Shown piece by piece: positions 1 to 64,000 of a stretch of DNA of 64,000 bases (the stretch's first letter is position 1; every line of letters starts with the position of its first letter). Source of the stretch: Acidobacteriota bacterium. Its GTDB lineage: Bacteria > Acidobacteriota > UBA890 > WLXD01. The notes beneath the pieces were generated by a model, which saw only the letters and a list, made by a program, of their open reading frames with translations, made no database searches and was not told the origin of the DNA. Position numbers and translations under genes: made by a program. The stretch is taken from NCBI GenBank assembly GCA_012103255.1, contig WLXD01000004.1:124001-188000 (forward strand), written 5' to 3'.

Positions 1-941
1 TTGATCGCCACCGGCCCCGAGCGGATGGCCATCCCGTCGGGGTCTGACTCAGACATGTAAGGATCGACGTCGAGCACTGCGACCCGCTCACCGTCGACCG
101 AGATCTCGACCTGCTCGTCGACGGTGCTTCCGAAGAGCTGCCCAGTCGGAGTGGGGTGGAGCTCGATTTTGAAGAGGTAGTCGCCGTCGGCCGGGAAGTT
201 GTGGAGCACGGCAACGCCGCCACGTGAGCCGAATGGGGCACCAGGCGCCTGGCGAAGCTGGTTGGCAGTCCGCGGCACCTTGTAGGTGGTATCGCCCGGG
301 GCCGCGTTGCGGTCGCCCACCGCCAGCCGGGCCACCGCCCCGGCTGCGCGGAGATAGCCCTCCATCATCGTTGCCGAGAGCATCTGTACATCGGCGATGT
401 TGTCGAACCCAGCGCTGATGGTATCGGGCGGCAAGAACGCCGCCACATCGATCTCGAGGCCGAGAAGCGACTCCACCGTGCGTGCGTATTCGGCGCGGTT
501 GAGGCGCTGGAATGTGCGATCCCCTGGGTTCGGGTCAGCTGCAGCAGCCGTGTCGACGCGACCTTCGAGATAGCCGGCCAGCGCCTCGAGAGTCGCCTCG
601 TCGGGGCGGCGCGAGCTCGCCGGAGGCATCATGCCCGCGCGCAGCTTGCGAATCATCTTCTCGCTGGTTGCGGCGTCGGTCTCGGCGTTGAGCACGTCGA
701 ACGACTCCAGGGTCAGTCCGCCGCGCATCGAGGAGTCGCTATGGCAGCGCAAGCAGAACCGGCCAACTGTGATCGCGTGCGCTTCGTCGTCGGACCGTGC
801 GGGCGCTCCGGTGGCGGCCGGCGCAGGCGTCGTTGCGACGCGTGAATCGCGCTCCTGTGCTGCGGGCTGCGCTGGTCCAGGGCCTGCCAGGGCGAAGTAG
901 ATTAGGCTGAGCCCCAGCAACGCCATAGTGGTTCTACGCAT
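1..941 (-). CDS. DUF1592/DUF1587-type c-type cytochrome domain protein (C-terminus beyond window)
   Basis: Read leftwards from ATG at 941; no stop is reached before the window edge, so about 313 N-terminal residues are present. A hydrophobic export signal covers roughly residues 1-25. A single CxxCH haem-attachment motif (CLRCH) follows near residue 63, in a PSCyt1-like setting (a Gly-Gly-Leu-x-Leu segment and a 'MMPP' motif follow). Next comes a DUF1587-like segment (NRAEYARTVESLLGL) and the beginning of a carbohydrate-binding-like beta region. Full-length relatives continue with DUF1592, DUF1595, DUF1588 and DUF1585 and are large secreted proteins of Planctomycetes, Acidobacteriota and Verrucomicrobia; substrates are largely undetermined. 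Divergent from the DUF188 gene. The family call is by recognition of motifs and domain order; function is unknown. Confidence 0.75.
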   Translation of the reverse strand, partial: MRRTTMALLGLSLIYFALAGPGPAQPAAQERDSRVATTPAPAATGAPARSDDEAHAITVGRFCLRCHSDSSMRGGLTLESFDVLNAETDAATSEKMIRKLRAGMMPPASSRRPDEATLEALAGYLEGRVDTAAAADPNPGDRTFQRLNRAEYARTVESLLGLEIDVAAFLPPDTISAGFDNIADVQMLSATMMEGYLRAAGAVARLAVGDRNAAPGDTTYKVPRTANQLRQAPGAPFGSRGGVAVLHNFPADGDYLFKIELHPTPTGQLFGSTVDEQVEISVDGERVAVLDVDPYMSESDPDGMAIRSGPVAI

Positions 942-1001
942 GGCACTCCTGAAGTGCGGACGATTCTAGAACTTCAGGACCAACGAAGGAAGTTAGCGCC
1001 C

Positions 1002-1475
1002 GTGAGCGAAGTCGAAACTCGATTCCTTATCGACGCTGACGCCTGCCCGGTGAAGGACGAGATCTACCGGGTTGCGGTGCGCTACGGCATCGCCGTCAAG
1101 GTCGTAACCAACACGTGGATGCGTACTCCGGATCACCCTTCGATAGAACTGATCCTTGTGGAGAAGTCGCGGGTTCTCGACGTGGCCGACGACTGGATCG
1201 CCGACGAGTCACGGCCGGGCGACGTGGTGATCACGGCCGACATTCCGCTAGCAGCGCGGTGCGTAGAACGCGGAGCGAGGGTGGTGAGCCATCGCGGCAA
1301 GGAATTCACGCCCGAATCAATTGGCGACGCGTTGGCCACCCGCGACCTCATGGCCGACCTGCGCGAGGCCGGCGAGTTCACGGGCGGCCCACCGCCGTTC
1401 AGCAAGCGCGACCGGTCTCAGTTCCTGCAGACTCTCGACGCGATCGTCCACAAGGTGCGCAAGAGCCGCGACTAG
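1002..1475 (+). CDS. YaiI/YqxD family protein (DUF188, UPF0178)
   Basis: 157 residues, the usual length of the family. The diagnostic N-terminal motif DADACPVK is at residues 11-18, followed by conserved segments around VVTNTW and VVTADIPLA. Function is not established; the fold resembles PIN-like/NYN nucleases, but no activity can be assigned. Start: an earlier in-frame GTG exists at 954, but GTG 1002 has a purine-rich AGGAAG about ten bases upstream and gives the family length, so I chose it. The stop overlaps the stop of the oppositely oriented MerR gene by 4 bases (convergent pair). Confidence 0.85.
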   Translation: MSEVETRFLIDADACPVKDEIYRVAVRYGIAVKVVTNTWMRTPDHPSIELILVEKSRVLDVADDWIADESRPGDVVITADIPLAARCVERGARVVSHRGKEFTPESIGDALATRDLMADLREAGEFTGGPPPFSKRDRSQFLQTLDAIVHKVRKSRD

Positions 1476-2233
1476 GCCGTCGCGCGCTCCGCATTCGCAC
1501 AGATCGCGGCGCACACATAGTCGGCAAGACCGTCCGCGTGCTTGTTGTAGTAGGCCGCGAAACGTTCGTCGCTGACATACATCTCGCCCAGCCCAGCGTG
1601 CATCTGTGGAGTGCATGCATAGAACCAGCGATCGATGTGCTCGCGGTATTCCTCGGCCAAGGCCATCCCCATATTGGAGGTGGGTGCGTTGCCATCACCT
1701 TGCGGCGCGACGAAACGCGCGACGATGTCATCCGCCTCCGCCTGGATCGCCTCCCACTCGGCCTTCCCGTACTTGGCGGTTCGCCGTGCCGACTGCTTGT
1801 ACGAGTCGGAGTCTCCCCACCGTTCCTTGGCCTCGCGAGCGTGCTCTTCGGGCTGGAAACCGGCAAATCGTTCTTCGGCTGACATCTCCCCATCTCCTTC
1901 CATCGTTCTCAGTGTTCGGTCGATCGTGGCAACCAGCGCCTCGGTCTCTCGCAACCGCGACTTCAAACGCTCCCGGTGCGCCCGTAGCGCCGCGCGAGCA
2001 TCAAAGTCCTCGGCCTCGATCGTCGTCCGTATCTCTTCCAACGCGAGCCCAAGGTCACGGTAGAAGCGAATGTGCTGGAGCCGCTCGATGTCAGTTTCGC
2101 TATATAGCCGGTAGCCCGAACCACTGCGCCCGGACGGGCTCAGAAGTCCGATCTCGTCGTAGTGGTGCAGCGTTCGGATCGTCACCTTGGCGACCTCGGC
2201 TACCTCACCCACCTTGTACATGCGTCTGGACAT
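1472..2233 (-). CDS. MerR-family regulator, TipAL-like (MerR + TipAS drug-binding domain)
   Basis: 253 residues. Residues 6-45 form a MerR winged HTH (VGEVAEVAKVTIRTLHHYDE, then GLLSPSGR and GYRLY), followed by the wing and the long dimerisation helix to about residue 110. The C-terminal ~130 residues match the TipAS all-helical ligand-binding domain (segment around MGMALAEEYREHIDRWFY). Family members (TipAL, Mta, SkgA) sense bulky peptides or drugs and activate their own promoter and efflux or resistance genes. The gene is preceded by a promoter with an unusual 19-bp spacer holding a perfect dyad (separate entry), so autoregulation is likely. An AGAGG ribosome-binding site precedes ATG. The effector and any target beyond itself are unknown; no efflux gene adjoins it. 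Confidence 0.9.
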   Translation of the reverse strand: MSRRMYKVGEVAEVAKVTIRTLHHYDEIGLLSPSGRSGSGYRLYSETDIERLQHIRFYRDLGLALEEIRTTIEAEDFDARAALRAHRERLKSRLRETEALVATIDRTLRTMEGDGEMSAEERFAGFQPEEHAREAKERWGDSDSYKQSARRTAKYGKAEWEAIQAEADDIVARFVAPQGDGNAPTSNMGMALAEEYREHIDRWFYACTPQMHAGLGEMYVSDERFAAYYNKHADGLADYVCAAICANAERATA

Positions 2234-2247
2234 CTCGCTACCTCTGA

Positions 2248-2284
2248 GAAGCAGGATGGCGCCTCACGTCACGTGAGGGTCAAC
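2248..2284 (-). promoter_or_regulatory. MerR/TipAL-type promoter with operator dyad in a 19-bp spacer
   Basis: On the minus strand: TTGACC (-35, 2278-2283), a 19-base spacer, then CATCCT (-10). The spacer contains the perfect inverted repeat CCTCACGT-C-ACGTGAGG (2262-2278 on the plus strand). An over-long 19-bp spacer with a centred dyad is the hallmark of promoters activated by MerR proteins through DNA distortion, and this dyad closely resembles the classical tipA promoter operator as I recall it. It lies about 30 bases ahead of the MerR start codon. Confidence 0.85.
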
Positions 2285-2345
2285 CTCCTTCGGAAGAAAA
2301 TAGCGCGATACGTCGTTCCCTTGCCGGAGGGGGGTGACGATCTAG

Positions 2346-2891
2346 CTACTGGTGGTGGCCGCCGTGCCCCGCGTGGTCACCATAGCCTCGGTACATGTCG
2401 TAGGCCTCGATCTGCGCGGCGGTCAGGGCATCGGTCGTCTGAAGATGGGCCACCAGATGCGCGTACCGGAGCTCGGCATGGATCTCGCCCACGGAAGCCA
2501 CGTGCGCGCGCAGCACATCCGGGTCAATGGACCGCTCCGCGAAGGCAGCGTCGAGTTCGCGTTCGGTCTCTACCAGAGCTTCTCCGAGACGACGAGCCTC
2601 TGCCTGCATGCCGTCGAAAATCACCTGGACGACCTCGCGCTGTTCATCGGAGACTTCGAGTTCGGTGGCCAATTCGAGAACATGCTTCGGGCCCGGATAC
2701 CGATTCAGCTCTGCAGCCATCGCAAACCCCATGCCTTCGCCAGCCAGGTAGCTAGCGATCTCGTCCTCCGACAGCGCCTTGATTTCGCGCTCCGTTTCGC
2801 CCGCGTACGGAGACTGGCTCCGGGCTTTGGCCGGGTGGATGAGGGCGGTGGCGGCGACCAGGACAGCTCCTACAACGAGCACGTTTCGCAT
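2346..2891 (-). CDS. Spy/CpxP-like periplasmic protein (LTxxQ motif)
   Basis: 181 residues with an N-terminal signal peptide (about 1-25, ending near AKARSQ). The mature part is predicted all-helical and carries two LTxxQ-like motifs typical of Spy/CpxP/periplasmic heavy-metal sensor proteins: one near residues 78-84 (LEVSDEQ) and one at 156-160 (LTAAQ). The C-terminus is His-rich (HAGHGGHHQ), which could bind metal. Family members are periplasmic chaperones or accessory sensors of envelope or metal stress. No two-component system adjoins it, so the regulatory role is open. It is read in the same direction as the MerR gene but has about 110 bases between them containing the MerR promoter, so it is not obviously co-transcribed. 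Confidence 0.6.
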   Translation of the reverse strand: MRNVLVVGAVLVAATALIHPAKARSQSPYAGETEREIKALSEDEIASYLAGEGMGFAMAAELNRYPGPKHVLELATELEVSDEQREVVQVIFDGMQAEARRLGEALVETERELDAAFAERSIDPDVLRAHVASVGEIHAELRYAHLVAHLQTTDALTAAQIEAYDMYRGYGDHAGHGGHHQ

Positions 2892-2974
2892 CGACTGCTC
2901 CGTGTCTTACGGTAAGCGTGGATTCGCTCGTATTGCCATACTCGCCACGTCACCCAAACGTTTACCCTCTTGCC

Positions 2975-3778
2975 ATGGACTACCCGGACTACCTACCGGC
3001 GCTGCACGCGCGATTCCTCGATCAGGCTCTGCCGATCCTGCAAGCGGACTCCCGTATCGTCGGCGTGTCCGCAGCCGGCTCGTACGTCACCGGCGGCATG
3101 GATGATTTGAGCGACGTAGACCTCGTGATCGCTTGCGAGCCAGACGATTTCGATGCCCTGATGGCCGATCGACGCAAGATCGCAGCCGGTCTGGGAAACC
3201 TCCTCGGTGCGTTCACCGGAGAACACGTCGGCGAACCTCGACTCCTGATCTGCCTCTACGGTCCTACGCCGCTGCACGTTGACCTGAAGTTTGTGAGCCT
3301 GGACGACGCTGCGAACCGGATCGAAGATCCCGCCATCCTGTTCGAGCGCGATGGGCGCGTGACCGCAGCCCTGGCTGAGACGCCGCCTGTACCGCCGGTC
3401 CCCGACTACCAATGGGTCGAAGATCGATTCTGGATCTGGATCCACTACGGAGCCACGAAGATCGCGCGCGGCGAACTCTTCGAAGCTCACGGATTTCTCG
3501 GTTTCCTGCGCCAGTTCGTCCTCGGCCCCCTGGCCCTGCAAACCCGCGAAGCCCAGGCAACCGGTGTGCGCAAGATCGAGATGGCAGCCGGAGACCTTGT
3601 CCCTCGCCTGCGCGAGACGCTGGGCGACTATGACAAGGCGGCATGTTCCGAGGCGCTGGAAGTGTGCGCCGTGCTCTACGTAGAACTCCGCGACCAACTG
3701 GCACCCGCAGATCTGATCCGCGGCAAGAGTGCCGAGATCGCGGCCATGGAAACACTGGCGGCCTTGCGACAAGATTAG
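2975..3778 (+). CDS. nucleotidyltransferase-fold protein (aminoglycoside adenylyltransferase-like)
   Basis: 267 residues from ATG 2975 (an earlier GTG at 2918 is in frame but adds unconserved sequence). The N-terminal domain shows the polymerase-beta nucleotidyltransferase signature: Gly35-Ser36 followed by the DxD pair Asp47/Asp49 in SDVDLVI, and a third candidate acidic ligand, Asp103 in HVDLKF. The C-terminal half is helical, consistent with a substrate-binding helical domain. The full catalytic triad implies an active nucleotidyl transfer enzyme, but the acceptor (small molecule, protein or RNA) cannot be read from the sequence. It stands alone between a divergent Spy-like gene and the downstream lipoprotein (29-base gap). 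Confidence 0.7.
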   Translation: MDYPDYLPALHARFLDQALPILQADSRIVGVSAAGSYVTGGMDDLSDVDLVIACEPDDFDALMADRRKIAAGLGNLLGAFTGEHVGEPRLLICLYGPTPLHVDLKFVSLDDAANRIEDPAILFERDGRVTAALAETPPVPPVPDYQWVEDRFWIWIHYGATKIARGELFEAHGFLGFLRQFVLGPLALQTREAQATGVRKIEMAAGDLVPRLRETLGDYDKAACSEALEVCAVLYVELRDQLAPADLIRGKSAEIAAMETLAALRQD

Positions 3779-3807
3779 CCTCGTCCCGAGCCCAACCGAG
3801 GTACCCG

Positions 3808-4320
3808 ATGCGCCTGAGAAATGCGGCGGCCGCGCTCCTGCTCCTGTTTTCACTCGGCTGCACCCAGCCACCGGTTGATGTAGCGAGCGAGGAGCCTGCT
3901 CTCGATCCCGACCAGGTGGCAGCGGAAGTTCGTTCCGCCCTCGAGGCCTACGGCTCGGCCATCAACTCCGGTGATCTGGAGGTTGCTGCGAGTTACTACG
4001 CCGACGATCCGCGCTTCATCTGGGTCGAGGACGGCCTCGTGGCCTACGAATCGGCCGCCGAAGCGGCCGAGAGCCTCGCTCAGGTCAGTCAGTACGGCAC
4101 GGTTCAAGTGGACTTCAGTCAGCTTCGCGTGGATGCGCTAAGCAATGACGTCGCGACGGTGTTCACGACCCACACGACGACAGTTGGCGAAGGCGACGCG
4201 AGTTTCGCGTTCTCCGGAGCCTTGACGATCACAATGATGAGGATCGACGGAGGCTGGAAGTTCGTCTCCGGCCACTCGTCGTCACCGCAACAATTGAACT
4301 CGGACGAGGAAGCCCGATGA
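3808..4320 (+). CDS. lipoprotein with NTF2-like (SnoaL/DUF4440-type) domain
   Basis: 170 residues from ATG 3808. The N-terminus is a lipoprotein signal with lipobox LGC at about residues 16-18. The rest has the NTF2-like pattern of small calcium/calmodulin-kinase-association or SnoaL-like domains: a long first helix (VRSALEAYGSAINSGDL), then YYADDP, and a terminal strand 'GGWKFVSGHSS'. Such domains are either small enzymes or ligand-binding modules; here the role is unknown. It overlaps the rhodanese gene by 4 bases (ATGA at 4317-4320), so the two are translationally coupled. Confidence 0.65.
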   Translation: MRLRNAAAALLLLFSLGCTQPPVDVASEEPALDPDQVAAEVRSALEAYGSAINSGDLEVAASYYADDPRFIWVEDGLVAYESAAEAAESLAQVSQYGTVQVDFSQLRVDALSNDVATVFTTHTTTVGEGDASFAFSGALTITMMRIDGGWKFVSGHSSSPQQLNSDEEAR

Positions 4321-4721
4321 ACAGAACCCGAAACTTGCTGCTCGCCATCCTCATCCTCGCCGTGGCCGCTCCGGTTGCGGTCGCCGGGCAGGCCGAGGAG
4401 ATCACCCCGGATGAGCTTCAACAGCGGATCGAGGACGGTAGCGCTCCTTTGATTCTGGACGTCCGCCGTCCGGACGAATTCGCTGAGGGCCACCTTCCCG
4501 GGGCGATGCATATCCCCTACGACGAACTCGCCGATCGCCTCGAGGAGATGGGCATCGAGCTCGATGAAGAAGTCGTCGTGTACTGCCGTTCCGGCCGCCG
4601 GGCCGGTGTAGCCGAGTCGGTCCTACACGAAGCCGGATACACCAATATTCGTGACCTCGAAGGGCATTGGCTCGGCTGGAGCGAAGCAGGCAGGCCGTCG
4701 GAATCCGACGAATCCAGTTGA
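4317..4721 (+). CDS. secreted rhodanese-like domain protein
   Basis: 134 residues. A signal peptide (1-23, ending VAVAG) is followed by one rhodanese domain. The active loop CRSGRR begins at Cys90, which is the sulfur-carrying cysteine of the family. Conserved LDVRRPDEFAEGHLPGA is at 47-63 and an IRDLEGHWLGW terminal segment follows. Rhodaneses transfer sulfane sulfur from thiosulfate or persulfides to thiol acceptors; an exported single-domain form would act in the periplasm. Its stop overlaps a TTG start candidate of the following large hydrolase, so lipoprotein, rhodanese and hydrolase probably form one operon. Confidence 0.85.
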   Translation: MNRTRNLLLAILILAVAAPVAVAGQAEEITPDELQQRIEDGSAPLILDVRRPDEFAEGHLPGAMHIPYDELADRLEEMGIELDEEVVVYCRSGRRAGVAESVLHEAGYTNIRDLEGHWLGWSEAGRPSESDESS

Positions 4722-6922
4722 GCCGACCGGCGTCTGCAACCAGCACGCGGCGGCGGATCGCCGCCGCGGTACTGAGCGCGTGCTGCGTTTGCATGCCCCA
4801 CGCAGTCGCCGCGGAGCGCGAACAGACAGCTCAAGTCCCCGACGGCGCGACAATTGAGTACATCGCGCACGCGGCTTTTCGGATCACTTCATCGGCCGGC
4901 GACAGCGTACTGATCGATCCGTACGCGAGTCGCGTGTGGATTGGCTACGACTACCCCGCCGGCATCACTGCCGATGCCATTTTGATCTCGCATCCGCACT
5001 ACGACCACGATGGCGGCGTTTATCGTGGCGGCGAGCCACCGTGGGCGCCGGATGCGCAGGTATTCCGGGACCCCGGCGAGTACCAGGTTGGTTCGATCCG
5101 TGTGGTCGGCGTGCGGGGCAAGCACGCTGATCCGTATGGGGAGGAGTTTGGACAGATCAACACGATCTGGCTCGTCGAGGTCGACGGCATGAGAATCGTC
5201 CACACCGGCGACAACGGCCCGATAGACGACACCGTCGAGGCGGCCCTGGGCCGGGTAGATCTGTTGATGCTTCCGATCGATGCCGAATTTCACATTCTGA
5301 GTCAGGCGGACATCGACGACACCCGGCGCCGACTCTCGCCGCGCTACACCATCCCGATGCACTTCCGGGCAGACCGGCTCGAGCCGGACCCCAACGGGCC
5401 GGGCGATCTGGGCAACGCTACCGACTGGGCCGACGGGCGCGACGACGTCATCTTCGCGCGGACCGACACTGTGACCCTGGCCGCGGATGATCTCCCCCTG
5501 CTGCCGCGCTACCTCGTTCTCAACATCCGGACAGATCTCCTCCCGCCGGCGTACGTGAACGACCTCACCATCGCCAACGTGTCGGTCGTCGATGCCGTGC
5601 GCGGCGTGCGACACGCGATGGACGTCTCGATCTCTGACCGCAAGATCGTGGCTGTTCGGCGCCACCGCGGCGAGATCGCCGACGATGCGATCGACGGGAC
5701 CGGCAAGTTCCTGATTCCCGGCCTGTGGGACGCGCACGTACATTTCGACTATGAGCCCGAACTCGCTCCGGCAATGTTCGATCTATTTCTGGCCAACGGG
5801 ATCACGAGCGTGCGCGACACCGGGGGCCAACTCGAGGCGGTTATGCCGTGGAAGCACCACGCGAGTTCCGGTGAGGTACCTGCACCTAACGTCTATGTCG
5901 CCGGCCCGCTCGTGGATGGCGTGCCCCGCGTGTATGACGGCAGTGCCCCGTTCCGGCCCAACCTGGGGGTCGGGGTCGCGACGGCTGACGAGGCCGTCGC
6001 AATGGTGGACGCGCTGGTGGATGCGGGCGTTGACCTTCTGAAAGCGTATGAACTCCTGACGCCGGAGGCGTTTGCAGCGGTCGTGGAACGCGCGCATTTC
6101 CACGGCAAGCGTGTCACCGGGCACCCACCTCTGAGCATGGACACGGCCGAGGCCGCCGCTCGACTCGACAGCGTCGAACATCTGCGCAATCTCGAACTGG
6201 CATGTTCCGACGAAGCGGAGGTTCTGCTGTCTGAACGCCGAGCCATGCTTGCCGCCGGCGCCGAAAACGGCGGGACCCTGCGAAGCTCGATTCACGCGGC
6301 ACAGCGTGGACGCGCCGTCTCGACGTTCTCGGAATCACGCTGCGACTCCGTCGCACGATCGCTCGCTGAGGCGGGCAGCTGGCAGGTTCCGACGCTCACA
6401 ATCGTCATGCCGCGAGTGAATCGACTCTACGCGCGGGACGGCTGGAGAGACACGTTCCGCCATCTACCCGAGCCGGTTCGAAGCACCTGGACGCAGGGTG
6501 CGCTCGGCATGGTTGATGATCAACCTGACCAAGCCACCGTCGCCCACGGCGACTGGGTCCGCGGCATGGTCAAGCGCCTGGCCGACGCCGATGTGCCCCT
6601 CATGGCAGGAACCGATACGCCTATCTTCTTTCTGACGCCGGGATTCAGTCTGCACGAGGAACTCGCGAACCTGGTCGACGCCGGCCTGACTCCGATGCAG
6701 GCTCTGGATGCGGCCACGATTGCGCCCGCTAGGTACTTCCGCATCGAGTCGACGACCGGCTCCATCGCCCCCGGCAAGACCGCTGACCTGGTGCTGCTCG
6801 GAGCCGATCCGCTGCAGAACATTCGCAACACGAGTTCGATTGAGGCCGTGATACGCGGCGGTGAACTCTTCGACCGCGCCGCGCTCGACCAGATGCTGGC
6901 TCGTGCCGCCGAAGCTTCATGA
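4718..6922 (+). CDS. exported fusion: metallo-beta-lactamase-fold hydrolase + amidohydrolase
   Basis: 734 residues if started at TTG 4718 (TTGA overlap with the rhodanese stop); a second TTG at 4667 would add 17 residues. An export signal with an STRRR cluster and hydrophobic stretch ends at AVAA. Domain 1 (about 45-260) is an MBL-fold unit with SHPHYDHDGG carrying HxHxDH near residues 92-97 and a following THTGD-like segment (VHTGDNG), resembling UlaG-type hydrolases. Domain 2 (about 290-730) is a metal-dependent amidohydrolase of the imidazolonepropionase/prolidase-like group: PGLWDAHVHFD near 335-343, later His residues (VTGHPP, SVEHL), and GTDTP near 631-635. Both metal sites look complete, so it is probably bifunctional. 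Substrates are unknown; the amidohydrolase group often cleaves Xaa-Pro or cyclic amides. Confidence 0.8.
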   Translation: MSRPASATSTRRRIAAAVLSACCVCMPHAVAAEREQTAQVPDGATIEYIAHAAFRITSSAGDSVLIDPYASRVWIGYDYPAGITADAILISHPHYDHDGGVYRGGEPPWAPDAQVFRDPGEYQVGSIRVVGVRGKHADPYGEEFGQINTIWLVEVDGMRIVHTGDNGPIDDTVEAALGRVDLLMLPIDAEFHILSQADIDDTRRRLSPRYTIPMHFRADRLEPDPNGPGDLGNATDWADGRDDVIFARTDTVTLAADDLPLLPRYLVLNIRTDLLPPAYVNDLTIANVSVVDAVRGVRHAMDVSISDRKIVAVRRHRGEIADDAIDGTGKFLIPGLWDAHVHFDYEPELAPAMFDLFLANGITSVRDTGGQLEAVMPWKHHASSGEVPAPNVYVAGPLVDGVPRVYDGSAPFRPNLGVGVATADEAVAMVDALVDAGVDLLKAYELLTPEAFAAVVERAHFHGKRVTGHPPLSMDTAEAAARLDSVEHLRNLELACSDEAEVLLSERRAMLAAGAENGGTLRSSIHAAQRGRAVSTFSESRCDSVARSLAEAGSWQVPTLTIVMPRVNRLYARDGWRDTFRHLPEPVRSTWTQGALGMVDDQPDQATVAHGDWVRGMVKRLADADVPLMAGTDTPIFFLTPGFSLHEELANLVDAGLTPMQALDAATIAPARYFRIESTTGSIAPGKTADLVLLGADPLQNIRNTSSIEAVIRGGELFDRAALDQMLARAAEAS

Positions 6923-6935
6923 GGCCTGTCCATTG

Positions 6936-8294
6936 ATGAACTCCCAGTCGATTCGCCGGCGCCCTCTGCTCTTCTTTGGCATCACGAGCCTCCTCGTCGG
7001 GGTGGCCGTGGCGGCGCAACAGTCGGACTCGACGAACGAACGTCCCGGCCACGACTGGCCACGGATCCTCGGGCCAGATAGCAACAGCAAGTCCGCCGAG
7101 ACCGGGATTCTCATGGACTGGGGCACCGACGGACCGCCGATCGTCTGGGAGCACGCGGCCGGCGAGGGCTATGCCGGGGCTGTTGTCGCAGGCGAGCGAC
7201 TCTTCTTCTTCGATCGTCACGGCGGTCAGGCACGACTGACCTGCCTCGATGCACTGACTGGTGAAGAGATCTGGCGAAGTGAATACGGCACCGCCTACGA
7301 GGACTACTACGACTACAGCGTCGGTCCGCGGGCCTCGCCGGTGGTCGACGAAGGGCGCGTGTTCACGTTCGGCGTCGAGGGGCGGCTGCGGGCGCACGAT
7401 ATCGCCGACGGCGAGCTCCTCTGGGATATCGACACGACCGAGCAGTTCGGCGTGGTGCAGAACTTCTTCGGAGTCGGCGCATCACCCGTGATCGAGGGTG
7501 ACCTCCTGATCGCCCAGGTCGGTGGCAGCCCGCCGGACGCGCCACGTGTCCATTCCGGCTCTGTAGAGGGGAACGGTACTGGCATCGTCGCCTTCGACAA
7601 GGCAACGGGCGAGGTGCGCTACACGACCAGCAATGAACTGGCGAGCTACGCGAGCCCGGTGCTGACCACGATCGGAGACAGGCGCTGGGCCTTTGCTTTC
7701 GCTCGTGGCGGCCTACTGGGCTTCGACCCCGAGAGCGGCGAGATCGATTTCCACTTCCCCTGGAAGGCCCGGATCATCGAAAGCGTCAATGCCTCCGCTC
7801 CAACGGTGGTTGGCGACACGGTATTCATCACCGAGGCCTACGGGCCGGGCGCGGCGCTCCTGCGCGTGGAGCCGGGCGGCTACGAGGTGATCTGGCAAGA
7901 CGGCCGGCGCGACCAGAAGCTGGCGGCCCACTTCGGCAACACGATCTACCACGAGGGCACACTGTACGGATCGCACGGTCGGAACTCAGGCCCGGCCGAG
8001 TTCCGCGCCCTCGACTACATGACGGGCGATGTACTGTGGAGCGAGCCCGGCCTGCTCTGGTCTACCCAGATGTTCGTCGACGGGCACCTGATCGTGCTCA
8101 GCGAGGACGGACGGCTACATCTCGTAGAGCCCACGCCCGAGGAATATCGCGCGAAGGCATCCGTTCAGCTTGCCCGCGCCGACGGCACGCCGCTTCTTCG
8201 ACATCCGTCGTGGAGCCCGCCCGTGCTGTCACGCGGTCTTCTGTACCTGCGCGGCAAAGACAACCTCGTAGCGCTGGAGTTGATTCCGCACTAG
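6936..8294 (+). CDS. secreted PQQ-like beta-propeller repeat protein
   Basis: 452 residues from ATG 6936 with a signal peptide (about 1-27, SLLVGVAVAAQ). The remainder is built of PQQ-like propeller blades with recurring 'A.d..tGe..W......' elements, e.g. CLDALTGEEIW, AHDIADGELLW, AFDKATGEVRY and ALDYMTGDVLW. There is no sign of a dehydrogenase catalytic Asp/Ca site or a haem motif, so the closest class is the outer-membrane-biogenesis-protein-like (BamB-type) or 'PQQ-binding-like' proteins that scaffold rather than oxidise. A second member lies at 57376-58632. It follows the hydrolase by 13 bases and is likely the last gene of that operon. Confidence 0.8.
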   Translation: MNSQSIRRRPLLFFGITSLLVGVAVAAQQSDSTNERPGHDWPRILGPDSNSKSAETGILMDWGTDGPPIVWEHAAGEGYAGAVVAGERLFFFDRHGGQARLTCLDALTGEEIWRSEYGTAYEDYYDYSVGPRASPVVDEGRVFTFGVEGRLRAHDIADGELLWDIDTTEQFGVVQNFFGVGASPVIEGDLLIAQVGGSPPDAPRVHSGSVEGNGTGIVAFDKATGEVRYTTSNELASYASPVLTTIGDRRWAFAFARGGLLGFDPESGEIDFHFPWKARIIESVNASAPTVVGDTVFITEAYGPGAALLRVEPGGYEVIWQDGRRDQKLAAHFGNTIYHEGTLYGSHGRNSGPAEFRALDYMTGDVLWSEPGLLWSTQMFVDGHLIVLSEDGRLHLVEPTPEEYRAKASVQLARADGTPLLRHPSWSPPVLSRGLLYLRGKDNLVALELIPH

Positions 8295-8352
8295 CGCCGC
8301 GGACGGTCCTCCGGGTCCGCCCGCAGATCGGGCGGTTCAAGCGTCACGATTC

Positions 8353-8395
8353 CTTGCGTGAAACTATAATTTTGTACATTATAGTTTCACGCAAG
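8353..8395. promoter_or_regulatory. perfect 18-bp inverted repeat ahead of padR-permease module 1
   Basis: Arms CTTGCGTGAAACTATAAT (8353-8370) and its exact reverse complement (8378-8395) are separated by TTTGTAC. TATAAT hexamers occur in both arms, one on each strand. The dyad sits 37 bases ahead of the PadR start codon. Its position, symmetry and AT-rich core fit a PadR autoregulatory operator overlapping the promoter. Confidence 0.75.
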
Positions 8396-8432
8396 TGAAC
8401 ACGACCTGAAGCCTCTCGAAAACGGAACTGCC

Positions 8433-8792
8433 ATGAGCGATCGCGCCGCCGAACTGATTCCACTGAGCCCACCCGTATTCCATGTCCTCCTCGCGCTCGG
8501 CGAGTCCGCCATGCACGGCTACGCCATGATGCAGTCGCTCGAGGACAAGACCCATGGCGCCGAGGCGCTGCTCCCCGGCACCCTCTACGCGACGATCGCC
8601 CGCATGGTCGATGCCGGACTGATCGAAGAGAGCACGCCTCCGGCGGACGCCACAGACAAGCGCAGGCGCTACTACGGCGTCACGTCGTTTGGGCGGGAGG
8701 TCGCCACGCTCGAGTCCGAACGACTGGCGCGCCTCCTCAGCATCGCGCGCGCCGAAAACCTGGTGGCGGCAGGCTCGGGAGAACCGTCATGA
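8433..8792 (+). CDS. PadR-family transcriptional regulator (ADOP module 1)
   Basis: 119 residues. PadR winged helix: FHVLLALGESAMHGYAMMQSLE (recognition-domain start), LLPGTLYATIARMVDAGLIEES (recognition helix and wing), and RRRYYGVTSFGREVATLESERLARLL (dimerisation helix). PadR proteins are small repressors released by toxic small molecules or membrane stress and typically control an adjacent transporter. The gene overlaps the downstream permease by ATGA (8789-8792) and is preceded by a perfect 18-bp dyad, so it very likely represses its own two-gene operon. The inducer is unknown. Confidence 0.9.
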   Translation: MSDRAAELIPLSPPVFHVLLALGESAMHGYAMMQSLEDKTHGAEALLPGTLYATIARMVDAGLIEESTPPADATDKRRRYYGVTSFGREVATLESERLARLLSIARAENLVAAGSGEPS

Positions 8793-11521
8793 CTCGCGCT
8801 ACCCGCTACATGGCCGAGCGTCTCTACCGACTCGCGCTTCTCGCCTTCCCTGCCCGCATGCGCGTGCACTACGGGGAGGAGATGTGCGCGGACTTCACCG
8901 TCGCCTACTCTCGTCGCCGCGAACTAAGCGCGCAGGCAGGACGGCGCTTCGCGGCCCGTGCCTGGGTTGACACCGTGCGCGCCGGGCTCGGTTCGCGCAT
9001 CGGCGGATCGGGCGTCGGTGATCCCGGAGGACACGACCGGAGTAGCGCGCGAGTTGCCCGCGAATGGCTCTGGCTGGAGCTCGGGTCGGACGTTCGGTTC
9101 GCGGCGCGGAGCCTGCGCAAGGAACCGGCCTTCGCGGTAACGGTGATTGTGGTGCTGGCGCTCGGAGTCGGTATCAACGGCGCGCTCAGCGGAGCGCTGC
9201 AGGCTGTCTTCCTGGCGGCCCCGCCGTTCCCGGAGCCCGAGCAGATCGTCGTGGTCGACCTCGCGCTCCAGGAACACGACAGCGAGGAACCACCAGCGAC
9301 CATCCCGTGGTCCTACCCCAAGTACCAGATCCTGGCCGAGACAGACAACCTGGCGGCGGACCTCGTGGCTGCCTACGCGCGGCGCACGGTGACATTGACC
9401 GGCCACGGCGCTGCACAGCGATTCACTGTCGAGGTCGTCACTCGAGACTACTTCGGTGTGCTGGGACTACCGGTACCCGGCGCCGGTGCACTTGGTGCCG
9501 GCGAGGTGATCCTGACCGATCTGACCTCGCGGCAGATCTTCGGCGAGCTCGACCCGGTAGGCGAAACCCTCACGCTAAACGGGCGGCCCATGAACGTGGT
9601 GGGTGTCGCGCCCCAAGGCTTCCGGGGCCTCACGGGAAGAGCCCACATGTGGCTTTCCACCGACGCGGTGACGTCAGTGATCGACCCCAACCTGATGGCC
9701 AACACCGACGGGCATTGGCTGGTGGGCATCGGACGACTCGCGCCGGATCGTTCCGTAGAGGAACTGTCAGCACAGCTGCGCGCCGTGGGCGATGGCGTCG
9801 AAGAGACGTATGCGTGGCTCGACCCGACGGCCCGGCAGGTGGGATCGGTCCGAGAGTTCGTCGCAGCGCGCAAGAACCCGCTCGCGCAACAGGCGGTCGG
9901 CCTGGTCGGCTCGGCAGGCGCGCTTGTGCTGTTGATCGCCTGCGCGAACCTCGCAGTGCTGATGCACGCCAGAGTACGCGGCCGCTACCGCGAAATTGCA
10001 GTGCGGATTGCGCTCGGTAGTTCGCGGCTCCGGGTGGCTCGGGCGCTCATCGTGGAAGCGTTGTTACTGGCCGCGCTTGCGGGAACCCTTGGCGTGACAA
10101 TCGCAGCTGCCGCCTCGCAGGCGATCTCAACGGCGTGGCCGGCGAGTTTCGTGAACGGCATGTGGAACGTTCAGTTCGTAGATTCGAACAGTTTGAGCTT
10201 CGGTCTCAACTCTGCCCTGGTGACGTTTGGGCTCGCTGCTCTGGCAGGAGTCCTGTTCTCGCTGCTTCCCGTGATTCGCGTGAGCCGCGCCGACGTCGGC
10301 GATGCGATGCGGAACGGTGACCGCACCAACACGGACGCCGCGGGTGGTGCGCGCTGGCTCGTCGCGGCCGAGGTGGCGATCGCTCTGATCCTTACCGTCG
10401 GGGCCGGACTCATGATCGCGAGCATGGCGCATCTGTCCGATGTCCCCCTGGGCTTCGACGACGGGAACCTCCTCGTGGCCGGATACAGTCTGGCGCGCGG
10501 CAGCGCGGAGGCCGAGAACCCGGCCCGGTTCCACGACGAATTCATGCGCCGCGTGCGAGCGCTGCCAGGCGTAGCCAGCGCAACCCTGGAGTGCGGAGCA
10601 CCGCTCGATGGCCATTGCTGGATCACGCGCGTTCGGCGAGCGGGAGATCGTGAGTACGCCGAAGGCGAACAGGCGATGATCGGTGTGCACATCGTCGACG
10701 AGGAGCACTTCGCGACACTCGGCATTCCGATCATCGCGGGACGCGGCTTCACCACCGAGGATGGCGCCGAAACTCCAGCGGTCGCGGTGATAAACGAAGC
10801 GGCTGCTGCCGAGTTCTATCCGGACGGTTCCGTACTGGGCGAACCGATCGCGGCCGGCGTCGGGCTGACGTCGGAAGGGAAGACGGCAATGATCGTCGGT
10901 ATTGTGGGCGACGTACTCTATGACTCGCCCGCCGAAGGCGTGATGCCCGAGCTCTATGTCCTGCACCGGCAGGAGTCGGGACGCAGCACGGACCTCGTTG
11001 TTCGCACGGCGGGCGAGCCCATGGCGCTGCTGCCTCAACTGCGAGCGGAGCTCAAGGCCATGGCGCCGGACGTGCCCCTGACGGGCGCGCGCACGGTGGA
11101 GAGCATTGGAGCGCGCCAGGTCGGCGACACCACCGCGGTGATGCGACTACTCACCGCATTCGCAGCGTTGGCCGTGTTGTTGTCGGCAACCGGAGTATGG
11201 GGAACCGTCGCCCAGGCCGTCGGGCAGCGTCGACGCGAAATGGGGATTCGCCTGGCACTGGGCGCCCAAGCCGCTCAGGTGGTCCGACACTCATTGCGCT
11301 TCGGCCTCGTTTGGGCCGCCGCAGGCGCTGGCGCGGGACTGCTGGGCGCCTACTACGTGTCTCGCTGGATGGCGGCGTTCCTGTTCGAGGTCACGCCAAC
11401 CGACACACTCGCCTACGCAAGCAGTGCGCTCCTGCTGATCGCCATCAGTGTGATCGCCAGCTACCTACCGGCGCGCCGCGCCGGACAGGTCGACCCGGTG
11501 CAGACTCTTCGCGCTGACTAG
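8789..11521 (+). CDS. ADOP-type ABC permease (MacB_PCD/FtsX duplicated), module 1
   Basis: 910 residues. An N-terminal cytoplasmic prefix (about 1-105) precedes a first transmembrane helix (AVTVIVVLALGVGINGALSG). Then come a MacB-type periplasmic core, an FtsX block of three helices (near LVGSAGALVLLIACANLAVL), and a second copy: TM near VAAEVAIALILTVGAGLMI, a second periplasmic core, and a terminal FtsX block ending LPARRAGQVDPVQTLRAD. The 'RE.A.R.ALG' coupling-helix motif occurs twice (REIAVRIALGSS, REMGIRLALGAQ). This is the acidobacterial duplicated orphan permease architecture: no ATPase gene is nearby, so the partner must be encoded elsewhere or be dispensable. MacB relatives move lipoproteins, peptides or drugs mechanically across the envelope. 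Confidence 0.88.
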   Translation: MTRATRYMAERLYRLALLAFPARMRVHYGEEMCADFTVAYSRRRELSAQAGRRFAARAWVDTVRAGLGSRIGGSGVGDPGGHDRSSARVAREWLWLELGSDVRFAARSLRKEPAFAVTVIVVLALGVGINGALSGALQAVFLAAPPFPEPEQIVVVDLALQEHDSEEPPATIPWSYPKYQILAETDNLAADLVAAYARRTVTLTGHGAAQRFTVEVVTRDYFGVLGLPVPGAGALGAGEVILTDLTSRQIFGELDPVGETLTLNGRPMNVVGVAPQGFRGLTGRAHMWLSTDAVTSVIDPNLMANTDGHWLVGIGRLAPDRSVEELSAQLRAVGDGVEETYAWLDPTARQVGSVREFVAARKNPLAQQAVGLVGSAGALVLLIACANLAVLMHARVRGRYREIAVRIALGSSRLRVARALIVEALLLAALAGTLGVTIAAAASQAISTAWPASFVNGMWNVQFVDSNSLSFGLNSALVTFGLAALAGVLFSLLPVIRVSRADVGDAMRNGDRTNTDAAGGARWLVAAEVAIALILTVGAGLMIASMAHLSDVPLGFDDGNLLVAGYSLARGSAEAENPARFHDEFMRRVRALPGVASATLECGAPLDGHCWITRVRRAGDREYAEGEQAMIGVHIVDEEHFATLGIPIIAGRGFTTEDGAETPAVAVINEAAAAEFYPDGSVLGEPIAAGVGLTSEGKTAMIVGIVGDVLYDSPAEGVMPELYVLHRQESGRSTDLVVRTAGEPMALLPQLRAELKAMAPDVPLTGARTVESIGARQVGDTTAVMRLLTAFAALAVLLSATGVWGTVAQAVGQRRREMGIRLALGAQAAQVVRHSLRFGLVWAAAGAGAGLLGAYYVSRWMAAFLFEVTPTDTLAYASSALLLIAISVIASYLPARRAGQVDPVQTLRAD

Positions 11522-11544
11522 TTTCAGGCCGAGACACAAGAAAC

Positions 11545-11570
11545 GGGCGCCGGTGGTAGCACCGGCGCCC
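11545..11570. terminator. bidirectional hairpin terminator
   Basis: Perfect 11-bp stem GGGCGCCGGTG / CACCGGCGCCC with a GTAG loop, followed by CTTCTTGTT on the plus strand and preceded by AAGAAA (so TTTCTTG on the minus strand). It lies between the converging ADOP permease and M14 carboxypeptidase genes and can serve both. Confidence 0.85.
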
Positions 11571-11601
11571 CTTCTTGTTCTCGTCTCTACTCGATCAGCG
11601 A

Positions 11602-13383
11602 CTAGCGCAGTGTGACGTCCGTCGACACCGTGCCGCCCTTGAGCGCGGAGTACTCGATCGTCATCGTTCCCGAGCCACGCACGAGATACTCGATCGTCTT
11701 CGTCGTCCGACCCGGGTGACCCGAGCGAATCTGGATCCGGTTCATCTCGGCCTGATCGATGATGTCGGTCGGGCCCGGACGATGCTTGTCGGGAACCCAA
11801 CCAGCCGCAACGACCTCGGCGCCGGCCACAGACAGGATGTCCGGGCGAACGATGTTGGTCTGCTGCGCCTTCTCGATGATCGTCGGAATGATCCGCGAGT
11901 TGGTCAGGTCCACGCGCACCCGATACAGGTCGTCACCGAGCGACTCGACGGTCGTCTCGCCGATCGACATCAGCGGCATCTGGTCGGCGTGGTAGAGCGT
12001 GAACGCCATGTTCCGGTGGAATAGCTCCATGCTCATGAAGCGCGGGTTCACGCGACCCGACAACTTCTTCCAGCCGCCCATCTCGACATCGCCGTAGATC
12101 GGGTGATCGAACGGCGCCCACTCGACGTACTGGTCGCCGAATTCCAGGAAGTCGTCGAAGAAGAACCGTGACTTCTGGAACCCGGAAATCGGCTGCGCCG
12201 GATCCTGCTGCTGCGCCTGTAGCAACGGGCTGTTGAAGTACTGCCCACCGTTCCAGAGCTCGTTGGAGTACGAGATGATGCCGAGCCCGTCGTTGGCCCA
12301 GTCGATCGATCCGCCGTGCACGGTGTAGAGACCCTGCCAGATGATGAAGTAGTCGTAGTAGGGCAGCATCCGCTCGCCCATCTCGCCAATCTCGTCGTAG
12401 ACGCGGATGTCCGAGCGCGGATAGTCGCCGTACCAGGCCATGCCGGGCGGACGAAGAATCATGCCGCCCGTGTTGTGGAAGCTCTGGAATCCGGCGATGT
12501 TGGCGCGGTCCATCATGAAGTCATTGATGGAGCGGGCTTCCGGCAACTCGAACGGGTAGTTCATCGAACCACCCTGGATGTAGTTCGGTTGCCAGTCCGA
12601 GCCGTAGTTACGGTTCGGGTCGTAGCCGCCGACGGGGTCCTCGTTGACGCGGCCATCGCCGTCGTCGTCGATACCCTCGGAGCCGAGCATCACCCAGTCG
12701 CCGACCTCACCCGGAGCCACGCGCTCCATGATGCGCGGGTCGTCGTGGCTGACGCGCATGTTGCCCTCGCCGGGCACGTACTTGCGAATCTGCTCGATGA
12801 CACCGTTGCCGTTGAGATCGTTCGGGCCGTCCTCGTCGAACTGGCCGTCGCCGTCCGAGTCCACGGGAACGTGCCCCGTGCGCGCCCCGGAACCGTGCTC
12901 ATCGAGGAAGTAGTCGCGGCCGTCGGGATTCACGCTCGGCACGAGATAGAACACGCGCTCGTCAACGAGCCGAGTCACATCCTCGATCCGACCGTAGTTT
13001 TCCATCAGGTACCAGATCGTGTAGAGCACAACCTCGGCGCCCTGGATCTCGTTGCCGTGCACGTTGGCCTCGATGAACATCCCGGCCTTGTCGAGCTCAC
13101 CGCCCGTTGCCGGATTGTTGATCGTCATGAGCCACATCTCGCGCCCGCCGTGGCTCTCACCGACGGACTGGAGCTCGAGAAAGTCAGGCCAGGTGTCGGC
13201 CATCAACTGGAGACGCTCGCTGATCTCATCGTGATCGAGCCAGCGATCCCACGTCATGGGCAGGGTGTGCTCGGGGTCCGAACCGCGCATCTCCTGAGCC
13301 ACCAATCCGGTGGGACCGGCGACGAGAAGCGCGAGGGCAAGCACGAAGGCGAATCGAATCGTCTTGGTCGTTCGCATCTGCAT
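11602..13383 (-). CDS. secreted M14-family zinc carboxypeptidase (intact catalytic site)
   Basis: 593 residues with a signal peptide (1-29). The M14 catalytic set can be read: zinc ligands His109 and Glu112 in VHGNE, third ligand His303 in FHNTGG, substrate-binding Arg in DPNRNY (about 255-260), and candidate general base Glu375 in SYSNELW. Two acidic loops with DxDxDG character lie between (VDSDGDGQFDEDG near 174-186 and DDDGDGRVNEDP near 239-250), resembling calcium-binding dockerin/thrombospondin type-3 loops. The C-terminal ~100 residues look like a beta-sandwich domain. It would remove C-terminal residues from peptides outside the cytoplasm. It starts within the stop codon of the upstream paralogue (TAATG), so the two are translationally coupled. 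Confidence 0.88.
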   Translation of the reverse strand: MQMRTTKTIRFAFVLALALLVAGPTGLVAQEMRGSDPEHTLPMTWDRWLDHDEISERLQLMADTWPDFLELQSVGESHGGREMWLMTINNPATGGELDKAGMFIEANVHGNEIQGAEVVLYTIWYLMENYGRIEDVTRLVDERVFYLVPSVNPDGRDYFLDEHGSGARTGHVPVDSDGDGQFDEDGPNDLNGNGVIEQIRKYVPGEGNMRVSHDDPRIMERVAPGEVGDWVMLGSEGIDDDGDGRVNEDPVGGYDPNRNYGSDWQPNYIQGGSMNYPFELPEARSINDFMMDRANIAGFQSFHNTGGMILRPPGMAWYGDYPRSDIRVYDEIGEMGERMLPYYDYFIIWQGLYTVHGGSIDWANDGLGIISYSNELWNGGQYFNSPLLQAQQQDPAQPISGFQKSRFFFDDFLEFGDQYVEWAPFDHPIYGDVEMGGWKKLSGRVNPRFMSMELFHRNMAFTLYHADQMPLMSIGETTVESLGDDLYRVRVDLTNSRIIPTIIEKAQQTNIVRPDILSVAGAEVVAAGWVPDKHRPGPTDIIDQAEMNRIQIRSGHPGRTTKTIEYLVRGSGTMTIEYSALKGGTVSTDVTLR

Positions 13384-15338
13384 TACCTCAAGGTCACGGT
13401 GGCAGAATCAGTGCCACCCTTCTGGGATCTGACACGAATCTCCACGTCAGAGCCCTCCTGGCCGCGGATCACCCAGCTGAAGCTGGCGCGCCCGCCCGAG
13501 CCCTCGAGACGCCTCACCGTGGCGGACTTCGCGTCGCCGGTGAGCACATCGTCGGGGTCGACCTGGATCTGAACCATCGTTGCCTGCACCGCGCGCGACG
13601 TCATTCCCTGACGAAGCGACGTCGGGAAGTAGCCCTCGTTGACCACATCGGCGGTCACCGTGAAAACGTCACCGCCGTGGTTGGTCACGCCAGTGGCGAC
13701 GAGACGAACGCGTGGCAGGCGGCCGGCGAGTTCGGCTACGAATTCGCCATGGCCTCGACCGAGGTCCGCCAGCTGATCAGCAGGTGGATTGTGCGTCGCG
13801 TACGGCCGGAAGCCGCCGATCTCGACGGTACCGAGTTGCGGATGCTCGAACGGCATCCAATCGACGAAGGCGTCGATGCCGGCAGCGTCAAGCTTGCCGA
13901 GGAGCGCCGCGTCAGCCCCGGGCGAACTTGATCCGCCACGACCTCCACGGCCCATTCCGGCTCGGCCAGCCATGCCAGCGCGTCCGGAACCTGCCGAAGA
14001 GGCTCCTTCGCTGGCGTCCTCTTCCGCTTCAGGAGCGCTCGGCGCCCACCCAGGGGTGGTGAACGAAGGCACGCCGTAGTGGAAGTACCCGAACTGGAAG
14101 AACGCGCCTTCCGCGCCGCGGTTCAGGCCGACGGACTCGATGCCGGTGAGCGCCTTGTACTGCTCTGACAGCGGCGCGAAGTATTCGCGATCGTTGGCGT
14201 GGAACGTGGTCTCCGGCCGCCGGCCCGAAGTCGGGTCGTTGTCCCGCCCCACCTGGGCGCCGCGCAGCGGCACTCCACCGCCTCCGCCTCCGCCGAAGAA
14301 GAAGCCGAACCCACCGCCGAAGCCGCCACCCTGGCGAAACACGCCAACGTCGTGAACGTCATCGTTCGATGCGGTCGCGTACTGCAGCAGGTCGAGGCCG
14401 GCGAGACCACCCGGGTTGCCCTGGCCGTCATAGTCGGTGACCAGGTTGTCGGAGAGCCCAAATGCCAGAATCGCGGCGATGTTGCGCTGCGCAACGACGA
14501 AGTCCATCAACGCCCGAGTCTCGGACTCGCTCACCATGTGGCGGCCCGCATCGGGCTGCCAGTAGGGATAGGCGTGCTGGAAGTTGCGATTGAGGTCTAC
14601 GCCCCAGACGCCGTCCTCGTTGTAGAAGCTGTCGCCGTCGTCGTCCGTGCCTTCCCAGTACACCGAGTACTGGCCCGACTCGCCTTTGGCGGCGTCGGCG
14701 CGACGCATGAGCCGCGGGTCGTCGGCGTCGGCCACGTAGGCGCCTTCAGGGTCCTCGACGCGCATCATCGTGATCACGCCGTCGCCGTTGAGGTCGTCGG
14801 CGGGATCTTCGTCGGTACGACCGTCGTTGTCGTCATCCACCGGCCGGCCGTTGCCCGCCCGATGCCGCTGCACCGCAGCGAACATCGCCTCGGCGCCGTC
14901 CGGGTTGAGACGGGGCACGACGTACACGGTGTTGTTGGCGAGCACGTCGGCGGTACCGTCGGCGCCGCTCAGCAGATGCTGAACAATGCCAACGGCGATC
15001 TCGCTGCCAACCACGTGGTTGCCTTCGAGATTGCCAACGACCAGAACTGCGGGGCGTGCCGCAGGATCAAGGTCGCCATCGCCGGCGATCTCTACGAGCC
15101 AGATCTCACGGCCTTCGGCTGATGTGCCGAGCGCCCGCATGCTGGCGGAGGAAGAGCCGTCGACTGCGGCGCGCAGCGCCGACGTCATGGCATCAAAGTC
15201 ATGGTAGGCGCCGGTCTGAGCCGTCGCCCCGCCACTGCTCGCGAGCAGTAGCGCGGTCATTCCGAAAGCTAGAAGCGCAGCAGGACGGCCACGCGTCGCG
15301 CGGTACAGCACGAGGCAAACTCCGGGTACGAGAAACAC
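13383..15338 (-). CDS. M14 carboxypeptidase-like protein, probable pseudoenzyme
   Basis: 651 residues, a paralogue of the following gene with the same plan: signal peptide, M14 fold, two acidic DxDxDG-like loops (VDDDNDGRTDEDP, TDDDGDSFYNEDG), DLNRN segment and C-terminal beta domain. By alignment with its neighbour, the zinc motif HGNE is replaced by EGNH (Glu105/His108), the third ligand His by Gly (AFGLSDN, about 294), and the catalytic Glu in SNELW by Pro (TTPGW). The Arg/Asn of the substrate pocket (LNRN, 249-252) is kept. It also carries Gly-rich inserts around 335-355 and 450-480. This suggests a non-catalytic or altered-metal partner. The start at 15338 gives a long N-terminus before the hydrophobic segment; a later Met (residue 27) is possible. 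First gene of the pair. Confidence 0.75.
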   Translation of the reverse strand: MFLVPGVCLVLYRATRGRPAALLAFGMTALLLASSGGATAQTGAYHDFDAMTSALRAAVDGSSSASMRALGTSAEGREIWLVEIAGDGDLDPAARPAVLVVGNLEGNHVVGSEIAVGIVQHLLSGADGTADVLANNTVYVVPRLNPDGAEAMFAAVQRHRAGNGRPVDDDNDGRTDEDPADDLNGDGVITMMRVEDPEGAYVADADDPRLMRRADAAKGESGQYSVYWEGTDDDGDSFYNEDGVWGVDLNRNFQHAYPYWQPDAGRHMVSESETRALMDFVVAQRNIAAILAFGLSDNLVTDYDGQGNPGGLAGLDLLQYATASNDDVHDVGVFRQGGGFGGGFGFFFGGGGGGGVPLRGAQVGRDNDPTSGRRPETTFHANDREYFAPLSEQYKALTGIESVGLNRGAEGAFFQFGYFHYGVPSFTTPGWAPSAPEAEEDASEGASSAGSGRAGMAGRAGMGRGGRGGSSSPGADAALLGKLDAAGIDAFVDWMPFEHPQLGTVEIGGFRPYATHNPPADQLADLGRGHGEFVAELAGRLPRVRLVATGVTNHGGDVFTVTADVVNEGYFPTSLRQGMTSRAVQATMVQIQVDPDDVLTGDAKSATVRRLEGSGGRASFSWVIRGQEGSDVEIRVRSQKGGTDSATVTLR

Positions 15339-15446
15339 TTGGGGAGACCGGTATTGTAGGCGCTTGCGACCTCCACCGTCCGGGACCCGCCCGCAGGTTT
15401 ACCCTTCCTTACAATCGAAACGCCGGATGCCGCTATTCGGCCAGGT

Positions 15447-18098
15447 CTAGTGACGGCGCAGCGCGGTCACGGGGTCGATCGCCGCAGCCCGCCGTGCCGG
15501 GCCGACGCAGGCCGCCATCGCCGCAACTGCCAGCACCACGACAGCGCCTCCGAGCGCGAGCGGATCGAGGGGGCTGGTGCCGACTAGCAAGTCGTTCGCC
15601 ATCTGCCCAGCTGCTACGGCGAACGGGAGGCCGATTGCCGTTCCGACGCCGGTCAGCCGCAGCGCGCTCTGCGTGGTCGCCCGTAGGATCGCGCTCTGGT
15701 CGGCACCCAGCGCGACCCGAACCCCGATCTCGGCGGTGCGCTGACTGACGCCGTAGGCCACCACCGCGTGGAGCCCGATCGCAGCCAACAGCAACGCGGC
15801 AAGGCCCGCTGCACCGAGAACCCTCGACGCCAGGCGCTGTGGCAGCGTTGCGTTCGCGGTCATGCTCGTCATCCACACGGGATCCAGGAACGGTAGCGTC
15901 GGCATCGTCTCGCGCACAGCGCCGCGCACCGCAGCCAGAAACTCTGCGGGGGTATCGTCGCCGCGATAGCGCACGTGGATATACGTCGATGCGCGATAGC
16001 TCTGGCGCACCGGCATCCACATCTGAGTCAACGGCTCCTCGTTGAGCTGCCGCCCTTTCGTGGCTTGGACCACGCCGACCACCCGATACGTTGTCCCGCC
16101 CAGCGTGAGCGTAGCGCCGAGCGGGTCACGATCCGACCAGTACTGCTCAACGAAGACCTCGTTCACGACCGCCACCGGCAGCGAGCCTGCTCGGTCGTTG
16201 GAATCGAAGCCGCGTCCCCGCAGCACGCGAATTCCCATGAGGTCGAAGTACTCGTCGCCGACCCGATGTGTCGAAACCTCAGGTCGGTGCTCGCTCGTCG
16301 GGTCGTACCCTTCGATCTCAACGAATTCGCGCTCCCAGCCGCCCGCAACCGGGACTCGCGTCGCGTAGGTAACGCCCTCCACGTCCGGGCGCGCCGCCAG
16401 CCTCGTCGTCAATGTATCCAGCGCCGCCAGCCCCTCGTCCGTGGCGAGAGGGATCTGTCCGAGTTCGAGACGCGCAACCGCCACACCGTCAGCGTTGAAG
16501 CCAGGATCGAAGCCCACGGTTCCCTGCAGACTGCGCAGAAACAGCGCGGACACCGCCAGTAGCGTGATCGAAGCGGCCACCTGCACGACGACGAGAACTC
16601 CGCGCAACCGACTGCTGCCTCCCAAGGCGCCCTGCCCGGACGATCGCAACAGCGGTGTCAGATCCAGAGACGCCACGCGTCGGGCCGGGATGAGCCCGAA
16701 CAGCACCGCTGTGCACAGGCTCGTGAGAATGGCGAAGCCTGCCACCCGCCAGTCCACGGAGAGGCTGATCTGGACACCCTGTGGCAACACGTCCAGCCGA
16801 GGCACCGCCGCGATCAGGATCGCCACGGCGGCGATTCCGAGCAGCCCGCCGACTGCGCCGATCGCTACGTTTTCCAGCAGCAGGAGCCTCACCAGGCGAA
16901 AGTGTCCGGCGCCAAGAGCACGACGGACGGCGAAGTCGCCGCCCCGAGTGCCCGCGCGCACCAGCGCCAGGTGCGCGATGTTCGAACAGGCAATCGCAAG
17001 CACGAGGCCGACTCCCACGAGAAGCATCGTCATGAAAGCCATGGCCGCACCACGTACGTCCGGCGACAGCCGCGAGCCGAATTCGCTTACCGCCGTGAGC
17101 CGTCGGGCCTCATCGTTGCGATCGGAGAAGTAGCGTGGGTCTTCTTCGTGGAGCGCTCGAGCCAGCGTGTTGAGCTGGGTCTGTGCCCGGTCGAGGGTCG
17201 CCCCGGCGGCGAGCCGACCCAGGATGGAGAGCGATCGCGTGCCTCGATGTTCGAGCCAATCGCCAGCTGTTGGGATGTATCCCTCGACAGACACCGGGAA
17301 ACCCGGCGCCAGCAAACCGGCCGGCGCGACACCTACGACACGCCGAAGTCGTCCATTGACCCGGACCTCCCGCCGCAGGATCTCTGGGTCCGCACCGAAG
17401 TTCTCGCTCCACGTGCGGTGGCCGAGGATGATCACGTCGTCCCGGGCGGTCGAGGCTGCCTCGTCCGTCGTGAAGCCGCGACCGAGAGCGAGGTCCACTC
17501 CGAGCACGCGGAAGTAGTCGGCCGCGACCGCGGCGCCGAAGATTGGCTGGACTGCCCCGGCCTCTCCGATGCGGAGATCCTGGCCCAGCATGAATGTGGT
17601 CGCCGACTCGAAAACGTCCACCCGGTCGCGTACCGCCTCGTATTCGGCATATGAGGACACGCTATACGGCCGACCGCCGAAGCCGGACGTGTAGACGCTC
17701 ACCAGGTCAGCCGGAGCCTCGACCAGCGGAGGAGGCCGTAGGAAGAGCGAGTTCGTAACCGCAAAAATCGCCGTGGTGGCACCGACCCCTAGAGCCAGCA
17801 AGAGCGTCGCCAGCACGGCGTGCCCCGGGGAAGCGCGCAGACTTCGGATGGCGTAGACCGCGTCCTGCCCCCACCCGGCCAGACGTCGCGACGGGCGCCC
17901 CGGATGGTACGCGCGGGGGCGTAGCAGCCCCAGCACCTCGATCCAGTACCAACCGGCGGCCGAGAACCGCCCGCTAGCTTCGCGACGAACTCGGCACTCC
18001 TGCCACAGGTCGCCCTGAATCGATTGCCCGACCGGGCCGCTACCCACGCGGCGTCGCAGCAGGGCCGACGCCAGCCGAGGCGGAGTCGGGCGGCTCAT
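15447..18098 (-). CDS. ADOP-type ABC permease, module 2
   Basis: 883 residues with the duplicated MacB_PCD/FtsX layout. A ~95-residue cytoplasmic prefix is followed by TM 1 (LATLLLALGVGATTAIFAVTN), periplasmic core 1, FtsX block 1 (MAFMTMLLVGVGLVLAIACSNIA, coupling helix GDFAVRRALGAG), TM 5 (LVVVQVAASITLLAVSALFL), core 2 and FtsX block 2 (coupling motif AEIGVRVALGAD), ending PARRAAAIDPVTALRRH. No ATPase gene is present nearby. It overlaps the upstream PadR gene by 4 bases (ATGA). Sequence similarity to the module 1 and module 3 permeases is at the level of architecture and motifs rather than near-identity, so these are old paralogues, not a recent duplication. Confidence 0.88.
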   Translation of the reverse strand: MSRPTPPRLASALLRRRVGSGPVGQSIQGDLWQECRVRREASGRFSAAGWYWIEVLGLLRPRAYHPGRPSRRLAGWGQDAVYAIRSLRASPGHAVLATLLLALGVGATTAIFAVTNSLFLRPPPLVEAPADLVSVYTSGFGGRPYSVSSYAEYEAVRDRVDVFESATTFMLGQDLRIGEAGAVQPIFGAAVAADYFRVLGVDLALGRGFTTDEAASTARDDVIILGHRTWSENFGADPEILRREVRVNGRLRRVVGVAPAGLLAPGFPVSVEGYIPTAGDWLEHRGTRSLSILGRLAAGATLDRAQTQLNTLARALHEEDPRYFSDRNDEARRLTAVSEFGSRLSPDVRGAAMAFMTMLLVGVGLVLAIACSNIAHLALVRAGTRGGDFAVRRALGAGHFRLVRLLLLENVAIGAVGGLLGIAAVAILIAAVPRLDVLPQGVQISLSVDWRVAGFAILTSLCTAVLFGLIPARRVASLDLTPLLRSSGQGALGGSSRLRGVLVVVQVAASITLLAVSALFLRSLQGTVGFDPGFNADGVAVARLELGQIPLATDEGLAALDTLTTRLAARPDVEGVTYATRVPVAGGWEREFVEIEGYDPTSEHRPEVSTHRVGDEYFDLMGIRVLRGRGFDSNDRAGSLPVAVVNEVFVEQYWSDRDPLGATLTLGGTTYRVVGVVQATKGRQLNEEPLTQMWMPVRQSYRASTYIHVRYRGDDTPAEFLAAVRGAVRETMPTLPFLDPVWMTSMTANATLPQRLASRVLGAAGLAALLLAAIGLHAVVAYGVSQRTAEIGVRVALGADQSAILRATTQSALRLTGVGTAIGLPFAVAAGQMANDLLVGTSPLDPLALGGAVVVLAVAAMAACVGPARRAAAIDPVTALRRH

Positions 18099-18430
18099 CC
18101 GGACCTCCCAAGAACGCCGTCGAGCCCTGATGCCAGCGATTCCATCGCCTGCCTTGCGGACTTCAGTTCCTCGAGCCCCGGTGGGGTCACCAGGAAACGT
18201 CGCTTGCGGTACCCCCCACGCTCATCGGCCGGTCGCTCCATTTGCCACTCAATCCAGCCTTTGTTTTCCAACCGCTCCAGCGTGGCGTAGAGCGCGCCGC
18301 GTGAAACCCGCCGGGCGGCCCGGCTTTCGAGGAGGCCCGCTATTTCCGGGGCGAAGGCCGACTGGTCCAGCTGCAGGATGGCCAGAAGCACCATCTGCTC
18401 GAATTCCCCGGGAAACTTGTTTCGTGCCAA
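18095..18430 (-). CDS. PadR-family transcriptional regulator (ADOP module 2)
   Basis: 111 residues. EFEQMVLLAILQLDQSAFAPEI begins the winged-helix domain. SRGALYATLERLENKGWIEWQ is the recognition helix and wing region, with KRRFLVTPPGLEELKSARQAM following as wing strand and dimer helix. As in module 1, it is coupled by ATGA to an ADOP permease. The intergenic space to the divergent AlkD-like gene holds AT-rich dyads built on TGAATT, the likely operator. Repressor of its own operon by inference. Confidence 0.9.
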   Translation of the reverse strand: MARNKFPGEFEQMVLLAILQLDQSAFAPEIAGLLESRAARRVSRGALYATLERLENKGWIEWQMERPADERGGYRKRRFLVTPPGLEELKSARQAMESLASGLDGVLGRSG

Positions 18431-18462
18431 AGTCGGAGCCTCGATTCGGGGAAGGAATGTCT

Positions 18463-18496
18463 CAATTCATGAATTGTCTAGTTTATAGATAATTCA
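18463..18496. promoter_or_regulatory. TGAATT-based dyads between padR (module 2) and alkD-like gene
   Basis: Perfect palindrome CAATTCATGAATTG (18463-18476), overlapped by a second inverted repeat with arms TGAATTGTCTA (18470-18480) and TAGATAATTCA (18486-18496), matching at 10 of 11 positions around a GTTTA loop. It is the only AT-rich stretch in the neighbourhood. Candidate PadR operator; it could also influence the divergent gene at 18534. Confidence 0.6.
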
Positions 18497-18533
18497 TCCA
18501 TGCGCGACAAGTCCCCCATCAAGGAGAGCAGCC

Positions 18534-19241
18534 ATGTCCACCGCCAAGCAGATACGCGAGCAGCTCGCCGACCTGGGCGACCCGGCGATCGCCGAGCACT
18601 CCGCGCGGTTCTTCAAAACCGGTCCAGGCGAATACGGCGAGGGCGATCGCTTTCGAGGGATCCGCGTGCCCGTGCTCCGCGGCCTTGCCAAACGCCAAGC
18701 CTCCGCTCCCCTGCGAACCGTGATGGCACTGCTCAAGTCGCGCTGCCACGAGGATCGGCTCGCAGCCGTACTGATCCTGGTGCTCCAGTACCAGCGCGGG
18801 GATGCGCAGCACCGGACACGAATCTACGACGCGTATCTCGCGAACACGGAGCACATCAACAACTGGGATCTGGTCGACTCGAGCGCTCACAAGATCGTGG
18901 GGCCGCATCTACAAGACCGCGACCGTGCGCCCTTGTACTCACTCGTGGAATCAACGTCGCTCTGGGAGCGCCGGATCGCAATGATGTCGACACTGCACTT
19001 CATCAAGCAGGACGATTTCGACGACGCTCTGGCTATCGCCGAACTGTTGCTGCACGACACCGAAGACCTGATCCACAAGATCGTCGGGTGGATGCTGCGC
19101 GAGGTTGGCAACCGCGACATCAGAGTCGAAGAGGACTTCCTCCGCGGTCGCTACCAAGACATGCCGCGCACCATGCTGCGCTATGCCATCGAGAAGTTCC
19201 CTGAGCCACGACGACGCGCCTACATCGAAGGAACCATCTGA
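18534..19241 (+). CDS. AlkD-like DNA alkylation repair protein
   Basis: 235 residues, the usual length for AlkD. ALK/HEAT-like helical repeats throughout. Residues characteristic of the AlkD active cleft are visible: NNWDLVDSSAHKIVG (Trp and Asp of the catalytic group) near residues 104-118 and LWERRIAM (Arg) near 143-150. AlkD excises cationic N3- and N7-alkylpurines without base flipping by wrapping DNA in a solenoid of helical repeats. Start ATG 18534 has a GGAGAG ribosome-binding site a few bases upstream. Divergent from PadR module 2; functional linkage is not indicated. Confidence 0.9.
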   Translation: MSTAKQIREQLADLGDPAIAEHSARFFKTGPGEYGEGDRFRGIRVPVLRGLAKRQASAPLRTVMALLKSRCHEDRLAAVLILVLQYQRGDAQHRTRIYDAYLANTEHINNWDLVDSSAHKIVGPHLQDRDRAPLYSLVESTSLWERRIAMMSTLHFIKQDDFDDALAIAELLLHDTEDLIHKIVGWMLREVGNRDIRVEEDFLRGRYQDMPRTMLRYAIEKFPEPRRRAYIEGTI

Positions 19242-19419
19242 GCGACGCCGCGCAACGCCTAGCTGCCACGTCGTGCTACCTTGGTTGCGGGTGCATGAGG
19301 GGTGCCCGAGTCCGAGAAAGAGCGCATCACCCTCTGAACACATCAAGCTGTTCCGAACAGCTCCAGGCGCTGCCGCATCGTCGGACATCAGGCAGCAAGA
19401 GTGCCGAGGAGTGTGTCGT

Positions 19420-19977
19420 ATGAACGGCAAGTCTCGTGTTGCGGCGTTCCGTGCGGATGCACGACGCCTACTGAAGCAGTTGCGTGCCGGGGGCGATCAC
19501 GCCCGCCCGGCGGCGCGGCGATTCCGCCACCTGCAAACGCTACGGCGGTTTTCTACCGACGAACTCACGGCCGGTGATGTCGAGGTAAGGCTCAAGCACG
19601 CCCTTACGGTGATCGCCACCGAGGCCGGGTTCCCTTCATGGCCACAGCTCAAGAGCTTCTGTGAGCTCGATGTGTTGCCGGCAACGACGCCACCGATGCA
19701 CGTGGGTCGTATGGAGAGCCTGCTCAACACCTGGTTCGCGGATCACAGTGAGGCTCGCGCCTCCCGTGAGGCCAGCGGCGGTTATCTGCTTCCCTACCGA
19801 AAGCAGTACTTCGTCTGTGGTCCTGAAGGGGTGCAACTCCTGGGCCTCGATCCGCAGGACCCTGATTGGGCCCGCATCGGATTCGACTTCGCTCAGCCCG
19901 AGGATTCCGACGCGTGGGCGCGCCTGGCCAAACGTCGCTGGACATCGATCGCACAACAAGAGGAGCAGGTTCAATGA
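19420..19977 (+). CDS. uncharacterised protein with an ankyrin-protein-type N-terminal region
   Basis: 185 residues. Start ATG 19420 is preceded by GAGGAGTG. Residues about 12-75 (DARRLLKQLRAG, ending VIATEAGFPSWPQLKSF) match the helical region usually found ahead of ankyrin repeats in many bacterial proteins ('...AREHGFPSWPALKAH...'), but no ankyrin repeats follow. The C-terminal ~100 residues are unassigned and contain a segment around YRKQYFVCGPEGVQLLGLDPQDPDW. It overlaps the next gene by ATGA, so it is co-translated with a VOC-family protein. No function can be assigned. Confidence 0.6.
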   Translation: MNGKSRVAAFRADARRLLKQLRAGGDHARPAARRFRHLQTLRRFSTDELTAGDVEVRLKHALTVIATEAGFPSWPQLKSFCELDVLPATTPPMHVGRMESLLNTWFADHSEARASREASGGYLLPYRKQYFVCGPEGVQLLGLDPQDPDWARIGFDFAQPEDSDAWARLAKRRWTSIAQQEEQVQ

Positions 19978-20357
19978 TCAAGAAAGCCGCATTCGTGGCC
20001 CATCCGACCTGGGACATCGAAAAGTCGAAGCAATTCTACGGCGAGGTGCTGGGAATGCAGCACGACCACGACTACGACGGCGGATGGTGCGAGTACGTCC
20101 TCCCGGACGGCACCACCGTGGCGCTGGATACGTACGGCCCCAAGATGATCGGCGACCAGGCTCGTACGTACCTGTCGCTGGAGATCGATGACCTCGACGC
20201 CTACGTCGGACAGCTCGAGGCCGCCGGTGTGGAATTTGTGCTGCCGTTGACGATCAACAACAACGAAGAGGGGCGCGAGATCTGCCGGATGGCGGTGATC
20301 CTCGATCCCGACAAGAACCCGATCATGCTCCACCAGAAGGCTGCCTGGCGAGACTGA
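19974..20357 (+). CDS. VOC-family (glyoxalase/bleomycin-resistance-like) protein
   Basis: 127 residues with two beta-alpha-beta-beta-beta modules of the vicinal oxygen chelate fold: IKKAAFVAHPTWDIEKSKQFY GEVLG at the N-terminus and a C-terminal module ending VILDPDKNPIMLHQK ('DPDGN'-type ending). Potential metal ligands include His10, Glu residues near 69 (LSLEID) and a terminal His. Members are dioxygenases, isomerases or antibiotic-binding proteins; the substrate cannot be told. Coupled by ATGA to the upstream uncharacterised gene. A second VOC protein lies at 34572-34943. Confidence 0.8.
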   Translation: MIKKAAFVAHPTWDIEKSKQFYGEVLGMQHDHDYDGGWCEYVLPDGTTVALDTYGPKMIGDQARTYLSLEIDDLDAYVGQLEAAGVEFVLPLTINNNEEGREICRMAVILDPDKNPIMLHQKAAWRD

Positions 20358-20427
20358 TCCATTGCATCGAGGCGTTCGCCGCGGCATGCTCGCGCCGTCA
20401 GTTCACTGAGCCGGACGGAGCACCCGC

Positions 20428-21759
20428 ATGAAGCGACGGATCGCAGCAATCATCCTGGCGGTGCTGGCGGCGGATACCGTCGCCAGCGCCGCACCACAGC
20501 AGGAATGGAATACCGAAGCACTCCGTCGCCTCATGCACGAGTGGGACGTGAAACTCGAAAAGCTCGAGCTCCACTTGCAGCCCGCGATGCGCCGGGCCGG
20601 CGTGGACATGTGGATCATCATGTCGCGCGAGTTCAACGTCGACCCCATGCTCCAGATGTTCGGCGACAACGGCATCTCGGGCTGGTTCGGACATCGCAAC
20701 GCCTACATCTTCTATGACGGGGGCGGCGACGCGCCGCTCGAGCGCGTGCTCATCGGCACGCATCAGTCGGGCCGGATGCGCGAGTTCTATCCGACGATCG
20801 TTCCGTATGGCGAGGAGGGGCTGACTCCGCATCTGCGCGAGTACGTGGCCAGCCGGGACCCGCAGAAGATCGCGATCAATCGTTCGCGCACAGTTTCCAT
20901 GGCGGACGGCATCACCGCGGAGATGCTGCTCTTCCTCGAGAACTCGATCGGCGACACATATTCCAATCGGCTCGTGTCCGCACAGAGCCTGATATTCGAC
21001 TACATCAGTCACCGCACCCCGGCCGAACTCGAGATCGAAACCGAGGCGAGCTGGCGCACCTGGTACATCCTGCAACGCGCGTTCTCCAACGAGGTCATCA
21101 CGCCGGGGCAAACCCGCCTCATGGATGTCTACGGCTTCATTCTCCAGGCATGGAAGGACCAGGATCTCGACTTCAACTTCCCGCCCGGACTCACGATCTA
21201 CCGACGGGGCGTCGATGGCGGCATCGATGACACCGACAACCCGGTGATCGAACGCGGCGACCTCCTGCATGTCGATTTCGGCGTCCGCCTCATGGGGCTG
21301 GTCACTGACCAGCAGCACATGGCCTACGTCCTCCATGAGGGCGAGACCTCGGCGCCGGCAGGCTTGCGCGAACTCTTCCGCCAGTCGGTGGTTGCGGCCG
21401 AGATCTACGCTCAGGAGCTGAAGCCCGGCACAATCGGCACGGCGGTGAAGACCGTCGTCGAAGAGCGGGCCGAGCAGGAGGGCATCCAGGCCTCCATCTA
21501 TGGACATACGCAGGGGAACTGGGTGCACGGCGCCGGCGCACGTACGGTTTTCGATTGGCCGGACCGCTACGGCGACTTTGCGCGCGAGCCGGTGCGGGCC
21601 ACCGAATTCTGGTCGATCGAGTTCAGCGTTCAAGGCGCTGTGCCGGAATGGGACGGGCAGGTCGTACGGATCCCGCGCGAAGAGGACGCTGTCGCCCGGG
21701 TAGACGGACCTGCCGAGTTCCTTGCCGGCCCGCAGATGGAGTTGTGGCTCGTTCGATGA
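20428..21759 (+). CDS. secreted M24-family aminopeptidase P (Xaa-Pro aminopeptidase-like)
   Basis: 443 residues with a signal peptide (1-22, ending ASAAP). The N-terminal creatinase-like domain spans about 30-200. The pita-bread catalytic domain carries the dinuclear metal set: Asp in HVDFG (near 275), Asp in VTDQQH (near 289), His in GNWVHGAG (near 366), Glu in FWSIEF and Glu in REEDAV near the C-terminus. It would cleave the N-terminal residue from Xaa-Pro peptides in the periplasm. The stop overlaps the start of an AraC-type regulator by ATGA, so the two are coupled. Confidence 0.88.
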   Translation: MKRRIAAIILAVLAADTVASAAPQQEWNTEALRRLMHEWDVKLEKLELHLQPAMRRAGVDMWIIMSREFNVDPMLQMFGDNGISGWFGHRNAYIFYDGGGDAPLERVLIGTHQSGRMREFYPTIVPYGEEGLTPHLREYVASRDPQKIAINRSRTVSMADGITAEMLLFLENSIGDTYSNRLVSAQSLIFDYISHRTPAELEIETEASWRTWYILQRAFSNEVITPGQTRLMDVYGFILQAWKDQDLDFNFPPGLTIYRRGVDGGIDDTDNPVIERGDLLHVDFGVRLMGLVTDQQHMAYVLHEGETSAPAGLRELFRQSVVAAEIYAQELKPGTIGTAVKTVVEERAEQEGIQASIYGHTQGNWVHGAGARTVFDWPDRYGDFAREPVRATEFWSIEFSVQGAVPEWDGQVVRIPREEDAVARVDGPAEFLAGPQMELWLVR

Positions 21760-22532
21760 TCGAACTGGATCAGGGCGGCGACAGCTACGGGCAACGGCAA
21801 CTCGTCGCGCCTCCAGCCGACCTCGTTCCGGTGATCGAGTACGCCTGGATTCATCGACGGGACTGCGCACCCGCACCCACCGATCGCCACTGGCGGATCG
21901 TGCCGGATCCCAGCGGCCACCTGATCTACAGCGCGAGTGGGAATGCGACGCCGCGACTGTGTCTCGTAGGAGCCCGCAGCCGCTGGGTCGACATCGACGT
22001 TTCTGCGCGCGACGTCACGGTCGGAATTCGATTCCGGCCCGGCGCGATCGGACAGGGAGTACGGACCGGCGGCGTGACGATGACGGATCGGAGCGTCGCC
22101 CTTGCCGAGATCCGGACTGGCTCTAATTTGGTTGATCGCGCGGCGAACGCAGTGAGCGACCGAGATCGAGTTGCCATGCTCTTCCACGAAGTACGGCAGT
22201 GGAACTGGGCCGTCGCGTCCGACTGGCGTACCCGGGCCGTCGTTGCCATGGCTCATGCCGGGGAGACCCGCATTGGCGAAATGGTGGACGCAACGGGTGT
22301 TTCCCCGCGCACGCTGCGCGATGTGGCTCGCCGCGACATCGGATTGAGCCCGAAGCGAATGGCACGAATCGTTCGGCTCGCCCGCACGATGCGGGCGGCA
22401 CTGGGGTCACCTTCGACATCATGGGGCGAACTCGCTGCTCACGCGGGATTCTCAGATCAGGCGCACCTAATCCGCGATAGTCGGGCCTTGCTGGGCCAGA
22501 GCCCCGCACGATTCCTCGCACGCTCCGACTAG
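21756..22532 (+). CDS. AraC/XylS-type transcriptional regulator
   Basis: 258 residues. The N-terminal ~150 residues form a beta-rich effector domain (motifs PVIEYAWIHR and TVGIRFRPGA), as in DUF6597-type AraC regulators. The C-terminal ~100 residues carry two helix-turn-helix units: IGEMVDATGVSPRTLRDVARR and WGELAAHAGFSDQAHLIRDSR, followed by LGQSPARFL ('G.SP..F' AraC ending). Coupled by ATGA to the aminopeptidase gene, suggesting control of, or co-response with, peptide use. The effector is unknown. Confidence 0.8.
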   Translation: MIELDQGGDSYGQRQLVAPPADLVPVIEYAWIHRRDCAPAPTDRHWRIVPDPSGHLIYSASGNATPRLCLVGARSRWVDIDVSARDVTVGIRFRPGAIGQGVRTGGVTMTDRSVALAEIRTGSNLVDRAANAVSDRDRVAMLFHEVRQWNWAVASDWRTRAVVAMAHAGETRIGEMVDATGVSPRTLRDVARRDIGLSPKRMARIVRLARTMRAALGSPSTSWGELAAHAGFSDQAHLIRDSRALLGQSPARFLARSD

Positions 22533-22616
22533 GCTCTGCCGATTCGTACAATCAGGGGCGGCGCGGAGGCGCCACAATAGGCATCCGCCGATCTCTCCCC
22601 ATACACACGACGTGAC

Positions 22617-24101
22617 ATGAAAAACTCGCCGCTCCGCTGGTCCGCCGTCTGTCTCCTGGTCGCTGCCGGCCTCGGACTTGGAATGGTTGCAGTTGCCACT
22701 CCGCAAGATCCCACGGTGATCTACCTGGTCCGCCACGCAGAGACCGAGTTCCCGCCCTACGCCGACAGCCCGCCGAATCCCTATCTCAATGAGGTCGGCC
22801 TCGCACGTGCAAACACCCTGGCTGACGATCTCGATGACGCCAGCCTGAGCCGCGTGTTCAGCACCGAGTACCGCCGAACCTGGACGACCGCACTTCCCGT
22901 GGCGCACCGCGCCGGACTCGATGTCGAGGCCTATGATCCGCGCGACCTAGCAGGGTTCGCATCAGAACTGCGCAGCCTTCGCGGAACGATATTGGTGGTC
23001 GGCCACAGCAACACAACCCCGATGCTCGTTGAAGCTCTGGGCGGCGACCCTGGCGAGCCCATCGACGAGCGCACCGAGTTCAACCGGATCTACAAGGTCA
23101 CGATTCGGGGTGGCAGCATCGAGACCGTGGAAACTCACTACGGTGTCCCCCTGCCCGACCGACTCCGCGCAGAGGGCGCCACGACACGCGATGCAGCCTT
23201 CATCGGCGCCGCGAAGAACTTCCGCTTCTACAGCTCGTTCTGGACGAACCTCAACGACGCACTCTATTGGCAGGCACTTCCAAACAGCACCGCGCCGCCG
23301 ATCACCGAGTGCCTCGAAACGCTGAACGCGGAAGCGAGCGGTGGCTGGAGCGCGGCCGCCGCGTGGTACGGCGACGAGATGGGGCAGCGGAATCCGCGCA
23401 CCGACCCGTTGATGCGCGAAGTGCGCAGGTACCTGGCCGCGCTATCCGAAGAGCCGCTGGGAGACGCGGCCACAGTCGTGCTCGGCCATCTTCGCGGCGC
23501 GGCGCCGGCCTACCAGCTGTGTCTGTGGCAAGCGCACGATGCCCGTAACCGCGCATGGAGCGACGACCTCCTCGACCTCGTCGACAAGCACGAAGACGAG
23601 ATGATTTCGCGCCTTGAGACCGCCTACAAAGACAGCTATCCGGAGCTTATCCCGGTGGACATCATGAGCTACGCGAACTGGGCGGGTGCGAACACGATGG
23701 GCCGACCGCTCCACATGGCGCTGTCGTCGGTCGATCCGGACAATCTCGGTGCTGGCAGCTTCGAAATTCTGTACCACGAGGGTTCGCATGGTGTCTTCGG
23801 GCCGGGGTGGGGACATACCTACGAAGTCCTCGCCACGGCGTTCGAGAGTCGCGGGCTCGAAGCACGGCGCGATATCTGGCACGCAGTTTTGTTCTTCACG
23901 ACCGGTCAGATCAGCATGGAAATCCTCCACGCGAACGGCTACCCGGACTATTCCGCGTACATGGTTCGTGGCGGAGTGTACGACGAGTACTACCCGCTAC
24001 TTCTCGAAGCCTGGCAGCCATACCTCGACGGAGAGATCGATCTATCAGCGGCGGCGGAGGCGTTCGCAGCCTCGGTCGAAGCGGCTCGTGATGCCGGCTA
24101 G
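22617..24101 (+). CDS. exported histidine-phosphatase domain fused to a HExxH (putative metallopeptidase) domain
   Basis: 494 residues. Signal peptide 1-28. Residues 33-175 form a SixA-like histidine phosphatase domain: LVRHAET with catalytic His40, and VVGHSN with second His130; an Arg/Glu pair lies between. After a linker, residues ~190-490 are a helical region containing HEGSH at 387-391, a HExxH zinc motif, with nearby acidic and His residues (ESRGLEARRDIWH) that could provide the third ligand. I do not recognise this C-terminal family. The fusion suggests an envelope enzyme acting on a phosphorylated or peptide substrate. It could alternatively be a non-peptidase metalloprotein. Followed after 2 bases by a methyltransferase gene. 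Confidence 0.7.
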   Translation: MKNSPLRWSAVCLLVAAGLGLGMVAVATPQDPTVIYLVRHAETEFPPYADSPPNPYLNEVGLARANTLADDLDDASLSRVFSTEYRRTWTTALPVAHRAGLDVEAYDPRDLAGFASELRSLRGTILVVGHSNTTPMLVEALGGDPGEPIDERTEFNRIYKVTIRGGSIETVETHYGVPLPDRLRAEGATTRDAAFIGAAKNFRFYSSFWTNLNDALYWQALPNSTAPPITECLETLNAEASGGWSAAAAWYGDEMGQRNPRTDPLMREVRRYLAALSEEPLGDAATVVLGHLRGAAPAYQLCLWQAHDARNRAWSDDLLDLVDKHEDEMISRLETAYKDSYPELIPVDIMSYANWAGANTMGRPLHMALSSVDPDNLGAGSFEILYHEGSHGVFGPGWGHTYEVLATAFESRGLEARRDIWHAVLFFTTGQISMEILHANGYPDYSAYMVRGGVYDEYYPLLLEAWQPYLDGEIDLSAAAEAFAASVEAARDAG

Positions 24102-24103
24102 TC

Positions 24104-24781
24104 ATGGTCGCTGAAACATCCCGGCAGAGCAGCCCCGACACCACCCCGAGGACCAGGGCGCTCCTCGATGCCGCGCTGAGCGAGATTTCAGACGCGGCCA
24201 CGGTGGTCGATCTCGGAGCGGGACGCGATGCGGGCGTTGCCCGTGCGATACGAACGGCACGACCTCGCGCTCGCGTGTTTGCGGTTGAGCCCAACGTCCC
24301 AGTTGAAACCACGCCGGACGACCGCATCGAGGTGATCGCTGGCGACCTGGCCGACGTGCCCGCGGATATTCCCATCGATGCGATCCTGTTCAACTCACCG
24401 AACACAGCAGATCGCTTCGTAGATCGCAGTGATGGAAGTTGGCATCAGTTCGCCGGCGGTCCGGACGGCCATGACTGCCTTCACGGGGTTGTCGCCACGT
24501 CGCTCGCGCGGCTCGGTGACAACGGACAGGTGATCTTCATCTGCCCGACGTTCTCGCCACCGCCACCTGCAGCACGACTGCGACTCCTGGGAACGTACGC
24601 AGAGCCCCGCGCCCCGTTTCTGGCCCGCGCGCCGGTTCAGGCCGCGCTACGCGCCGAGTACGAAGATTGGATCGCAGCGCGACTCGCCAGTTTCGAGACA
24701 GCATGGCAGCGGCTCGGCGTCGAGCCGACTTCGGACTCGATCATCGCGGCCGTTCTGAGCGCGCGCGGTGCGATCTGCTAG
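24104..24781 (+). CDS. class I SAM-dependent methyltransferase (small, RsmC/PrmC-like)
   Basis: 225 residues. SAM-binding motif I VVDLGAGRDAG is at about 35-45, an acidic motif II residue in VFAVEPN, and a motif IV-like ILFNSPN around 96-102, related to the (N/D)PP(Y/F) motif of base- and amide-N methyltransferases but with Ser for the first Pro. The start GTG/ATG region lies 2 bases after the previous stop. The methyl acceptor is unknown. It converges on the TolB-like gene with a 4-base overlap at the stop codons. Confidence 0.7.
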   Translation: MVAETSRQSSPDTTPRTRALLDAALSEISDAATVVDLGAGRDAGVARAIRTARPRARVFAVEPNVPVETTPDDRIEVIAGDLADVPADIPIDAILFNSPNTADRFVDRSDGSWHQFAGGPDGHDCLHGVVATSLARLGDNGQVIFICPTFSPPPPAARLRLLGTYAEPRAPFLARAPVQAALRAEYEDWIAARLASFETAWQRLGVEPTSDSIIAAVLSARGAIC

Positions 24782-26544
24782 CGAGTCAACTGCCAAAAAC
24801 TCGACTCGTAGTTGAACACCGAGAACGCGATGCGATCGCCGGCAGGTGACCAGGTCGGATGCGTCTTGTCCGTGTCGTCGACGGTGAGCTGCTCGGGTTC
24901 CCCTCCGACCGCCGGCACGCGGTAGAGCTGAAACTTGCCGTGCGCGCCGGGCGCGACGTACACGAGCCACCGCCCGTCGGGGGACACGGCCAGCGCGGAG
25001 TACCACTGCTCCGACTCATAGCGATGCACGACCTGGGGTGATCCTCCAGCGATCGATACCCGCCGGAGGCTCCTCTTGCCGATGCCGTCATGTGACTCGA
25101 AGTAGATGTTCTCACCGTCTGGAGCAAACTCCGCAAAATTCACCGAGCCGTCGTAGTCGGTGAGCGGAATCGGTTCCGCCGGACGGACCACCTCGCCCGT
25201 TTCGGAGTCGATCTCGAGGCTGAGCACATGGCCTCGCACACGCCCGGAACCATCGTCCATCTCCGTCGGGTAGATGATGGTGCGACCGTCATCCGACCAA
25301 CGCGGCCAGCCGGTCTCGTGCCCTCCCCTCGTGATGGGCCACGCAGGAAGCGACCCATCCGCTGGCTGCAGCCACAGATCATCCGTGGCGTTGGCGTGGC
25401 TATGCAGAACGATCCATCGACCGTCCGGCGACCAGTGCATCCCCTGATCTTCGGAGTACGAACTGCGCACGATGTGGTGCGGCTCGGATGCCGGGAGCTC
25501 GCCGCCGACTTCAACGATGCCGATGTGCTGATCGATATCCGGATAGTGCGCGTCGTCAGCCTTGCGGCGCCAGGTCCCAAAGGTGAAGGCCAGCCGGTCG
25601 CCCGTGCGGTCCCACGACGGCGTCTCGGACTGAAACGTGGTGACCGTCTGAACCTCGCCACCCGTGGCCGGAATGGTTGCGAGAGAAATCCGGTAGTCCT
25701 GCACCCGAAACACGATCTCATCGCCGGCAACGAGGTACGGGGCGTAGGCGTCTCGCGCGAATCGCGTCAAGCGGTGCGGCTCGGCCCCGTTTGCCGACTC
25801 CCACAGGTCGAGTGTCCCGGACTCATCGGTGCGCGCGAAAACAACGCGGCCGCTCGAGTCGATCACGACGCGGTCGTAGACGTTGGCCGCGACCAGGTTT
25901 CTGGAGCCGCCGCAGTCGAGCTCCAACTCGCGAGCTTCACCGCGAACACAGGCCACCGTTCCATCCGGGTGCCAGGCCGTTGCGTGGAAGCGCGACGACG
26001 ACGCGATTTGCCGCGCCCTACCCGTTTCCAGATCGAATCGGAGGAGCCGCGACGCGCCGTTGGCCGTCAGCGTGGCGGCTGCGCTCGCCGGACCGAAGCT
26101 CAAGTTACGAAACTGGCCTGACGATATCCCGGCGACTCCCGCGCTCGCCTCGACTCCGCCAAACATGCGCTTGATCGCGGCGGCCTCGGCCCGGTCCCCG
26201 GTGATCGGGTCGTACTCGAACCAGCCGTGTTCGGTGCGCGGGTAGTTCGACTCGTGCGCATAGAGAGTCCGGCTATCAAGCGACCAGACGAGTTCGTTCA
26301 CACGCTGCGTGCCCGGACCGAGTTCACGCACGGCCCCGCCTTGGAGCGGACGCAAGAAGAGCCTCAACCCGGAGGTCGTCGCGAGCCAGGCACCGTCGGG
26401 CGACGGTGCACCAAGCGGATCGCGATAGGCCACCGGGCCCAGCTGGCGTTCCGACGCCAGATAGGACAACTCCACTGTCTGCGGCAGCGCAGCCGCCAGG
26501 GCCGCGACTGCCAGCGCCAGATAGCGCCGGGGCATCGTGCTCAT
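24778..26544 (-). CDS. secreted TolB/WD40-like beta-propeller (PD40) protein
   Basis: 588 residues from ATG 26544 (MSTMPRR...), with a signal peptide ending near residue 22. The rest consists of PD40/TolB-type blades: repeated 'P.WSPDG..I.F.S' elements (SPDGAWLATTSG, SWDRTGDRLAFTF, HWSPDGRWIVLHS, RWSDDGRTIIYP, TWSPAGDRIAFS). No peptidase domain follows, unlike S9 proteins with the same blades, so it is likely a periplasmic binding or scaffold protein. It follows the ADOP module 3 permease by 25 bases on the same strand and may be its operon partner. Confidence 0.8.
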   Translation of the reverse strand: MSTMPRRYLALAVAALAAALPQTVELSYLASERQLGPVAYRDPLGAPSPDGAWLATTSGLRLFLRPLQGGAVRELGPGTQRVNELVWSLDSRTLYAHESNYPRTEHGWFEYDPITGDRAEAAAIKRMFGGVEASAGVAGISSGQFRNLSFGPASAAATLTANGASRLLRFDLETGRARQIASSSRFHATAWHPDGTVACVRGEARELELDCGGSRNLVAANVYDRVVIDSSGRVVFARTDESGTLDLWESANGAEPHRLTRFARDAYAPYLVAGDEIVFRVQDYRISLATIPATGGEVQTVTTFQSETPSWDRTGDRLAFTFGTWRRKADDAHYPDIDQHIGIVEVGGELPASEPHHIVRSSYSEDQGMHWSPDGRWIVLHSHANATDDLWLQPADGSLPAWPITRGGHETGWPRWSDDGRTIIYPTEMDDGSGRVRGHVLSLEIDSETGEVVRPAEPIPLTDYDGSVNFAEFAPDGENIYFESHDGIGKRSLRRVSIAGGSPQVVHRYESEQWYSALAVSPDGRWLVYVAPGAHGKFQLYRVPAVGGEPEQLTVDDTDKTHPTWSPAGDRIAFSVFNYESSFWQLTR

Positions 26545-26569
26545 GCCCCGCAGTGTACGCGCCCGGCCC

Positions 26570-29206
26570 CTATCCGTCGCGGAGCACGACCGCCGGATCC
26601 ACCCGAGTGGCCCGGCGCGCGGGAACCCAGAGCGCAACCAATGCCGCGGCCACAAGCACGGCAGGCACCGCGGCGAATGTTGTCAGATCGAGTGGCTCGA
26701 TCTCATACAGCAACCCCTGAAGCGCGCTGCTTGCCGCAGCGGCCCCGGCCATCCCTACGATGACTCCCGCGACGACGGGCGTCGCACCGCGCACCAGCGT
26801 CTGGCGCAGAACCGATGCCTGTCCCGCGCCGACCGCCAACCTGATACCGATATCGCGTCGCTGCCTCGCCACCGCGTGCGCGGTTACACCGTAGACCCCG
26901 ATCATCCCAAGCGTCAGAGCCACCAGACCGAAGCCCACCACGAACACAGCGAGGAACTTCGAGCCCGACGAAGTAGCCGCCACCACGTCGGACATCGTTC
27001 CCAGGTTGTTGATCGGCACCCGCGGATCCACAGTGCGCACCGCATCGCGAATCCTCGAGACGTGCGCCGCCGCATCGCCGTCAACACGGACGGTGAAGTA
27101 CATGTTTCTCCATTGTTGCTGCGTGTACGGCACGTAGATCTCCGGAGTGGCTACGACGCCGAGTGCCTCCTGTCGCACGTCTCCGACGACTCCGACAACT
27201 TCGCGTCCGACACCTTCGCTATTCAAGAGCACCCGGCCGACAGGGTCTTCCCCGGGGAAGGCGGCTGATGCGAGCGTCTGGTTGATGAGCACGACAGGAG
27301 GGCCGTCGCGATCGGCGGACTCGAACGCGCGTCCCGCCAGCAGTGGGATACCCATGGAATCGAAGTAGTGATCGGTGACCACGCGGCCGGCTGCGCGACC
27401 TTCGCCCGTTCCGTCGGCCGCGCCTTCAACCGTGTAGCGCGTCCACCAACCGCCAGGATGCATCGGCAAGAACATGATGCCTCCCACCTCTCGAACGAAG
27501 TCCATCCCTCGCAGTGCCGCGGTCAGGGTCTCGTGATACGTGCGCACCGCAACATCATCCGGATACGCGCTGCCTGGCGGAGCGGGGCGCAGGGCCACCA
27601 CGCCCTCGGGCCTGAAACCGGGTTCGACGCTCTGGAGTCGCCAGAAACTGCGTAGGAGAAGGCCGGCCGCCACGACAAGAATCACGGACAGCGCCACCTG
27701 CGCGCCAACGAATCCGCGCGCCAGCTTCGACTCCGCCGTGCTTACCGTGGTGCGGGCACCACCACGCGCGGCGCCGGCCTGCCGAGCACCGCGCAAGGCT
27801 GGCACCAACCCGAAGGCGAGTGCTGAAATACACGTGAGTACCACTGCGTACCCGAGCACCGTGCTGTCGATCGCGATGGATTCCGCCCGCGGCACGTCGT
27901 GTGGAATCGCACCTCTCGCAATGCCTACGAGCACCCACGCTCCGGCCACGCCCACCGCGGCGCCTAACGACGCCAAGACGCCCGCCTCTACCAGAAGCAG
28001 TCTCGTAACCCGACCACGGCCAGCACCGAGCGCCGCACGGAGACCAAGTTCGTCGAACCGCGCCACGGCGCGGCCGAGCATCAAGTTGCCAACATTGGCG
28101 CAGGCAGTGATGAGTACCAGGGCCACCGCACCGAGAAGCAGCAGCAGGCGGGCTCGCCAGGCGCCGAGAATCCAGCCGCGCAGCGAGGCTGCGTACATCG
28201 TTTGTCGGTCATCGGGCGTCGCTTCGTAGTCGACGGTTCGCCATCGCTCGACGAGCGTTTCGGTGTAGAACGCGGTGGCCTGCTCCATCGACACCCCTGG
28301 CGCCAGGCGGCCGACGGGCGCCAACGCCCTGCCGGAATCTCGCGACGGGTCAGCGTCGAGCGGCGTCCAGTACTGCCAATCGAACTCCAGAGGTTGATGC
28401 GTCGAGGGCATGACTCCAGCGACGAGCCACGGTTCGCCACTGACTTCAACGGTGTTGCCAACGATCCCCGCGTCTCCGCCCCAGCGACGCTGCCAGAACG
28501 CATGTCCCAGGATGAGCACACGGTCACGGCCGGGCTCGCCCTCACCATCCTCGAACCCTCGGCCAAGCAGTGGGCGCACGCCAAGGACATCAAAGTGATT
28601 GGAGGACACCATCGCGCCCCGAACCATCTCGGGCTCGGCCCCGCCGGTGAATGTCGAGAGCGTGCGTCCGTATGCCGAGATGTCCGCCGGTCTCGCTGGG
28701 GCATCTCTGAGAGCGGCAAAGTCCGCCACGCCGATCGGGAAGAGCGAGTCGGGCGAGAACCGCACCAGGCGATCTGGATCTCCATACGGGAGGTCCCGCA
28801 GCACTGTTGCGCTCACGACCGAGAAGACCGCAACGTTGACTCCGATGCCGAGTGCCAAGGTTGCAACCGCTACTGCAGTGAAGCCAGGGCGCGCCCGGAG
28901 ACTCCGGATGGCGGAGCGCAGATCGAGCCACCAGCCATCGAGCATCCGCGCACCAGGTCCTTGTCGATCGTCTCCCGGCAACCCGACCCGGCCGGGCCGG
29001 CCCAGGCGCCTACCAAGTGCTGCAGGGAGCGACCCGAGGGCCTGGCGCCAGTACCAGAGGCGAGCGCGCGCAGGTCCACGACTCGGAAGCACGTGCGCCC
29101 GATACTCCTCCGCCAGGTCACCCATCCAATGAGCGCGTTGCGATGCCGGCAGAGCTGTCGCGAGCATCCAGCCCGCTAGACGAGGCACGTCACTCCGAGT
29201 GCCCAT
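26570..29206 (-). CDS. ADOP-type ABC permease, module 3
   Basis: 878 residues from ATG 29206. Prefix domain (1-90, with MGDLAEEYRAHVLPSRG), then TM 1 (AVAVATLALGIGVNVAVFSV), periplasmic core 1, FtsX block 1 (RLLLLLGAVALVLITACANVGNLML, coupling ELGLRAALGAG), TM 5 (GAQVALSVILVVAAGLLLRS), core 2, FtsX block 2 (coupling RDIGIRLAVGAG), ending VPARRATRVDPAVVLRDG. No ABC ATPase gene is close. The start overlaps the PadR stop in a TGATG, so it is translationally coupled. It shares architecture with the permeases at 8789 and 15447. Confidence 0.88.
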   Translation of the reverse strand: MGTRSDVPRLAGWMLATALPASQRAHWMGDLAEEYRAHVLPSRGPARARLWYWRQALGSLPAALGRRLGRPGRVGLPGDDRQGPGARMLDGWWLDLRSAIRSLRARPGFTAVAVATLALGIGVNVAVFSVVSATVLRDLPYGDPDRLVRFSPDSLFPIGVADFAALRDAPARPADISAYGRTLSTFTGGAEPEMVRGAMVSSNHFDVLGVRPLLGRGFEDGEGEPGRDRVLILGHAFWQRRWGGDAGIVGNTVEVSGEPWLVAGVMPSTHQPLEFDWQYWTPLDADPSRDSGRALAPVGRLAPGVSMEQATAFYTETLVERWRTVDYEATPDDRQTMYAASLRGWILGAWRARLLLLLGAVALVLITACANVGNLMLGRAVARFDELGLRAALGAGRGRVTRLLLVEAGVLASLGAAVGVAGAWVLVGIARGAIPHDVPRAESIAIDSTVLGYAVVLTCISALAFGLVPALRGARQAGAARGGARTTVSTAESKLARGFVGAQVALSVILVVAAGLLLRSFWRLQSVEPGFRPEGVVALRPAPPGSAYPDDVAVRTYHETLTAALRGMDFVREVGGIMFLPMHPGGWWTRYTVEGAADGTGEGRAAGRVVTDHYFDSMGIPLLAGRAFESADRDGPPVVLINQTLASAAFPGEDPVGRVLLNSEGVGREVVGVVGDVRQEALGVVATPEIYVPYTQQQWRNMYFTVRVDGDAAAHVSRIRDAVRTVDPRVPINNLGTMSDVVAATSSGSKFLAVFVVGFGLVALTLGMIGVYGVTAHAVARQRRDIGIRLAVGAGQASVLRQTLVRGATPVVAGVIVGMAGAAAASSALQGLLYEIEPLDLTTFAAVPAVLVAAALVALWVPARRATRVDPAVVLRDG

Positions 29207-29553
29207 CAGTCCCCACCCGCAACGTCGGCAAGTTGTTCGCGGTCGAGATCGCGCCACGCGCTGTCGTGTCTCTCGCGTGCTTCGAGCAACGCTGTCGCAC
29301 CTTCCGGCGCCAGCTCGAAACAACGCCTCGCCTGCCCCCCACGTACGGCGTCTCCCTCACGCGTGACGGAACCCAACAAGCCCTTCGTTTCGAGTCGATC
29401 AAGCGTCGAGTAGACGGCCCCGATCGTCACGTCGCGACCGCTGCGCGCCTGGACGTCGCGTCGTACCGACATGCCATACGCGTCACCATCGCCGCGCGCC
29501 ACAGCCAGCAACACCAGTTCCTCGAATGCCCCGAGCAGGTTCCTCTCACCCAT
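29206..29553 (-). CDS. PadR-family transcriptional regulator (ADOP module 3)
   Basis: 115 residues. GAFEELVLLAVARGDGDAYGMSVR starts the winged-helix domain; TIGAVYSTLDRLETKGLLGSV is the recognition helix/wing, and RRCFELAPEGATALLEARERH the wing strand and dimer helix. Coupled to the ADOP permease (TGATG). Two identical 14-base boxes 20 bases apart lie directly upstream (separate entry) and are the likely autoregulatory operators. Confidence 0.9.
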   Translation of the reverse strand: MGERNLLGAFEELVLLAVARGDGDAYGMSVRRDVQARSGRDVTIGAVYSTLDRLETKGLLGSVTREGDAVRGGQARRCFELAPEGATALLEARERHDSAWRDLDREQLADVAGGD

Positions 29554-29565
29554 CGCGTTCTCCGG

Positions 29566-29600
29566 TTTCTACAATGTAGTAACTCTTTCTACAATGTAGA
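29566..29600. promoter_or_regulatory. tandem TTTCTACAATGTAG boxes upstream of padR (module 3)
   Basis: The 14-mer TTTCTACAATGTAG occurs at 29566-29579 and again at 29586-29599, exactly 20 bases apart (two helical turns). Each contains the dyad CTACA-A-TGTAG. TACA/TGTA half-sites are typical of PadR-like regulators. The boxes lie 13 bases ahead of the padR start on the minus strand and could also affect the divergent GNAT gene. Confidence 0.7.
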
Positions 29601-29693
29601 ATCAGCCCAAGCAAGTCCTCGACCCGATTACCATGGGGCGATTCTGCTCCCGACCTCGCCAACGCCCGGTGCTCGGACGGAAGGTATGCCTGC

Positions 29694-30254
29694 ATGACGA
29701 CGCCTGACTACGCAACGCGACCCGCGACGCAGAACGATGTCCCTCAGCTGATCGAACTCGTGAAGTCGTCCATTCGAGGATTCGGCTCGAATTTCTACGA
29801 CGACGCGCAGATGGAGAGCTCACTAGAGCATCTCTACGGGATCGATCGACAACTCATCGACGACGGCACGTACTACGTGGTGGTACACGAGGGTTCGGTG
29901 ATCGCGGCCGGTGGATGGAGCTTTCGGCGCACCCGATACGGCGGCGACCAGGTTGAGGCGGCGCGAGACGCCAACCACAGGGACCCGCGACTCGAACCGG
30001 CGGCCATCCGCGCTTTCTACGTCCACCCAGAGCACAAGCGTCGAGGACTCGGAAGACGACTCCACTCCTGCTGCGAAGCTGCCGCTCGTGACGCAGGGTT
30101 CCGCAAGCTCGAACTTCTGAGCACTGAAATGGGTGCAGTGTTCTATCGCGAACTCGGCTACACCCTCGGCGAGACCGAGCACGCCGATCTCCCGGACGGC
30201 GTGAGCATCCCGATCATTCATATGGTGAAGCCCATCGAGGGCACCGGCGCGTGA
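29694..30254 (+). CDS. GNAT-family N-acetyltransferase
   Basis: 186 residues. GNAT motif A is clear: AFYVHPEHKRRGLGRRLHSCCEAAARDAGF (residues about 104-133), with the acetyl-CoA pyrophosphate-binding R-R-G-L-G-R core, followed by the motif B region ending FYRELGYTLGETEH. The N-terminus begins YATRPATQNDVPQLIELVKSS. The acceptor is unknown. Overlaps the next GNAT gene by GTGA, so a two-gene acetyltransferase operon; divergent from PadR module 3. Confidence 0.88.
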   Translation: MTTPDYATRPATQNDVPQLIELVKSSIRGFGSNFYDDAQMESSLEHLYGIDRQLIDDGTYYVVVHEGSVIAAGGWSFRRTRYGGDQVEAARDANHRDPRLEPAAIRAFYVHPEHKRRGLGRRLHSCCEAAARDAGFRKLELLSTEMGAVFYRELGYTLGETEHADLPDGVSIPIIHMVKPIEGTGA

Positions 30255-31099
30255 CCTGGCTGCGGGTACGGCGCGCCAAAAGCCCGGCTGACTTCCGCCA
30301 ACGTGCTGAGCCCTGGCTGTTGCAACGCGAGGCCGAGCACAACCTCCTGCTTGGCGTCATTCCCGGTCTCGTCGACGGCTCGTATCCTCTCGAGGGGCCC
30401 GCCTACCTGGCAACCATCGAGTCCAACGACAGGGTTGTCGGCTGTGCGTTCCGCACGCCGCCGTTCCACCTCGGGGTCACGCGGCTCCCTGCCGGCGCCA
30501 TCGCTCCGCTCGTTGAGGACGTAGCGCGAACCTACGACAGACTCTCCGGCGTGATCGGCCCCCCCGCTGATGCCCTTGGCGTCGCGCAGCACTGGGCCAG
30601 GCTGCACGGTGGCCAATCGCGCATCGCAATGCAGCAGGGCATCTACGAGCTACGCGATCTCGATTTGCCGGTGCGGATGCCGGCAGGCGCGATGCGATGG
30701 GCTTCGCCCGCCGATGCGCCTGGACTCTACGCTTGGGGTCAGGCATTCGTCGAAGAAACCGGAATTCCGGCCCACGACGTGAACGGACTCACCGACCGGT
30801 TTGTCGCCGAGGGGAGCGTGGTCGTGTGGGAACACGACGGAGCGCCCCGCGCGATGGCCGTCGCCACCGGGCCCACTCCGCACGGAATTCGCATCGGCTT
30901 CGTCTACACGCCGCCCGCGTGCCGCGGGCAGGGACTCGCCTCGGCCCTGGTCGCCGAGCTGAGTCGCGCTCAGTTCGAGGCCGGACGCGCGTTGTGTTTC
31001 CTCTACACGGACCTCACCAACCCGACCTCCAACCGGATCTACCAGCGCCTCGGTTACAGGCAGGTCGGACGATCCGCAGAGATTGTTGTTGGTGAGTAG
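30251..31099 (+). CDS. GNAT-family N-acetyltransferase (two-lobed, FR47-like)
   Basis: 282 residues starting at GTG 30251 inside the stop of the first GNAT gene. The N-terminal half is a degenerate GNAT-like lobe. The C-terminal lobe carries the cofactor site IGFVYTPPACRGQGLASAL (about 217-235; pattern R-G-Q-G-L-A) and the ending NRIYQRLGYRQVG. Such two-lobed proteins acetylate small amines or protein termini; the substrate is unknown. Translational coupling suggests both acetyltransferases are needed together. Confidence 0.85.
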   Translation: MTWLRVRRAKSPADFRQRAEPWLLQREAEHNLLLGVIPGLVDGSYPLEGPAYLATIESNDRVVGCAFRTPPFHLGVTRLPAGAIAPLVEDVARTYDRLSGVIGPPADALGVAQHWARLHGGQSRIAMQQGIYELRDLDLPVRMPAGAMRWASPADAPGLYAWGQAFVEETGIPAHDVNGLTDRFVAEGSVVVWEHDGAPRAMAVATGPTPHGIRIGFVYTPPACRGQGLASALVAELSRAQFEAGRALCFLYTDLTNPTSNRIYQRLGYRQVGRSAEIVVGE

Positions 31100-31106
31100 C
31101 GAGAGA

Positions 31107-32369
31107 ATGCGGATTGCGGCGCTCTTCCTGAGCGTGACGACCACGGCGTGTGGTGCAAGCAACTCCTCTCCGGGAGCCGGCAACGACACCAGCCCAACGA
31201 CATCGGCCGGGGCCGCACATCGCGTGACGGGTTTCGCCACATTGCCGGCAGCGACATTCCTCGCCGGGCCGACGTCCGGTCAGTTCATCGATTCCGCCAA
31301 TGGCGTCGAGGTTCCGTTCGACAGCCGCCAGCCGGTGCAGGGAATCTCATCAGCCGTGCCGTTGACGGCCGACCGATTCCTTGCCGTATCAGACAACGGC
31401 TTCGGCGCTCCGGAGAATTCGGCCGACTATGTGCTCCGGACATACGAGTTCGAAGTCGTGCTTGGTGAGGACGGCCGCGGGCAGCTCGAGATTGTCGGTG
31501 GGTTCACGCTCTCCGACCCGGACAGGATCCTGGGATTCGATCTCATCGCCGACTCGGCAACATACCCCGGCACCGACGCGCCGGTCGACGAAGCGATCCG
31601 CAACGATCGGCTGCTGACCGGGGCGGACCTGGATCTCGAGTCAATTCAGCCCGCGGTGGACGGTGGCTGGTGGTTCGGCGAGGAGTTGGGTCCGTTTCTG
31701 ATCCGAGCGAACGCGACCGGCCAGATCATTGCCCCACCAGTTCAGTTGCCGTCGATCGTGTCGCCGCAACACCCCGATGTACCGGACGTCGCGCCGACGA
31801 TCGGCCGCAGTGCGGGGTTCGAGCCTTTGGCCCGAGACGCTACCGGCAATCTCCTTGCCATGATCGAAAAGCCAATGCTGGAAGAGGCTCGGGGCGCAGA
31901 TGCGCAGGGCGAGTTGCGCCTATTCACTATCAACGAAGACGGAACTGCGCGGCGAACCCCGATGCGTTACCGGCTCGAGTCCGGAGCGGTTGCCGCCACC
32001 GATCTTGCACACGTGGCCGGGGACGTATTCGTGACGATCGAGCGCGACGACGGCGACGGCCCTACCCCGGAGTTCAAGCGAATCTACGTCATCGACTTCG
32101 GCACGAGAGATGACGAGGGCTTCGCAACCAAGACGCTGCTCGTAGACCTTCTCGCGATCCCGGACCCTGATGGCATCGCTGGCGCAACGGGGACCTTCCG
32201 ATTCCCGTTCCAAACGCCCGAAACGGTCATGGTCCTCGGCCCATCAACGCTGGCCATCGTCAGTGACAACAACTACCCGTTCGGGAACGCGCGGTCGGCG
32301 ACCGAGCCTGACGGCACCGAGTGGATCCGTATCGAATTCGACGCGCCGATTGCCGACGCGATCCGTTGA
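31107..32369 (+). CDS. lipoprotein, esterase-like-activity-of-phytase family
   Basis: 420 residues from ATG 31107 (an upstream in-frame GTG at 31092 overlaps the preceding stop). The lipobox TTAC is at about residues 13-16, so membrane-anchored. The body matches the phytase-like esterase family: AVSDNGFGAPENSADYVL, an acidic 'LDLESIQPAVDGGWWFGEELGPFLIRA' block, GFEPLARD, and a terminal 'SDNNYPFGNARS' segment. These beta-propeller proteins are presumed phosphomonoesterases or phosphodiesterases at the cell surface. The stop overlaps the next start (TGATG). Confidence 0.8.
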   Translation: MRIAALFLSVTTTACGASNSSPGAGNDTSPTTSAGAAHRVTGFATLPAATFLAGPTSGQFIDSANGVEVPFDSRQPVQGISSAVPLTADRFLAVSDNGFGAPENSADYVLRTYEFEVVLGEDGRGQLEIVGGFTLSDPDRILGFDLIADSATYPGTDAPVDEAIRNDRLLTGADLDLESIQPAVDGGWWFGEELGPFLIRANATGQIIAPPVQLPSIVSPQHPDVPDVAPTIGRSAGFEPLARDATGNLLAMIEKPMLEEARGADAQGELRLFTINEDGTARRTPMRYRLESGAVAATDLAHVAGDVFVTIERDDGDGPTPEFKRIYVIDFGTRDDEGFATKTLLVDLLAIPDPDGIAGATGTFRFPFQTPETVMVLGPSTLAIVSDNNYPFGNARSATEPDGTEWIRIEFDAPIADAIR

Positions 32370-33073
32370 TGCGCGCGGTAGGCCTTCGCAACTGTGACCT
32401 GGAGACGTTTGGTGCCTATCGCGAGGCGATGGAGGCAACCAGCGGCATCCGGTTCACCGAGCTGCACCCATATCGGGGCGACCCGTTTCCCGACCCGGCC
32501 GAGATCGACGTACTGCTCGTGGGCGGAACGCCAGACGCTGCGTACGAGGCGGACCAACACCCCTACCTCAACGCCGAAATCGACTTCCTGCGCGAAGTCG
32601 TCGCGCGCCAGATTCCTACTCTCGGCATCTGTTGCGGCGCACAGCTTCTGGCGCTGGTACTCGGCGGCGAAGTGGAAAGTGCCTCTGACAGGGAGATCGG
32701 TAGCTACGATGTGCAGCTGACCGCCGCTGGCAGAGCGTCGGACATCCTCCGCGGCATGCCATCAGTGCTTCCGGTGTTCCACTGGCACGCCGACACTTTC
32801 TCGGTGCCTCCGGGAGCTGAGCTACTCATCACGGGGTCGCCATGCCGCAACCAGATGTACCAGTCGGGTGTGAATTTCGGTGTGCAGTTCCATCTCGAAA
32901 CATCGGCGGCTGAGGCACAGGCGTGGGCCACCGCGTACGAGGAGGAGTTGACCGCCGCCCGCGGACCTGGAATCGACATCGGCGCCGAGGCGAGTCTCTA
33001 CGAAATCGACCGGCTGCGCTTCGCGGCCGTGCTCGTGGCGAACCTGCTCAGGCTCGCGGCCAGTCCCAACTAG
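32369..33073 (+). CDS. class I glutamine amidotransferase (GMP-synthase-like)
   Basis: 234 residues, ATG 32369 inside the preceding stop. The nucleophile elbow GICCGAQLLALVLGG carries catalytic Cys near 87, and QFHLE supplies the His-x-Glu pair near 171-173, completing the Cys-His-Glu triad. No synthetase domain is attached, so it resembles stand-alone GATase1 proteins that hydrolyse gamma-glutamyl compounds or serve a separate partner. It overlaps by 4 bases the end of the oppositely oriented zinc-peptidase gene. Confidence 0.82.
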   Translation: MRAVGLRNCDLETFGAYREAMEATSGIRFTELHPYRGDPFPDPAEIDVLLVGGTPDAAYEADQHPYLNAEIDFLREVVARQIPTLGICCGAQLLALVLGGEVESASDREIGSYDVQLTAAGRASDILRGMPSVLPVFHWHADTFSVPPGAELLITGSPCRNQMYQSGVNFGVQFHLETSAAEAQAWATAYEEELTAARGPGIDIGAEASLYEIDRLRFAAVLVANLLRLAASPN

Positions 33074-33918
33074 CGGCCGAACGTGTCGCAGCGCGCCACG
33101 CTGGCATCGCGGAGCCCTCGCGTGAACCACTCCATCCGTTGCGCCGATGTGCCGTGCGTGAACGACTCCGGCTGCACGGCGCGCCCAGCCTGACGCTGGA
33201 GGCGGTCGTCGCCCACCGCTGCAGCGGCGGCGAGCCCCTCGTCGATGTCTCCGGTTTCGAGCAGACCCGCCCGCTCGGCATGGTTCGCCCACAATCCGGC
33301 GTAGCAGTCGGCCTGGAGTTCCATGAGCACCGACAGACGATTGGACTCGAGTTCGCCGACGCTGCGCTGAGCATCTCGCACCTGCGGCTCGATGCCGGTG
33401 ATTCGCTGGATGTGATGCCCAACCTCATGAGCGATGACATATGCGAAGGCGAAGTCACCAGGGGCGCCCAGCCGTCGGAGCTCATCAATGAAGCCGAGGT
33501 CGATGTAGATCTGCTGATCCCCCGGGCAATAGAACGGTCCGGTGGCGGCCGAGTTGAACCCACATGCCGACTGCACGGCATCGCGATACAACACCAGCGT
33601 CGGCGGCGGATACGTTTGCCCGGCCGAGGAGAAGACCTGCCCCCATGCATCCTCGGTCGTCCCCAGGACAACGCTCACGAAGTCGGCCGCCTCGTTGTCC
33701 GCCGCGGTGGGCGGTGCCGCGGCTCGTCCAGCGTCGGCCGGCTGGGCGCCACCATCGGCTAGCAACATCAGAATCTGAGTGGGGTCGCCGCCCATCAGCA
33801 AGACCACCACGATCAACAACAATCCCATTCCGCCGCCGAGCACGGGCCCACGTCGTACTCGAGCCGCGCCCCGGCGGTCGTCGATGTTCCGGCTTCGCCT
33901 TCCCTGTTTCCAGCGCAC
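33070..33918 (-). CDS. YpfJ-type neutral zinc metallopeptidase
   Basis: 282 residues from GTG 33918. That start is chosen because it gives the family's characteristic N-terminus (VRWKQGRRSRNIDDRRG), the family's length and a GGAGG ribosome-binding site seven bases upstream; the open frame continues further upstream without family resemblance. A TM helix is at about 28-43. The zinc motif HEVGH is at 164-168 in AYVIAHEVGHHIQ, and conserved 'FCPGDQQIYIDLGF'-type text (FYCPGD...) precedes it, with MELQADCYAGLWA providing the third ligand (Glu/Asp). Substrates of this membrane-anchored family are not established. Confidence 0.87.
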   Translation of the reverse strand: MRWKQGRRSRNIDDRRGAARVRRGPVLGGGMGLLLIVVVLLMGGDPTQILMLLADGGAQPADAGRAAAPPTAADNEAADFVSVVLGTTEDAWGQVFSSAGQTYPPPTLVLYRDAVQSACGFNSAATGPFYCPGDQQIYIDLGFIDELRRLGAPGDFAFAYVIAHEVGHHIQRITGIEPQVRDAQRSVGELESNRLSVLMELQADCYAGLWANHAERAGLLETGDIDEGLAAAAAVGDDRLQRQAGRAVQPESFTHGTSAQRMEWFTRGLRDASVARCDTFGR

Positions 33919-34014
33919 TCGTTCGCCTCCGGATCGGGCCGTAGCTGCCAACGTGTCAGCTGGAAGCCTATCCGCGGACGTCACCGGTCGCCACCGGCTG
34001 CTAGGCTGACGAAC

Positions 34015-34560
34015 ATGGACGAATCGACCGAGAAAGCGACACTTGGCGGCGGCTGCTTCTGGTGCCTGGAAGCCGTGTTCCAGGAGCTTGAGGGAGTGCT
34101 CCACGTGGAGTCGGGATACACCGGCGGACACGTGGACAATCCGACGTACCGACAGATCTGCACCGGAACGACCGGGCACGCTGAGGTCGTCCGACTCGAG
34201 TACGACCCCTCGGTTGTAGATTTCCGCACGATCCTCGAGGTGTTCTTCGCGACTCACGACCCCACGACGCTCAATCGACAAGGCGCTGACACGGGCACCC
34301 AGTACCGGTCGGCGATCTTCGCGCACGATCCGACGCAGCGCTCGATCGCGGAACAGCTGATCGCCGAACTCACGGCAGATCAGCTATTCGACGCGCCGAT
34401 CGTGACCGAAGTGTCCGATCTACCGGAGTATTACGGAGCCGAGGGCTACCACCAGAACTACTACCGGGACAACACCCAGCAAGGCTACTGCCAGGCTGTG
34501 ATTTCTCCGAAGTTGGCCAAGTTCAGGCAGCGCTTCGCGAGCCGGCTGCGCCACGGCTAG
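34015..34560 (+). CDS. msrA: peptide-methionine (S)-S-oxide reductase MsrA
   Basis: 181 residues. The catalytic signature GGGCFWCLEAVF is at 11-22, with catalytic Cys14. Conserved VESGYTGGH, GTTGHAEVV and HDPTTLNRQGADTGTQYRS follow, and a C-terminal resolving Cys is present in QGYCQAVISPK. It reduces the S-epimer of methionine sulfoxide in proteins using thioredoxin. No MsrB gene adjoins it. The reading frame starts at ATG 34015, about 100 bases from the divergent peptidase gene. Confidence 0.95.
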   Translation: MDESTEKATLGGGCFWCLEAVFQELEGVLHVESGYTGGHVDNPTYRQICTGTTGHAEVVRLEYDPSVVDFRTILEVFFATHDPTTLNRQGADTGTQYRSAIFAHDPTQRSIAEQLIAELTADQLFDAPIVTEVSDLPEYYGAEGYHQNYYRDNTQQGYCQAVISPKLAKFRQRFASRLRHG

Positions 34561-34571
34561 GCACGTTCGCT

Positions 34572-34943
34572 CTACGAGAACTGGTCGATCAGAATCGGGT
34601 TCCCGTCCGGATCCATGAAGCTGATGTTTCCGGCCCCTGAACCGTCGGCATCGGTCTCGATCGCAAGCTCAACGCCGAGTTCGCGCAGACGCGCCTGGAT
34701 GTCTCGCACGTCAGTGTAGTCGTCGGTCTCTCCGCACTGCTGCGTGAGGCCTGGATTGAACGTCAGGATGTTCTTGTCGAACATGCCGTGGAATAGCCCG
34801 ATCAGCGTTTCGCCGCTCTTCATGATCAGGTAGCTGTGCTCCAGCGAACCGCCGGTGGCCTCGAATCCGAGCTTCTCGTAGAACGCCTTCGAGACTTCGA
34901 GATCTTTGACGGTCAGACTGACGGAGAACGCACCGAGCTTCAT
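34572..34943 (-). CDS. VOC-family (glyoxalase-like) protein
   Basis: 123 residues from ATG 34943. The N-terminal module is [22 protein letters not shown]. The C-terminal module ends [16 protein letters not shown], with the family's DPDGN turn. Metal-ligand positions are only partly obvious. A small single-domain member whose substrate cannot be inferred. Convergent with msrA (11 bases apart). Confidence 0.82.
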
Positions 34944-35122
34944 TCTTCTGCTCCGGAAGTACTGGCGGGACGGATCGAGCAGCATGCTACAGGCTCGGCG
35001 CCGCGACCACGGCCTCGATGTGGCGACGAAACAAGCCGTCCTGAGCGGCGTCACGCGACGCCGGCTAGCGGCAACACCGGCCGAGCGGCAAGATTAGCGC
35101 CAACATCTACAGGGAGGTTCGC

Positions 35123-36178
35123 GTGAGCAACACGTACGACATTGCGGTGATCGGCGGCGACGGCGTCGGGCCAGAGGTGGTGCGTGAAGGACTGCGCGTA
35201 CTGAATGCAGCGGCCGAGCGCTTCGGATTTTCGATTCGGCTGACCGACTATCCGTACGGCACCGAGCATTGGCTTGCCACGGAAGAGATCTTCCCCGAGG
35301 CGGCGACCCGGGAAATCGTCGACCAGGACGCCATCCTGTTGGGAGCCATCGGCGACCCGCGCGCGCCTGTGGGACTGATCGAGCGTGGTGTGATCGGCCA
35401 CCTCCGCTGGGACCTCGACCTGTACGTGAACCTGCGACCGATCAAGCTCTATCACGAACGCTTCTGCCCGCTGAAGGACAAGACGCCCGCCGACATCGAC
35501 ATGGTGATCGTTCGCGAGAACACTGAAGATGCGTACGTGCAAAAGCCCGTCTTCGAGGACCAGGGCGGCGCCGACGAAGTCGCTTCGCAGCAGATGCGCT
35601 ACACGCGAGCCGGGACGGAGCGCATCATCCGCTACGCGTTCGAAGTGGCCATGACGCGTGAGCGCAAAGAGCTACTTCTGATCGACAAAGCGAACGCCGT
35701 GAGAGCTCAGGATCTCTACACGCGAGTGTTCGCCGAGGTGGCCGAGGAGTACCCGGAGATCAAGACCGACCACGCCTACATCGACGCGGCGTGCATGTGG
35801 ATGATCAAGAATCCCGAGTGGTTCGATGTTGCGGTTACCACCAACCTGTTCGGCGACATCATCACCGATGTTGGAGCGATGATTCAGGGCGGCATGGGTC
35901 TGGCGGCCTCCGCCAACGTGCACCCGGGCAAGCTGGGTCTGTTCGAGCCGATTCATGGCTCGTTCCCCAAGGCTGCCGGCAAGAGCACGGCGAATCCGCT
36001 CGCCACGATCTCGGCCGTAGCGATGATGCTCGAGTACCTGGGCGAGCGTGAAGCGGCTCAGGCCGTGGACGGAGCGATCGCGGGCTTGCTCGAGTCGGGA
36101 GCCGTTACCTCGCTGAAGGCCGGAGCAAACAGCACCGACGCCCTCGGCGACATGGTACTCGCGCAGCTCGGGAACTAG
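35123..36178 (+). CDS. leuB: isopropylmalate/isocitrate dehydrogenase family enzyme (LeuB-like)
   Basis: 351 residues starting at GTG 35123 with a strong GGGAGG site upstream. Family motifs: [14 protein letters not shown] near the N-terminus, LYVNLRPIK (substrate Arg region), [10 protein letters not shown], the catalytic-Lys region [10 protein letters not shown], the metal-binding segment [26 protein letters not shown], and the NAD loop [19 protein letters not shown]. The '[21 protein letters not shown]' neighbourhood resembles actinobacterial-type 3-isopropylmalate dehydrogenases; tartrate/malate dehydrogenases of the same superfamily remain possible. No leuACD genes adjoin it. Confidence 0.75.
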
Positions 36179-36183
36179 ACGTC

Positions 36184-36936
36184 GTGGCGCCAGCGCCACC
36201 GTCCGGCCTCCCGTCGTTCGGCGACTGGGACTCATCGGCCTACGCGCGCTACCGCCCGACCTATCCCAACTCGCTCTTCGACATGCTGGCCGAGGAATGC
36301 CCACGCCGAAGAGTCGCCTGGGACTGCGCGGCCGGAAGCGGGCAGGCCACACAGGCCCTCGTGCAGCGTTTCGAACGCGTCGTCGCCACCGACGTCAACG
36401 CCGCGCAACTGGGAGCCGGTAGCTTCGGGGGTGGTATACCGATTACCTCCGACGCAGTCGCTGCGCCGCTGCGCTCGCACTCTGTGGACCTTGTGATCGT
36501 TGCCCAGGCGCTCCATTGGTTCGCCGGGCCGGCCTTCTTCGCCGAGGTCGAACGGGTGGCCACCGGCGGCAAGTTCGCCGCTTGGACCTACGGACTCTTC
36601 AGCGTGCACGAATCGGTTGATCCGATCATCGAGAACCTCTACGCGAACATCGTCGGGCCGTATTGGCCTGCGGAGCGCCGGCACATCGAAGCCAACTACT
36701 CAACGATCCAATTCCTGCTGCCGAAGCATCGTCAGGAACAGCTTTCGATGTCGGTTGAATGGACGGCATCCGACGCAGTCGCTTACCTGACCACATGGTC
36801 AGCGGTTCGCCGTTATCGCGATGCAACGAAGCAGGATCCGGTGGCACAGATCGAAGCGACTCTCCGAGACGCCTGGGGCACTGGCTCGCGCACCGTCGCC
36901 TGGCCATTGTCGGTGCACCTGTGCGACGTGCCGTGA
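36184..36936 (+). CDS. class I SAM-dependent methyltransferase (UbiE/COQ5-like)
   Basis: 250 residues from GTG 36184, five bases after the previous stop. YARYRPTYPNSLFDMLAEE is typical of this subfamily, SAM motif I is VAWDCAAGSGQATQAL (about 40-55), an acidic residue lies in VVATDVNAAQL, and VDLVIVAQALHWF is motif IV. Eukaryotic and bacterial relatives include trans-aconitate- and uncharacterised methyltransferases; the acceptor is unknown. The stop overlaps the next start as GTGA. Confidence 0.8.
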   Translation: MAPAPPSGLPSFGDWDSSAYARYRPTYPNSLFDMLAEECPRRRVAWDCAAGSGQATQALVQRFERVVATDVNAAQLGAGSFGGGIPITSDAVAAPLRSHSVDLVIVAQALHWFAGPAFFAEVERVATGGKFAAWTYGLFSVHESVDPIIENLYANIVGPYWPAERRHIEANYSTIQFLLPKHRQEQLSMSVEWTASDAVAYLTTWSAVRRYRDATKQDPVAQIEATLRDAWGTGSRTVAWPLSVHLCDVP

Positions 36937-37682
36937 GAATCGACACCACACGCCGCGAGCGGTTCCTGGGCGCACGCCGCGATCGAAACCTCTGCGTACT
37001 GGAAGGGCTGCATGCAGTGAAGCATGCGCACCGGTTCGGAGCCGTGTTCGGCGAGGTCGTGACGCGCGATCCTGAGGCGCAGATCGAATTGGCTCACAAC
37101 CTGGCGCCCGACATCGCCGACTGGCTGGCTGCGGCGGCCGTCTGCGTCGGGCCCGACGGATTCGATCAACTCGCCCCGCTGGCCCACCCCACCGGCGTGA
37201 TGGCCGTCGCCGAACGACGCGCGCACGAAGCGGAACAGATTCTTCGAGCCACCGGCGGCCCGGTGGTGTTTCTGGAGGAACCCGTGCATCTCGGCAACGT
37301 GGGCGCTGCGATTCGGGTGGTAGCCGCGGCCGGCGGGGGTGCGTTGCTCACGTCGGGACGCCACGACCCGTGGAGCCCGGAGTCGCTGCGAGCGGCCGCC
37401 GGACTTCACTTCGCAGTTCCAGTGGCCCGAGTGGAGGCCCTTGGTGCGTACGGCGATCGTTTCGTCGCGCTCGATGCCGACGCCCCCGACCTGCGCGAGG
37501 TCGCCCTACCTGAACGGCCTATTCTCGCTTTCGGCTCCGAACGACAAGGCCTCAGCAGCGAGATCATGGATCGCGCGGCGGTCCGCGCATCTCTGCCGAT
37601 GCGCGAGGGCGTCTCGAGTCTGAATCTCGCGACAGCCGTGGCAGCCGTGCTCTACACGCTGCGGGCCACTTCGGAACGCTGA
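36933..37682 (+). CDS. SpoU/TrmH-family RNA 2'-O-methyltransferase
   Basis: 249 residues from GTG 36933 (GTGA overlap). An N-terminal substrate-binding region (FLGARRDRNLCVLEGLHAVKH) is followed by the SPOUT domain with motif 1 NVGAAIRVVAAAG (about 116-128), motif 2 FGSERQGLS (near 194-202) and motif 3 SLNLATAVAAVLYTL (near 228-242). Binds SAM in the trefoil knot and methylates ribose 2'-OH of tRNA or rRNA. The exact site is unknown. A second SpoU enzyme is 4.4 kb away at 42078. Converges with a membrane protein gene, overlapping by 31 bases. Confidence 0.88.
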   Translation: MRIDTTRRERFLGARRDRNLCVLEGLHAVKHAHRFGAVFGEVVTRDPEAQIELAHNLAPDIADWLAAAAVCVGPDGFDQLAPLAHPTGVMAVAERRAHEAEQILRATGGPVVFLEEPVHLGNVGAAIRVVAAAGGGALLTSGRHDPWSPESLRAAAGLHFAVPVARVEALGAYGDRFVALDADAPDLREVALPERPILAFGSERQGLSSEIMDRAAVRASLPMREGVSSLNLATAVAAVLYTLRATSER

Positions 37683-38038
37683 GCTCGCCAGCGCGCTCCG
37701 GAGAGAACCCCCGCTACGGCAATCAGCGTGATCACGTGCGGATACCAGTCGGGCTGTCCGGGTTGCGGCTGCATGTTGCTGAACAGATACGACACCACCA
37801 CGAAGCCCGCTATCGCGGCACCGTGGCCGAAGCGGGCGCGTGGCGCCAGATGAGCAGCAACCCACCCGCCGAGGCCGGCAGCCGCGAGGCTGTAGCTCAG
37901 ATTGACCACCAGCCACAACGGCGTGGCCTGGTTGTTGGGCGCGAAGATCGGTGCGAGCAGCGCCGTCAGAACACCCACGACGACCCCCATCGCGACGAAC
38001 CCCGCCACGAATGCCAGCACGCTACGCAGCCAGATCAT
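37652..38038 (-). CDS. small four-helix membrane protein, unknown family
   Basis: 128 residues from ATG 38038. Four hydrophobic segments: about 7-29 (AFVAGFVAMGVVVGVLTALLA), 40-60, 68-86 and 98-115. No catalytic or binding motif is visible. The start overlaps the end of the SRPBCC gene by 4 bases, so it is the last gene of the HTH-DUF1579-SRPBCC cluster. Function unknown; similar small hydrophobic proteins commonly trail SRPBCC genes. Confidence 0.6.
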   Translation of the reverse strand: MIWLRSVLAFVAGFVAMGVVVGVLTALLAPIFAPNNQATPLWLVVNLSYSLAAAGLGGWVAAHLAPRARFGHGAAIAGFVVVSYLFSNMQPQPGQPDWYPHVITLIAVAGVLSGARWRAQRSEVARSV

Positions 38039-38829
38039 GCGACCACCTCGCCGAACAGAGCGTCGAGCGTCTCGCCCAGCTGGGCTCCGATCGCGTCGCC
38101 GCGCTCGGCGTCCACGCCATAGAGTGACAGCCACACGCCCATGCTGTATTCGTCGCCACCCGGCTCGAGCTCAATGAACAACACGGCGTCGTTCAGGTCC
38201 GGGACTCTTGCGGCCACGTGGATCGGCTCGCTGAGTATCGTCGTCTCGGCGGCGTCGCCAGACCACAGGTTCACCGCGACGCCTTCGCCCGGCCCGGACT
38301 CGCTCGCGACCAGTCCGCCAGGGCCGAACAGACGCGTCCAGGCCTCCGCCTTCGGAACAGCGATCTTGCGGCGGTCCCAGATCATCCGCCGCGGTGTTCC
38401 ATCGTGGCGCTCCAGATAGACCTTCAGGTTCCACATGAAGTAGCGCCAGCCCGAATCGAGGGTGTCCACGTAGTCCGCCCAGTCGTCATCCGCGCTGAAT
38501 CCGGAATTGACCATACGCACAACGGTGCGTCCTTCGCGCACCTCGACGGTCCATTCGACCAGCACCGGGATCTCGACTTCGGTACCCGGATACTCCTCCT
38601 TGTACGTGAGCCGCCTCCCCTCTTCCCAGACGGTGATCGTCCCCTGCCCGGCAACACCGGGACCCCAGTCGATGTAGTACTTGCCACCCTCACCGGGTTC
38701 GATCTCCGCGTTGAGCGGGAACCAGCGGGCCACCTCTTCGCCCTGGCTGATCGCGCGCCAAGCCGCTTCCGGCGTCGCGTCGATCTCGATCTCAACTTCG
38801 ATGTTCTTGGTCGTTGATTCGTCAGACAT
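38035..38829 (-). CDS. SRPBCC (START-like/AHSA1) protein, two-domain
   Basis: 264 residues from ATG 38829 (a GTG two codons earlier is possible). The N-terminal half is a full SRPBCC/AHSA1 domain: VEIEIDATPEAAWRAISQGEEVARWFPLNAE, YYIDWG and EYPGTEVEIPVLVEWTVEVREGRTVVRMVNSGF. The C-terminal half (about 145-264) appears to be a second, diverged helix-grip unit. These proteins bind hydrophobic ligands or act as Hsp90 co-factors. It sits in the usual arrangement with an upstream ArsR-like HTH gene, so ligand-dependent regulation is plausible. It overlaps the DUF1579 gene's end by 8 bases. Confidence 0.82.
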   Translation of the reverse strand: MSDESTTKNIEVEIEIDATPEAAWRAISQGEEVARWFPLNAEIEPGEGGKYYIDWGPGVAGQGTITVWEEGRRLTYKEEYPGTEVEIPVLVEWTVEVREGRTVVRMVNSGFSADDDWADYVDTLDSGWRYFMWNLKVYLERHDGTPRRMIWDRRKIAVPKAEAWTRLFGPGGLVASESGPGEGVAVNLWSGDAAETTILSEPIHVAARVPDLNDAVLFIELEPGGDEYSMGVWLSLYGVDAERGDAIGAQLGETLDALFGEVVA

Positions 38830-39477
38830 GGTCACCTAGCGGGCGTCGCGAGACGATGTTAAGCAGGCGATGGGGCTCGGGACCACCAGCGTGCATCTCG
38901 TCCTTGAAGATGAGATCCGTGACCATCGTGTCGGCGTCCGGCCAGCTCAACACGAAGTCGTAGAGTTGCATTCCGTTGAAGACAGGGTCGAAGTCCTCGC
39001 CGGACAGCACGGCCTTGCCATCCGAGCCCATGGGCCCTTGCGCCGTAACCCAGTAGGTTCCGATCGTGTCGAGGCCAATCAGCGTGTACTCCTCGCTCCG
39101 GCGATCGAACCCGAAGATCGATACAGACTCACCGGCGAACATTCCCTCGGTGATGACCGTGGTCGATACCAGAAACCGGCCTCCAAGGATCGTCTCGGAT
39201 TCGACCGTGCCTGTGACCACTAGGGGTCGGCCCCGGGCTGGGCCCACATCGTCATCGTCATGTCCCACGGCCCGGCGAGCGCCGCGAGACGCTCATGTTC
39301 GGGTCCGGGCTGCGCCAATTCGAGCGACCGCGCCATGAGTTCGCTGATCTGCTCGGGATCGAGGTCTTGCTGGGCAAGCGCCACGGCGGGAACGAAAGCG
39401 GCAAAACCAACGGTCAAAGCGACACGCCGCGAGACCGGGTCAGTGCGCAGTCTTCGAATCATCAGGACCATCTCCAT
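38822..39477 (-). pseudogene. DUF1579 family protein, interrupted by a frameshift
   Basis: Two reading frames together make one DUF1579 protein. The first (39477 leftwards to a TAG at 39220-39222) gives a signal peptide and PGPEHERLAALAGPWDMTMTMWAQPGADP. The second (open from about 39268 to 38822) continues with TGTVESETILGGRFL, the next conserved block. The join needs a -1 shift near a CCCC run at 39222-39226 (reading ...GAC CCC TAG in one frame and CTA GTG GTC in the other). Either a single-base deletion inactivated the gene, or the ribosome slips, or the assembly is wrong by one base. DUF1579 proteins are small lipocalin-like secreted proteins of unknown role. Both parts otherwise look well conserved, so the event would be recent. 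Confidence 0.7.
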
Positions 39478-40081
39478 CGCCTTCTAGAGGGTCGGGTTCG
39501 GGTGGCAGGGCGGGATGGCCGCCGAGCGTGAATCGGAAGCGCCGACCGTCCGGCGCGATCTCGTCGTGATACTTGCCAACCAGTTCCGTGAGCACGGCGG
39601 TCGCCTCGTCGGCGAACGCTGCCTGCGCCGCGGCGGTCGCGAACCGCACCTCGGTTTCAACGGTCAGGGTCGCCACCCGCTTGCCCTGCTCTTCCGCCAT
39701 CTCGCGCAGGCGCGCGACATCGCGGAGCGTGCGGGCGGCGGTGGCCGCCAGGTACTCACTCGAGAATTCGTCGCGGATGTCTTCAGGCGACATGCCCATG
39801 ACGCCAAGGGCTGCAGGAGAGATCGCCCAGGCTCGAGCAGTCGTCTGCAACAGCCGCTCGGTGAATGCACCTCGTCGCCGTTGACCTACCTCGCGCAGCA
39901 GGCCCACCCGTTGCAGCAAGCGCACGTGGTGCCCGATGCGCTGTCGGGGCATGTCGACCTCACGTGCAGCTTCCGCTGCAGAGTGGGGATCGCGGAAACA
40001 CTCGAGGAGCCGACTCCGTATCGGGTGGAGTGCGGCAGAGGCCTGATCGGCGGCGCTGAGGAGTTCGAACTGGGTTTGCAT
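39440..40081 (-). CDS. ArsR-like winged-helix transcriptional regulator
   Basis: 213 residues from ATG 40081. The N-terminal winged helix is visible: AALHPIRSRLLECFRDPHSAAEAAREVDMPRQRIGHHVRLLQRVGLLREV (about 17-66), where ALHPIR.R.L is the usual ArsR/HTH_20 opening. A long helical C-terminal part (100-190) ends in the block WYRFRFTLGGHPALPPEP-like. Genes of this type typically precede SRPBCC proteins, as here. A 44-bp dyad lies directly upstream. It overlaps the DUF1579 gene by 38 bases. Confidence 0.78.
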   Translation of the reverse strand: MQTQFELLSAADQASAALHPIRSRLLECFRDPHSAAEAAREVDMPRQRIGHHVRLLQRVGLLREVGQRRRGAFTERLLQTTARAWAISPAALGVMGMSPEDIRDEFSSEYLAATAARTLRDVARLREMAEEQGKRVATLTVETEVRFATAAAQAAFADEATAVLTELVGKYHDEIAPDGRRFRFTLGGHPALPPEPDPLEGDGDGPDDSKTAH

Positions 40082-40095
40082 AGGGTCGGATCGTA

Positions 40096-40139
40096 ATAAA
40101 GACAATATTTTCTGTCAAGACAGTTGAATATGTCTTTAT
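40096..40139. promoter_or_regulatory. 44-bp composite dyad between HTH regulator and M20 hydrolase
   Basis: Outer arms ATAAAGACA (40096-40104) and TGTCTTTAT (40131-40139) and inner arms CTGTC (40112-40116) and GACAG (40119-40123) share the same centre at 40117.5. The region is AT-rich and sits 15 bases ahead of the regulator's ATG, in the divergent promoter zone. It is the likely operator of the ArsR-like protein. Confidence 0.65.
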
Positions 40140-40212
40140 CATCGACCGGCTGACATCACTGGCTCTGCCTGCTAGCGTGCGGCACACCATCACTTCGCGA
40201 GGAACCCCGAGC

Positions 40213-41520
40213 ATGTCCAGACTCGCCGCCCTATCCGCAGTAGCTCTGACCATCTTCGCGGCGACCGCCGGCGCCGCGCCGCAGGTCCAGACCCACGAGC
40301 AGCTCGACGCTGCGATCGACTCCGTCGTGCCGAAAGTGATCGAGTGGCGCCACGATATTCACGAGCATCCCGAGCTCGGCAACCGTGAGTTCAGAACCGC
40401 CGCGAAGGTGGCCGACCACCTGCGCGCTCTTGGCTTCGACGAAGTGCAGACCGAGGTAGCCCACACGGGCGTGGTGGGAATTCTCCGCGGCGGCCATCCG
40501 GGTGGCGTCGTTGCGCTCCGTGCCGACATGGACGCACTGCCGGTGCTCGAACAGACGGGACTTCCCTTCGCTTCAGAAGCAATCGGCGAGTACAACGGTG
40601 AGGAAGTCCCCGTCATGCACGCCTGCGGCCATGATGCCCATGTGGCCATCTTGATGGGGGCGGCGGAGGTACTGGCCGGGATGCGCGCAGAAATCCCCGG
40701 CACGATCAAGTTCATCTTCCAGCCTGCAGAGGAGGGCCCGCCCGAGGGAGAAGAAGGCGGTGCCGCGCTGATGATCAAGGAAGGCGTTCTCGAGAGCCCG
40801 GCACCCGAAGCGATCTTCGGGCTACACGTGTTTCCCGGACCGCCGGGCCTGGTCGGCTATCGGCCCGAGGGCGCTCTAGCCGCGGCGGACGAGTTGCGTA
40901 TCACGGTGCGAGGCACTCAGACGCACGGCTCGATGCCCTGGGGCGGAGTCGACCCGGTCATCGTGTCGGCGCAAATCATGACAGCGCTGCAGCTCATCCC
41001 GAGCCGGCAACTCAACGTAACCCAGGCGCCCGCAGTGATCTCCATCGGCTCAATTCACGGAGGCATTCGCGGCAACATCATCCCCGACGAGGTGGAGATG
41101 ACGGGTACCATCCGCACGTTCGACGAGAACATGCGCGAAGACATTCTGGATCGGATTCGCAACACCGCGACGCAAATCGCGACCAGCTCCGGCGCCACCG
41201 CGGATGTCAGTTTCCGTCCGTATGCACCGGTTACGTACAACGACCCGGAACTCACGGCGCGCATGGTGCCCACGCTAGAGTGGGCCGCGGGCGCCGACCG
41301 GACCTATCTCATGGGCCGGGTCATGGGCGCCGAGGATTTCGCCCACTACGTGCGCCACGTTCCCGGACTCTACGTAGCTCTCAGCGTGTCGGAGGCCGAC
41401 GCTTCGCCGCAGGAGATGGCATCGAATCACTCGCCGTTCTTCTACGTCAACGACGACGCGATGCGGCCTGGCGTACGAACGATGGTCGGCCTGGCCCTCG
41501 ACTACCTCGGCGGCCGCTGA
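40213..41520 (+). CDS. exported M20D amidohydrolase (IAA-amino acid/hippurate hydrolase-like)
   Basis: 435 residues from ATG 40213, with GAGGAA upstream. Signal peptide 1-21 (ATAGAAP). M20D features: EWRHDIHEHPELGNREF near 48-64, VALRADMDALPVLE with metal/catalytic Asp residues, HACGHDAHVAILMGAA (Cys-Gly-His-Asp-x-His metal motif), FIFQPAEEGPPEGEEGG with the catalytic Glu-Glu pair, and MGAEDFAHY near the C-terminus. It hydrolyses N-acyl amino acids or related amides, here apparently in the periplasm. Divergent from the HTH regulator, whose operator could also affect it. Confidence 0.9.
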   Translation: MSRLAALSAVALTIFAATAGAAPQVQTHEQLDAAIDSVVPKVIEWRHDIHEHPELGNREFRTAAKVADHLRALGFDEVQTEVAHTGVVGILRGGHPGGVVALRADMDALPVLEQTGLPFASEAIGEYNGEEVPVMHACGHDAHVAILMGAAEVLAGMRAEIPGTIKFIFQPAEEGPPEGEEGGAALMIKEGVLESPAPEAIFGLHVFPGPPGLVGYRPEGALAAADELRITVRGTQTHGSMPWGGVDPVIVSAQIMTALQLIPSRQLNVTQAPAVISIGSIHGGIRGNIIPDEVEMTGTIRTFDENMREDILDRIRNTATQIATSSGATADVSFRPYAPVTYNDPELTARMVPTLEWAAGADRTYLMGRVMGAEDFAHYVRHVPGLYVALSVSEADASPQEMASNHSPFFYVNDDAMRPGVRTMVGLALDYLGGR

Positions 41521-41521
41521 C

Positions 41522-41956
41522 TCACGCCGTGGCTGACGCGTCCGACGCGCGATGAACCAACGAACAGCCGAGCCAGGTCAGGAACCCGATCGGAGCGCCA
41601 AGTAGCACCCAAGAGAAAGTCACCGGGTACTGGTCCTGGGTGAAGAGAATGTAGGGCGCGAAGGCCAGCACGCCGCCGGTGACGACACCGCCCACGATCA
41701 GTGCGGCCAGACCGAGATGCCAGGCGCGAAGCGCCACTCCCGCCCACGCGGCCAGGGTCCCGAGTCCGATCGCAAACGCGACGACGACCGCAACCATGGC
41801 AAGACGATAAGGATGCCCGAACAGCCCCGCGGCGTCGTTGGCGGGGCGGTCATGGCTTCCCGGCACGACACCGAGTTGCGCCGCGAGTACGACAGCAGCC
41901 AAGAGACCGAGATAGATGGCGAGGCTGCGAGTGAGACGAGGATCGAGGTTGCCCAT
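41522..41956 (-). CDS. small multi-pass membrane protein, unknown family
   Basis: 144 residues with four hydrophobic segments: about 11-30 (LAIYLGLLAAVVLAAQLGVV), 50-72 (RLAMVAVVVAFAIGLGTLAAW), 78-100 (GLAALIVGGVVTGGVLAFAPY) and 112-130. No conserved motif I can name. Convergent with the M20 hydrolase (1 base between stops) and divergent from the RNA methyltransferase at 42078, from which it is separated by a perfect 15-bp dyad. Confidence 0.55.
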   Translation of the reverse strand: MGNLDPRLTRSLAIYLGLLAAVVLAAQLGVVPGSHDRPANDAAGLFGHPYRLAMVAVVVAFAIGLGTLAAWAGVALRAWHLGLAALIVGGVVTGGVLAFAPYILFTQDQYPVTFSWVLLGAPIGFLTWLGCSLVHRASDASATA

Positions 41957-42011
41957 GATCAGGCTCCGTGGGACGGTCCTGCTGACCGGCTGAACCGCCC
42001 GTGTTCACAAT

Positions 42012-42046
42012 GGAATGAGTACTTTGCAATTCAAAGTACTCATTCC
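42012..42046. promoter_or_regulatory. perfect 15-bp inverted repeat in divergent promoter region
   Basis: Arms GGAATGAGTACTTTG (42012-42026) and CAAAGTACTCATTCC (42032-42046) around CAATT. It lies in the 121-base gap between a membrane protein (minus) and an RNA methyltransferase (plus). The AT-rich symmetrical core and position between divergent genes favour a protein-binding site over a terminator (no T run follows). No regulator gene is adjacent. Confidence 0.7.
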
Positions 42047-42077
42047 GAAGCCATGCGTCAACCCCTGGGTCCCGCAC

Positions 42078-42842
42078 ATGAATCTGAGTCGCTCACGCTC
42101 CAAGCTGATTCACCGTCTGCATCGCCGATGCTCGCGCGTGCGTGAGGGCGCCTACCTGGCAGAGGGTGTGCGCGGTGTCGCGGAAATCGTCGACGCAGGC
42201 GCCGAGGTTCGGTTTGCCGTGAAAGCACCGCGACTGAACGACGTGCCCGGCGGTCCGGAACTGGCGCAGTCGCTTGACGCCCGCGGCATCGAAGTGGTGC
42301 CGGCTGACGACTCCACCCTCGCCGGGCTGGCCGCCACCGAGACGCCTCAGGGGATCCTCGCGGTGTGCAACGAGCCCCGGATGGAAGTGGCGGCTCCTGC
42401 GCGCGTTCTTCTGGCTGACGCCATCCAGGATCCCGGCAACATGGGCACGTTGATTCGCTCCGCAGCCGCCTTCGGCGTCGACCTCGTCGTTGCCCTCGAC
42501 GGGTGCGTGGATCCGTTCAACGCAAAGACCGTTCGTGCCTCGGCAGGCACAATCGCCAGGGTCCCGGTGAAGATCGCGACGTGGGACGAGGTCGCGGCGC
42601 GTCTCGACGGCTGGAACCTGCCACTGTGCTACGCAGCAGCGACCGCGGACAGCGAGCCGATCTCCTCGACAAGGTGGGTTCTCGCCGTGGGCAACGAAGG
42701 GCGCGGCGTGAGACCGGCGATCCGCGACACCGCGAGCACCGGCATCGCGATTCCGATGGCTTCCCGCATAGACTCACTCAATGCTGGCGTCGCCGGCTCG
42801 ATACTCATGTACTTGCTCACGACCGGGGAGGCAACGCAATGA
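42078..42842 (+). CDS. SpoU/TrmH-family RNA 2'-O-methyltransferase (RlmB/TsnR-like)
   Basis: 254 residues from ATG 42078 (an in-frame ATG at 42015 lies inside the dyad and is unlikely). The N-terminal eL30-like substrate-binding domain (KLIHRLHRRCSRVREGAYLAEGVRGVAEIV) is followed by the SPOUT domain: motif 1 DPGNMGTLIRSAAAFG (about 116-131), motif 2 AVGNEGRGV (near 205-213) and motif 3 SLNAGVAGSILMYLL (near 233-247). Probably methylates 23S rRNA or tRNA. Overlaps a 52-residue membrane-protein gene by ATGA, then glpQ. Confidence 0.9.
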   Translation: MNLSRSRSKLIHRLHRRCSRVREGAYLAEGVRGVAEIVDAGAEVRFAVKAPRLNDVPGGPELAQSLDARGIEVVPADDSTLAGLAATETPQGILAVCNEPRMEVAAPARVLLADAIQDPGNMGTLIRSAAAFGVDLVVALDGCVDPFNAKTVRASAGTIARVPVKIATWDEVAARLDGWNLPLCYAAATADSEPISSTRWVLAVGNEGRGVRPAIRDTASTGIAIPMASRIDSLNAGVAGSILMYLLTTGEATQ

Positions 42843-42997
42843 AAAACAACGATGTGGCCAAGCACGGCATCACGTTTGGCAGCGCATTGGCGATCGCAAT
42901 CTCGTGGTCACAGCATCACTCGATCATCTGGGCGATCATCCACGGCTTCTTCAGCTGGCTCTACGTCATCTATTACGCGCTCATGCGCGCGGCGTGA
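42839..42997 (+). CDS. 52-residue membrane protein
   Basis: Small gene coupled on both sides: ATG 42839 overlaps the methyltransferase stop (ATGA) and its TGA overlaps the glpQ GTG (GTGA). The sequence begins MKNNDVAKHG and has one to two hydrophobic segments (ITFGSALAIAISW, SIIWAIIHGFFSWLYVIYYAL). The 'SIIWAIIHGFFSWLYVIYY' stretch recurs in small uncharacterised proteins of many bacteria, as I recall, supporting a real gene. Function unknown. Confidence 0.75.
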   Translation: MKNNDVAKHGITFGSALAIAISWSQHHSIIWAIIHGFFSWLYVIYYALMRAA

Positions 42998-43854
42998 GGC
43001 AAAGCCCCGCATGCCTGATCGTGTGCCTGCTCACGGCTTCGTCAGCTAACGCGATGGCGTCAGACGAACCTCTGGTAGTTGCTCACCGAGGCGCATCGGC
43101 CTACGCTCCGGAACACACGTTCGCTGCTTGGGACCTCGCGCTCGAGATGGGCGCCGACTACCTTGAGCAGGATCTGCAGATGACGGCAGACGGCGAACTT
43201 GTCGTGCTGCATGACTCCACCCTCGATCGCACAGCCCGCGGCCCCGCAGAAGCTTGCCGCGGGCCCGTGGCTGATCAATCGCTCGATGCGCTGCGTCGCT
43301 GCGAATTCGGTTCCTGGTTCAACGTCGCGCACCCGGAGCACGCCAATCCGAACTACGACGGACAACCGCTCCCCCGCCTCCGCGATGTCCTGGAGCGGTA
43401 CGCCGGCCGCGCACGCTTCTACATCGAAACGAAGCGTCCCGACGAAGCTCCCGGAATGGAGGACGCCCTCGTCGGCCTCCTGACCGAGTTCAATCTCACC
43501 GCCGACAGCGCCGCCCCGCCCACCGTGATCCTGCAGTCGTTCAGTGCCGCCAGTCTTCTGAAGCTGCGCGAGCTCGCCCCGGACGCCACGCTCGTCCAAC
43601 TGCTACCCGGGAACCTGGCCGCCTGGGCTGCGCGCAACCGACTTGATGAAATCGCCGAGTACGCGGACGGCATCGGCCCACAGAAAGATCGCGTCGACCG
43701 CGCCCTGGTAGACGCCGCCCACGAACGCGGCCTTGTGGTCCACCCGTACACGGTCAATCAGACTCCCGATCTGACTCGGCTCATCGGGCTCGGAGTGAAC
43801 GGAATCTTCACCGACCACCCCGACGTCGCGCGGAAGTTCGTGAGTTCACGCTGA
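42994..43854 (+). CDS. glpQ: exported glycerophosphodiester phosphodiesterase
   Basis: 286 residues from GTG 42994, which overlaps the preceding stop and gives a signal peptide ending SSANA. GDPD motifs: VVAHRGASAYAPEHT (catalytic His-Arg near 28-40), EQDLQMTADGELVVLHDSTLDRT (metal Glu/Asp and second catalytic His), a following FYIETK Lys/Glu pair and C-terminal GVNGIFTDHPD. Periplasmic GlpQ hydrolyses glycerophosphodiesters from phospholipid turnover to glycerol-3-phosphate and an alcohol. The last gene of the coupled methyltransferase-membrane protein-glpQ set. Confidence 0.9.
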   Translation: MRQSPACLIVCLLTASSANAMASDEPLVVAHRGASAYAPEHTFAAWDLALEMGADYLEQDLQMTADGELVVLHDSTLDRTARGPAEACRGPVADQSLDALRRCEFGSWFNVAHPEHANPNYDGQPLPRLRDVLERYAGRARFYIETKRPDEAPGMEDALVGLLTEFNLTADSAAPPTVILQSFSAASLLKLRELAPDATLVQLLPGNLAAWAARNRLDEIAEYADGIGPQKDRVDRALVDAAHERGLVVHPYTVNQTPDLTRLIGLGVNGIFTDHPDVARKFVSSR

Positions 43855-43946
43855 TCCAGCAGAAGGGCCGCTCGCTATCGCGCGACCCGGAATTCGCGGA
43901 GTATAGGTTGCGGTCCTGAATCATCTTTCCGGGGATCTGGTAGCCG

Positions 43947-44336
43947 ATGGACATCCTGGTACGCGCGTTGATCGTCGGAGCCGGTGGCTTTGTCGGATCA
44001 GCAGCCCGCTTTATGGCATCGACCTGGGTTCAGAGAGTCGCGCCGACGACGACCCTCCCGTTAGGAACGCTGGCCGTCAACGTCCTGGGCTGCCTCGCGA
44101 TTGGCGCTATCGCGGGACTGGCCGATCACCGCTGGGAACTCTCCTCGTCCGTCTGGCTGTTCCTGGTGGTCGGCGTGCTCGGCGGCTTCACGACGTTCTC
44201 GGCGTTTGGCCACGAGGTCTTCGTTCTGGGTAGCGCCGGTGCACGTCTCCATGCGCTGCTTCACGTTGCGATGCACCTCACGCTCGGACTCGGCGCCGCC
44301 TGGCTCGGGTACGAAGCCGCGACGAAGCTGTCATGA
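43947..44336 (+). CDS. crcB: fluoride efflux channel CrcB/Fluc
   Basis: 129 residues, four TM helices. Characteristic motifs: GAGGFVGSAARF near the N-terminus, NVLGCLAIG (conserved pore Asn), and GGFTTFSAFGHEV at about 76-88 (the Phe-box/Na-site motif). Family members function as dual-topology dimers exporting fluoride. Only one copy is present here, as expected for a homodimer. I looked for a fluoride riboswitch in the 92-base leader and did not find its conserved segments. Coupled to the DUF983 gene by ATGA. Confidence 0.92.
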   Translation: MDILVRALIVGAGGFVGSAARFMASTWVQRVAPTTTLPLGTLAVNVLGCLAIGAIAGLADHRWELSSSVWLFLVVGVLGGFTTFSAFGHEVFVLGSAGARLHALLHVAMHLTLGLGAAWLGYEAATKLS

Positions 44337-44818
44337 GCCAGCCGTTCACCGTCAGTGCCTGGACAGACGCGATTCGCAACGGCTGGCGCCGCCGGTGTCC
44401 GCGCTGCGGCAAGGCCCCCCTGTTCAAGCGTTGGAATCAGGTGCGGGACAACTGTTCGGAGTGCCGACTCACGTACTTACTCAACCAGGGCGATCCGTGG
44501 GTGTTCCTTCTCTTTCTGGATCGCGGCGTGTTCATTTTCCCACCCATAATCGTCGTCTACTTCGGCCTGCTCCCGGAATCGGTGGCGGGCATCGTGATGG
44601 TCTTCGGAGCCCTGGGCGCGCTCCTCATCTACACGACACCGCATCGCTACGGCGTCTGCGTCGCCCTGGACTGGCTCACTCGGGCCGACGATCCCGATCA
44701 GACCAGCTATCCTTCCGAGGCTGCGGCGGGCTCACCGCCCGCTTCTGATTCGTCGGCGCCCGAACCTGCGCAGACGCCCTCCGCACACGACCCAGACATG
44801 GAGCACGACCGTGGATAA
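44333..44818 (+). CDS. DUF983 family membrane protein with zinc-ribbon
   Basis: 161 residues. The N-terminal ribbon CPRCGK...CSEC (Cys pairs near 22-25 and 42-45) precedes two TM helices (VFIFPPIIVVYFGLLP and VAGIVMVFGALGALLIY), then a Pro/Ser-rich tail. DUF983 proteins often sit beside cytochrome-oxidase or lipid genes; function is unproven. It overlaps crcB by ATGA and fabI by 8 bases, so the three form a coupled operon. Confidence 0.85.
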   Translation: MSQPFTVSAWTDAIRNGWRRRCPRCGKAPLFKRWNQVRDNCSECRLTYLLNQGDPWVFLLFLDRGVFIFPPIIVVYFGLLPESVAGIVMVFGALGALLIYTTPHRYGVCVALDWLTRADDPDQTSYPSEAAAGSPPASDSSAPEPAQTPSAHDPDMEHDRG

Positions 44819-45596
44819 CGACGCCACACCACAACTGCTCGCCGGCAAGAAAGGCCTCGTCGTCGGCGTGGCCAACGAGCGATCCATCGCCTGGGGCATT
44901 GCCCGTCGCGCCGCTGCTGCCGGCGCGGAACTCGCCTACACGTACCAGGGCGAGGCACTCCTGAAGCGAGTCCAGCCGCTGGCGGAATCTACGGGTGCCA
45001 ACGTCGTTGTCCCGATGGACGTTACCGACGAGGCCACGGTGGACGCGGCCTTCGCAGAGGTCGCCGACAAGATGGGGTCGCTCGATTTCCTCGTCCATTC
45101 CGTTGCCTTCGCGGATCGCAATGACCTCAAGGGCCGGACTGTCGACACATCCCGCGACGGCTTTCTCATGGCGATGGAAATCAGCGTTTACTCGCTGATC
45201 CTCCTCGCGCGAAAGGCAGAGCCACTCATGAACACGGGCGGCAGCATCGTCGCCATGACCTACCTCGGGGCCGTAAAGAGCATGCCGAGCTACAACGTGA
45301 TGGGCGTGGCAAAGGCTGGCCTCGAGGCCTCCGTCCGCTACCTCGCCCGCGACCTCGGCGAAAGCAACATCCGGGTCAACGCGATCTCGGCCGGGCCCAT
45401 CAAGACTCTGGCCGCCTCGGGCGTGTCCGGGCTCCGCACGATGCTCGCCGACAACGCCGAACGTGCCCCATTGAAGCGCAACGTCGATATCGATGACGTC
45501 GGGGCCGCCGGCCTCTACCTCGTGTCGGAGATGTCGAAGGGTGTGACGGGCGAAGTGCACTACGTCGACGCAGGATTCAGCACGACGGCGTTTTAG
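44811..45596 (+). CDS. fabI: enoyl-[acyl-carrier-protein] reductase (NADH)
   Basis: 261 residues from GTG 44811. FabI pattern: GLVVGVANERSIAWGIARRAA (cofactor loop, typical GxxxxxSxxxxxA), DFLVHSVAFA, and the catalytic Tyr/Lys arranged as Y-x6-K in YNVMGVAKAG, with an earlier conserved Tyr in MTYLGA. NAISAGPIKTLAASGV is the substrate-loop segment. Catalyses the last reduction of each fatty-acid elongation cycle. An essential enzyme in organisms lacking FabK/FabL/FabV; the triclosan target. Likely co-transcribed with crcB and DUF983. Confidence 0.95.
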   Translation: MDNDATPQLLAGKKGLVVGVANERSIAWGIARRAAAAGAELAYTYQGEALLKRVQPLAESTGANVVVPMDVTDEATVDAAFAEVADKMGSLDFLVHSVAFADRNDLKGRTVDTSRDGFLMAMEISVYSLILLARKAEPLMNTGGSIVAMTYLGAVKSMPSYNVMGVAKAGLEASVRYLARDLGESNIRVNAISAGPIKTLAASGVSGLRTMLADNAERAPLKRNVDIDDVGAAGLYLVSEMSKGVTGEVHYVDAGFSTTAF

Positions 45597-45626
45597 TCAC
45601 CGCGCGACGACGCCACCGAGGCACCC

Positions 45627-46358
45627 ATGTTCGAGCTCCTGGCGATTCTGACGCCAATCGCGTTACTCGACGCGGGGTCCATCGTGCCGGTTGCCGTGGT
45701 TCCCATGGCGATCTTCCTCGCTTCGCGTGCGCCCTACCGCACCAGCCTCGGGTACGCCGCCGGCGTCTTCCTGCCCTACGTAGGATTCGGGGTCGTGATC
45801 GCGTTCGGCCTCGATTGGCTCCTAGACGCAGCCGGGGTCTGGTTCTCCGGTTTCTACTCGGACCCGAGAACCGAAGAGCTCGTGCTTCAGGTCGCGATCG
45901 GGCTGGCGGCGCTCTGGTTCGGGGCTCGGATGGTACGCGAGCCTGGTCAGAGCGAATCGGCGGAGCCAAGCACAGAAGTAAGCCCGAGCGATGCGTTCGG
46001 ACTTGGAGCGGTAACCGTCCTCGTCGGTCTTCCGGGCGCCGTTCCGTATTTCGCCGCTATCGACCAGGTGTTGCGCGCCGGACTACCGGCCGGCGAGAAC
46101 GTGGTCGCGATTGTCTACTACAACGCGATCATCGTGGCACCGCTCGGTTTGATGGTGATTCTGTTTGCCCTGCTCGGCGAGCGCAGTCGCCCCGTGTTCG
46201 AGAGGGTCGCGGCGTTCCTGATGCGCTGGAGCCCCCGGGGTTTTGCGGTCCTGCTCCTACTGCTTGGCATAGTCCTGGTGGTCGACGGCATTGGCTTCCT
46301 CGTCTTCGACGCCCCGCTTCTCCCCGTAGGGACGGAAACGGACGGCTCGTCCCGCTGA
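45627..46358 (+). CDS. six-helix membrane protein, GAP/LysE-like
   Basis: 243 residues with about six hydrophobic segments: 3-33, 40-64, 86-102, 128-148, 158-182 and 200-225. The layout (three + three with a hydrophilic loop around 103-125) and N-terminal LLAILTPIALLDAGSIVPVAVVPMAIFL resemble GAP-family (Sap, sulfolipid-addressing-like) and LysE-superfamily exporters. No substrate motif can be named. It follows fabI by 30 bases. Confidence 0.5.
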   Translation: MFELLAILTPIALLDAGSIVPVAVVPMAIFLASRAPYRTSLGYAAGVFLPYVGFGVVIAFGLDWLLDAAGVWFSGFYSDPRTEELVLQVAIGLAALWFGARMVREPGQSESAEPSTEVSPSDAFGLGAVTVLVGLPGAVPYFAAIDQVLRAGLPAGENVVAIVYYNAIIVAPLGLMVILFALLGERSRPVFERVAAFLMRWSPRGFAVLLLLLGIVLVVDGIGFLVFDAPLLPVGTETDGSSR

Positions 46359-46381
46359 GGTTTTGGATACGTTTTCTGCTA

Positions 46382-46408
46382 TTGAGACCGAGTCTCAACT
46401 GGCATAAT
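46382..46408 (+). promoter_or_regulatory. inverted repeat overlapping a promoter of the HhH gene
   Basis: TTGAGAC-CGA-GTCTCAA (46382-46398) is a perfect 7-bp dyad. Its left arm could act as a -35 (TTGAGA) with CATAAT at 46403-46408 as a -10 (15-base spacing, short). It is 40 bases ahead of the helix-hairpin-helix gene's ATG. The dyad resembles regulatory boxes of Fur-like and other dimeric repressors only loosely; the regulator is unknown. Confidence 0.45.
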
Positions 46409-46447
46409 GCGGACGTATTCCGCTACTTCCCTCGTCGGAGCCTGCTC

Positions 46448-47086
46448 ATGCGCCGTCAACGAATCCTTCTAGTCGCCCTGACCCTATCGGTCACGGTCAT
46501 CGCGTCGGCCGGAGCTCAGGTCGGCACCAACGCCAACCTGCTGAACCCCAACCTCGCGTCTGAAGCGGAGCTTGCGGCCGTCACCGAACTCGGCGCCAGC
46601 GGCGCACAGGTGATCGTTGCCGGACGGCCGTGGCTGAGCATGGCGGCGGTGCATGCCGCCGTCGGATCCGACCTGTCGGAAGATCAGCAGGCTGCGCTGT
46701 ACGCGCGGGTGTGGCTGCCGATCAATCTGAACGATGTGACCGACGCAGAGGTTCTGCTGATACCCGGTGTCGGCAACCGGATGGCGCACGAATTCGAGGA
46801 GTACAAGCCCTACGCAGGGCTTGCCGAATTCCGACGTGAAATGGGCAAGTACGTGGATGACGACGAGGTCGCGCGACTCGAGCAGTACGTCTTCGTGCCG
46901 CTCGATCTGAACAGTGCGTCGTCCGAGGCCTTCGGGACCATCCCGGGGATGGGCGCACGGATGGTGCACGAGTTCGAGGAGTACCGCCCCTACGTGGGTA
47001 TCGAGCAGTTCCGACGTGAGATCGGCAAGTACGTGGACGAGGACGAAGTCGCGCGGCTCGAGCGCTACGTGGTAATCGGCGAATAG
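46448..47086 (+). CDS. exported helix-hairpin-helix repeat protein (ComEA-like)
   Basis: 212 residues from ATG 46448 with a signal peptide (1-23, SAGAQ). Three HhH units: LNPNLASEAELAAV..., INLNDVTDAEVLLIPGVGNRMAHEF and LDLNSASSEAFGTIPGMGARMVHEF. The last two repeat with about 60-residue spacing together with their flanks (EEYKPYAGLAEFRREMGKYVDDDEVARLE and its near copy). Tandem HhH proteins bind DNA backbones nonspecifically; the exported ComEA form takes part in DNA uptake. No other competence genes are nearby. Flanked by a dyad promoter. Confidence 0.75.
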   Translation: MRRQRILLVALTLSVTVIASAGAQVGTNANLLNPNLASEAELAAVTELGASGAQVIVAGRPWLSMAAVHAAVGSDLSEDQQAALYARVWLPINLNDVTDAEVLLIPGVGNRMAHEFEEYKPYAGLAEFRREMGKYVDDDEVARLEQYVFVPLDLNSASSEAFGTIPGMGARMVHEFEEYRPYVGIEQFRREIGKYVDEDEVARLERYVVIGE

Positions 47087-47097
47087 CGCCGGCAACC

Positions 47098-47538
47098 ATG
47101 TCCGACCCTATGCCTGCAGGCCGCGGCACCCGACTTGTTCAGCGCGGCATTCTCGCCGTGCTGCTGTTCGGCGCCGTCGGCACCCTGGCTGAACTCGCGT
47201 TGATCGGCCACAACGAAGACTGGTGGCAGATCGCGCCGCTTGCATTGCTGGGCGCAGTGATCGCGGTGAGCGCCGCGCAGCTGGCGCGGCCGAGCGACAG
47301 GACGCGCGCTGCCCTGCTCGTGGTGATGTGGCTATCGATCGGATCCGGGGCGCTCGGAAACTGGTTGCACTACAAGGGCAACGCCGAGTTCGAGCGCGAG
47401 ATGTATCCCGACCGTGCGGGGGTTGAGTTGTTCACCGAGTCGATGACCGGAGCAACGCCAGTTCTCGCCCCCGGCACCATGTCGGTCATCGGTCTACTCG
47501 AAGTTGTGGCGGTGTGGCGACCGCGAGGGATGCGCTAA
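47098..47538 (+). CDS. small membrane protein of unknown family
   Basis: 146 residues with about four hydrophobic segments: 16-34 (ILAVLLFGAVGTLAELALI), 44-60, 70-86 and 124-140. No motif I can name. It starts 11 bases after the HhH gene stop and ends 50 bases before the S9 peptidase start, so it could belong to either unit. Function unknown. Confidence 0.55.
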   Translation: MSDPMPAGRGTRLVQRGILAVLLFGAVGTLAELALIGHNEDWWQIAPLALLGAVIAVSAAQLARPSDRTRAALLVVMWLSIGSGALGNWLHYKGNAEFEREMYPDRAGVELFTESMTGATPVLAPGTMSVIGLLEVVAVWRPRGMR

Positions 47539-47588
47539 CGGCTAGAATCGTGCCGTTCGCCAATTCGCCCTGACTCCGGAGTCTCTTG

Positions 47589-49643
47589 ATGCGTAACCGT
47601 ATCCATGCGCTCGTCCTGACCCTCGTCGTTCTGACGACTCTCGCCGTTGTGCCCAGCCTTGCGGCGCAAGAGGTACGTCCGCTCGAGATGATGGACGTGT
47701 TCGACATCGAGTGGGCGAACTCACCGGCCATCTCGCCCGACGGCTCGAAGATCGTCTACGTCCGCAGCTTCTACGACGTAATGACCGATCGCGGTCGGTC
47801 CAATCTCTGGATGATCGACGTCGCAACCGGCGAACAGCGACCGATCACGAGTGGCACGGACAACCACGGGTCACCGGCTTGGAGTCCTTCCGGTGACCGG
47901 CTGCTCTGGGTGTCGAGCGCCGACGGCGGGGCACAGATCTGGATGCGCTGGATGGACACAGGCCAGACGGCCCGCGTGACCAACCTGGTGCGAGGCCCCG
48001 GCGCGGTGAACTGGTCGCCGGATGGGCGTTGGATCTCTTTCTCGATGTTCGTGCCCGGATCGCCGCAGAGCATCGGCACACAGCTCCCGTCGCCTCCGGC
48101 GGGCGCTGAATGGGCCCCCGCTCCGCGAACCGTCACGCGCCTCCAGTTCCGCGCCGACGGCGCTGGATTCCTCCCCGACGGTTTCAGTCATCTGTTTGTG
48201 GTTCCGGCGGAGGGCGGTGCGCCGCGCCAACTCACCACCGGCGACTTCAACCACGGCGGACATTCATGGGCCCCCGACGCAGAGTCGATCGTCTTTTCAG
48301 CAAACCGGCACGATGACTGGCAGTACGACCCGGCGAACTCCGAGGTCTTTGAACTCGACCTCGCCAGTGGCGATCTGGCCCAGCTCACCGATCGTCACGG
48401 CTCCGACGGCGCCCCACAGGTTTCGCCGGACGGCACCCGGATTCTCTACGCCGGAAACGACGAGGAATATCTGGGCTACCAGCAGAGTCGGCTCTACATC
48501 ATGAACCGCGACGGCAGCGCCTCCGAAGAGGTGATGCCAGGTTTCGACCGCAGCGTGGGCGGTGCGCGGTGGAGCGACGACGGCGAGGGCGTCTGGTTCC
48601 AGTACACCGACAACGGCGTCACGAAAGTTGCGTATGTACCGGCGCGGGGTGGAGCCGAACCGGAGCTGAAGGCCGACAATCTCGGCGGGCAATCTCTTGG
48701 ACGTCCGTACGCGAGCGGGCAGTTCACGGTAGCGAACAACGGCGACATTGCCTTCACGCGTTCCCACCCGAACCGTCCGTCGGACGTGGCGGTGATGCGC
48801 GGCGACGAAGAGCACCAGCTCACCTGGCTCAACGAAGATCTGCTCGGCCATCGCGATCTCGGCGAAGTCGAGGAGATCTGGTGGGAATCAAGCGCCGACG
48901 GCCGGCGGGTGCAGGGCTGGCTGGTCACACCGCCGGGTTTCGACCCGACTGAGCAGTACCCACTCGTCCTGGAAATCCACGGCGGTCCCTTCGCGGCGTA
49001 CGGCCCGCACTTCGCCGCCGAGATTCAGCTCTATGCGGCCGCCGGCAATGTGGTGCTGTACACGAACCCGCGCGGTTCCACCTCGTACGGCGCCGAGTTC
49101 GGCAACCTGATTCACCACAACTATCCGGGCGAAGACTTCGACGATCTGATGTCGGGCGTCGATGCGGTGATCGATCGCGGCTACATCGACGAGGACCGGC
49201 TCTACGTCACCGGAGGCTCTGGTGGCGGTGTTCTCACTGCCTGGATCGTGGGCCACACCGATCGCTTCGCCGCCGCCGTTTCGCAGAAGCCCGTAATCAA
49301 CTGGTACAGCTTCGTGCTCGCGGCAGACTCGACCGGGTTCTTCTACAAGTACTGGTTCCCTGGGTTCCCGTGGGATCACCTCGAGCACTACATGCAGCGC
49401 TCGCCACTGCATCACGTGGGTAACGTCACCACGCCAACGATGTTGCTCACCGGCGAGGCCGACTGGCGTACACCGATGTGGGAAACAGAGCAGTTCTACA
49501 CGGCACTCAAACTGCAGAAGGTCGACACAGCGATCGTCCGGATTCCCGAAGCGTCACACTCGATCACTGCGCGCCCAAGCAACCTGATCCGCAAGGTTGC
49601 GAACGTCCTGCAGTGGTTCAGCAAGTATCCGGGCGGCGAGTAG
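47589..49643 (+). CDS. secreted S9-family serine peptidase (dipeptidyl/prolyl oligopeptidase-like)
   Basis: 684 residues from ATG 47589 with a signal peptide (1-25). The N-terminal propeller spans about 30-400 with PD40 blades (SPDGSKIVYVRS, SWAPDAESIVFS, SPDGTRILYAG). The alpha/beta hydrolase domain carries the triad: Ser in GGSGGGVLTAWIVGHTDRF (about 541-559), Asp in LTGEADWRTP (about 620-629) and His in PEASHSITARPS (about 656-667). Cleaves short peptides, often after Pro or Ala. With the M24, M14 and M20 enzymes in this window it supports extracytoplasmic peptide use. Confidence 0.92.
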   Translation: MRNRIHALVLTLVVLTTLAVVPSLAAQEVRPLEMMDVFDIEWANSPAISPDGSKIVYVRSFYDVMTDRGRSNLWMIDVATGEQRPITSGTDNHGSPAWSPSGDRLLWVSSADGGAQIWMRWMDTGQTARVTNLVRGPGAVNWSPDGRWISFSMFVPGSPQSIGTQLPSPPAGAEWAPAPRTVTRLQFRADGAGFLPDGFSHLFVVPAEGGAPRQLTTGDFNHGGHSWAPDAESIVFSANRHDDWQYDPANSEVFELDLASGDLAQLTDRHGSDGAPQVSPDGTRILYAGNDEEYLGYQQSRLYIMNRDGSASEEVMPGFDRSVGGARWSDDGEGVWFQYTDNGVTKVAYVPARGGAEPELKADNLGGQSLGRPYASGQFTVANNGDIAFTRSHPNRPSDVAVMRGDEEHQLTWLNEDLLGHRDLGEVEEIWWESSADGRRVQGWLVTPPGFDPTEQYPLVLEIHGGPFAAYGPHFAAEIQLYAAAGNVVLYTNPRGSTSYGAEFGNLIHHNYPGEDFDDLMSGVDAVIDRGYIDEDRLYVTGGSGGGVLTAWIVGHTDRFAAAVSQKPVINWYSFVLAADSTGFFYKYWFPGFPWDHLEHYMQRSPLHHVGNVTTPTMLLTGEADWRTPMWETEQFYTALKLQKVDTAIVRIPEASHSITARPSNLIRKVANVLQWFSKYPGGE

Positions 49644-49647
49644 CGCG

Positions 49648-50076
49648 GTGCTTAAGGTCCGACTTCGCGTGGTTTCCGCATGGGCGCTTGCCCTGCTGTT
49701 GTTCTTCGTCCACCTGACCATCTCGCCGCCGAAGCTGATGGGCGATCCCGGGTGGGCACAGCGCTTCACCGAGTGGGGCTACTCAGCCCGCGTGATGAGC
49801 GGGGTGGGCATGACCGAGCTACTGGCCTCTGCCCTGCTGCTCGTGCCGAAGCTGGCGTTCTACGGCGCCGGCATGCTCGTGGTCGTACTCGGCTTTACCG
49901 GTTACAACATCTGGGCAGAACCGGCCGGGGCGCTGTCGTCGCAGAGCAACAGTCTCGCGTTCACGATGCAGTTGTTCCTGATGGCCGCCGCAGTCGCTGC
50001 TCTGCGCTACCCCGAGGCCTGGGGCGTACGACCGGAGGGCAGCAGCAGCGCGAAAGAGGCGGACGGGGCCGACTAG
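49648..50076 (+). CDS. DoxX-like membrane protein
   Basis: 142 residues from GTG 49648, four bases after the S9 peptidase stop. Four hydrophobic segments (AWALALLLFFVHLTI; ARVMSGVGMTELLASALLLVP; AFYGAGMLVVVLGFTGYNI; FTMQLFLMAAAVAAL) in the spacing of DoxX/DoxD-type proteins. Function unknown. Convergent with the HEAT protein gene. Confidence 0.45.
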   Translation: MLKVRLRVVSAWALALLLFFVHLTISPPKLMGDPGWAQRFTEWGYSARVMSGVGMTELLASALLLVPKLAFYGAGMLVVVLGFTGYNIWAEPAGALSSQSNSLAFTMQLFLMAAAVAALRYPEAWGVRPEGSSSAKEADGAD

Positions 50077-50096
50077 CCCCGCCCGCTCGCGATCGC

Positions 50097-51233
50097 CTAC
50101 CCGTCGCGCCCGAGAAGTGCGCGGCGTAGAAGAGACGCCAGTTCGCTCGGCTCCATGCCGTGGTCGTCACTATCGATCACGCGCGTGAGAGCCCAGAGCA
50201 ACTGCCGCCGCACCTCGGGCTCTGTCTCGTTGTCGAGGGCGTCTGCCAGCGCTCGCGTTGCTCCGCTGTCCTCGACCATGCCGAGCGCCCACGCGACCTG
50301 CTCACGAACGTCAGGATCTGCGTCGTTGAGCGCGGCGATCAACACGCCGGTTGCACGCGGACTCTCGATCATCCCGAGACCCCACGCAGCCTGTTCGCGA
50401 ACCTCTTCGTCCGGGTCCTGCAGCATGCGGCTCAGAGGATCGACGCCTTCTACGGCCTCGATCATCCCGAGCGCCCATGCCACCTGCTCCCGCACCGCGC
50501 CGTCCTCGTCATCCACCGCCCCAAGCAGCACGTCGACGCCTGAACGAGCTTCGATCATTCCCAGGGCCCAGGCGGTCTGCTCCCGCACGCCAACAACGTC
50601 ATCGTTGATCGTGCGTCGCAGACCGGGCACGGCTCGCGGCGACTCGATCATCCCCAGACCCCACGCCGCCTCTTCGCGAACTTCGGCATCGCGGTCGTCG
50701 AGCACGTCGACCAGAGCCTCTACCGCGGTCCCCGACTCGATCATCCCCAGAGCCCAGGCCACGCGTGCGCGTACCCGGGCTTCGGTGTCACGGAGGGCGT
50801 CGATGAGAACAGGAACGCTACGCTCGCGTTCGATCAACCCCATGGCGAAGGCGGCGTGCGCCCGTCGCGCCGGGCGATCGCTCTGCAGTGCGGTCTCGAG
50901 GTCGGGAAGTACCTCGGTGTCGAGATCCTCCAGTGCAATTGCGGCCTCGCGCCCCGGCGAGGTCTCGCGCTTGCGCCCGTTCCAGTTGCCCCAGTCGTGA
51001 CACAGGTCGCCCTCGATCGGCGTGTCATCGCCCAGCATTGCCAGAAGCGCGGCCTTGGCAGGCCTTATGTCGGCCGCGCGCATATCGCCAAGTTCACAAG
51101 CGGCCATCGCGCGCGTTCGCGGATCCGAAGACTCGAGCGCGGCGATCCGGTCGTTGTCTTGGCCGAGCGCCGTGGCCGCAAGCGCGAGGAGAAGGGACAG
51201 AGTGAGCGCCGACATCATCAACATGCGTCGCAT
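50097..51233 (-). CDS. exported HEAT-repeat protein sharing repeats with the adjacent M56 sensor peptidase
   Basis: 378 residues with a signal peptide (1-24, ATALGQ). After a leader with two early repeats and a small insert (CHDWGNWNGRKRET) come about eight 31-residue HEAT units, each with the core VREQVAWALGMIE or a close variant (VRARVAWALGMIES, VREEAAWGLGMIES, VREQTAWALGMIEA). The same core occurs in the C-terminal region of the M56 peptidase at 51318. Both are expected in the periplasm. I infer that they interact or bind the same ligand, but this is not shown. It has its own promoter region with a half-site block shared with blaI, and a terminator separates it from the M56 gene. Confidence 0.82.
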   Translation of the reverse strand: MRRMLMMSALTLSLLLALAATALGQDNDRIAALESSDPRTRAMAACELGDMRAADIRPAKAALLAMLGDDTPIEGDLCHDWGNWNGRKRETSPGREAAIALEDLDTEVLPDLETALQSDRPARRAHAAFAMGLIERERSVPVLIDALRDTEARVRARVAWALGMIESGTAVEALVDVLDDRDAEVREEAAWGLGMIESPRAVPGLRRTINDDVVGVREQTAWALGMIEARSGVDVLLGAVDDEDGAVREQVAWALGMIEAVEGVDPLSRMLQDPDEEVREQAAWGLGMIESPRATGVLIAALNDADPDVREQVAWALGMVEDSGATRALADALDNETEPEVRRQLLWALTRVIDSDDHGMEPSELASLLRRALLGRDG

Positions 51234-51257
51234 GAGTATTGATCCTTGTCGCTAAAA

Positions 51258-51278
51258 AATTAGCACTTCGAGTGCTGA
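51258..51278 (-). promoter_or_regulatory. candidate BlaI-type operator for the HEAT gene
   Basis: Half-sites TTAGCAC (51260-51266) and GTGCTGA (51272-51278) around TTCGA. On the minus strand the block GTGCTAATTTT is identical to that in the blaI promoter at 53711-53737. It lies about 30 bases ahead of the HEAT gene's ATG. The half-site spacing differs from the blaI site (5 versus 1 base), so shared control is likely but not certain. Confidence 0.55.
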
Positions 51279-51281
51279 GAA

Positions 51282-51305
51282 AGGCCCGGGCCGGAGCCCG
51301 GGCCT
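51282..51305 (-). terminator. hairpin terminator after the blaI-M56 operon
   Basis: 10-bp stem AGGCCCGGGC / GCCCGGGCCT with a CGGA loop, followed on the minus strand by TTTCTC. It sits 13 bases beyond the M56 stop and ahead of the HEAT gene's promoter region, so the HEAT gene is a separate transcription unit. Confidence 0.7.
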
Positions 51306-51317
51306 GATCCCTAGGAA

Positions 51318-53255
51318 CTAATGCATGATCTGGCTGATCGCCCAGAGGGCCTGCTTGCGGACGCGCTCGGAGTCGTCCTCGACCGCGTCGATCAGAGCTT
51401 CGACAGCTCCCTCGTCCTCGATCATCCCGAGCGCCCAGGCCGCCTGGCTGCGTACCTCCACAGCGGGATCGGTGCCCAGAATCGCCACCAGGCCGGCAAC
51501 CGCGTCACTTGACTCGATCATGCCGAGAGCCCAGGCTGCCTGGCCTCGCACCTCGGCACTGTCGTCTTGAAGCGCCGTCAACAGCGGCGGCACTGCCGCC
51601 GGATCTTCGATCATGCCGAGTGCCCAGACTGCCTGGCCACGCGCGCTGGCGCTCGTTGCGCTCGCAAGCAGATCACCGAGCGCGGGCGCGCCGCGGGGAT
51701 CCTCGATCATGCCGAGCGCCCAGGCCGCCTGGCTGCGAACCGAGTCGCTCGCATAGTTGCGCACCGCCGCAGAAAGGGCATCAACGCCCTCCGAGGACTC
51801 GATCATCCCGAGTGCCCAGGCGGCTTGAGACCTGACAGGGGCGGACTCGTCGTTCGTGACCGCCGCGGACAGCGCGTCGACTCCAGCCGGGTTCTCCATC
51901 ATCCCGAGCGAGTGTGCGGCCTGCTTCCGCATTCCGACATCGGGATCCTGAAGCAGGCGGATCATCGTGTTGACCACGCGTTCGCGCGTAGCCTCGTCCT
52001 GCGACATCGCCGCTGAGACTTCGGCCGGCACGGTGGCCTCAGGCAGCTCCGAGGCCATCGGGCTGGCCGCCAGCGGGTTTGCCTCGGGCTGGGCCTCGGG
52101 CTCGGCCGCAGGAGCCTCGACCGTAGTCGTCTCGGTAGCCTGCGCCGCCGGCGGCGCCCACGGCTGGAATCCAGCGAACAGCGTGGCGAGCCCAAGCAGA
52201 GCCACCGAGACTCCAGCGGATCCACTGCGCGAAACCTGTCGACGGTCGCGCTGGGGATCCAGCGCAGCGAGCAGGCGACCTTCAAGTTGTGATTTGCGAG
52301 CCATCATTACTCCAACAGGGGATAGAGACTGGGCCCGGCCGGAGGCGCGGGCAATTTCAAGCAGATGCCAGGCGTAATCGGCGCCGACCGCGCCGGTCGC
52401 GAGAACCGCGTCGTCGCAGGCGAACTCACGCTCCGCCGCCTGACGCCGGCGAGCGATCCAAACGAGTGGGTTGAACCAGTGCACCGCTGCAGCTGCTGCG
52501 CCGATCAACTGGGCGGCGCAGTCACCGCGCTTCACGTGCGCAAGCTCATGGGTCAGAACGACTTCGCGTCGCTCCTCGTCCCATTCCGCGGACTCGGCAG
52601 GTAGGAGCACGGTGTGCCGTCGAACACCCCAGGCCACGGGCATGTCCACGGCGTCGCTTCGCGCCAGCCGAACCGGCTGAGCAAGCCCCAGCGCAGATCG
52701 CACGCGATCGAGAGTTGCTTGCCACGCGTCGTCCTCGACGTCCGTGGCGCGACGGCTCACGTGCATCGCCGCGAGCGTGGCCCCGATCAAGCGGACCACC
52801 AGCGCGAACGCGCCGACAGCCCAGATCGCCACCAGCATGGTGCCGAGCCCCGGCAACGCCCAGCCACCAGCGGCTTCCGTCGAGCCGGACACGACCTCAG
52901 CGCCGTCCGGCGGGGCACTCTGTTCGTCGGTCGCCTCGAGCGCCGCCGACGCTGCGGGCTCCGCAACGACTCGTTCAGCGGGTTCGATCTGTGCCGGCGC
53001 AGACAGAGGCGCGGTGTCGGTCGGAGTCGACAGCAACGGCACGTGCCACGACGGCACGATCGTGGCTGCGAGCGGCAACGCCAGGAGCGCAGCGAAGGTC
53101 ATCGTCCAAACTCGATGTCGCAACGCTGCCGACTGTCGCCGTAGCGCCAGATCAAACAGAAGTACGGTGGCAACGACCATCGCGCCCTTGAACAGGGTTG
53201 CAACCACGGCTGCCCCGACTGGCGTCAGGGTTGCGCCCCATGCGGCCCCCGTCAT
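51318..53255 (-). CDS. M56 (BlaR1/MecR1-like) membrane peptidase with HEAT-repeat sensor region
   Basis: 645 residues. Membrane helices at about 12-38, 48-68 and 137-160; the cytoplasmic zinc peptidase domain carries HELAH (236-240) and a third-ligand Glu in EREFACDD (near 276); a fourth/fifth helix at 348-366 precedes a Pro/Glu/Ala-rich linker. The C-terminal ~220 residues are HEAT units with core VRSQAAWALGMIE, in place of the penicillin-binding sensor domain of BlaR1. By analogy, a signal on the outer HEAT region would trigger the inner peptidase to inactivate BlaI. The start overlaps the blaI stop by 4 bases. The ligand is unknown; beta-lactam sensing is not supported by any visible PBP motif. 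Confidence 0.88.
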   Translation of the reverse strand: MTGAAWGATLTPVGAAVVATLFKGAMVVATVLLFDLALRRQSAALRHRVWTMTFAALLALPLAATIVPSWHVPLLSTPTDTAPLSAPAQIEPAERVVAEPAASAALEATDEQSAPPDGAEVVSGSTEAAGGWALPGLGTMLVAIWAVGAFALVVRLIGATLAAMHVSRRATDVEDDAWQATLDRVRSALGLAQPVRLARSDAVDMPVAWGVRRHTVLLPAESAEWDEERREVVLTHELAHVKRGDCAAQLIGAAAAAVHWFNPLVWIARRRQAAEREFACDDAVLATGAVGADYAWHLLEIARASGRAQSLSPVGVMMARKSQLEGRLLAALDPQRDRRQVSRSGSAGVSVALLGLATLFAGFQPWAPPAAQATETTTVEAPAAEPEAQPEANPLAASPMASELPEATVPAEVSAAMSQDEATRERVVNTMIRLLQDPDVGMRKQAAHSLGMMENPAGVDALSAAVTNDESAPVRSQAAWALGMIESSEGVDALSAAVRNYASDSVRSQAAWALGMIEDPRGAPALGDLLASATSASARGQAVWALGMIEDPAAVPPLLTALQDDSAEVRGQAAWALGMIESSDAVAGLVAILGTDPAVEVRSQAAWALGMIEDEGAVEALIDAVEDDSERVRKQALWAISQIMH

Positions 53256-53650
53256 CGGGAACCTCCATCTTCGGCGTCGCGAGCACGATCAATCAGATGC
53301 GCAAGGCGATCGAGCTCACCGTGCGATGCCTTCGTGTCCGCGTCGTCGAGGAGCGCGGCCATGATCTGTTCGGACGAACCATTGAACAGTGTGTCGCGCA
53401 GGTGACGTAGCGCCGAGCGCTGCGCGCTGTCCTTCTCGATCGTCGGCGAGTAGACGTAGCGCGGTCCGTCTTCGGAGTGCTGCGCGAAGCCCTTGTCCTC
53501 AAGAATCCGTAGCAGGGCGCGCACGGACGAGTAGCTCGGCGGCTCAGCGAGTTGCTCGCGAACCTCCGCTACGGTCGCCGAGCCGCGCTGGAACAGCACA
53601 TCCATGATCTGCCGTTCGCGCCTGCTGAGCTGATGCCCCAGTGCGTCCAA
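53252..53650 (-). CDS. blaI: BlaI/MecI/CopY-family repressor
   Basis: 132 residues from a TTG start at 53650 with GAGGAGG eight bases upstream. Winged helix: LSRRERQIMDVLFQRGSATVAEVREQL and YSSVRALLRILEDKGFAQH, then the wing GPRYVYSPTIEKDSAQRSALRHLRDTLF and a C-terminal dimerisation region containing the zone cleaved in MecI/BlaI proteins. Coupled to the M56 peptidase gene (4-base overlap), the usual sensor-repressor pair. Its promoter contains a 27-bp dyad in the spacer. Confidence 0.92.
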   Translation of the reverse strand: MDALGHQLSRRERQIMDVLFQRGSATVAEVREQLAEPPSYSSVRALLRILEDKGFAQHSEDGPRYVYSPTIEKDSAQRSALRHLRDTLFNGSSEQIMAALLDDADTKASHGELDRLAHLIDRARDAEDGGSR

Positions 53651-53710
53651 AACTGTCGCCTCCTCGGCTGCCCGGAACCCCGTGGCAGCATTGACTTCTG
53701 TCCTAGTGCG

Positions 53711-53748
53711 AGAAAATTAGCACAGTGCTATTTTTCTAGCAAGGACTT
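53711..53748 (-). promoter_or_regulatory. blaI promoter with operator dyad in the spacer
   Basis: Dyad arms AGAAAATTAGCAC (53711-53723) and GTGCTATTTTTCT (53725-53737) around one A match at 12 of 13 positions. On the minus strand TTGCTA (-35), a 17-base spacer and TAATTT (-10) frame the dyad, so bound repressor would block RNA polymerase. Consistent with BlaI autoregulation. Confidence 0.75.
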
Positions 53749-53760
53749 ATCGAGGAGTTT

Positions 53761-54549
53761 CTACAGCAGCCCGCGAATCCACCCGCCGTCAACCGGAACC
53801 GACTGGGCGGTGATGTATCCGGCACGGTCAGACGCCAGGAATGCGATCAGGGCGGCGAGCTCGCGAGGCTCGCCGAGCCGTCGGGCCGGGATCGAGTTCT
53901 CCCAGCCCTCGATCATCTGTTCGCGGGTCGCGTCACGTGCTTCGGCCTGCTTGTCGGCAAGCTCGTCCACTCGGTCCGTCCACGTGAATCCCGGCATCAC
54001 GCAGTTCACCGTGATGCCGTCCGCGGCGACCTCGTTGGCCAGTGTTCGGGCAAATCCGGTGACCCCGGCGCGAACAGTGTTGGACAGGATGAGGCCATCA
54101 ACCGGCTGCTTCACGGCAATCGATGTGATGTGCACCATGCGCCCCCAGCCACGCTTCCGCATACCCGGAAGCACTCGTCGGCTCAGTCGCACGACGCTAT
54201 TGAGCGTGCCTTCGACGGCAGCCTCCCAATCGTCTTCGCCGACTTCATCGAATGTCCCAGGCGTCGGGCCACCGCCGTTTGTCACCAGGATGTCGACAGG
54301 CCCGAACTCTGATTCCGCCGTTGCGACGAGGCGCTCCAGATCGTCAGCATTCGCCGTGTCGACTCTCACCGCGCGAACGTCGCCCCCAGCCGCTTCGATC
54401 TCGGCGCGCGCCGACTCGAGTTCATCTTCCCCGCGCGCGCAAATGACGACCCGCACGCCCTCCGCTACCAACTCGAGGGCCGCGGCTCGGCCGAGTCCCT
54501 TGCTCGAGGCGACAACTACCGCGACTCTGCCGGCCAGTCCGAGATTCAT
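53761..54549 (-). CDS. SDR-family protein lacking the usual Tyr-x-x-x-Lys pair
   Basis: 262 residues with the Rossmann pattern: cofactor loop VVASSKGLGRAAALEL (7-30 region; SSKGLG in place of GxxxGxG), DTAN acidic residue, NGGGPTPG (in place of NAG) and a C-terminal ADGITVNCVMPGFTWTDRV region. At the expected catalytic YxxxK position the sequence reads LILSNTVRAG, with Ser and Arg instead. This variant recurs in related '3-oxoacyl-ACP reductase-like' proteins as I recall, so it is probably a functional subclass of uncertain activity. Coupled to a cupin gene (4-base overlap). Confidence 0.8.
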   Translation of the reverse strand: MNLGLAGRVAVVVASSKGLGRAAALELVAEGVRVVICARGEDELESARAEIEAAGGDVRAVRVDTANADDLERLVATAESEFGPVDILVTNGGGPTPGTFDEVGEDDWEAAVEGTLNSVVRLSRRVLPGMRKRGWGRMVHITSIAVKQPVDGLILSNTVRAGVTGFARTLANEVAADGITVNCVMPGFTWTDRVDELADKQAEARDATREQMIEGWENSIPARRLGEPRELAALIAFLASDRAGYITAQSVPVDGGWIRGLL

Positions 54550-54926
54550 GAATCGTCGCGCAGGTACGAGTCCGAGCCGTCGAGCCAGTCCTCGCGAGGC
54601 GGGGAAAAGATGTCGACGTCGTCGGTGTCTTCGAGGGCCTCGGCCTTGTGCGGAACGTGCGCAGGAATGTGCAGAACCTCGCCGGCCCGGACGTCGATTG
54701 GATCCGCGTCCTCGCTACCGATCCAGAACCGCAGGGCGCCCGACAACACTTGCGTGATCTGCTCGTTGTGATGCGAATGCATCGGCACGATGGCGCCCTT
54801 CTTGAGGATCACCTGCGCGATCATCATCTTGTCGCCGGTCACCATTCGGCGCCCGATCTTGTCGTTGAGCTGCTCCTGGGGCATGTCGTCCCAGCGCGAA
54901 AGGGTTACCGGGTCGTGCTCGCTCAT
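54546..54926 (-). CDS. cupin-domain protein
   Basis: 126 residues, single cupin barrel. Motif 1 GAIVPMHSHHNEQITQVLSGAL (about 44-65) with metal-binding His, His, Glu; motif 2 VRAGEVLHIPAHVPHKAEAL (about 79-98) with the final His. Stand-alone cupins are metal-dependent dioxygenases, isomerases or ligand sensors; the substrate is unknown. Coupled to the atypical SDR gene, suggesting joint action on a small molecule. Confidence 0.8.
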   Translation of the reverse strand: MSEHDPVTLSRWDDMPQEQLNDKIGRRMVTGDKMMIAQVILKKGAIVPMHSHHNEQITQVLSGALRFWIGSEDADPIDVRAGEVLHIPAHVPHKAEALEDTDDVDIFSPPREDWLDGSDSYLRDDS

Positions 54927-54954
54927 CGAAGCCTCCGTAGGAAACGGGCCCGCG

Positions 54955-57291
54955 TCACGACAGCTTCGCGCGCAACCGTTCCTGAACTTGCCGTGGATCT
55001 GCGCCCGCAGCCTCGCGCATCACCTGGCCCATGAAAAAACCAATCAAGCCTTGCTGGCCGCCGCGGAACTGCTCGGCCTTGTCCGGATTCGCGGCAATCG
55101 CCGCGTCAATTGCGGCGTCCACGGCATCCATGTCGGCCTCGACGTCCAGACCATGCTCGGCCACAATCGCCGCCGGATCGCCACCGGAAGAGGCCAGAAT
55201 CGCGAAAGTCTTCTTGGCCGCCTCTCCCGAGATGTCGCCGCCGTGAGTCATCGACACCAGCCGGCCCAATGCGGCCGCATCGAACGCCAGGCCCGCAACG
55301 CCGTCGTCGCCGATCACTCGCAGCACCTGGTTCACGGTCCATTTCGCGACCTCGGTGGGGGGCGCGGACTCTGCAGCGACCACCGCGCCGTCGAAGAACT
55401 CCACGAGCTCCCTTGTGCCCGTGAGCACGTCGGCCGTCGCCTCTTCGATCCCCAGAGCAGTCTGTAGTCGCTCGAATGAAGCTGATAGCGCTTCGTCGGC
55501 GGCGCGCGCCTCCGCTCGCAACTCAACCGGCGAACGCTTCTTTCGCTTGCGAACGTCCTCGCCAGCGGTGGCGCTCGGCGCCGGTTCTGGCTCGGCAGGC
55601 GCACTCTGTTCCTCTCGCGTGCGAGTCCAAGTATCACGAAGCGTGGTGACCCGATTGAACACAGGCGCACCCAGTGCGGAATCGTTCGGGTCGGCAAAGA
55701 AGTAGCCGACGCGCTCGAACTGAACGTGACTCCCCGGCTCTACTTCCGCGATCGCCGGCTCGGCGAAGGCGTTCACCTGGGTGAGCGAGTCCGGATTCAG
55801 ATCTTCGAGATAGTCGTGATCGAGCCCCGGATGCGGCACACGGAACAGACGGTCATAGAGGCGAGTCTCGACCGGAACGGCGTGTGCTGCCGAGATCCAA
55901 TGGATCGTGCCCTTGATACGTCGGCCATCCGCGGGGCTGCCACCGCGCGAGTCGGGATCGTACGAGCAGCGAAGCTCCTTAGCTTCGCCTTCGTCGTCTT
56001 TGACGACCTCGTCGCACCGAATCACATAGCCGTATCGCAGCCGCACTTCGGATCCGGGGCTGAGCCTGAAAAAGCCTTTGTCCGGCTCCTCCATGAAGTC
56101 ATCGCGCTCGATCAGCAACGTGCCGTCGAACGGAACCTTGCGTGAACCGTCCTTCGGAACATCGTGCGGCCAGTACTCGGCATCCAGGTGATCGACCTCA
56201 CCCTCTGGCCAGTTGGTGATCACGACTCGCAACGGATCGATCACCGCCAGCATGCGCGGTGCCTTGTGGTTGAGGTCGTCGCGTACGGCGTAGTCGAGCA
56301 TCGATAGATCGACCCGCGAATCGGCCTTCGCAACGCCAACCAGATCGCAGAACCTACGTAGGGCAGTCGGGGTCACGCCCCGACGCCGCAGGCCGGCGAT
56401 CGTGGGCATCCGCGGATCATCCCAGCCTGTTACCTGCCCGCCCTCCACCAGACGGAGCAACTTCCGCTTGCTCGTGATCATGTAGTCGACGTTGAGGCGC
56501 GCGAACTCGTATTGCCGCGGTCGCGAGCCGGCCAGTTCGATGTTGTCGACGTACCAGTCGTAGAGTTCGCGGTTGTTCTCGAACTCGAGCGTGCAGAGCG
56601 AGTGGGTGACGCCCTCGATCGCGTCCGATTGTCCGTGCGCCCAGTCATAGAACGGATAGATGCACCAGTCATGGTCGCGTCGATAGTGCGGAGCGTGGCG
56701 GATCCGGTACATCAGCGGGTCCCGCATCTTCATGTTCGGATGCGCCATGTCGATTTTGGCCCGAAGCACCATGGCTCCGTCAGGAAAACCGCCCGCACGC
56801 ATTTTCTGGAAGAGTTCGAGGTTCTCCTCGACCGCCCGGTCACGGTGCGGGCTGTTCTCGCCCGGCTCGGTTACCGTGCCGCGCTGCTCGCGAATCGCGT
56901 CCTCGGTCTGATCGTCGACGTATGCCTTGCCGGCACGGATCAGCTCGAGGGCCCAGTCGTGGAGTTGGTCGAAATAGTCCGACGCGTGGCGGGCATCGCC
57001 TTCCCAGTCGAATCCGAGCCAGCGGATGTCTTCCTTGATAGCCGCCACATAGCGCGGGTCCTCGGTCTCCGGATTCGTGTCGTCGAAACGAAGATTGCAG
57101 CGTCCACCGAACTCTTCGGCAATGCCGAAGTTCAGGCAGATAGCCTTGGCGTGCCCGATGTGGAGGAAGCCGTTCGGTTCCGGTGGGAAGCGCGTGACGA
57201 CGGTCTCGTGAGCGCCGCTATCGATGTCGCCACGCACGATCGTGCGCACGAAATCTGTGGCGACATTGTCTCCGTCACGGCTTGCACTCAC
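54955..57291 (-). CDS. glnS: glutaminyl-tRNA synthetase with C-terminal YqeY/GatB-like domain
   Basis: 778 residues. Class I signature FPPEPNGFLHIGHAKAI (HIGH at about 39-42), then the Glx-specific blocks RFDDTNPETED and the second signature near MITSKRKLLRL (KMSKS-type, SKR), a VWD-type anticodon-binding region, and a charged linker KRKKRSPVELRAEA. Residues ~605-778 form a YqeY/GatB-like tail (PTEVAKWTVNQVLRVIGDDG... GGQQGLIGFFMGQVMREA). Such tails occur in Deinococcus and some other GlnRS and aid tRNA binding. Charging tRNA-Gln directly would make the GatCAB route unnecessary for Gln, though not necessarily for Asn. Confidence 0.93.
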   Translation of the reverse strand: MSASRDGDNVATDFVRTIVRGDIDSGAHETVVTRFPPEPNGFLHIGHAKAICLNFGIAEEFGGRCNLRFDDTNPETEDPRYVAAIKEDIRWLGFDWEGDARHASDYFDQLHDWALELIRAGKAYVDDQTEDAIREQRGTVTEPGENSPHRDRAVEENLELFQKMRAGGFPDGAMVLRAKIDMAHPNMKMRDPLMYRIRHAPHYRRDHDWCIYPFYDWAHGQSDAIEGVTHSLCTLEFENNRELYDWYVDNIELAGSRPRQYEFARLNVDYMITSKRKLLRLVEGGQVTGWDDPRMPTIAGLRRRGVTPTALRRFCDLVGVAKADSRVDLSMLDYAVRDDLNHKAPRMLAVIDPLRVVITNWPEGEVDHLDAEYWPHDVPKDGSRKVPFDGTLLIERDDFMEEPDKGFFRLSPGSEVRLRYGYVIRCDEVVKDDEGEAKELRCSYDPDSRGGSPADGRRIKGTIHWISAAHAVPVETRLYDRLFRVPHPGLDHDYLEDLNPDSLTQVNAFAEPAIAEVEPGSHVQFERVGYFFADPNDSALGAPVFNRVTTLRDTWTRTREEQSAPAEPEPAPSATAGEDVRKRKKRSPVELRAEARAADEALSASFERLQTALGIEEATADVLTGTRELVEFFDGAVVAAESAPPTEVAKWTVNQVLRVIGDDGVAGLAFDAAALGRLVSMTHGGDISGEAAKKTFAILASSGGDPAAIVAEHGLDVEADMDAVDAAIDAAIAANPDKAEQFRGGQQGLIGFFMGQVMREAAGADPRQVQERLRAKLS

Positions 57292-57301
57292 GTCGACACC
57301 C

Positions 57302-57323
57302 TCCTGCTGGCGATGCAGCAGGA
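57302..57323. other. stem-loop in the glnS upstream region
   Basis: Perfect 8-bp stem TCCTGCTG / CAGCAGGA with a 6-base loop, in the 84-base space between the PQQ-like propeller stop and the glnS start. No T run follows in either direction, so it is not a clear terminator. It could affect leader RNA of glnS. Confidence 0.35.
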
Positions 57324-57375
57324 TCGCACTCCGCGCCGCATGGCGCTAGCAAACCCAGGCGTGGCAGGCGATGCG

Positions 57376-58632
57376 CTAGTCGCTGCTCGACTGAATCTTG
57401 TAGAGCGCGGTAGTACCGCGCAGATACATCGCGTCCCCGATGATCACCGGAGACGCGTCGAACCCGTCGTCCAGACTGCTCTGTGCAACGACTTCGTAGT
57501 TCTCGCCCTGCCGGAGAACCAGACCGCCTCCGTCGCGACCCACGATGTAGACGTAGCCATTGGCCGCAACCGGCGACGCATAGATCTCGCGAACCCCATC
57601 CAGACGCTCAGGGCCGTAGAGCAGCTCACCGGTGGAGGCATGCATGGCAGACAGAATCGCCGAGTTGCTCTTCACGTAGTAGATGATGTCGTCAACAAGC
57701 AGAGGCGACGGGACGTAGGGAGTGTCGCGATCGATACGCCATCGGATCGCATCCGTGCCATCGATATTTCCCGAGGCGGTTGCGAGATCGACAGCCATCA
57801 TCGCCTGACCGCGGAAACCGGCAGCGAGGTACACGACCCCGTCAGCGTATGCCGGACTCGGTATCGCGTTGAGGGTCAGACCGGGGCCATCCCACAGGAG
57901 CTCGCCATTGGCGAGATCGTAGCTGCGCACCCGGTTTGTACCGGCGGTGATCACCTGAGTGCGACCGTCGTACTCCACAACCAGCGGTGTCGCCCAGGTT
58001 GTCGGTTCATCTCGGGCAACTCGCCAGAGTTCGTCACCAGTCGACTTGTCGAACGCGCCGATCCAGGAGTCGCTCTCCTGATCCCAGACCACCACCAGGG
58101 CATCACCGTGGAGGGCGGGTGAAGCGCCCTCGCCGAAGTCTCTGCGCGTCTGCATCTGGCCGAAATCCAGTTCCCACACGACGTTGCCGTCCGTGTCGAG
58201 GCAGTAGAGTCCGTACGAACCGAAGAACGCCCAGATATGCTCACCGTCCGTAACAGCCGAAGCGGACGCGTAGGAGTTGGTGGCGTGCTTGCCGGCGTAC
58301 GGCGCTTGCTCCCGCACGACCGACCGCCAGACCTCCGAACCATCGTTGGTGTCATAGGCCACGACGGCCCAGCTGACCTCGCCTTCGCCAATCGCAGTCA
58401 TCACGTAGACCCGATCGTCCCAAACGACGGGCGTCGCCGAGCCCAGTCCCTGGAGTTCCGTCTTCCAGGCCACGTTCATGCTCTCGGACCACTCAACCGG
58501 CGGAGTGCCGGTCGCTGCGCCCGTGCCGTCCGCACCGCGCCAGGTTGGCCAGTTCCCGTCGATCGTGGCGGGAGCGGCCGCAAGCGACGCGGCCAACAGG
58601 ACGAACGTAACCGTGGCGATCAACTTCCTCAT
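57376..58632 (-). CDS. secreted PQQ-like beta-propeller repeat protein
   Basis: 418 residues from ATG 58632 with a signal peptide (1-24, SLAAAPA). Propeller blades with WPTWRGADGTG (the N-terminal 'WP.WRG..G.G' signature of this subfamily), CLDTDGNVVWE, AFDKSTGDELWRV and SYDLANGELLWDG elements. No catalytic dehydrogenase residues or haem motif, so a non-enzymatic or uncharacterised role is likely. A relative is at 6936. It follows the TetR gene by 32 bases on the same strand, so it may be regulated with it. Confidence 0.8.
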   Translation of the reverse strand: MRKLIATVTFVLLAASLAAAPATIDGNWPTWRGADGTGAATGTPPVEWSESMNVAWKTELQGLGSATPVVWDDRVYVMTAIGEGEVSWAVVAYDTNDGSEVWRSVVREQAPYAGKHATNSYASASAVTDGEHIWAFFGSYGLYCLDTDGNVVWELDFGQMQTRRDFGEGASPALHGDALVVVWDQESDSWIGAFDKSTGDELWRVARDEPTTWATPLVVEYDGRTQVITAGTNRVRSYDLANGELLWDGPGLTLNAIPSPAYADGVVYLAAGFRGQAMMAVDLATASGNIDGTDAIRWRIDRDTPYVPSPLLVDDIIYYVKSNSAILSAMHASTGELLYGPERLDGVREIYASPVAANGYVYIVGRDGGGLVLRQGENYEVVAQSSLDDGFDASPVIIGDAMYLRGTTALYKIQSSSD

Positions 58633-58664
58633 CTTCACTCCGGGGCTGTTTTCGATGCGATGGC

Positions 58665-59327
58665 TCAAGCGTAGCCTGGCCCGGGCGTGCGCGCGACGGG
58701 CGCAGCCCGGCCGGCGTCTGATGGGCTCACACCACGTAGCAACAACTCCGCCGTCGCGTCGGCGCAGGCGCCAAGATCGTCCGCCACGACGTCATCGCCG
58801 AGCAGCCCCAGCATGACGATGCCCAGCGTGGTTCCTGCGACCACGCGCGCCAGATGTTCGACGTCGACCTCGAGTTCTCCCGCTGCTGCGGCGGCCCTGA
58901 CCGCGGCGGCACCACGCGCCTGGGCGGGCAAGAGCACGTCTGCGCCGTAGCGCCGGCGCAGGCGCGGGTCGCAGAGCAACTCGGGGAGCAGCGCCCGCAA
59001 CAGGTCGCGTGATTCCCAGAGCGTGCGGAGCCGTTGCTCGACGTAGGCGCGCAGCAAATCGGCGAACCCGACCTCTGCCCGGCTCCCGAGTCGCAACCGC
59101 GTGCCCTCTGCGTCGGCCAGACGATCGAGCAGTCCGTCGACGAGTGCGCGCTTGCCGGCGAAGTAGTTGTACAGGGTGCCGTCGGCCACACCGCACTCGC
59201 GAGCAATGGCGCCGACGGTCGCACCGTGGAAGCCCTCCCGCGCAAAGACGCGTTCGGCTGCATCCAGAATGGCCTCGCGACGATCCGTGGCTCGGCGCGA
59301 CGCTGCAGAAGAGACTTCGGGCGGCAT
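58665..59327 (-). CDS. TetR-family transcriptional regulator
   Basis: 220 residues from ATG 59327. The open frame extends to an ATG at 59384, but that start would place a 20-bp operator-like palindrome inside codons 3-8, so the later ATG is preferred. HTH: RREAILDAAERVFAREGFHGATVGAIARECGVADGTLYNYFAGKRALVDG (about 14-64), the canonical TetR domain. The C-terminal domain is helical and Ala-rich. Likely represses itself and possibly the propeller gene downstream. The ligand is unknown. Confidence 0.9.
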   Translation of the reverse strand: MPPEVSSAASRRATDRREAILDAAERVFAREGFHGATVGAIARECGVADGTLYNYFAGKRALVDGLLDRLADAEGTRLRLGSRAEVGFADLLRAYVEQRLRTLWESRDLLRALLPELLCDPRLRRRYGADVLLPAQARGAAAVRAAAAAGELEVDVEHLARVVAGTTLGIVMLGLLGDDVVADDLGACADATAELLLRGVSPSDAGRAAPVARTPGPGYA

Positions 59328-59358
59328 TTCGGGCGAATCGCTCCGTTGGAGATCATTT

Positions 59359-59378
59359 ATGAATGAATATTCATTCAT
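59359..59378. promoter_or_regulatory. 20-bp perfect palindrome, TetR operator candidate
   Basis: ATGAATGAATATTCATTCAT is fully self-complementary and built from two TGAATGAATA half-sites, resembling many TetR-family operators. It lies 32 bases ahead of the chosen TetR start and 57 bases ahead of the divergent membrane-protein gene at 59435, so it could control both. Confidence 0.75.
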
Positions 59379-59434
59379 TTTCATGAAACATACAACCAGC
59401 CAAGGCCGGTCACGATCGGGTTTATGCTTGCCCC

Positions 59435-60061
59435 ATGCAAGGACGACTCGGCGAAGTCTGGCCCGTTGCGGCGTTCACAGCCGCCTACCTGCTCCCGGCA
59501 GCTGCCACGGCACTGGCCACGGGGAATTTCGAGTTCGTGTTCTACACGATCGTACTCGTGGTTCTGATCGGACTGGTCTGGTTCGTGGACCGTTTCGTCG
59601 GGCTGAGTAGCGGAGCGCTCTGGGGACTCTCCGCCTGGGGCGCGCTCCACATGGCCGGCGGCCTGGTGAACATCCCGGCGAGCTGGCCTGCCAACGCGCC
59701 CGCCCCGGCCGTTCTCTACAACATGTGGTTGATCCCGGATCGGCTGAAGTTCGACCAGTTCGTGCACGCATTTGGCTTCGGCCTCACCACGTGGATCTGC
59801 TGGCAGGCCCTAGCAGCGGCGCTCCGCGCCAGAGACGCCACACCACAGCCAACCGCCGGCCTGATGGTGCTTTGTGCCGCGGCCGGGATGGGATTCGGTG
59901 CCATGAACGAGGTGATCGAGTTTGCAGCGACCATTCTCGTGCCTGAAACCAACGTCGGCGGATACATGAATACCGGCTGGGACCTCGTGGCCAACCTGGT
60001 CGGCGTCACGATCGCGGCGATCTGGATCGGCGTCAGGGGACACCGCGAGACCTCCGCCTGA
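59435..60061 (+). CDS. multi-pass membrane protein, YjdF/DUF2238-like
   Basis: 208 residues with six hydrophobic segments: about 9-28, 30-50, 62-80, 108-128, 144-166 and 180-199. Conserved-looking FDQFVHAFGFGLTTWI and FGAMNEVIEFAATILV with acidic residues in or near the membrane, plus NTGWDLVANLVG, resemble DUF2238 (YjdF-like) proteins. The GAMNEVIEF and DLVANL motifs suggest a conserved polar site. Function unknown. Divergent from TetR across a palindromic operator. Confidence 0.55.
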   Translation: MQGRLGEVWPVAAFTAAYLLPAAATALATGNFEFVFYTIVLVVLIGLVWFVDRFVGLSSGALWGLSAWGALHMAGGLVNIPASWPANAPAPAVLYNMWLIPDRLKFDQFVHAFGFGLTTWICWQALAAALRARDATPQPTAGLMVLCAAAGMGFGAMNEVIEFAATILVPETNVGGYMNTGWDLVANLVGVTIAAIWIGVRGHRETSA

Positions 60062-60125
60062 GGGATGACGACTGCCCCTCGTGGGCGCTAGAGTGTGGCC
60101 GGTCTCTTCACAGCGAGGAGGGGTG

Positions 60126-60206
60126 ATGCCCCGCGACACGCGCGTTCAACTCCGGCGACTACCTCAGCACAGCCGGCCCGACGTGTTTGCTCCGCCGAAC
60201 GACTGA
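60126..60206 (+). CDS. possible 26-residue leader ORF upstream of lat
   Basis: A short frame beginning ATG 60126 and ending TGA 60204-60206 is preceded by a very strong AGGAGGGG ribosome-binding site. The predicted peptide starts MPRDTRVQLRRLPQ and has five Arg in 26 residues. It lies in the 199-base space ahead of the lysine aminotransferase. It might be a regulatory leader or simply chance; no terminator/antiterminator pair is obvious. Confidence 0.3.
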   Translation: MPRDTRVQLRRLPQHSRPDVFAPPND

Positions 60207-60260
60207 CACGGACGTCACCTCTTCCGTTCAGATCGCGCCACTACCCGCCGGAGCACTCTC

Positions 60261-61586
60261 ATGACCGAAACGCTGAAGCACGCCTCGCCCACAGTTCCCT
60301 CGAACGAGGTCTTCCCCGTTCTCCGCGAGAACATTCTTGTCGATGGCTTCCATCTCGTGATCGACCTGGAGAAGTCCCAGGGCTCGATCATGGTCGACGC
60401 GCTTGAAGGCAAAGAGTACCTCGACTGTTACTCCTACTTCGCTTCTCTCCCGATCGGGCACAACCATCCGAAGATGGAAGACCCGACCTTCCGAGAAGCG
60501 CTGACCCGCGTCGCTCTCACGAATCCGGCAAACAGCGATATCTACACGCAAGAGTTCGCTGGGTTCGTGAAGACCTTCCGGGAAGTCGCGGTGCCGGACG
60601 AGTTTCGCTACCTCTTCTTCGTCGCCGGCGGATCCCTTGCGGTCGAGAACGCGATGAAGACGGCCTTCGACTGGAAGTGCCAGAAGAACCGCGCTGCCGG
60701 TGTAGAGGGCGGCGGCGACAAGATCCTTCACTTCCGCGAAGCCTTCCACGGACGTAGCGGCTACACGCTGTCGGTAACCAACACCGACCCGGGCAAGACG
60801 CGCGATTTCCCGCAGTTTGAATGGCCGCGCGTGTCGAACCCGAAGCTGACCTTCCCGATCGACGAGGTTGCCATGGCGGCAGCAGAAGCGGAGTCTGTAC
60901 GCGAGATCGAGGCGGCCTTCGCGGCCGACCCGCATGGCATCGCGGGAATACTCCTGGAGCCTATTCAGGGCGAGGGCGGCGACAATCACTTCCGTCCCGA
61001 GTTCCTGAAACAGTTGCGCGAGCTCGCCGATCGCCACGAGGCGATGCTCATCTTCGACGAGGTGCAGACCGGCGTCGGCCTCACCGGAACCATGTGGGCA
61101 TTCCAGCAACTCGGGGTAACACCCGACATCGTCTGCTTCGGCAAGAAGACCCAGATCTGCGGGATCATGTCGACCCGCCGCGTGGACGAGATCGAAGGCA
61201 ACGTTTTCCACGTCTCGTCGCGGATCAACTCGACCTGGGGCGGCAGCCTCGCCGATATGGTTCGGGCAGGCCGCTACTTCGAGATCATCCAGGAAGACAA
61301 CCTGGTCGAGAACGCCGCGTCCACCGGCGGGTTCTTCCTCGAACAGCTACATGCCGTGGCTGCCGAGTTCGACCAGATCTCGAACGTGCGGGGACGTGGT
61401 TTCATGCTCGCGTTCGACCTTCCGGACACCGCAACACGTGACGCACTGCGCTCGAAGCTGTGGGACATCGGATTGGCCAGCCTGTCGTGTGGCACGCGGA
61501 CGGTGCGTTTCCGCCCGTGTCTTACGTTCAGCCGCGACGATGTTATGCGCGCGATCGCGCTGCTGCGCGAGGGGCTCGCCAGCTAG
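60261..61586 (+). CDS. lat: L-lysine 6-transaminase (lysine epsilon-aminotransferase)
   Basis: 441 residues, class III (PLP fold type I) aminotransferase. LAT-type signatures: ENILVDGFHLVIDLEKSQGS near the N-terminus, FVAGGSLAVENAMKTAFDWK, EAFHGRSGYTLSVTNTDP, the PLP Asp in MLIFDEVQTGVGLTG, and PLP-Lys in CFGKKTQICG (Lys295/296). Converts L-lysine and 2-oxoglutarate to allysine/1-piperideine-6-carboxylate and glutamate, a route to 2-aminoadipate (catabolism, or cephamycin precursor in actinomycetes). No piperideine-carboxylate dehydrogenase is adjacent. Followed immediately by pfkA (3 bases), probably one transcript. Confidence 0.93.
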   Translation: MTETLKHASPTVPSNEVFPVLRENILVDGFHLVIDLEKSQGSIMVDALEGKEYLDCYSYFASLPIGHNHPKMEDPTFREALTRVALTNPANSDIYTQEFAGFVKTFREVAVPDEFRYLFFVAGGSLAVENAMKTAFDWKCQKNRAAGVEGGGDKILHFREAFHGRSGYTLSVTNTDPGKTRDFPQFEWPRVSNPKLTFPIDEVAMAAAEAESVREIEAAFAADPHGIAGILLEPIQGEGGDNHFRPEFLKQLRELADRHEAMLIFDEVQTGVGLTGTMWAFQQLGVTPDIVCFGKKTQICGIMSTRRVDEIEGNVFHVSSRINSTWGGSLADMVRAGRYFEIIQEDNLVENAASTGGFFLEQLHAVAAEFDQISNVRGRGFMLAFDLPDTATRDALRSKLWDIGLASLSCGTRTVRFRPCLTFSRDDVMRAIALLREGLAS

Positions 61587-61589
61587 CCG

Positions 61590-62903
61590 GTGCAGCAAAC
61601 GCCTACTGCCGAACAACTCCGGATCGACCGGCTCGGTGAGTGCACGGTGCCCTCTCCTCTGCGGGAGAGCGGCGCCGACCTCACCCCGGAAGACCGCTAC
61701 GTTCTGATTCCTGCCAACTCCGCCGAGCTCGCTGCGGGATCCACTGGCCACGGTTTCGAGGCGGCCGGCCCGCGCGAGTCGCTATTCTTCGCGCCGGCTG
61801 AGGTTCGTGCCGGGATCGTGACCTGCGGTGGCCTGTGCCCCGGCATCAACGACGTCGTTCGATCGCTCACGCTCACGCTGTGGCACCGCTACGGCGTTCG
61901 CCAGATTCGAGGCTACCGCTACGGCTACAGCGCGTTCGGCCCGGCACCGGCAGCCGAACCCATGCGGCTCGATCCTGAGGCCGTGCACGAGCTGCACACT
62001 CTGGGCGGCACGATTCTTGGATCGAGCCGAGGCCCGCAACCGCCGTCGGTGATGGTCGATCGCCTGCTGCGCGATCAAGTGAATGTCCTGTTCGCCATCG
62101 GTGGGGATGGCACGCTACGTGGCGCGCAGGCGATCGCCGAGGAAGCTCAGCGCCGGAATGTAGCGCTGTCGGTCATCGGGATCCCAAAGACCATCGACAA
62201 CGACATCCCGTGGCTCGATCGGACCTTCGGTTTCGCCACCGCGGTAAACGAGGCCACGCGCTCGATCGTTGCAGCGCACACCGAGGCAAGCGGCGCCTGG
62301 AACGGTGTCGGTCTCGTGAAGTTGATGGGCCGGCACGCCGGCTTCATCGCGGCGGCGGCAACACTGGCCAACAGCCAGGTGAATTTCTGCCTCGTGCCCG
62401 AGATCCCCTTCGACCTCGAGGGCCCGAACGGACTCCTGGCTCACCTCGAAGCCCGTCTCAGAGAGCGTCGACACGCCGTGGTCGTCGTCGCTGAGGGCGC
62501 AGGGCAACACCTGCTCGGCGACGGCAAGGACGAGCACGATGCGTCGGGCGACGTCCAACTCGATGACATCGGACCGTTCCTGAAGAAACGCTTCCTTGAA
62601 CATCTGGGTGCCAGCGGACTTTCGAGCACCGTGAAGTACATCGACCCGAGCTACCTGATCCGTAGCCTGCCGGCCAACTCTTTCGACTCCGCCCTCTGTC
62701 TCGCGCTGGCTCAGCACGCCGTCCACGCCGCGATGGCCGGGCGCACCAACATGCTGGTTGGGACGTGGAACGGCCGGTTTACCCACGTTCCCCTCGCACT
62801 TGCCACGGAACGGACGCGCTCTCTGGAGGCCGGCGGTGTAATGTGGCAGAGGGTGCTCGAAGCCACCGGCCAACCGGCCTCGATGAGGCGCGCGGCGGGC
62901 TAG
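61590..62903 (+). CDS. pfkA: 6-phosphofructokinase (ATP-type, plant/protist-like long form)
   Basis: 437 residues from GTG 61590. PFK motifs: VTCGGLCPGINDVVR, FAIGGDGTLRGA with Gly174 at the position that decides for ATP over PPi, and IPKTIDNDIPWLD with catalytic Asp and Lys200 at the position where E. coli PfkA has Gly. GLVKLMGRHAGFIA and VAEGAGQHLL follow. The Gly/Lys combination is that of ATP-dependent 'group X'/TP0108-like enzymes found in spirochaetes, protists and plants. The ~85-residue N-terminal extension is also typical. Allosteric behaviour cannot be predicted. Confidence 0.88.
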   Translation: MQQTPTAEQLRIDRLGECTVPSPLRESGADLTPEDRYVLIPANSAELAAGSTGHGFEAAGPRESLFFAPAEVRAGIVTCGGLCPGINDVVRSLTLTLWHRYGVRQIRGYRYGYSAFGPAPAAEPMRLDPEAVHELHTLGGTILGSSRGPQPPSVMVDRLLRDQVNVLFAIGGDGTLRGAQAIAEEAQRRNVALSVIGIPKTIDNDIPWLDRTFGFATAVNEATRSIVAAHTEASGAWNGVGLVKLMGRHAGFIAAAATLANSQVNFCLVPEIPFDLEGPNGLLAHLEARLRERRHAVVVVAEGAGQHLLGDGKDEHDASGDVQLDDIGPFLKKRFLEHLGASGLSSTVKYIDPSYLIRSLPANSFDSALCLALAQHAVHAAMAGRTNMLVGTWNGRFTHVPLALATERTRSLEAGGVMWQRVLEATGQPASMRRAAG

Positions 62904-62970
62904 TCGAGGGGCAATTGACACCAAAAGCGGTCCTCGTGCGTCTAACTGTTGAGAAGACTCCTTTTCAACC

Positions 62971-63384
62971 GTGGACGGCGAGACGTCGGCGCGGTCCCCG
63001 ATCGAGAATCCAAAGGTCAAGGACGTTGCGGTGAGTGCGGCACACAGTTTGAGCAGCCCGGGTTTCGACGAGGAGACCCGCACGTACCTGCAGGAACGAG
63101 TTCGCCTGCTCGCGGGCGCTGTCACGCTCATCACCGGAGTTCTTGCCGGCGCCTTCTTGCTCACCGAGTGGCGAGCCGGCGACGCCACGCTGGTAGGCAC
63201 GATCGTAAGCTTCGTCACCACGCTTCCGAACGCGGCGTTGTTCTGGCTCGTTGTGGGCGCGGTCGTCATGCGTCGATTTCTGCGTCGGCGACGACTTTCG
63301 CCGCCCCGACTGGCGATGGCGGACGGCCTGTTGCTGCAGATGCTGTTCGCGCCCTGCCTCCTGCTCTACGCCACGTCGCACTAA
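62971..63384 (+). CDS. membrane N-terminal region of a Ser/Thr kinase gene (apparently split by a frameshift)
   Basis: 137 residues from GTG 62971: a hydrophilic lead, then helices about 46-65 (LLAGAVTLITGVLAGAFLL), 72-100 (TLVGTIVSFVTTLPNAALFWLVVGAVVM) and 116-133 (GLLLQMLFAPCLLLYA), with stop TAA at 63382. Immediately after, in the +1 frame, sequence encodes another membrane helix pair and a protein kinase. The fit of helices suggests both were one protein and a one-base insertion near 63374-63384 split them. Alternatively this is an independent small membrane protein. Divergence from standard gene structure is uncertain. Confidence 0.5.
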   Translation: MDGETSARSPIENPKVKDVAVSAAHSLSSPGFDEETRTYLQERVRLLAGAVTLITGVLAGAFLLTEWRAGDATLVGTIVSFVTTLPNAALFWLVVGAVVMRRFLRRRRLSPPRLAMADGLLLQMLFAPCLLLYATSH

Positions 63385-63409
63385 CTTCTCTTTCTCAGGC
63401 TTCGCGGTT

Positions 63410-64000
63410 GTGGTGCCGTTCCTGACGCTCTTCATTCTCACCCGCGCGATCCTCGTGCCGTCAAGCGCGCTGCGAACGGCGATGCTCTCGGCCACCGCGC
63501 CATTGGGTGTGCTGGCGATCCAGATCTACTACGGCGATTCCTTCGCGCGGCCTGAAGACCCGTTCGAGGCATCACACTTCGTCGACATGCTGGTGCAAAA
63601 CCAGGTGATCCTGGTTGGCGCGATCGGCGTCGCGTGTGTCGCTTCGCGCGTGAACCTCGGGCTGCGGCGGCGCAACTACGAGGCGGGGCACCTCGGCCAG
63701 TACGAGGTCCACGGCAAGATCGGCGCCGGTGCCATGGGCGAGGTCTACGAAGCAACGCATTCGCTGCTGCGCCGCGGCACGGCCATCAAGCTGCTACGGC
63801 CCGAGATCGCCGGTGAAAGTTCGCTGCGTCGATTCGAGCAGGAAGTGAAGCAGACCAGCCGCCTCACGCACCCGAACACCGTGTCGATCTACGACTACGG
63901 TCACACCGCTGATGGCGTCTTCTACTACGCGATGGAATTGCTGGAGGGTGCCAACCTTCGCGAGATCATCGACATCACGGGGCCGATGCCTCCTGGGCGT
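63410..64000 (+). CDS. Ser/Thr protein kinase (partial; continues beyond window)
   Basis: Open frame from about 63208 to the window edge; the first reasonable start after the neighbouring stop is GTG 63410, without a good ribosome-binding site. Two membrane helices (VVVPFLTLFILTRAILV, TAPLGVLAIQIYYG-like and ILVGAIGVACVASRV) precede a kinase domain: Gly-rich loop GKIGAGAMGEVYEATH, ATP-binding Lys in GTAIKLLRPE, alphaC Glu in FEQEVKQTSRL, and hinge region YYAMELLEGANL. Catalytic HRD and DFG lie beyond the edge. Hanks-type, membrane-anchored. Probably the 3' part of the gene that begins at 62971. Confidence 0.7.
   Translation, partial: MVPFLTLFILTRAILVPSSALRTAMLSATAPLGVLAIQIYYGDSFARPEDPFEASHFVDMLVQNQVILVGAIGVACVASRVNLGLRRRNYEAGHLGQYEVHGKIGAGAMGEVYEATHSLLRRGTAIKLLRPEIAGESSLRRFEQEVKQTSRLTHPNTVSIYDYGHTADGVFYYAMELLEGANLREIIDITGPMPPGR

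Follow-up and report, generated by a model that had tools for sequence, protein, structure and literature searches.

A BlaI/M56 locus of an Acidobacteriota bacterium in which the predicted sensor and a neighbouring exported protein carry homologous HEAT solenoids

Introduction

Pairs of a BlaI repressor and an M56 membrane protease occur in large numbers in environmental bacteria, yet only those that respond to beta-lactams are understood. The locus described here raises the question of what such a pair may respond to when the outer region of the protease consists of HEAT repeats and the adjacent gene encodes an exported protein built from these repeats as well. An earlier note on this DNA suggested that the exported solenoid and the sensor bind either each other or a common ligand, with BlaI being released by proteolysis. 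The locus spans positions 50097-53748 of the window, i.e. the whole stretch of 64,000 nt that was analysed (Acidobacteriota bacterium, GCA_012103255.1, WLXD01000004.1, 124,001-188,000, forward strand).

Gene content of the locus

Three minus-strand ORFs, blaI, M56-HEAT and the exported HEAT gene, make up the locus (Table 1), which is the only one with HEAT repeats among the about 9 BlaI-M56 pairs in the genome of the window. The ORF and Pfam analysis bore out the gene set described in the earlier note (BlaI, M56 with HEAT repeats and an exported HEAT neighbour), with small corrections to its borders: a TTG start for blaI and a functional span reaching the operator at 53741. As judged from the sequence, this TTG at 53650, a few bases downstream of GGAGG, is most likely the blaI start.

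The repressor has the winged-helix domain and the dimerisation tail of the BlaI family. A profile built from its orthologues matches the crystal structures of MecI (over the full length) and BlaI, and its identity to the orthologues in L041-L043 and L050 (handles of this kind denote other genomes) is 57-65%.

Table 1. Features of the locus (positions in the window; strand; basis of the assignment)
Feature	Position	Strand	Basis
Exported HEAT protein, 378 aa, output gene	50097..51233	-	HEAT_2 (PF13646) 170 bits vs cut-off 27.7; AF2 mean pLDDT 91
Sec-type signal peptide MRRMLMMSALTLSLLLALAATALG, cleavage site inferred	51162..51233	-	read from sequence
N-terminal signature domain, Cys pair C46/C78 and SPGREAAIAL	50889..51155	-	family alignment
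HEAT solenoid of the exported protein	50175..50873	-	unit profile, AF2 model
Putative BlaI operator before HEAT gene, TGCTAATTTTTTAGCG	51250..51265	-	zero mismatches to degenerate pattern
GC-rich hairpin and T-rich tail between M56 and HEAT gene, predicted intrinsic terminator, upstream of HEAT operator	51277..51305	-	RNA fold
M56-HEAT membrane protease/sensor, 645 aa	51318..53255	-	Peptidase_M56 (PF05569) 136.8 bits vs cut-off 31; HEAT_2 (PF13646) 160 bits vs cut-off 27.7
Outer HEAT solenoid of the sensor (predicted), 7 repeats, residues 421-644, concave motif Q..W...M.E	51324..51995	-	AF2 pLDDT >90 over most; unit profile
Flexible Pro/Ala/Glu-rich outer linker (predicted), residues 364-420	51996..52166	-	pLDDT <50 over 358-419
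TM4, residues 344-363	52167..52226	-	hydropathy/positive-inside, AF2 helix 344-362
BlaR1-type M56 protease module, residues 19-328, incl. TM1-TM3	52272..53201	-	Pfam span, BlaR1 8exs match, AF2 helices
HELAH zinc motif, residues 236-240	52536..52550	-	invariant among orthologues; aligned to BlaR1
blaI, BlaI/MecI-type winged-helix repressor, 132 aa, TTG start	53252..53650	-	Penicillinase_R (PF03965) 94.1 bits vs cut-off 22.6; MecI/BlaI structure match
Putative BlaI operator 2 before blaI, TGCTAATTTTCTCGCA, 19 bp from operator 1	53707..53722	-	palindrome match
Putative BlaI operator 1 before blaI, TGCTATTTTTCTAGCA	53726..53741	+	palindrome match

The M56-HEAT sensor and the exported protein

The profile of the M56 module matches the BlaR1 structure 8exs with an E-value of 9.9e-10. 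Residues E277, D281, D245, Y294 and R327 are, like the HELAH motif, conserved among orthologues; in the alignment to BlaR1 the set corresponds to H201/H205/E242/D246/D210/Y261/R294 (BlaR1 residues: PMC9834060), and all of the BlaR1 catalytic residues are retained. Taken with the biochemistry of BlaR1, this conservation points to M56-HEAT as the protease that would release BlaI by proteolysis. The AF2 model places helices at residues 12-37, 43-66 and 137-169 (TM1-TM3) and 344-362 (TM4), and the flanks of TM4 carry four K/R on the inner side and none on the outer side. Residues 67-134 form a predicted outer loop corresponding to EL1 in BlaR1. Hydropathy, the positive-inside rule and the AF2 helices thus agree in predicting four transmembrane segments with the C-terminal HEAT region outside the membrane, where the earlier note had placed it. 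In this C-terminal region only HEAT-like repeat families are detected by Pfam.

The exported protein is formed by tandem two-helix repeats; HEAT_PBS repeat proteins and alphaRep binders gave the best PDB matches by both sequence and structure. Its orthologues likewise start with a hydrophobic N-terminal stretch, and the Cys pair (31-32 residues apart) is retained in 8 out of 9 systems. From about residue 154 of the exported protein and about residue 474 of the sensor, every complete HEAT unit has WALGMIE, WGLGMIE or WALGMVE.

Putative operators and their distribution

A candidate BlaI operator, the palindrome TGYTAAnTTnTTARCA, is present in tandem before blaI and as a single copy before the HEAT gene. 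These predicted sites, at the repressor's own promoter and at a target gene, show the arrangement typical of the BlaI family, and lend sequence support to the expectation of the earlier note that BlaI binds at the HEAT gene promoter. Across 4.8 Mb, the palindrome occurs 7 times when two or fewer mismatches are allowed, and 3 of these sites lie inside the BlaI/M56-HEAT unit (Poisson about 4e-12). In the 10-Mb relatives L041, L042 and L043, all matches with up to 1 mismatch fall within the unit; this confinement of near-perfect palindromes suggests that the circuit has no targets beyond its own genes and that of the secreted HEAT protein. The operator precedes the exported gene in all nine systems where this gene does not directly abut M56, including two (L047 and L136) where no blaI-M56 lies beside it. 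Genome G378 has two matches in all, one at a BlaI-M56 locus and the other at the lone HEAT gene. Staphylococcal BlaI/MecI operators are of the TACA..TGTA type; this dyad is absent from the upstream regions read at the present locus, which contain the different palindrome instead.

The hairpin between M56 and the HEAT gene (-29.6 kcal/mol, z -3.6) has similar counterparts in L041-L043. A promoter/terminator scan found no sigma-70-like promoter at the HEAT gene, which counts against the explanation preferred below. The single terminator match of the same scan at this gene overlaps the operator, not the hairpin.

Recurrence of the three-gene unit and fusions

The order blaI/M56-HEAT/exported HEAT recurs in at least seven other genomes (L041, L042, L043, L102, L105, L139, L140), and a diverged version of it is found in L046. 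No flanking homologues common to the three-gene loci were detected among the 10 loci compared, so that mere regional conservation of synteny could be rejected and the conserved neighbourhood anticipated by the earlier note is that of the unit itself. Protein identities of the three genes correlate strongly (0.76-0.92 when L046 is left out), but chiefly on account of the cluster formed by L041-L043. In L138, the N-terminal family of the exported protein is fused into M56, with weaker matches of this kind in L144 and L062. These fusions, together with the insulated operator set, support at the sequence level a functional tie between the sensor and the secreted protein. One relative of the exported family (G073, L137), with neither BlaI-M56 nor an operator nearby, counts against the preferred explanation.

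Conservation of the concave face

Entropy (in bits) served as the measure of repeat variability at the concave counterparts of alphaRep positions 23, 26 and 30 (taken from PMC3754942) and at x13, in that order. The values are 3.27/2.82/3.45/2.61 for generic repeats, 0.86/1.03/1.25/0.60 for the sensor and 1.44/0.40/0.61/0.00 for the exported protein. In the clade of the window, Q-W-M-E is fixed at these normally variable solenoid positions in nearly every repeat of both proteins. Recent gene conversion was rejected as a cause of the alike repeats, since identity between units of the two genes is 47% at the protein level and 56% at the DNA level.

In generic HEAT repeats W occupies the concave position in 41% of cases. 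WALG alone is thus common and was rejected as proof of common function; for this reason, the argument for a shared function rests on the whole set of concave positions. In other clades the faces of the two proteins differ (F-type sensors with exported WALGA in L102 and L140, N/T vs R in L139), which limits the notion of the same face for the same ligand to the clade of the window. In designed HEAT binders, the same solenoid positions form the binding face.

Proposed mechanism and its alternatives

The explanation that we prefer, with confidence about evenly balanced, is that the locus forms a self-contained BlaI/M56 switch. Its sensor and the one output in evidence, both HEAT solenoids and homologous, would bind the same ligand. 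In the resting state, BlaI would occupy the three dedicated operators and repress two units independently, blaI-M56 and the exported HEAT gene. The signal would arise when a ligand beyond the inner membrane (most likely a protein segment or peptide in extended form) binds to the M56 ectodomain on its concave face with the Q-W-M-E residues, whereupon the cytoplasmic zinc protease would become active and BlaI would be cleaved. The secreted HEAT protein would then become abundant and may use its own Q-W-M-E face to capture this ligand, acting as a sink, chaperone or scaffold for it; such capture would also end the signal. Such logic would be that of the bla system, with a sensor domain related to the induced beta-lactamase, on a non-beta-lactam scaffold. 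Gene set, topology, operators, insulation, frozen face and fusions support this explanation from the sequence side; we infer the proteolysis of BlaI, the identity of the ligand and the triggering of the protease by it. The flexible 57-residue linker between TM4 and the solenoid counts against it.

The main rival is direct-contact feedback. In the Cpx system, the pathway of the membrane sensor CpxA also induces CpxP, a periplasmic inhibitor of that sensor. By analogy, the exported HEAT protein might bind the M56 ectodomain and hold the protease off (or on); stress would then titrate it away, releasing the sensor and inducing more of the exported protein. We consider this possibility, in either form, rather unlikely, although several points speak for it: members of the exported family occur fused in cis with M56, the output gene is the only evident target, and mutual binding by concave faces is known for a pair of alphaRep HEAT solenoids (PMC3754942). 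The sensor face in L102, L139 and L140 ends in R and the exported one in G/D/E, a pair that could be complementary; in the clade of the window, however, both faces carry identical, not complementary, Q-W-M-E. Thus, of the two options in the earlier note, a common ligand is favoured by the identical faces in this clade, and direct sensor/output contact is compatible with the fusions and the differing faces elsewhere. Other parts of that reading (a BlaI/M56 unit with an outer HEAT sensor, a matching exported protein sharing a putative operator, and a conserved neighbourhood) are supported.

An assembly function instead of ligand sensing appears improbable: the solenoid would anchor the protease on a polymer or complex of the envelope, the exported protein being a structural component made on demand, as the long flexible linker and the periodic identical faces, which fit a repetitive polymer, might suggest. 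However, assembly alone does not explain the dedicated BlaI operators, and no envelope gene is linked to the locus. It is quite improbable that the exported gene is a mere local duplicate of the sensor ectodomain, its repeats being structural filler with no shared role. Tandem HEAT arrays easily arise and spread, the two genes share about 47% identity between their units and a concave W is frequent in HEAT repeats generally, but the exported protein possesses a conserved N-terminal Cys domain not derived from the repeats, its gene has its own putative operator within a set insulated genome-wide, and it has been kept over many lineages with a frozen concave face. An ordinary beta-lactam resistance locus, suggested by the BlaI and M56 families as such, is extremely improbable and was rejected on domain content, as Pfam detects no penicillin-binding (transpeptidase) or beta-lactamase domain, class D included, in the M56 C-terminus, the other locus proteins or the neighbouring genes examined, and M56-HEAT scores 95.7 bits against the BlaR1 equivalog NF000326 (cut-off 400) with only residues 24-338 matching.

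Relation to known systems and the RIHGV twins

With BlaI-BlaR1-BlaZ and MecI-MecR1-MecA of staphylococci and Bacillus licheniformis, the locus shares the repressor family, the M56 catalytic residues, the adjacent repressor and protease genes, a predicted four-TM topology with an outer C-terminal sensor, a sensor fold related to the induced exported output, and predicted autoregulation. The BlaR1 sensor domain resembles class-D beta-lactamases (PMC7593790). In contrast to this PBP/class-D lactamase domain, the present sensor is a HEAT solenoid; the output is a non-enzymatic exported HEAT protein, the operator is TGYTAAnTTnTTARCA and the lineages are Acidobacteriota and Gemmatimonadota MAGs. Cpx/CpxP is alike in having a membrane sensor and a co-induced exported protein that could feed back, but it involves other protein families, whereas the present locus would use a proteolytic repressor mechanism and feedback is here only the competing hypothesis. 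Fold and repeat are shared with HEAT_PBS repeat proteins and with the alphaRep binders, which are artificial; the surface positions diversified in alphaRep are, however, frozen here and common to two proteins of one circuit. Among the papers searched, none combines the M56 family or BlaR1 with a HEAT repeat; the domain pairing as such may be catalogued elsewhere, for example in architecture lists.

More tentatively, and with somewhat less than even confidence, we suggest a general, beta-lactam-independent class of BlaI-M56 circuits in which an M56 protease with a repeat ectodomain controls one exported protein of the same repeat, with a common extracellular ligand for each pair, at least two unrelated folds (HEAT and RIHGV) and bla as a special case. 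If true, making the sensor a copy of the effector it controls would be a broader bacterial design, and the exported partner beside any such M56 sensor would offer a handle on the signal detected. In the present locus the sequence suffices to name sensor, repressor, operators and output; the output, being small, exported and easily purified, could serve as bait for the signal, and the fixed concave face predicts W, M, Q and E as targets for mutation.

The second fold comes from other Acidobacteriota BlaI-M56 pairs (L052, L064, L067, L106), where a sensor with an RIHGV repeat is accompanied by an exported RIHGV twin, a layout also present in the genome of the window. The RIHGV repeat has no convincing Pfam or NCBIfam match, and no operator of its own was seen before the exported RIHGV gene. 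These systems resemble the HEAT locus in their three-gene layout and in the homology of sensor and output, but their repeats are unrelated to HEAT and the exported gene closely follows M56.

Domain composition of the three-gene unit

Pfam assigned all three minus-strand genes with scores far over the cut-offs and detected no beta-lactam-binding domain in any of the three proteins. An earlier note's description of an M56 protein with a BlaR1-type core but with HEAT repeats, not a penicillin-binding domain, as its outer part is thus borne out, as is that of a separate exported HEAT protein next to it. The NCBIfam BlaR1 model scored the M56 sensor below its cut-off (95.7 bits vs 400), its match spanning residues 24-338 only.

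Genes and putative operators of the unit (window coordinates)
Feature	Position	Strand	Basis
blaI, 132 aa	first gene transcribed, within 50097-53741	minus	Pfam Penicillinase_R
M56 membrane protease, 645 aa	second gene, within 50097-53741	minus	Pfam Peptidase_M56 + HEAT_2
Exported protein, 378 aa	third gene, within 50097-53741	minus	Pfam HEAT_2
Putative BlaI operator before blaI	53707-53722		pattern search
Putative BlaI operator before blaI	53726-53741		pattern search
Putative BlaI operator before HEAT gene	51250-51265		pattern search

The M56-core profile aligns to the BlaR1 structure 8exs (E 9.9e-10), and the profile alignment shows that H236/E237/H240, E277, D281, D245, Y294 and R327 are kept in the M56 cores (BlaR1 equivalents, in the same order, H201/E202/H205, E242, D246, D210, Y261 and R294; roles of the BlaR1 catalytic residues taken from PMC9834060). 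Hydropathy gives the sensor four TM segments, with weaker ones near its N-terminus and within the protease. Four basic residues precede TM4 and none follow it, so the HEAT part is predicted to lie outside the membrane, as had been proposed, and hydropathy, TM4 charge pattern and AF2 helices (12-37, 43-66, 137-169, 344-362) concur. The AF2 model shows a disordered linker (358-419) and a solenoid of seven repeats (421-644); with a pTM of 0.43 the whole fold is not confident, and therefore no reading was taken from relative domain placement.

As judged from its sequence, the exported protein comprises a predicted signal peptide, an N-terminal part and then HEAT repeats. The N-terminal part carries the signature SPGxEAAxAL and a pair of conserved cysteines (spacing 31-32 residues) that is retained in 8 of 9 systems. 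The AF2 model has a mean pLDDT of 91, and the top matches by both sequence and structure search are artificial alphaRep proteins, which tell the fold, not the function.

Putative operators

The palindrome TGYTAAnTTnTTARCA emerged when upstream sequence from the window was compared with that from three loci with the same unit (L041-L043); two copies lie before blaI, 19 bp apart. A search of the 4.8 Mb own genome (R as final letter, up to two mismatches) returned seven matches, three of them inside the unit, and 23 for the reversed pattern used as control; the chance of three matches in the unit is ~4e-12 (Poisson), or 1e-10 using the control density. For L041, L042 and L043, whose genomes each exceed 10 Mb, all genome-wide matches with up to one mismatch fall within the unit. 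These genome-wide counts are the real control for the operator claim: in 9/9 systems whose exported gene does not directly follow M56, a putative operator precedes that gene, but only five of the nine (L044, L047, L102, L136, L139) are independent at the HEAT promoter, since the pattern came from the other four. Between M56 and the HEAT operator there is a GC-rich hairpin, both in the window and at L041-L043, and the exported gene therefore appears to have its own controlled start. The BlaI site at this promoter stands as a predicted palindrome, the same as before blaI; binding itself stays a prediction.

At L103:6703-7239 (genome G378), a BlaI-type operator stands ahead of a 173-aa frame of unknown function, directly after a short M56 (279 aa); this frame could be a further target, or the locus a remnant. 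At L136, just upstream of 5630, one frame between the operators and a lone HEAT gene reads YPNPNPNPGPPGA-stop, a stretch resembling the Asn-Pro tails of the L139 HEAT proteins and possibly the remnant of a lost upstream gene.

Conservation and distribution

The neighbourhood was recovered as blaI, M56-HEAT and exported HEAT, in the same order, at seven loci (L041, L042, L043, L102, L105, L139, L140) and as a diverged version at L046. The unit is cut off by contig ends at L044 and L050. Several of the compared loci are from metagenome-assembled genomes whose contigs are short. No flanking genes in common with the window were found in the 10 loci tested. At L102:8456-9930, two exported HEAT genes follow M56-HEAT in succession, the repeats reading FALGQIR in the sensor vs WALGAIG in the second exported protein.

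When 396 genomes from the phylum were surveyed with the N-terminal family of the exported protein as query, nine proved to have it (E < 1e-18). It directly follows blaI-M56-HEAT in six, of which four contributed to the query and two (G252, G124) are independent; it is fused to M56 in G258, stands alone but behind two operators in G378, and occurs with neither blaI-M56-HEAT nor operator in G073. The distribution is patchy, with no match in this survey in the same-genus genomes G001 and G002 or the same-family G003. Direct fusion of this family as the M56 ectodomain is strong at L138:4620-6752 and weaker at L144:4713-6344 and L062:5574-8255.

Putative binding face and proposed mechanism

BlaR1 cleaves BlaI directly (PMC9834060), and by homology the M56 protease would be expected to cleave BlaI once its ectodomain is engaged; judged by the operators, the unit would have as its output both the exported HEAT protein and itself. 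The likeness of the BlaR1 sensor to class-D beta-lactamases (PMC7593790) has its counterpart here in that of the sensor to the exported output, both being HEAT. The simplest reading by this analogy, that homologous sensor and output bind the same thing, has in our judgement an even chance of being right.

The alphaRep HEAT unit varies at positions 18, 19, 22, 23, 26 and 30 (Guellouz et al., PMC3754942); we mapped 22, 23, 26 and 30 onto x3, x4, x7 and x11 of VRxxAAxALGxI. Positions x4, x7, x11 and x13 are fixed to Q, W, M and E in the window's clade, with entropies of 0.86, 1.03, 1.25 and 0.60 bits in sensor units and 1.44, 0.40, 0.61 and 0.00 bits in exported units, compared with 3.27, 2.82, 3.45 and 2.61 bits in generic units (111 from 18 other HEAT proteins). 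At L102, L139 and L140 the sensor face differs from that of the exported protein, which weakens a common ligand as a universal rule. Direct binding of the exported protein to the sensor, with feedback, is a somewhat less likely rival; concave-face binding between two alphaRep solenoids has been reported (Guellouz et al., PMC3754942). Recent gene conversion between the two repeat sets is ruled out by the 56% DNA identity of sensor and exported units.

Similar layouts at other BlaI-M56 loci

Of 22 further BlaI-M56 loci in the phylum with a long enough M56, five have an ectodomain similar to a nearby downstream same-strand protein. Four of them (L052 of the window's own genome, L064, L067 and L106) carry the RIHGV repeat; the fifth (L070, TPR, partner not the next gene) is a weak case. 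RIHGV repeats had no convincing match in Pfam or NCBIfam and appear to be undescribed there. The exported RIHGV family occurs in 59 of 396 phylum genomes; among its best 30 loci, 11 have an M56 within short flanks, and ten of these 11 M56 frames carry RIHGV repeats themselves (at three of the ten, the flanks hold no separate exported frame). Since RIHGV loci also show the likeness of sensor and exported protein, such pairing may tentatively be considered general among BlaI-M56 loci, though we lean slightly against it.

At L052 (contig C9, about 160.5-163.6 kb), a second BlaI-M56 locus of this genome, the ectodomain consists of RIHGV repeats, each ~27 residues long, and M56 is immediately followed by an exported protein that shares these repeats. 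In other BlaI-M56 pairs of the same genome (L055, L056), the ectodomain is a TonB_C domain or a YNCE-like beta-propeller.
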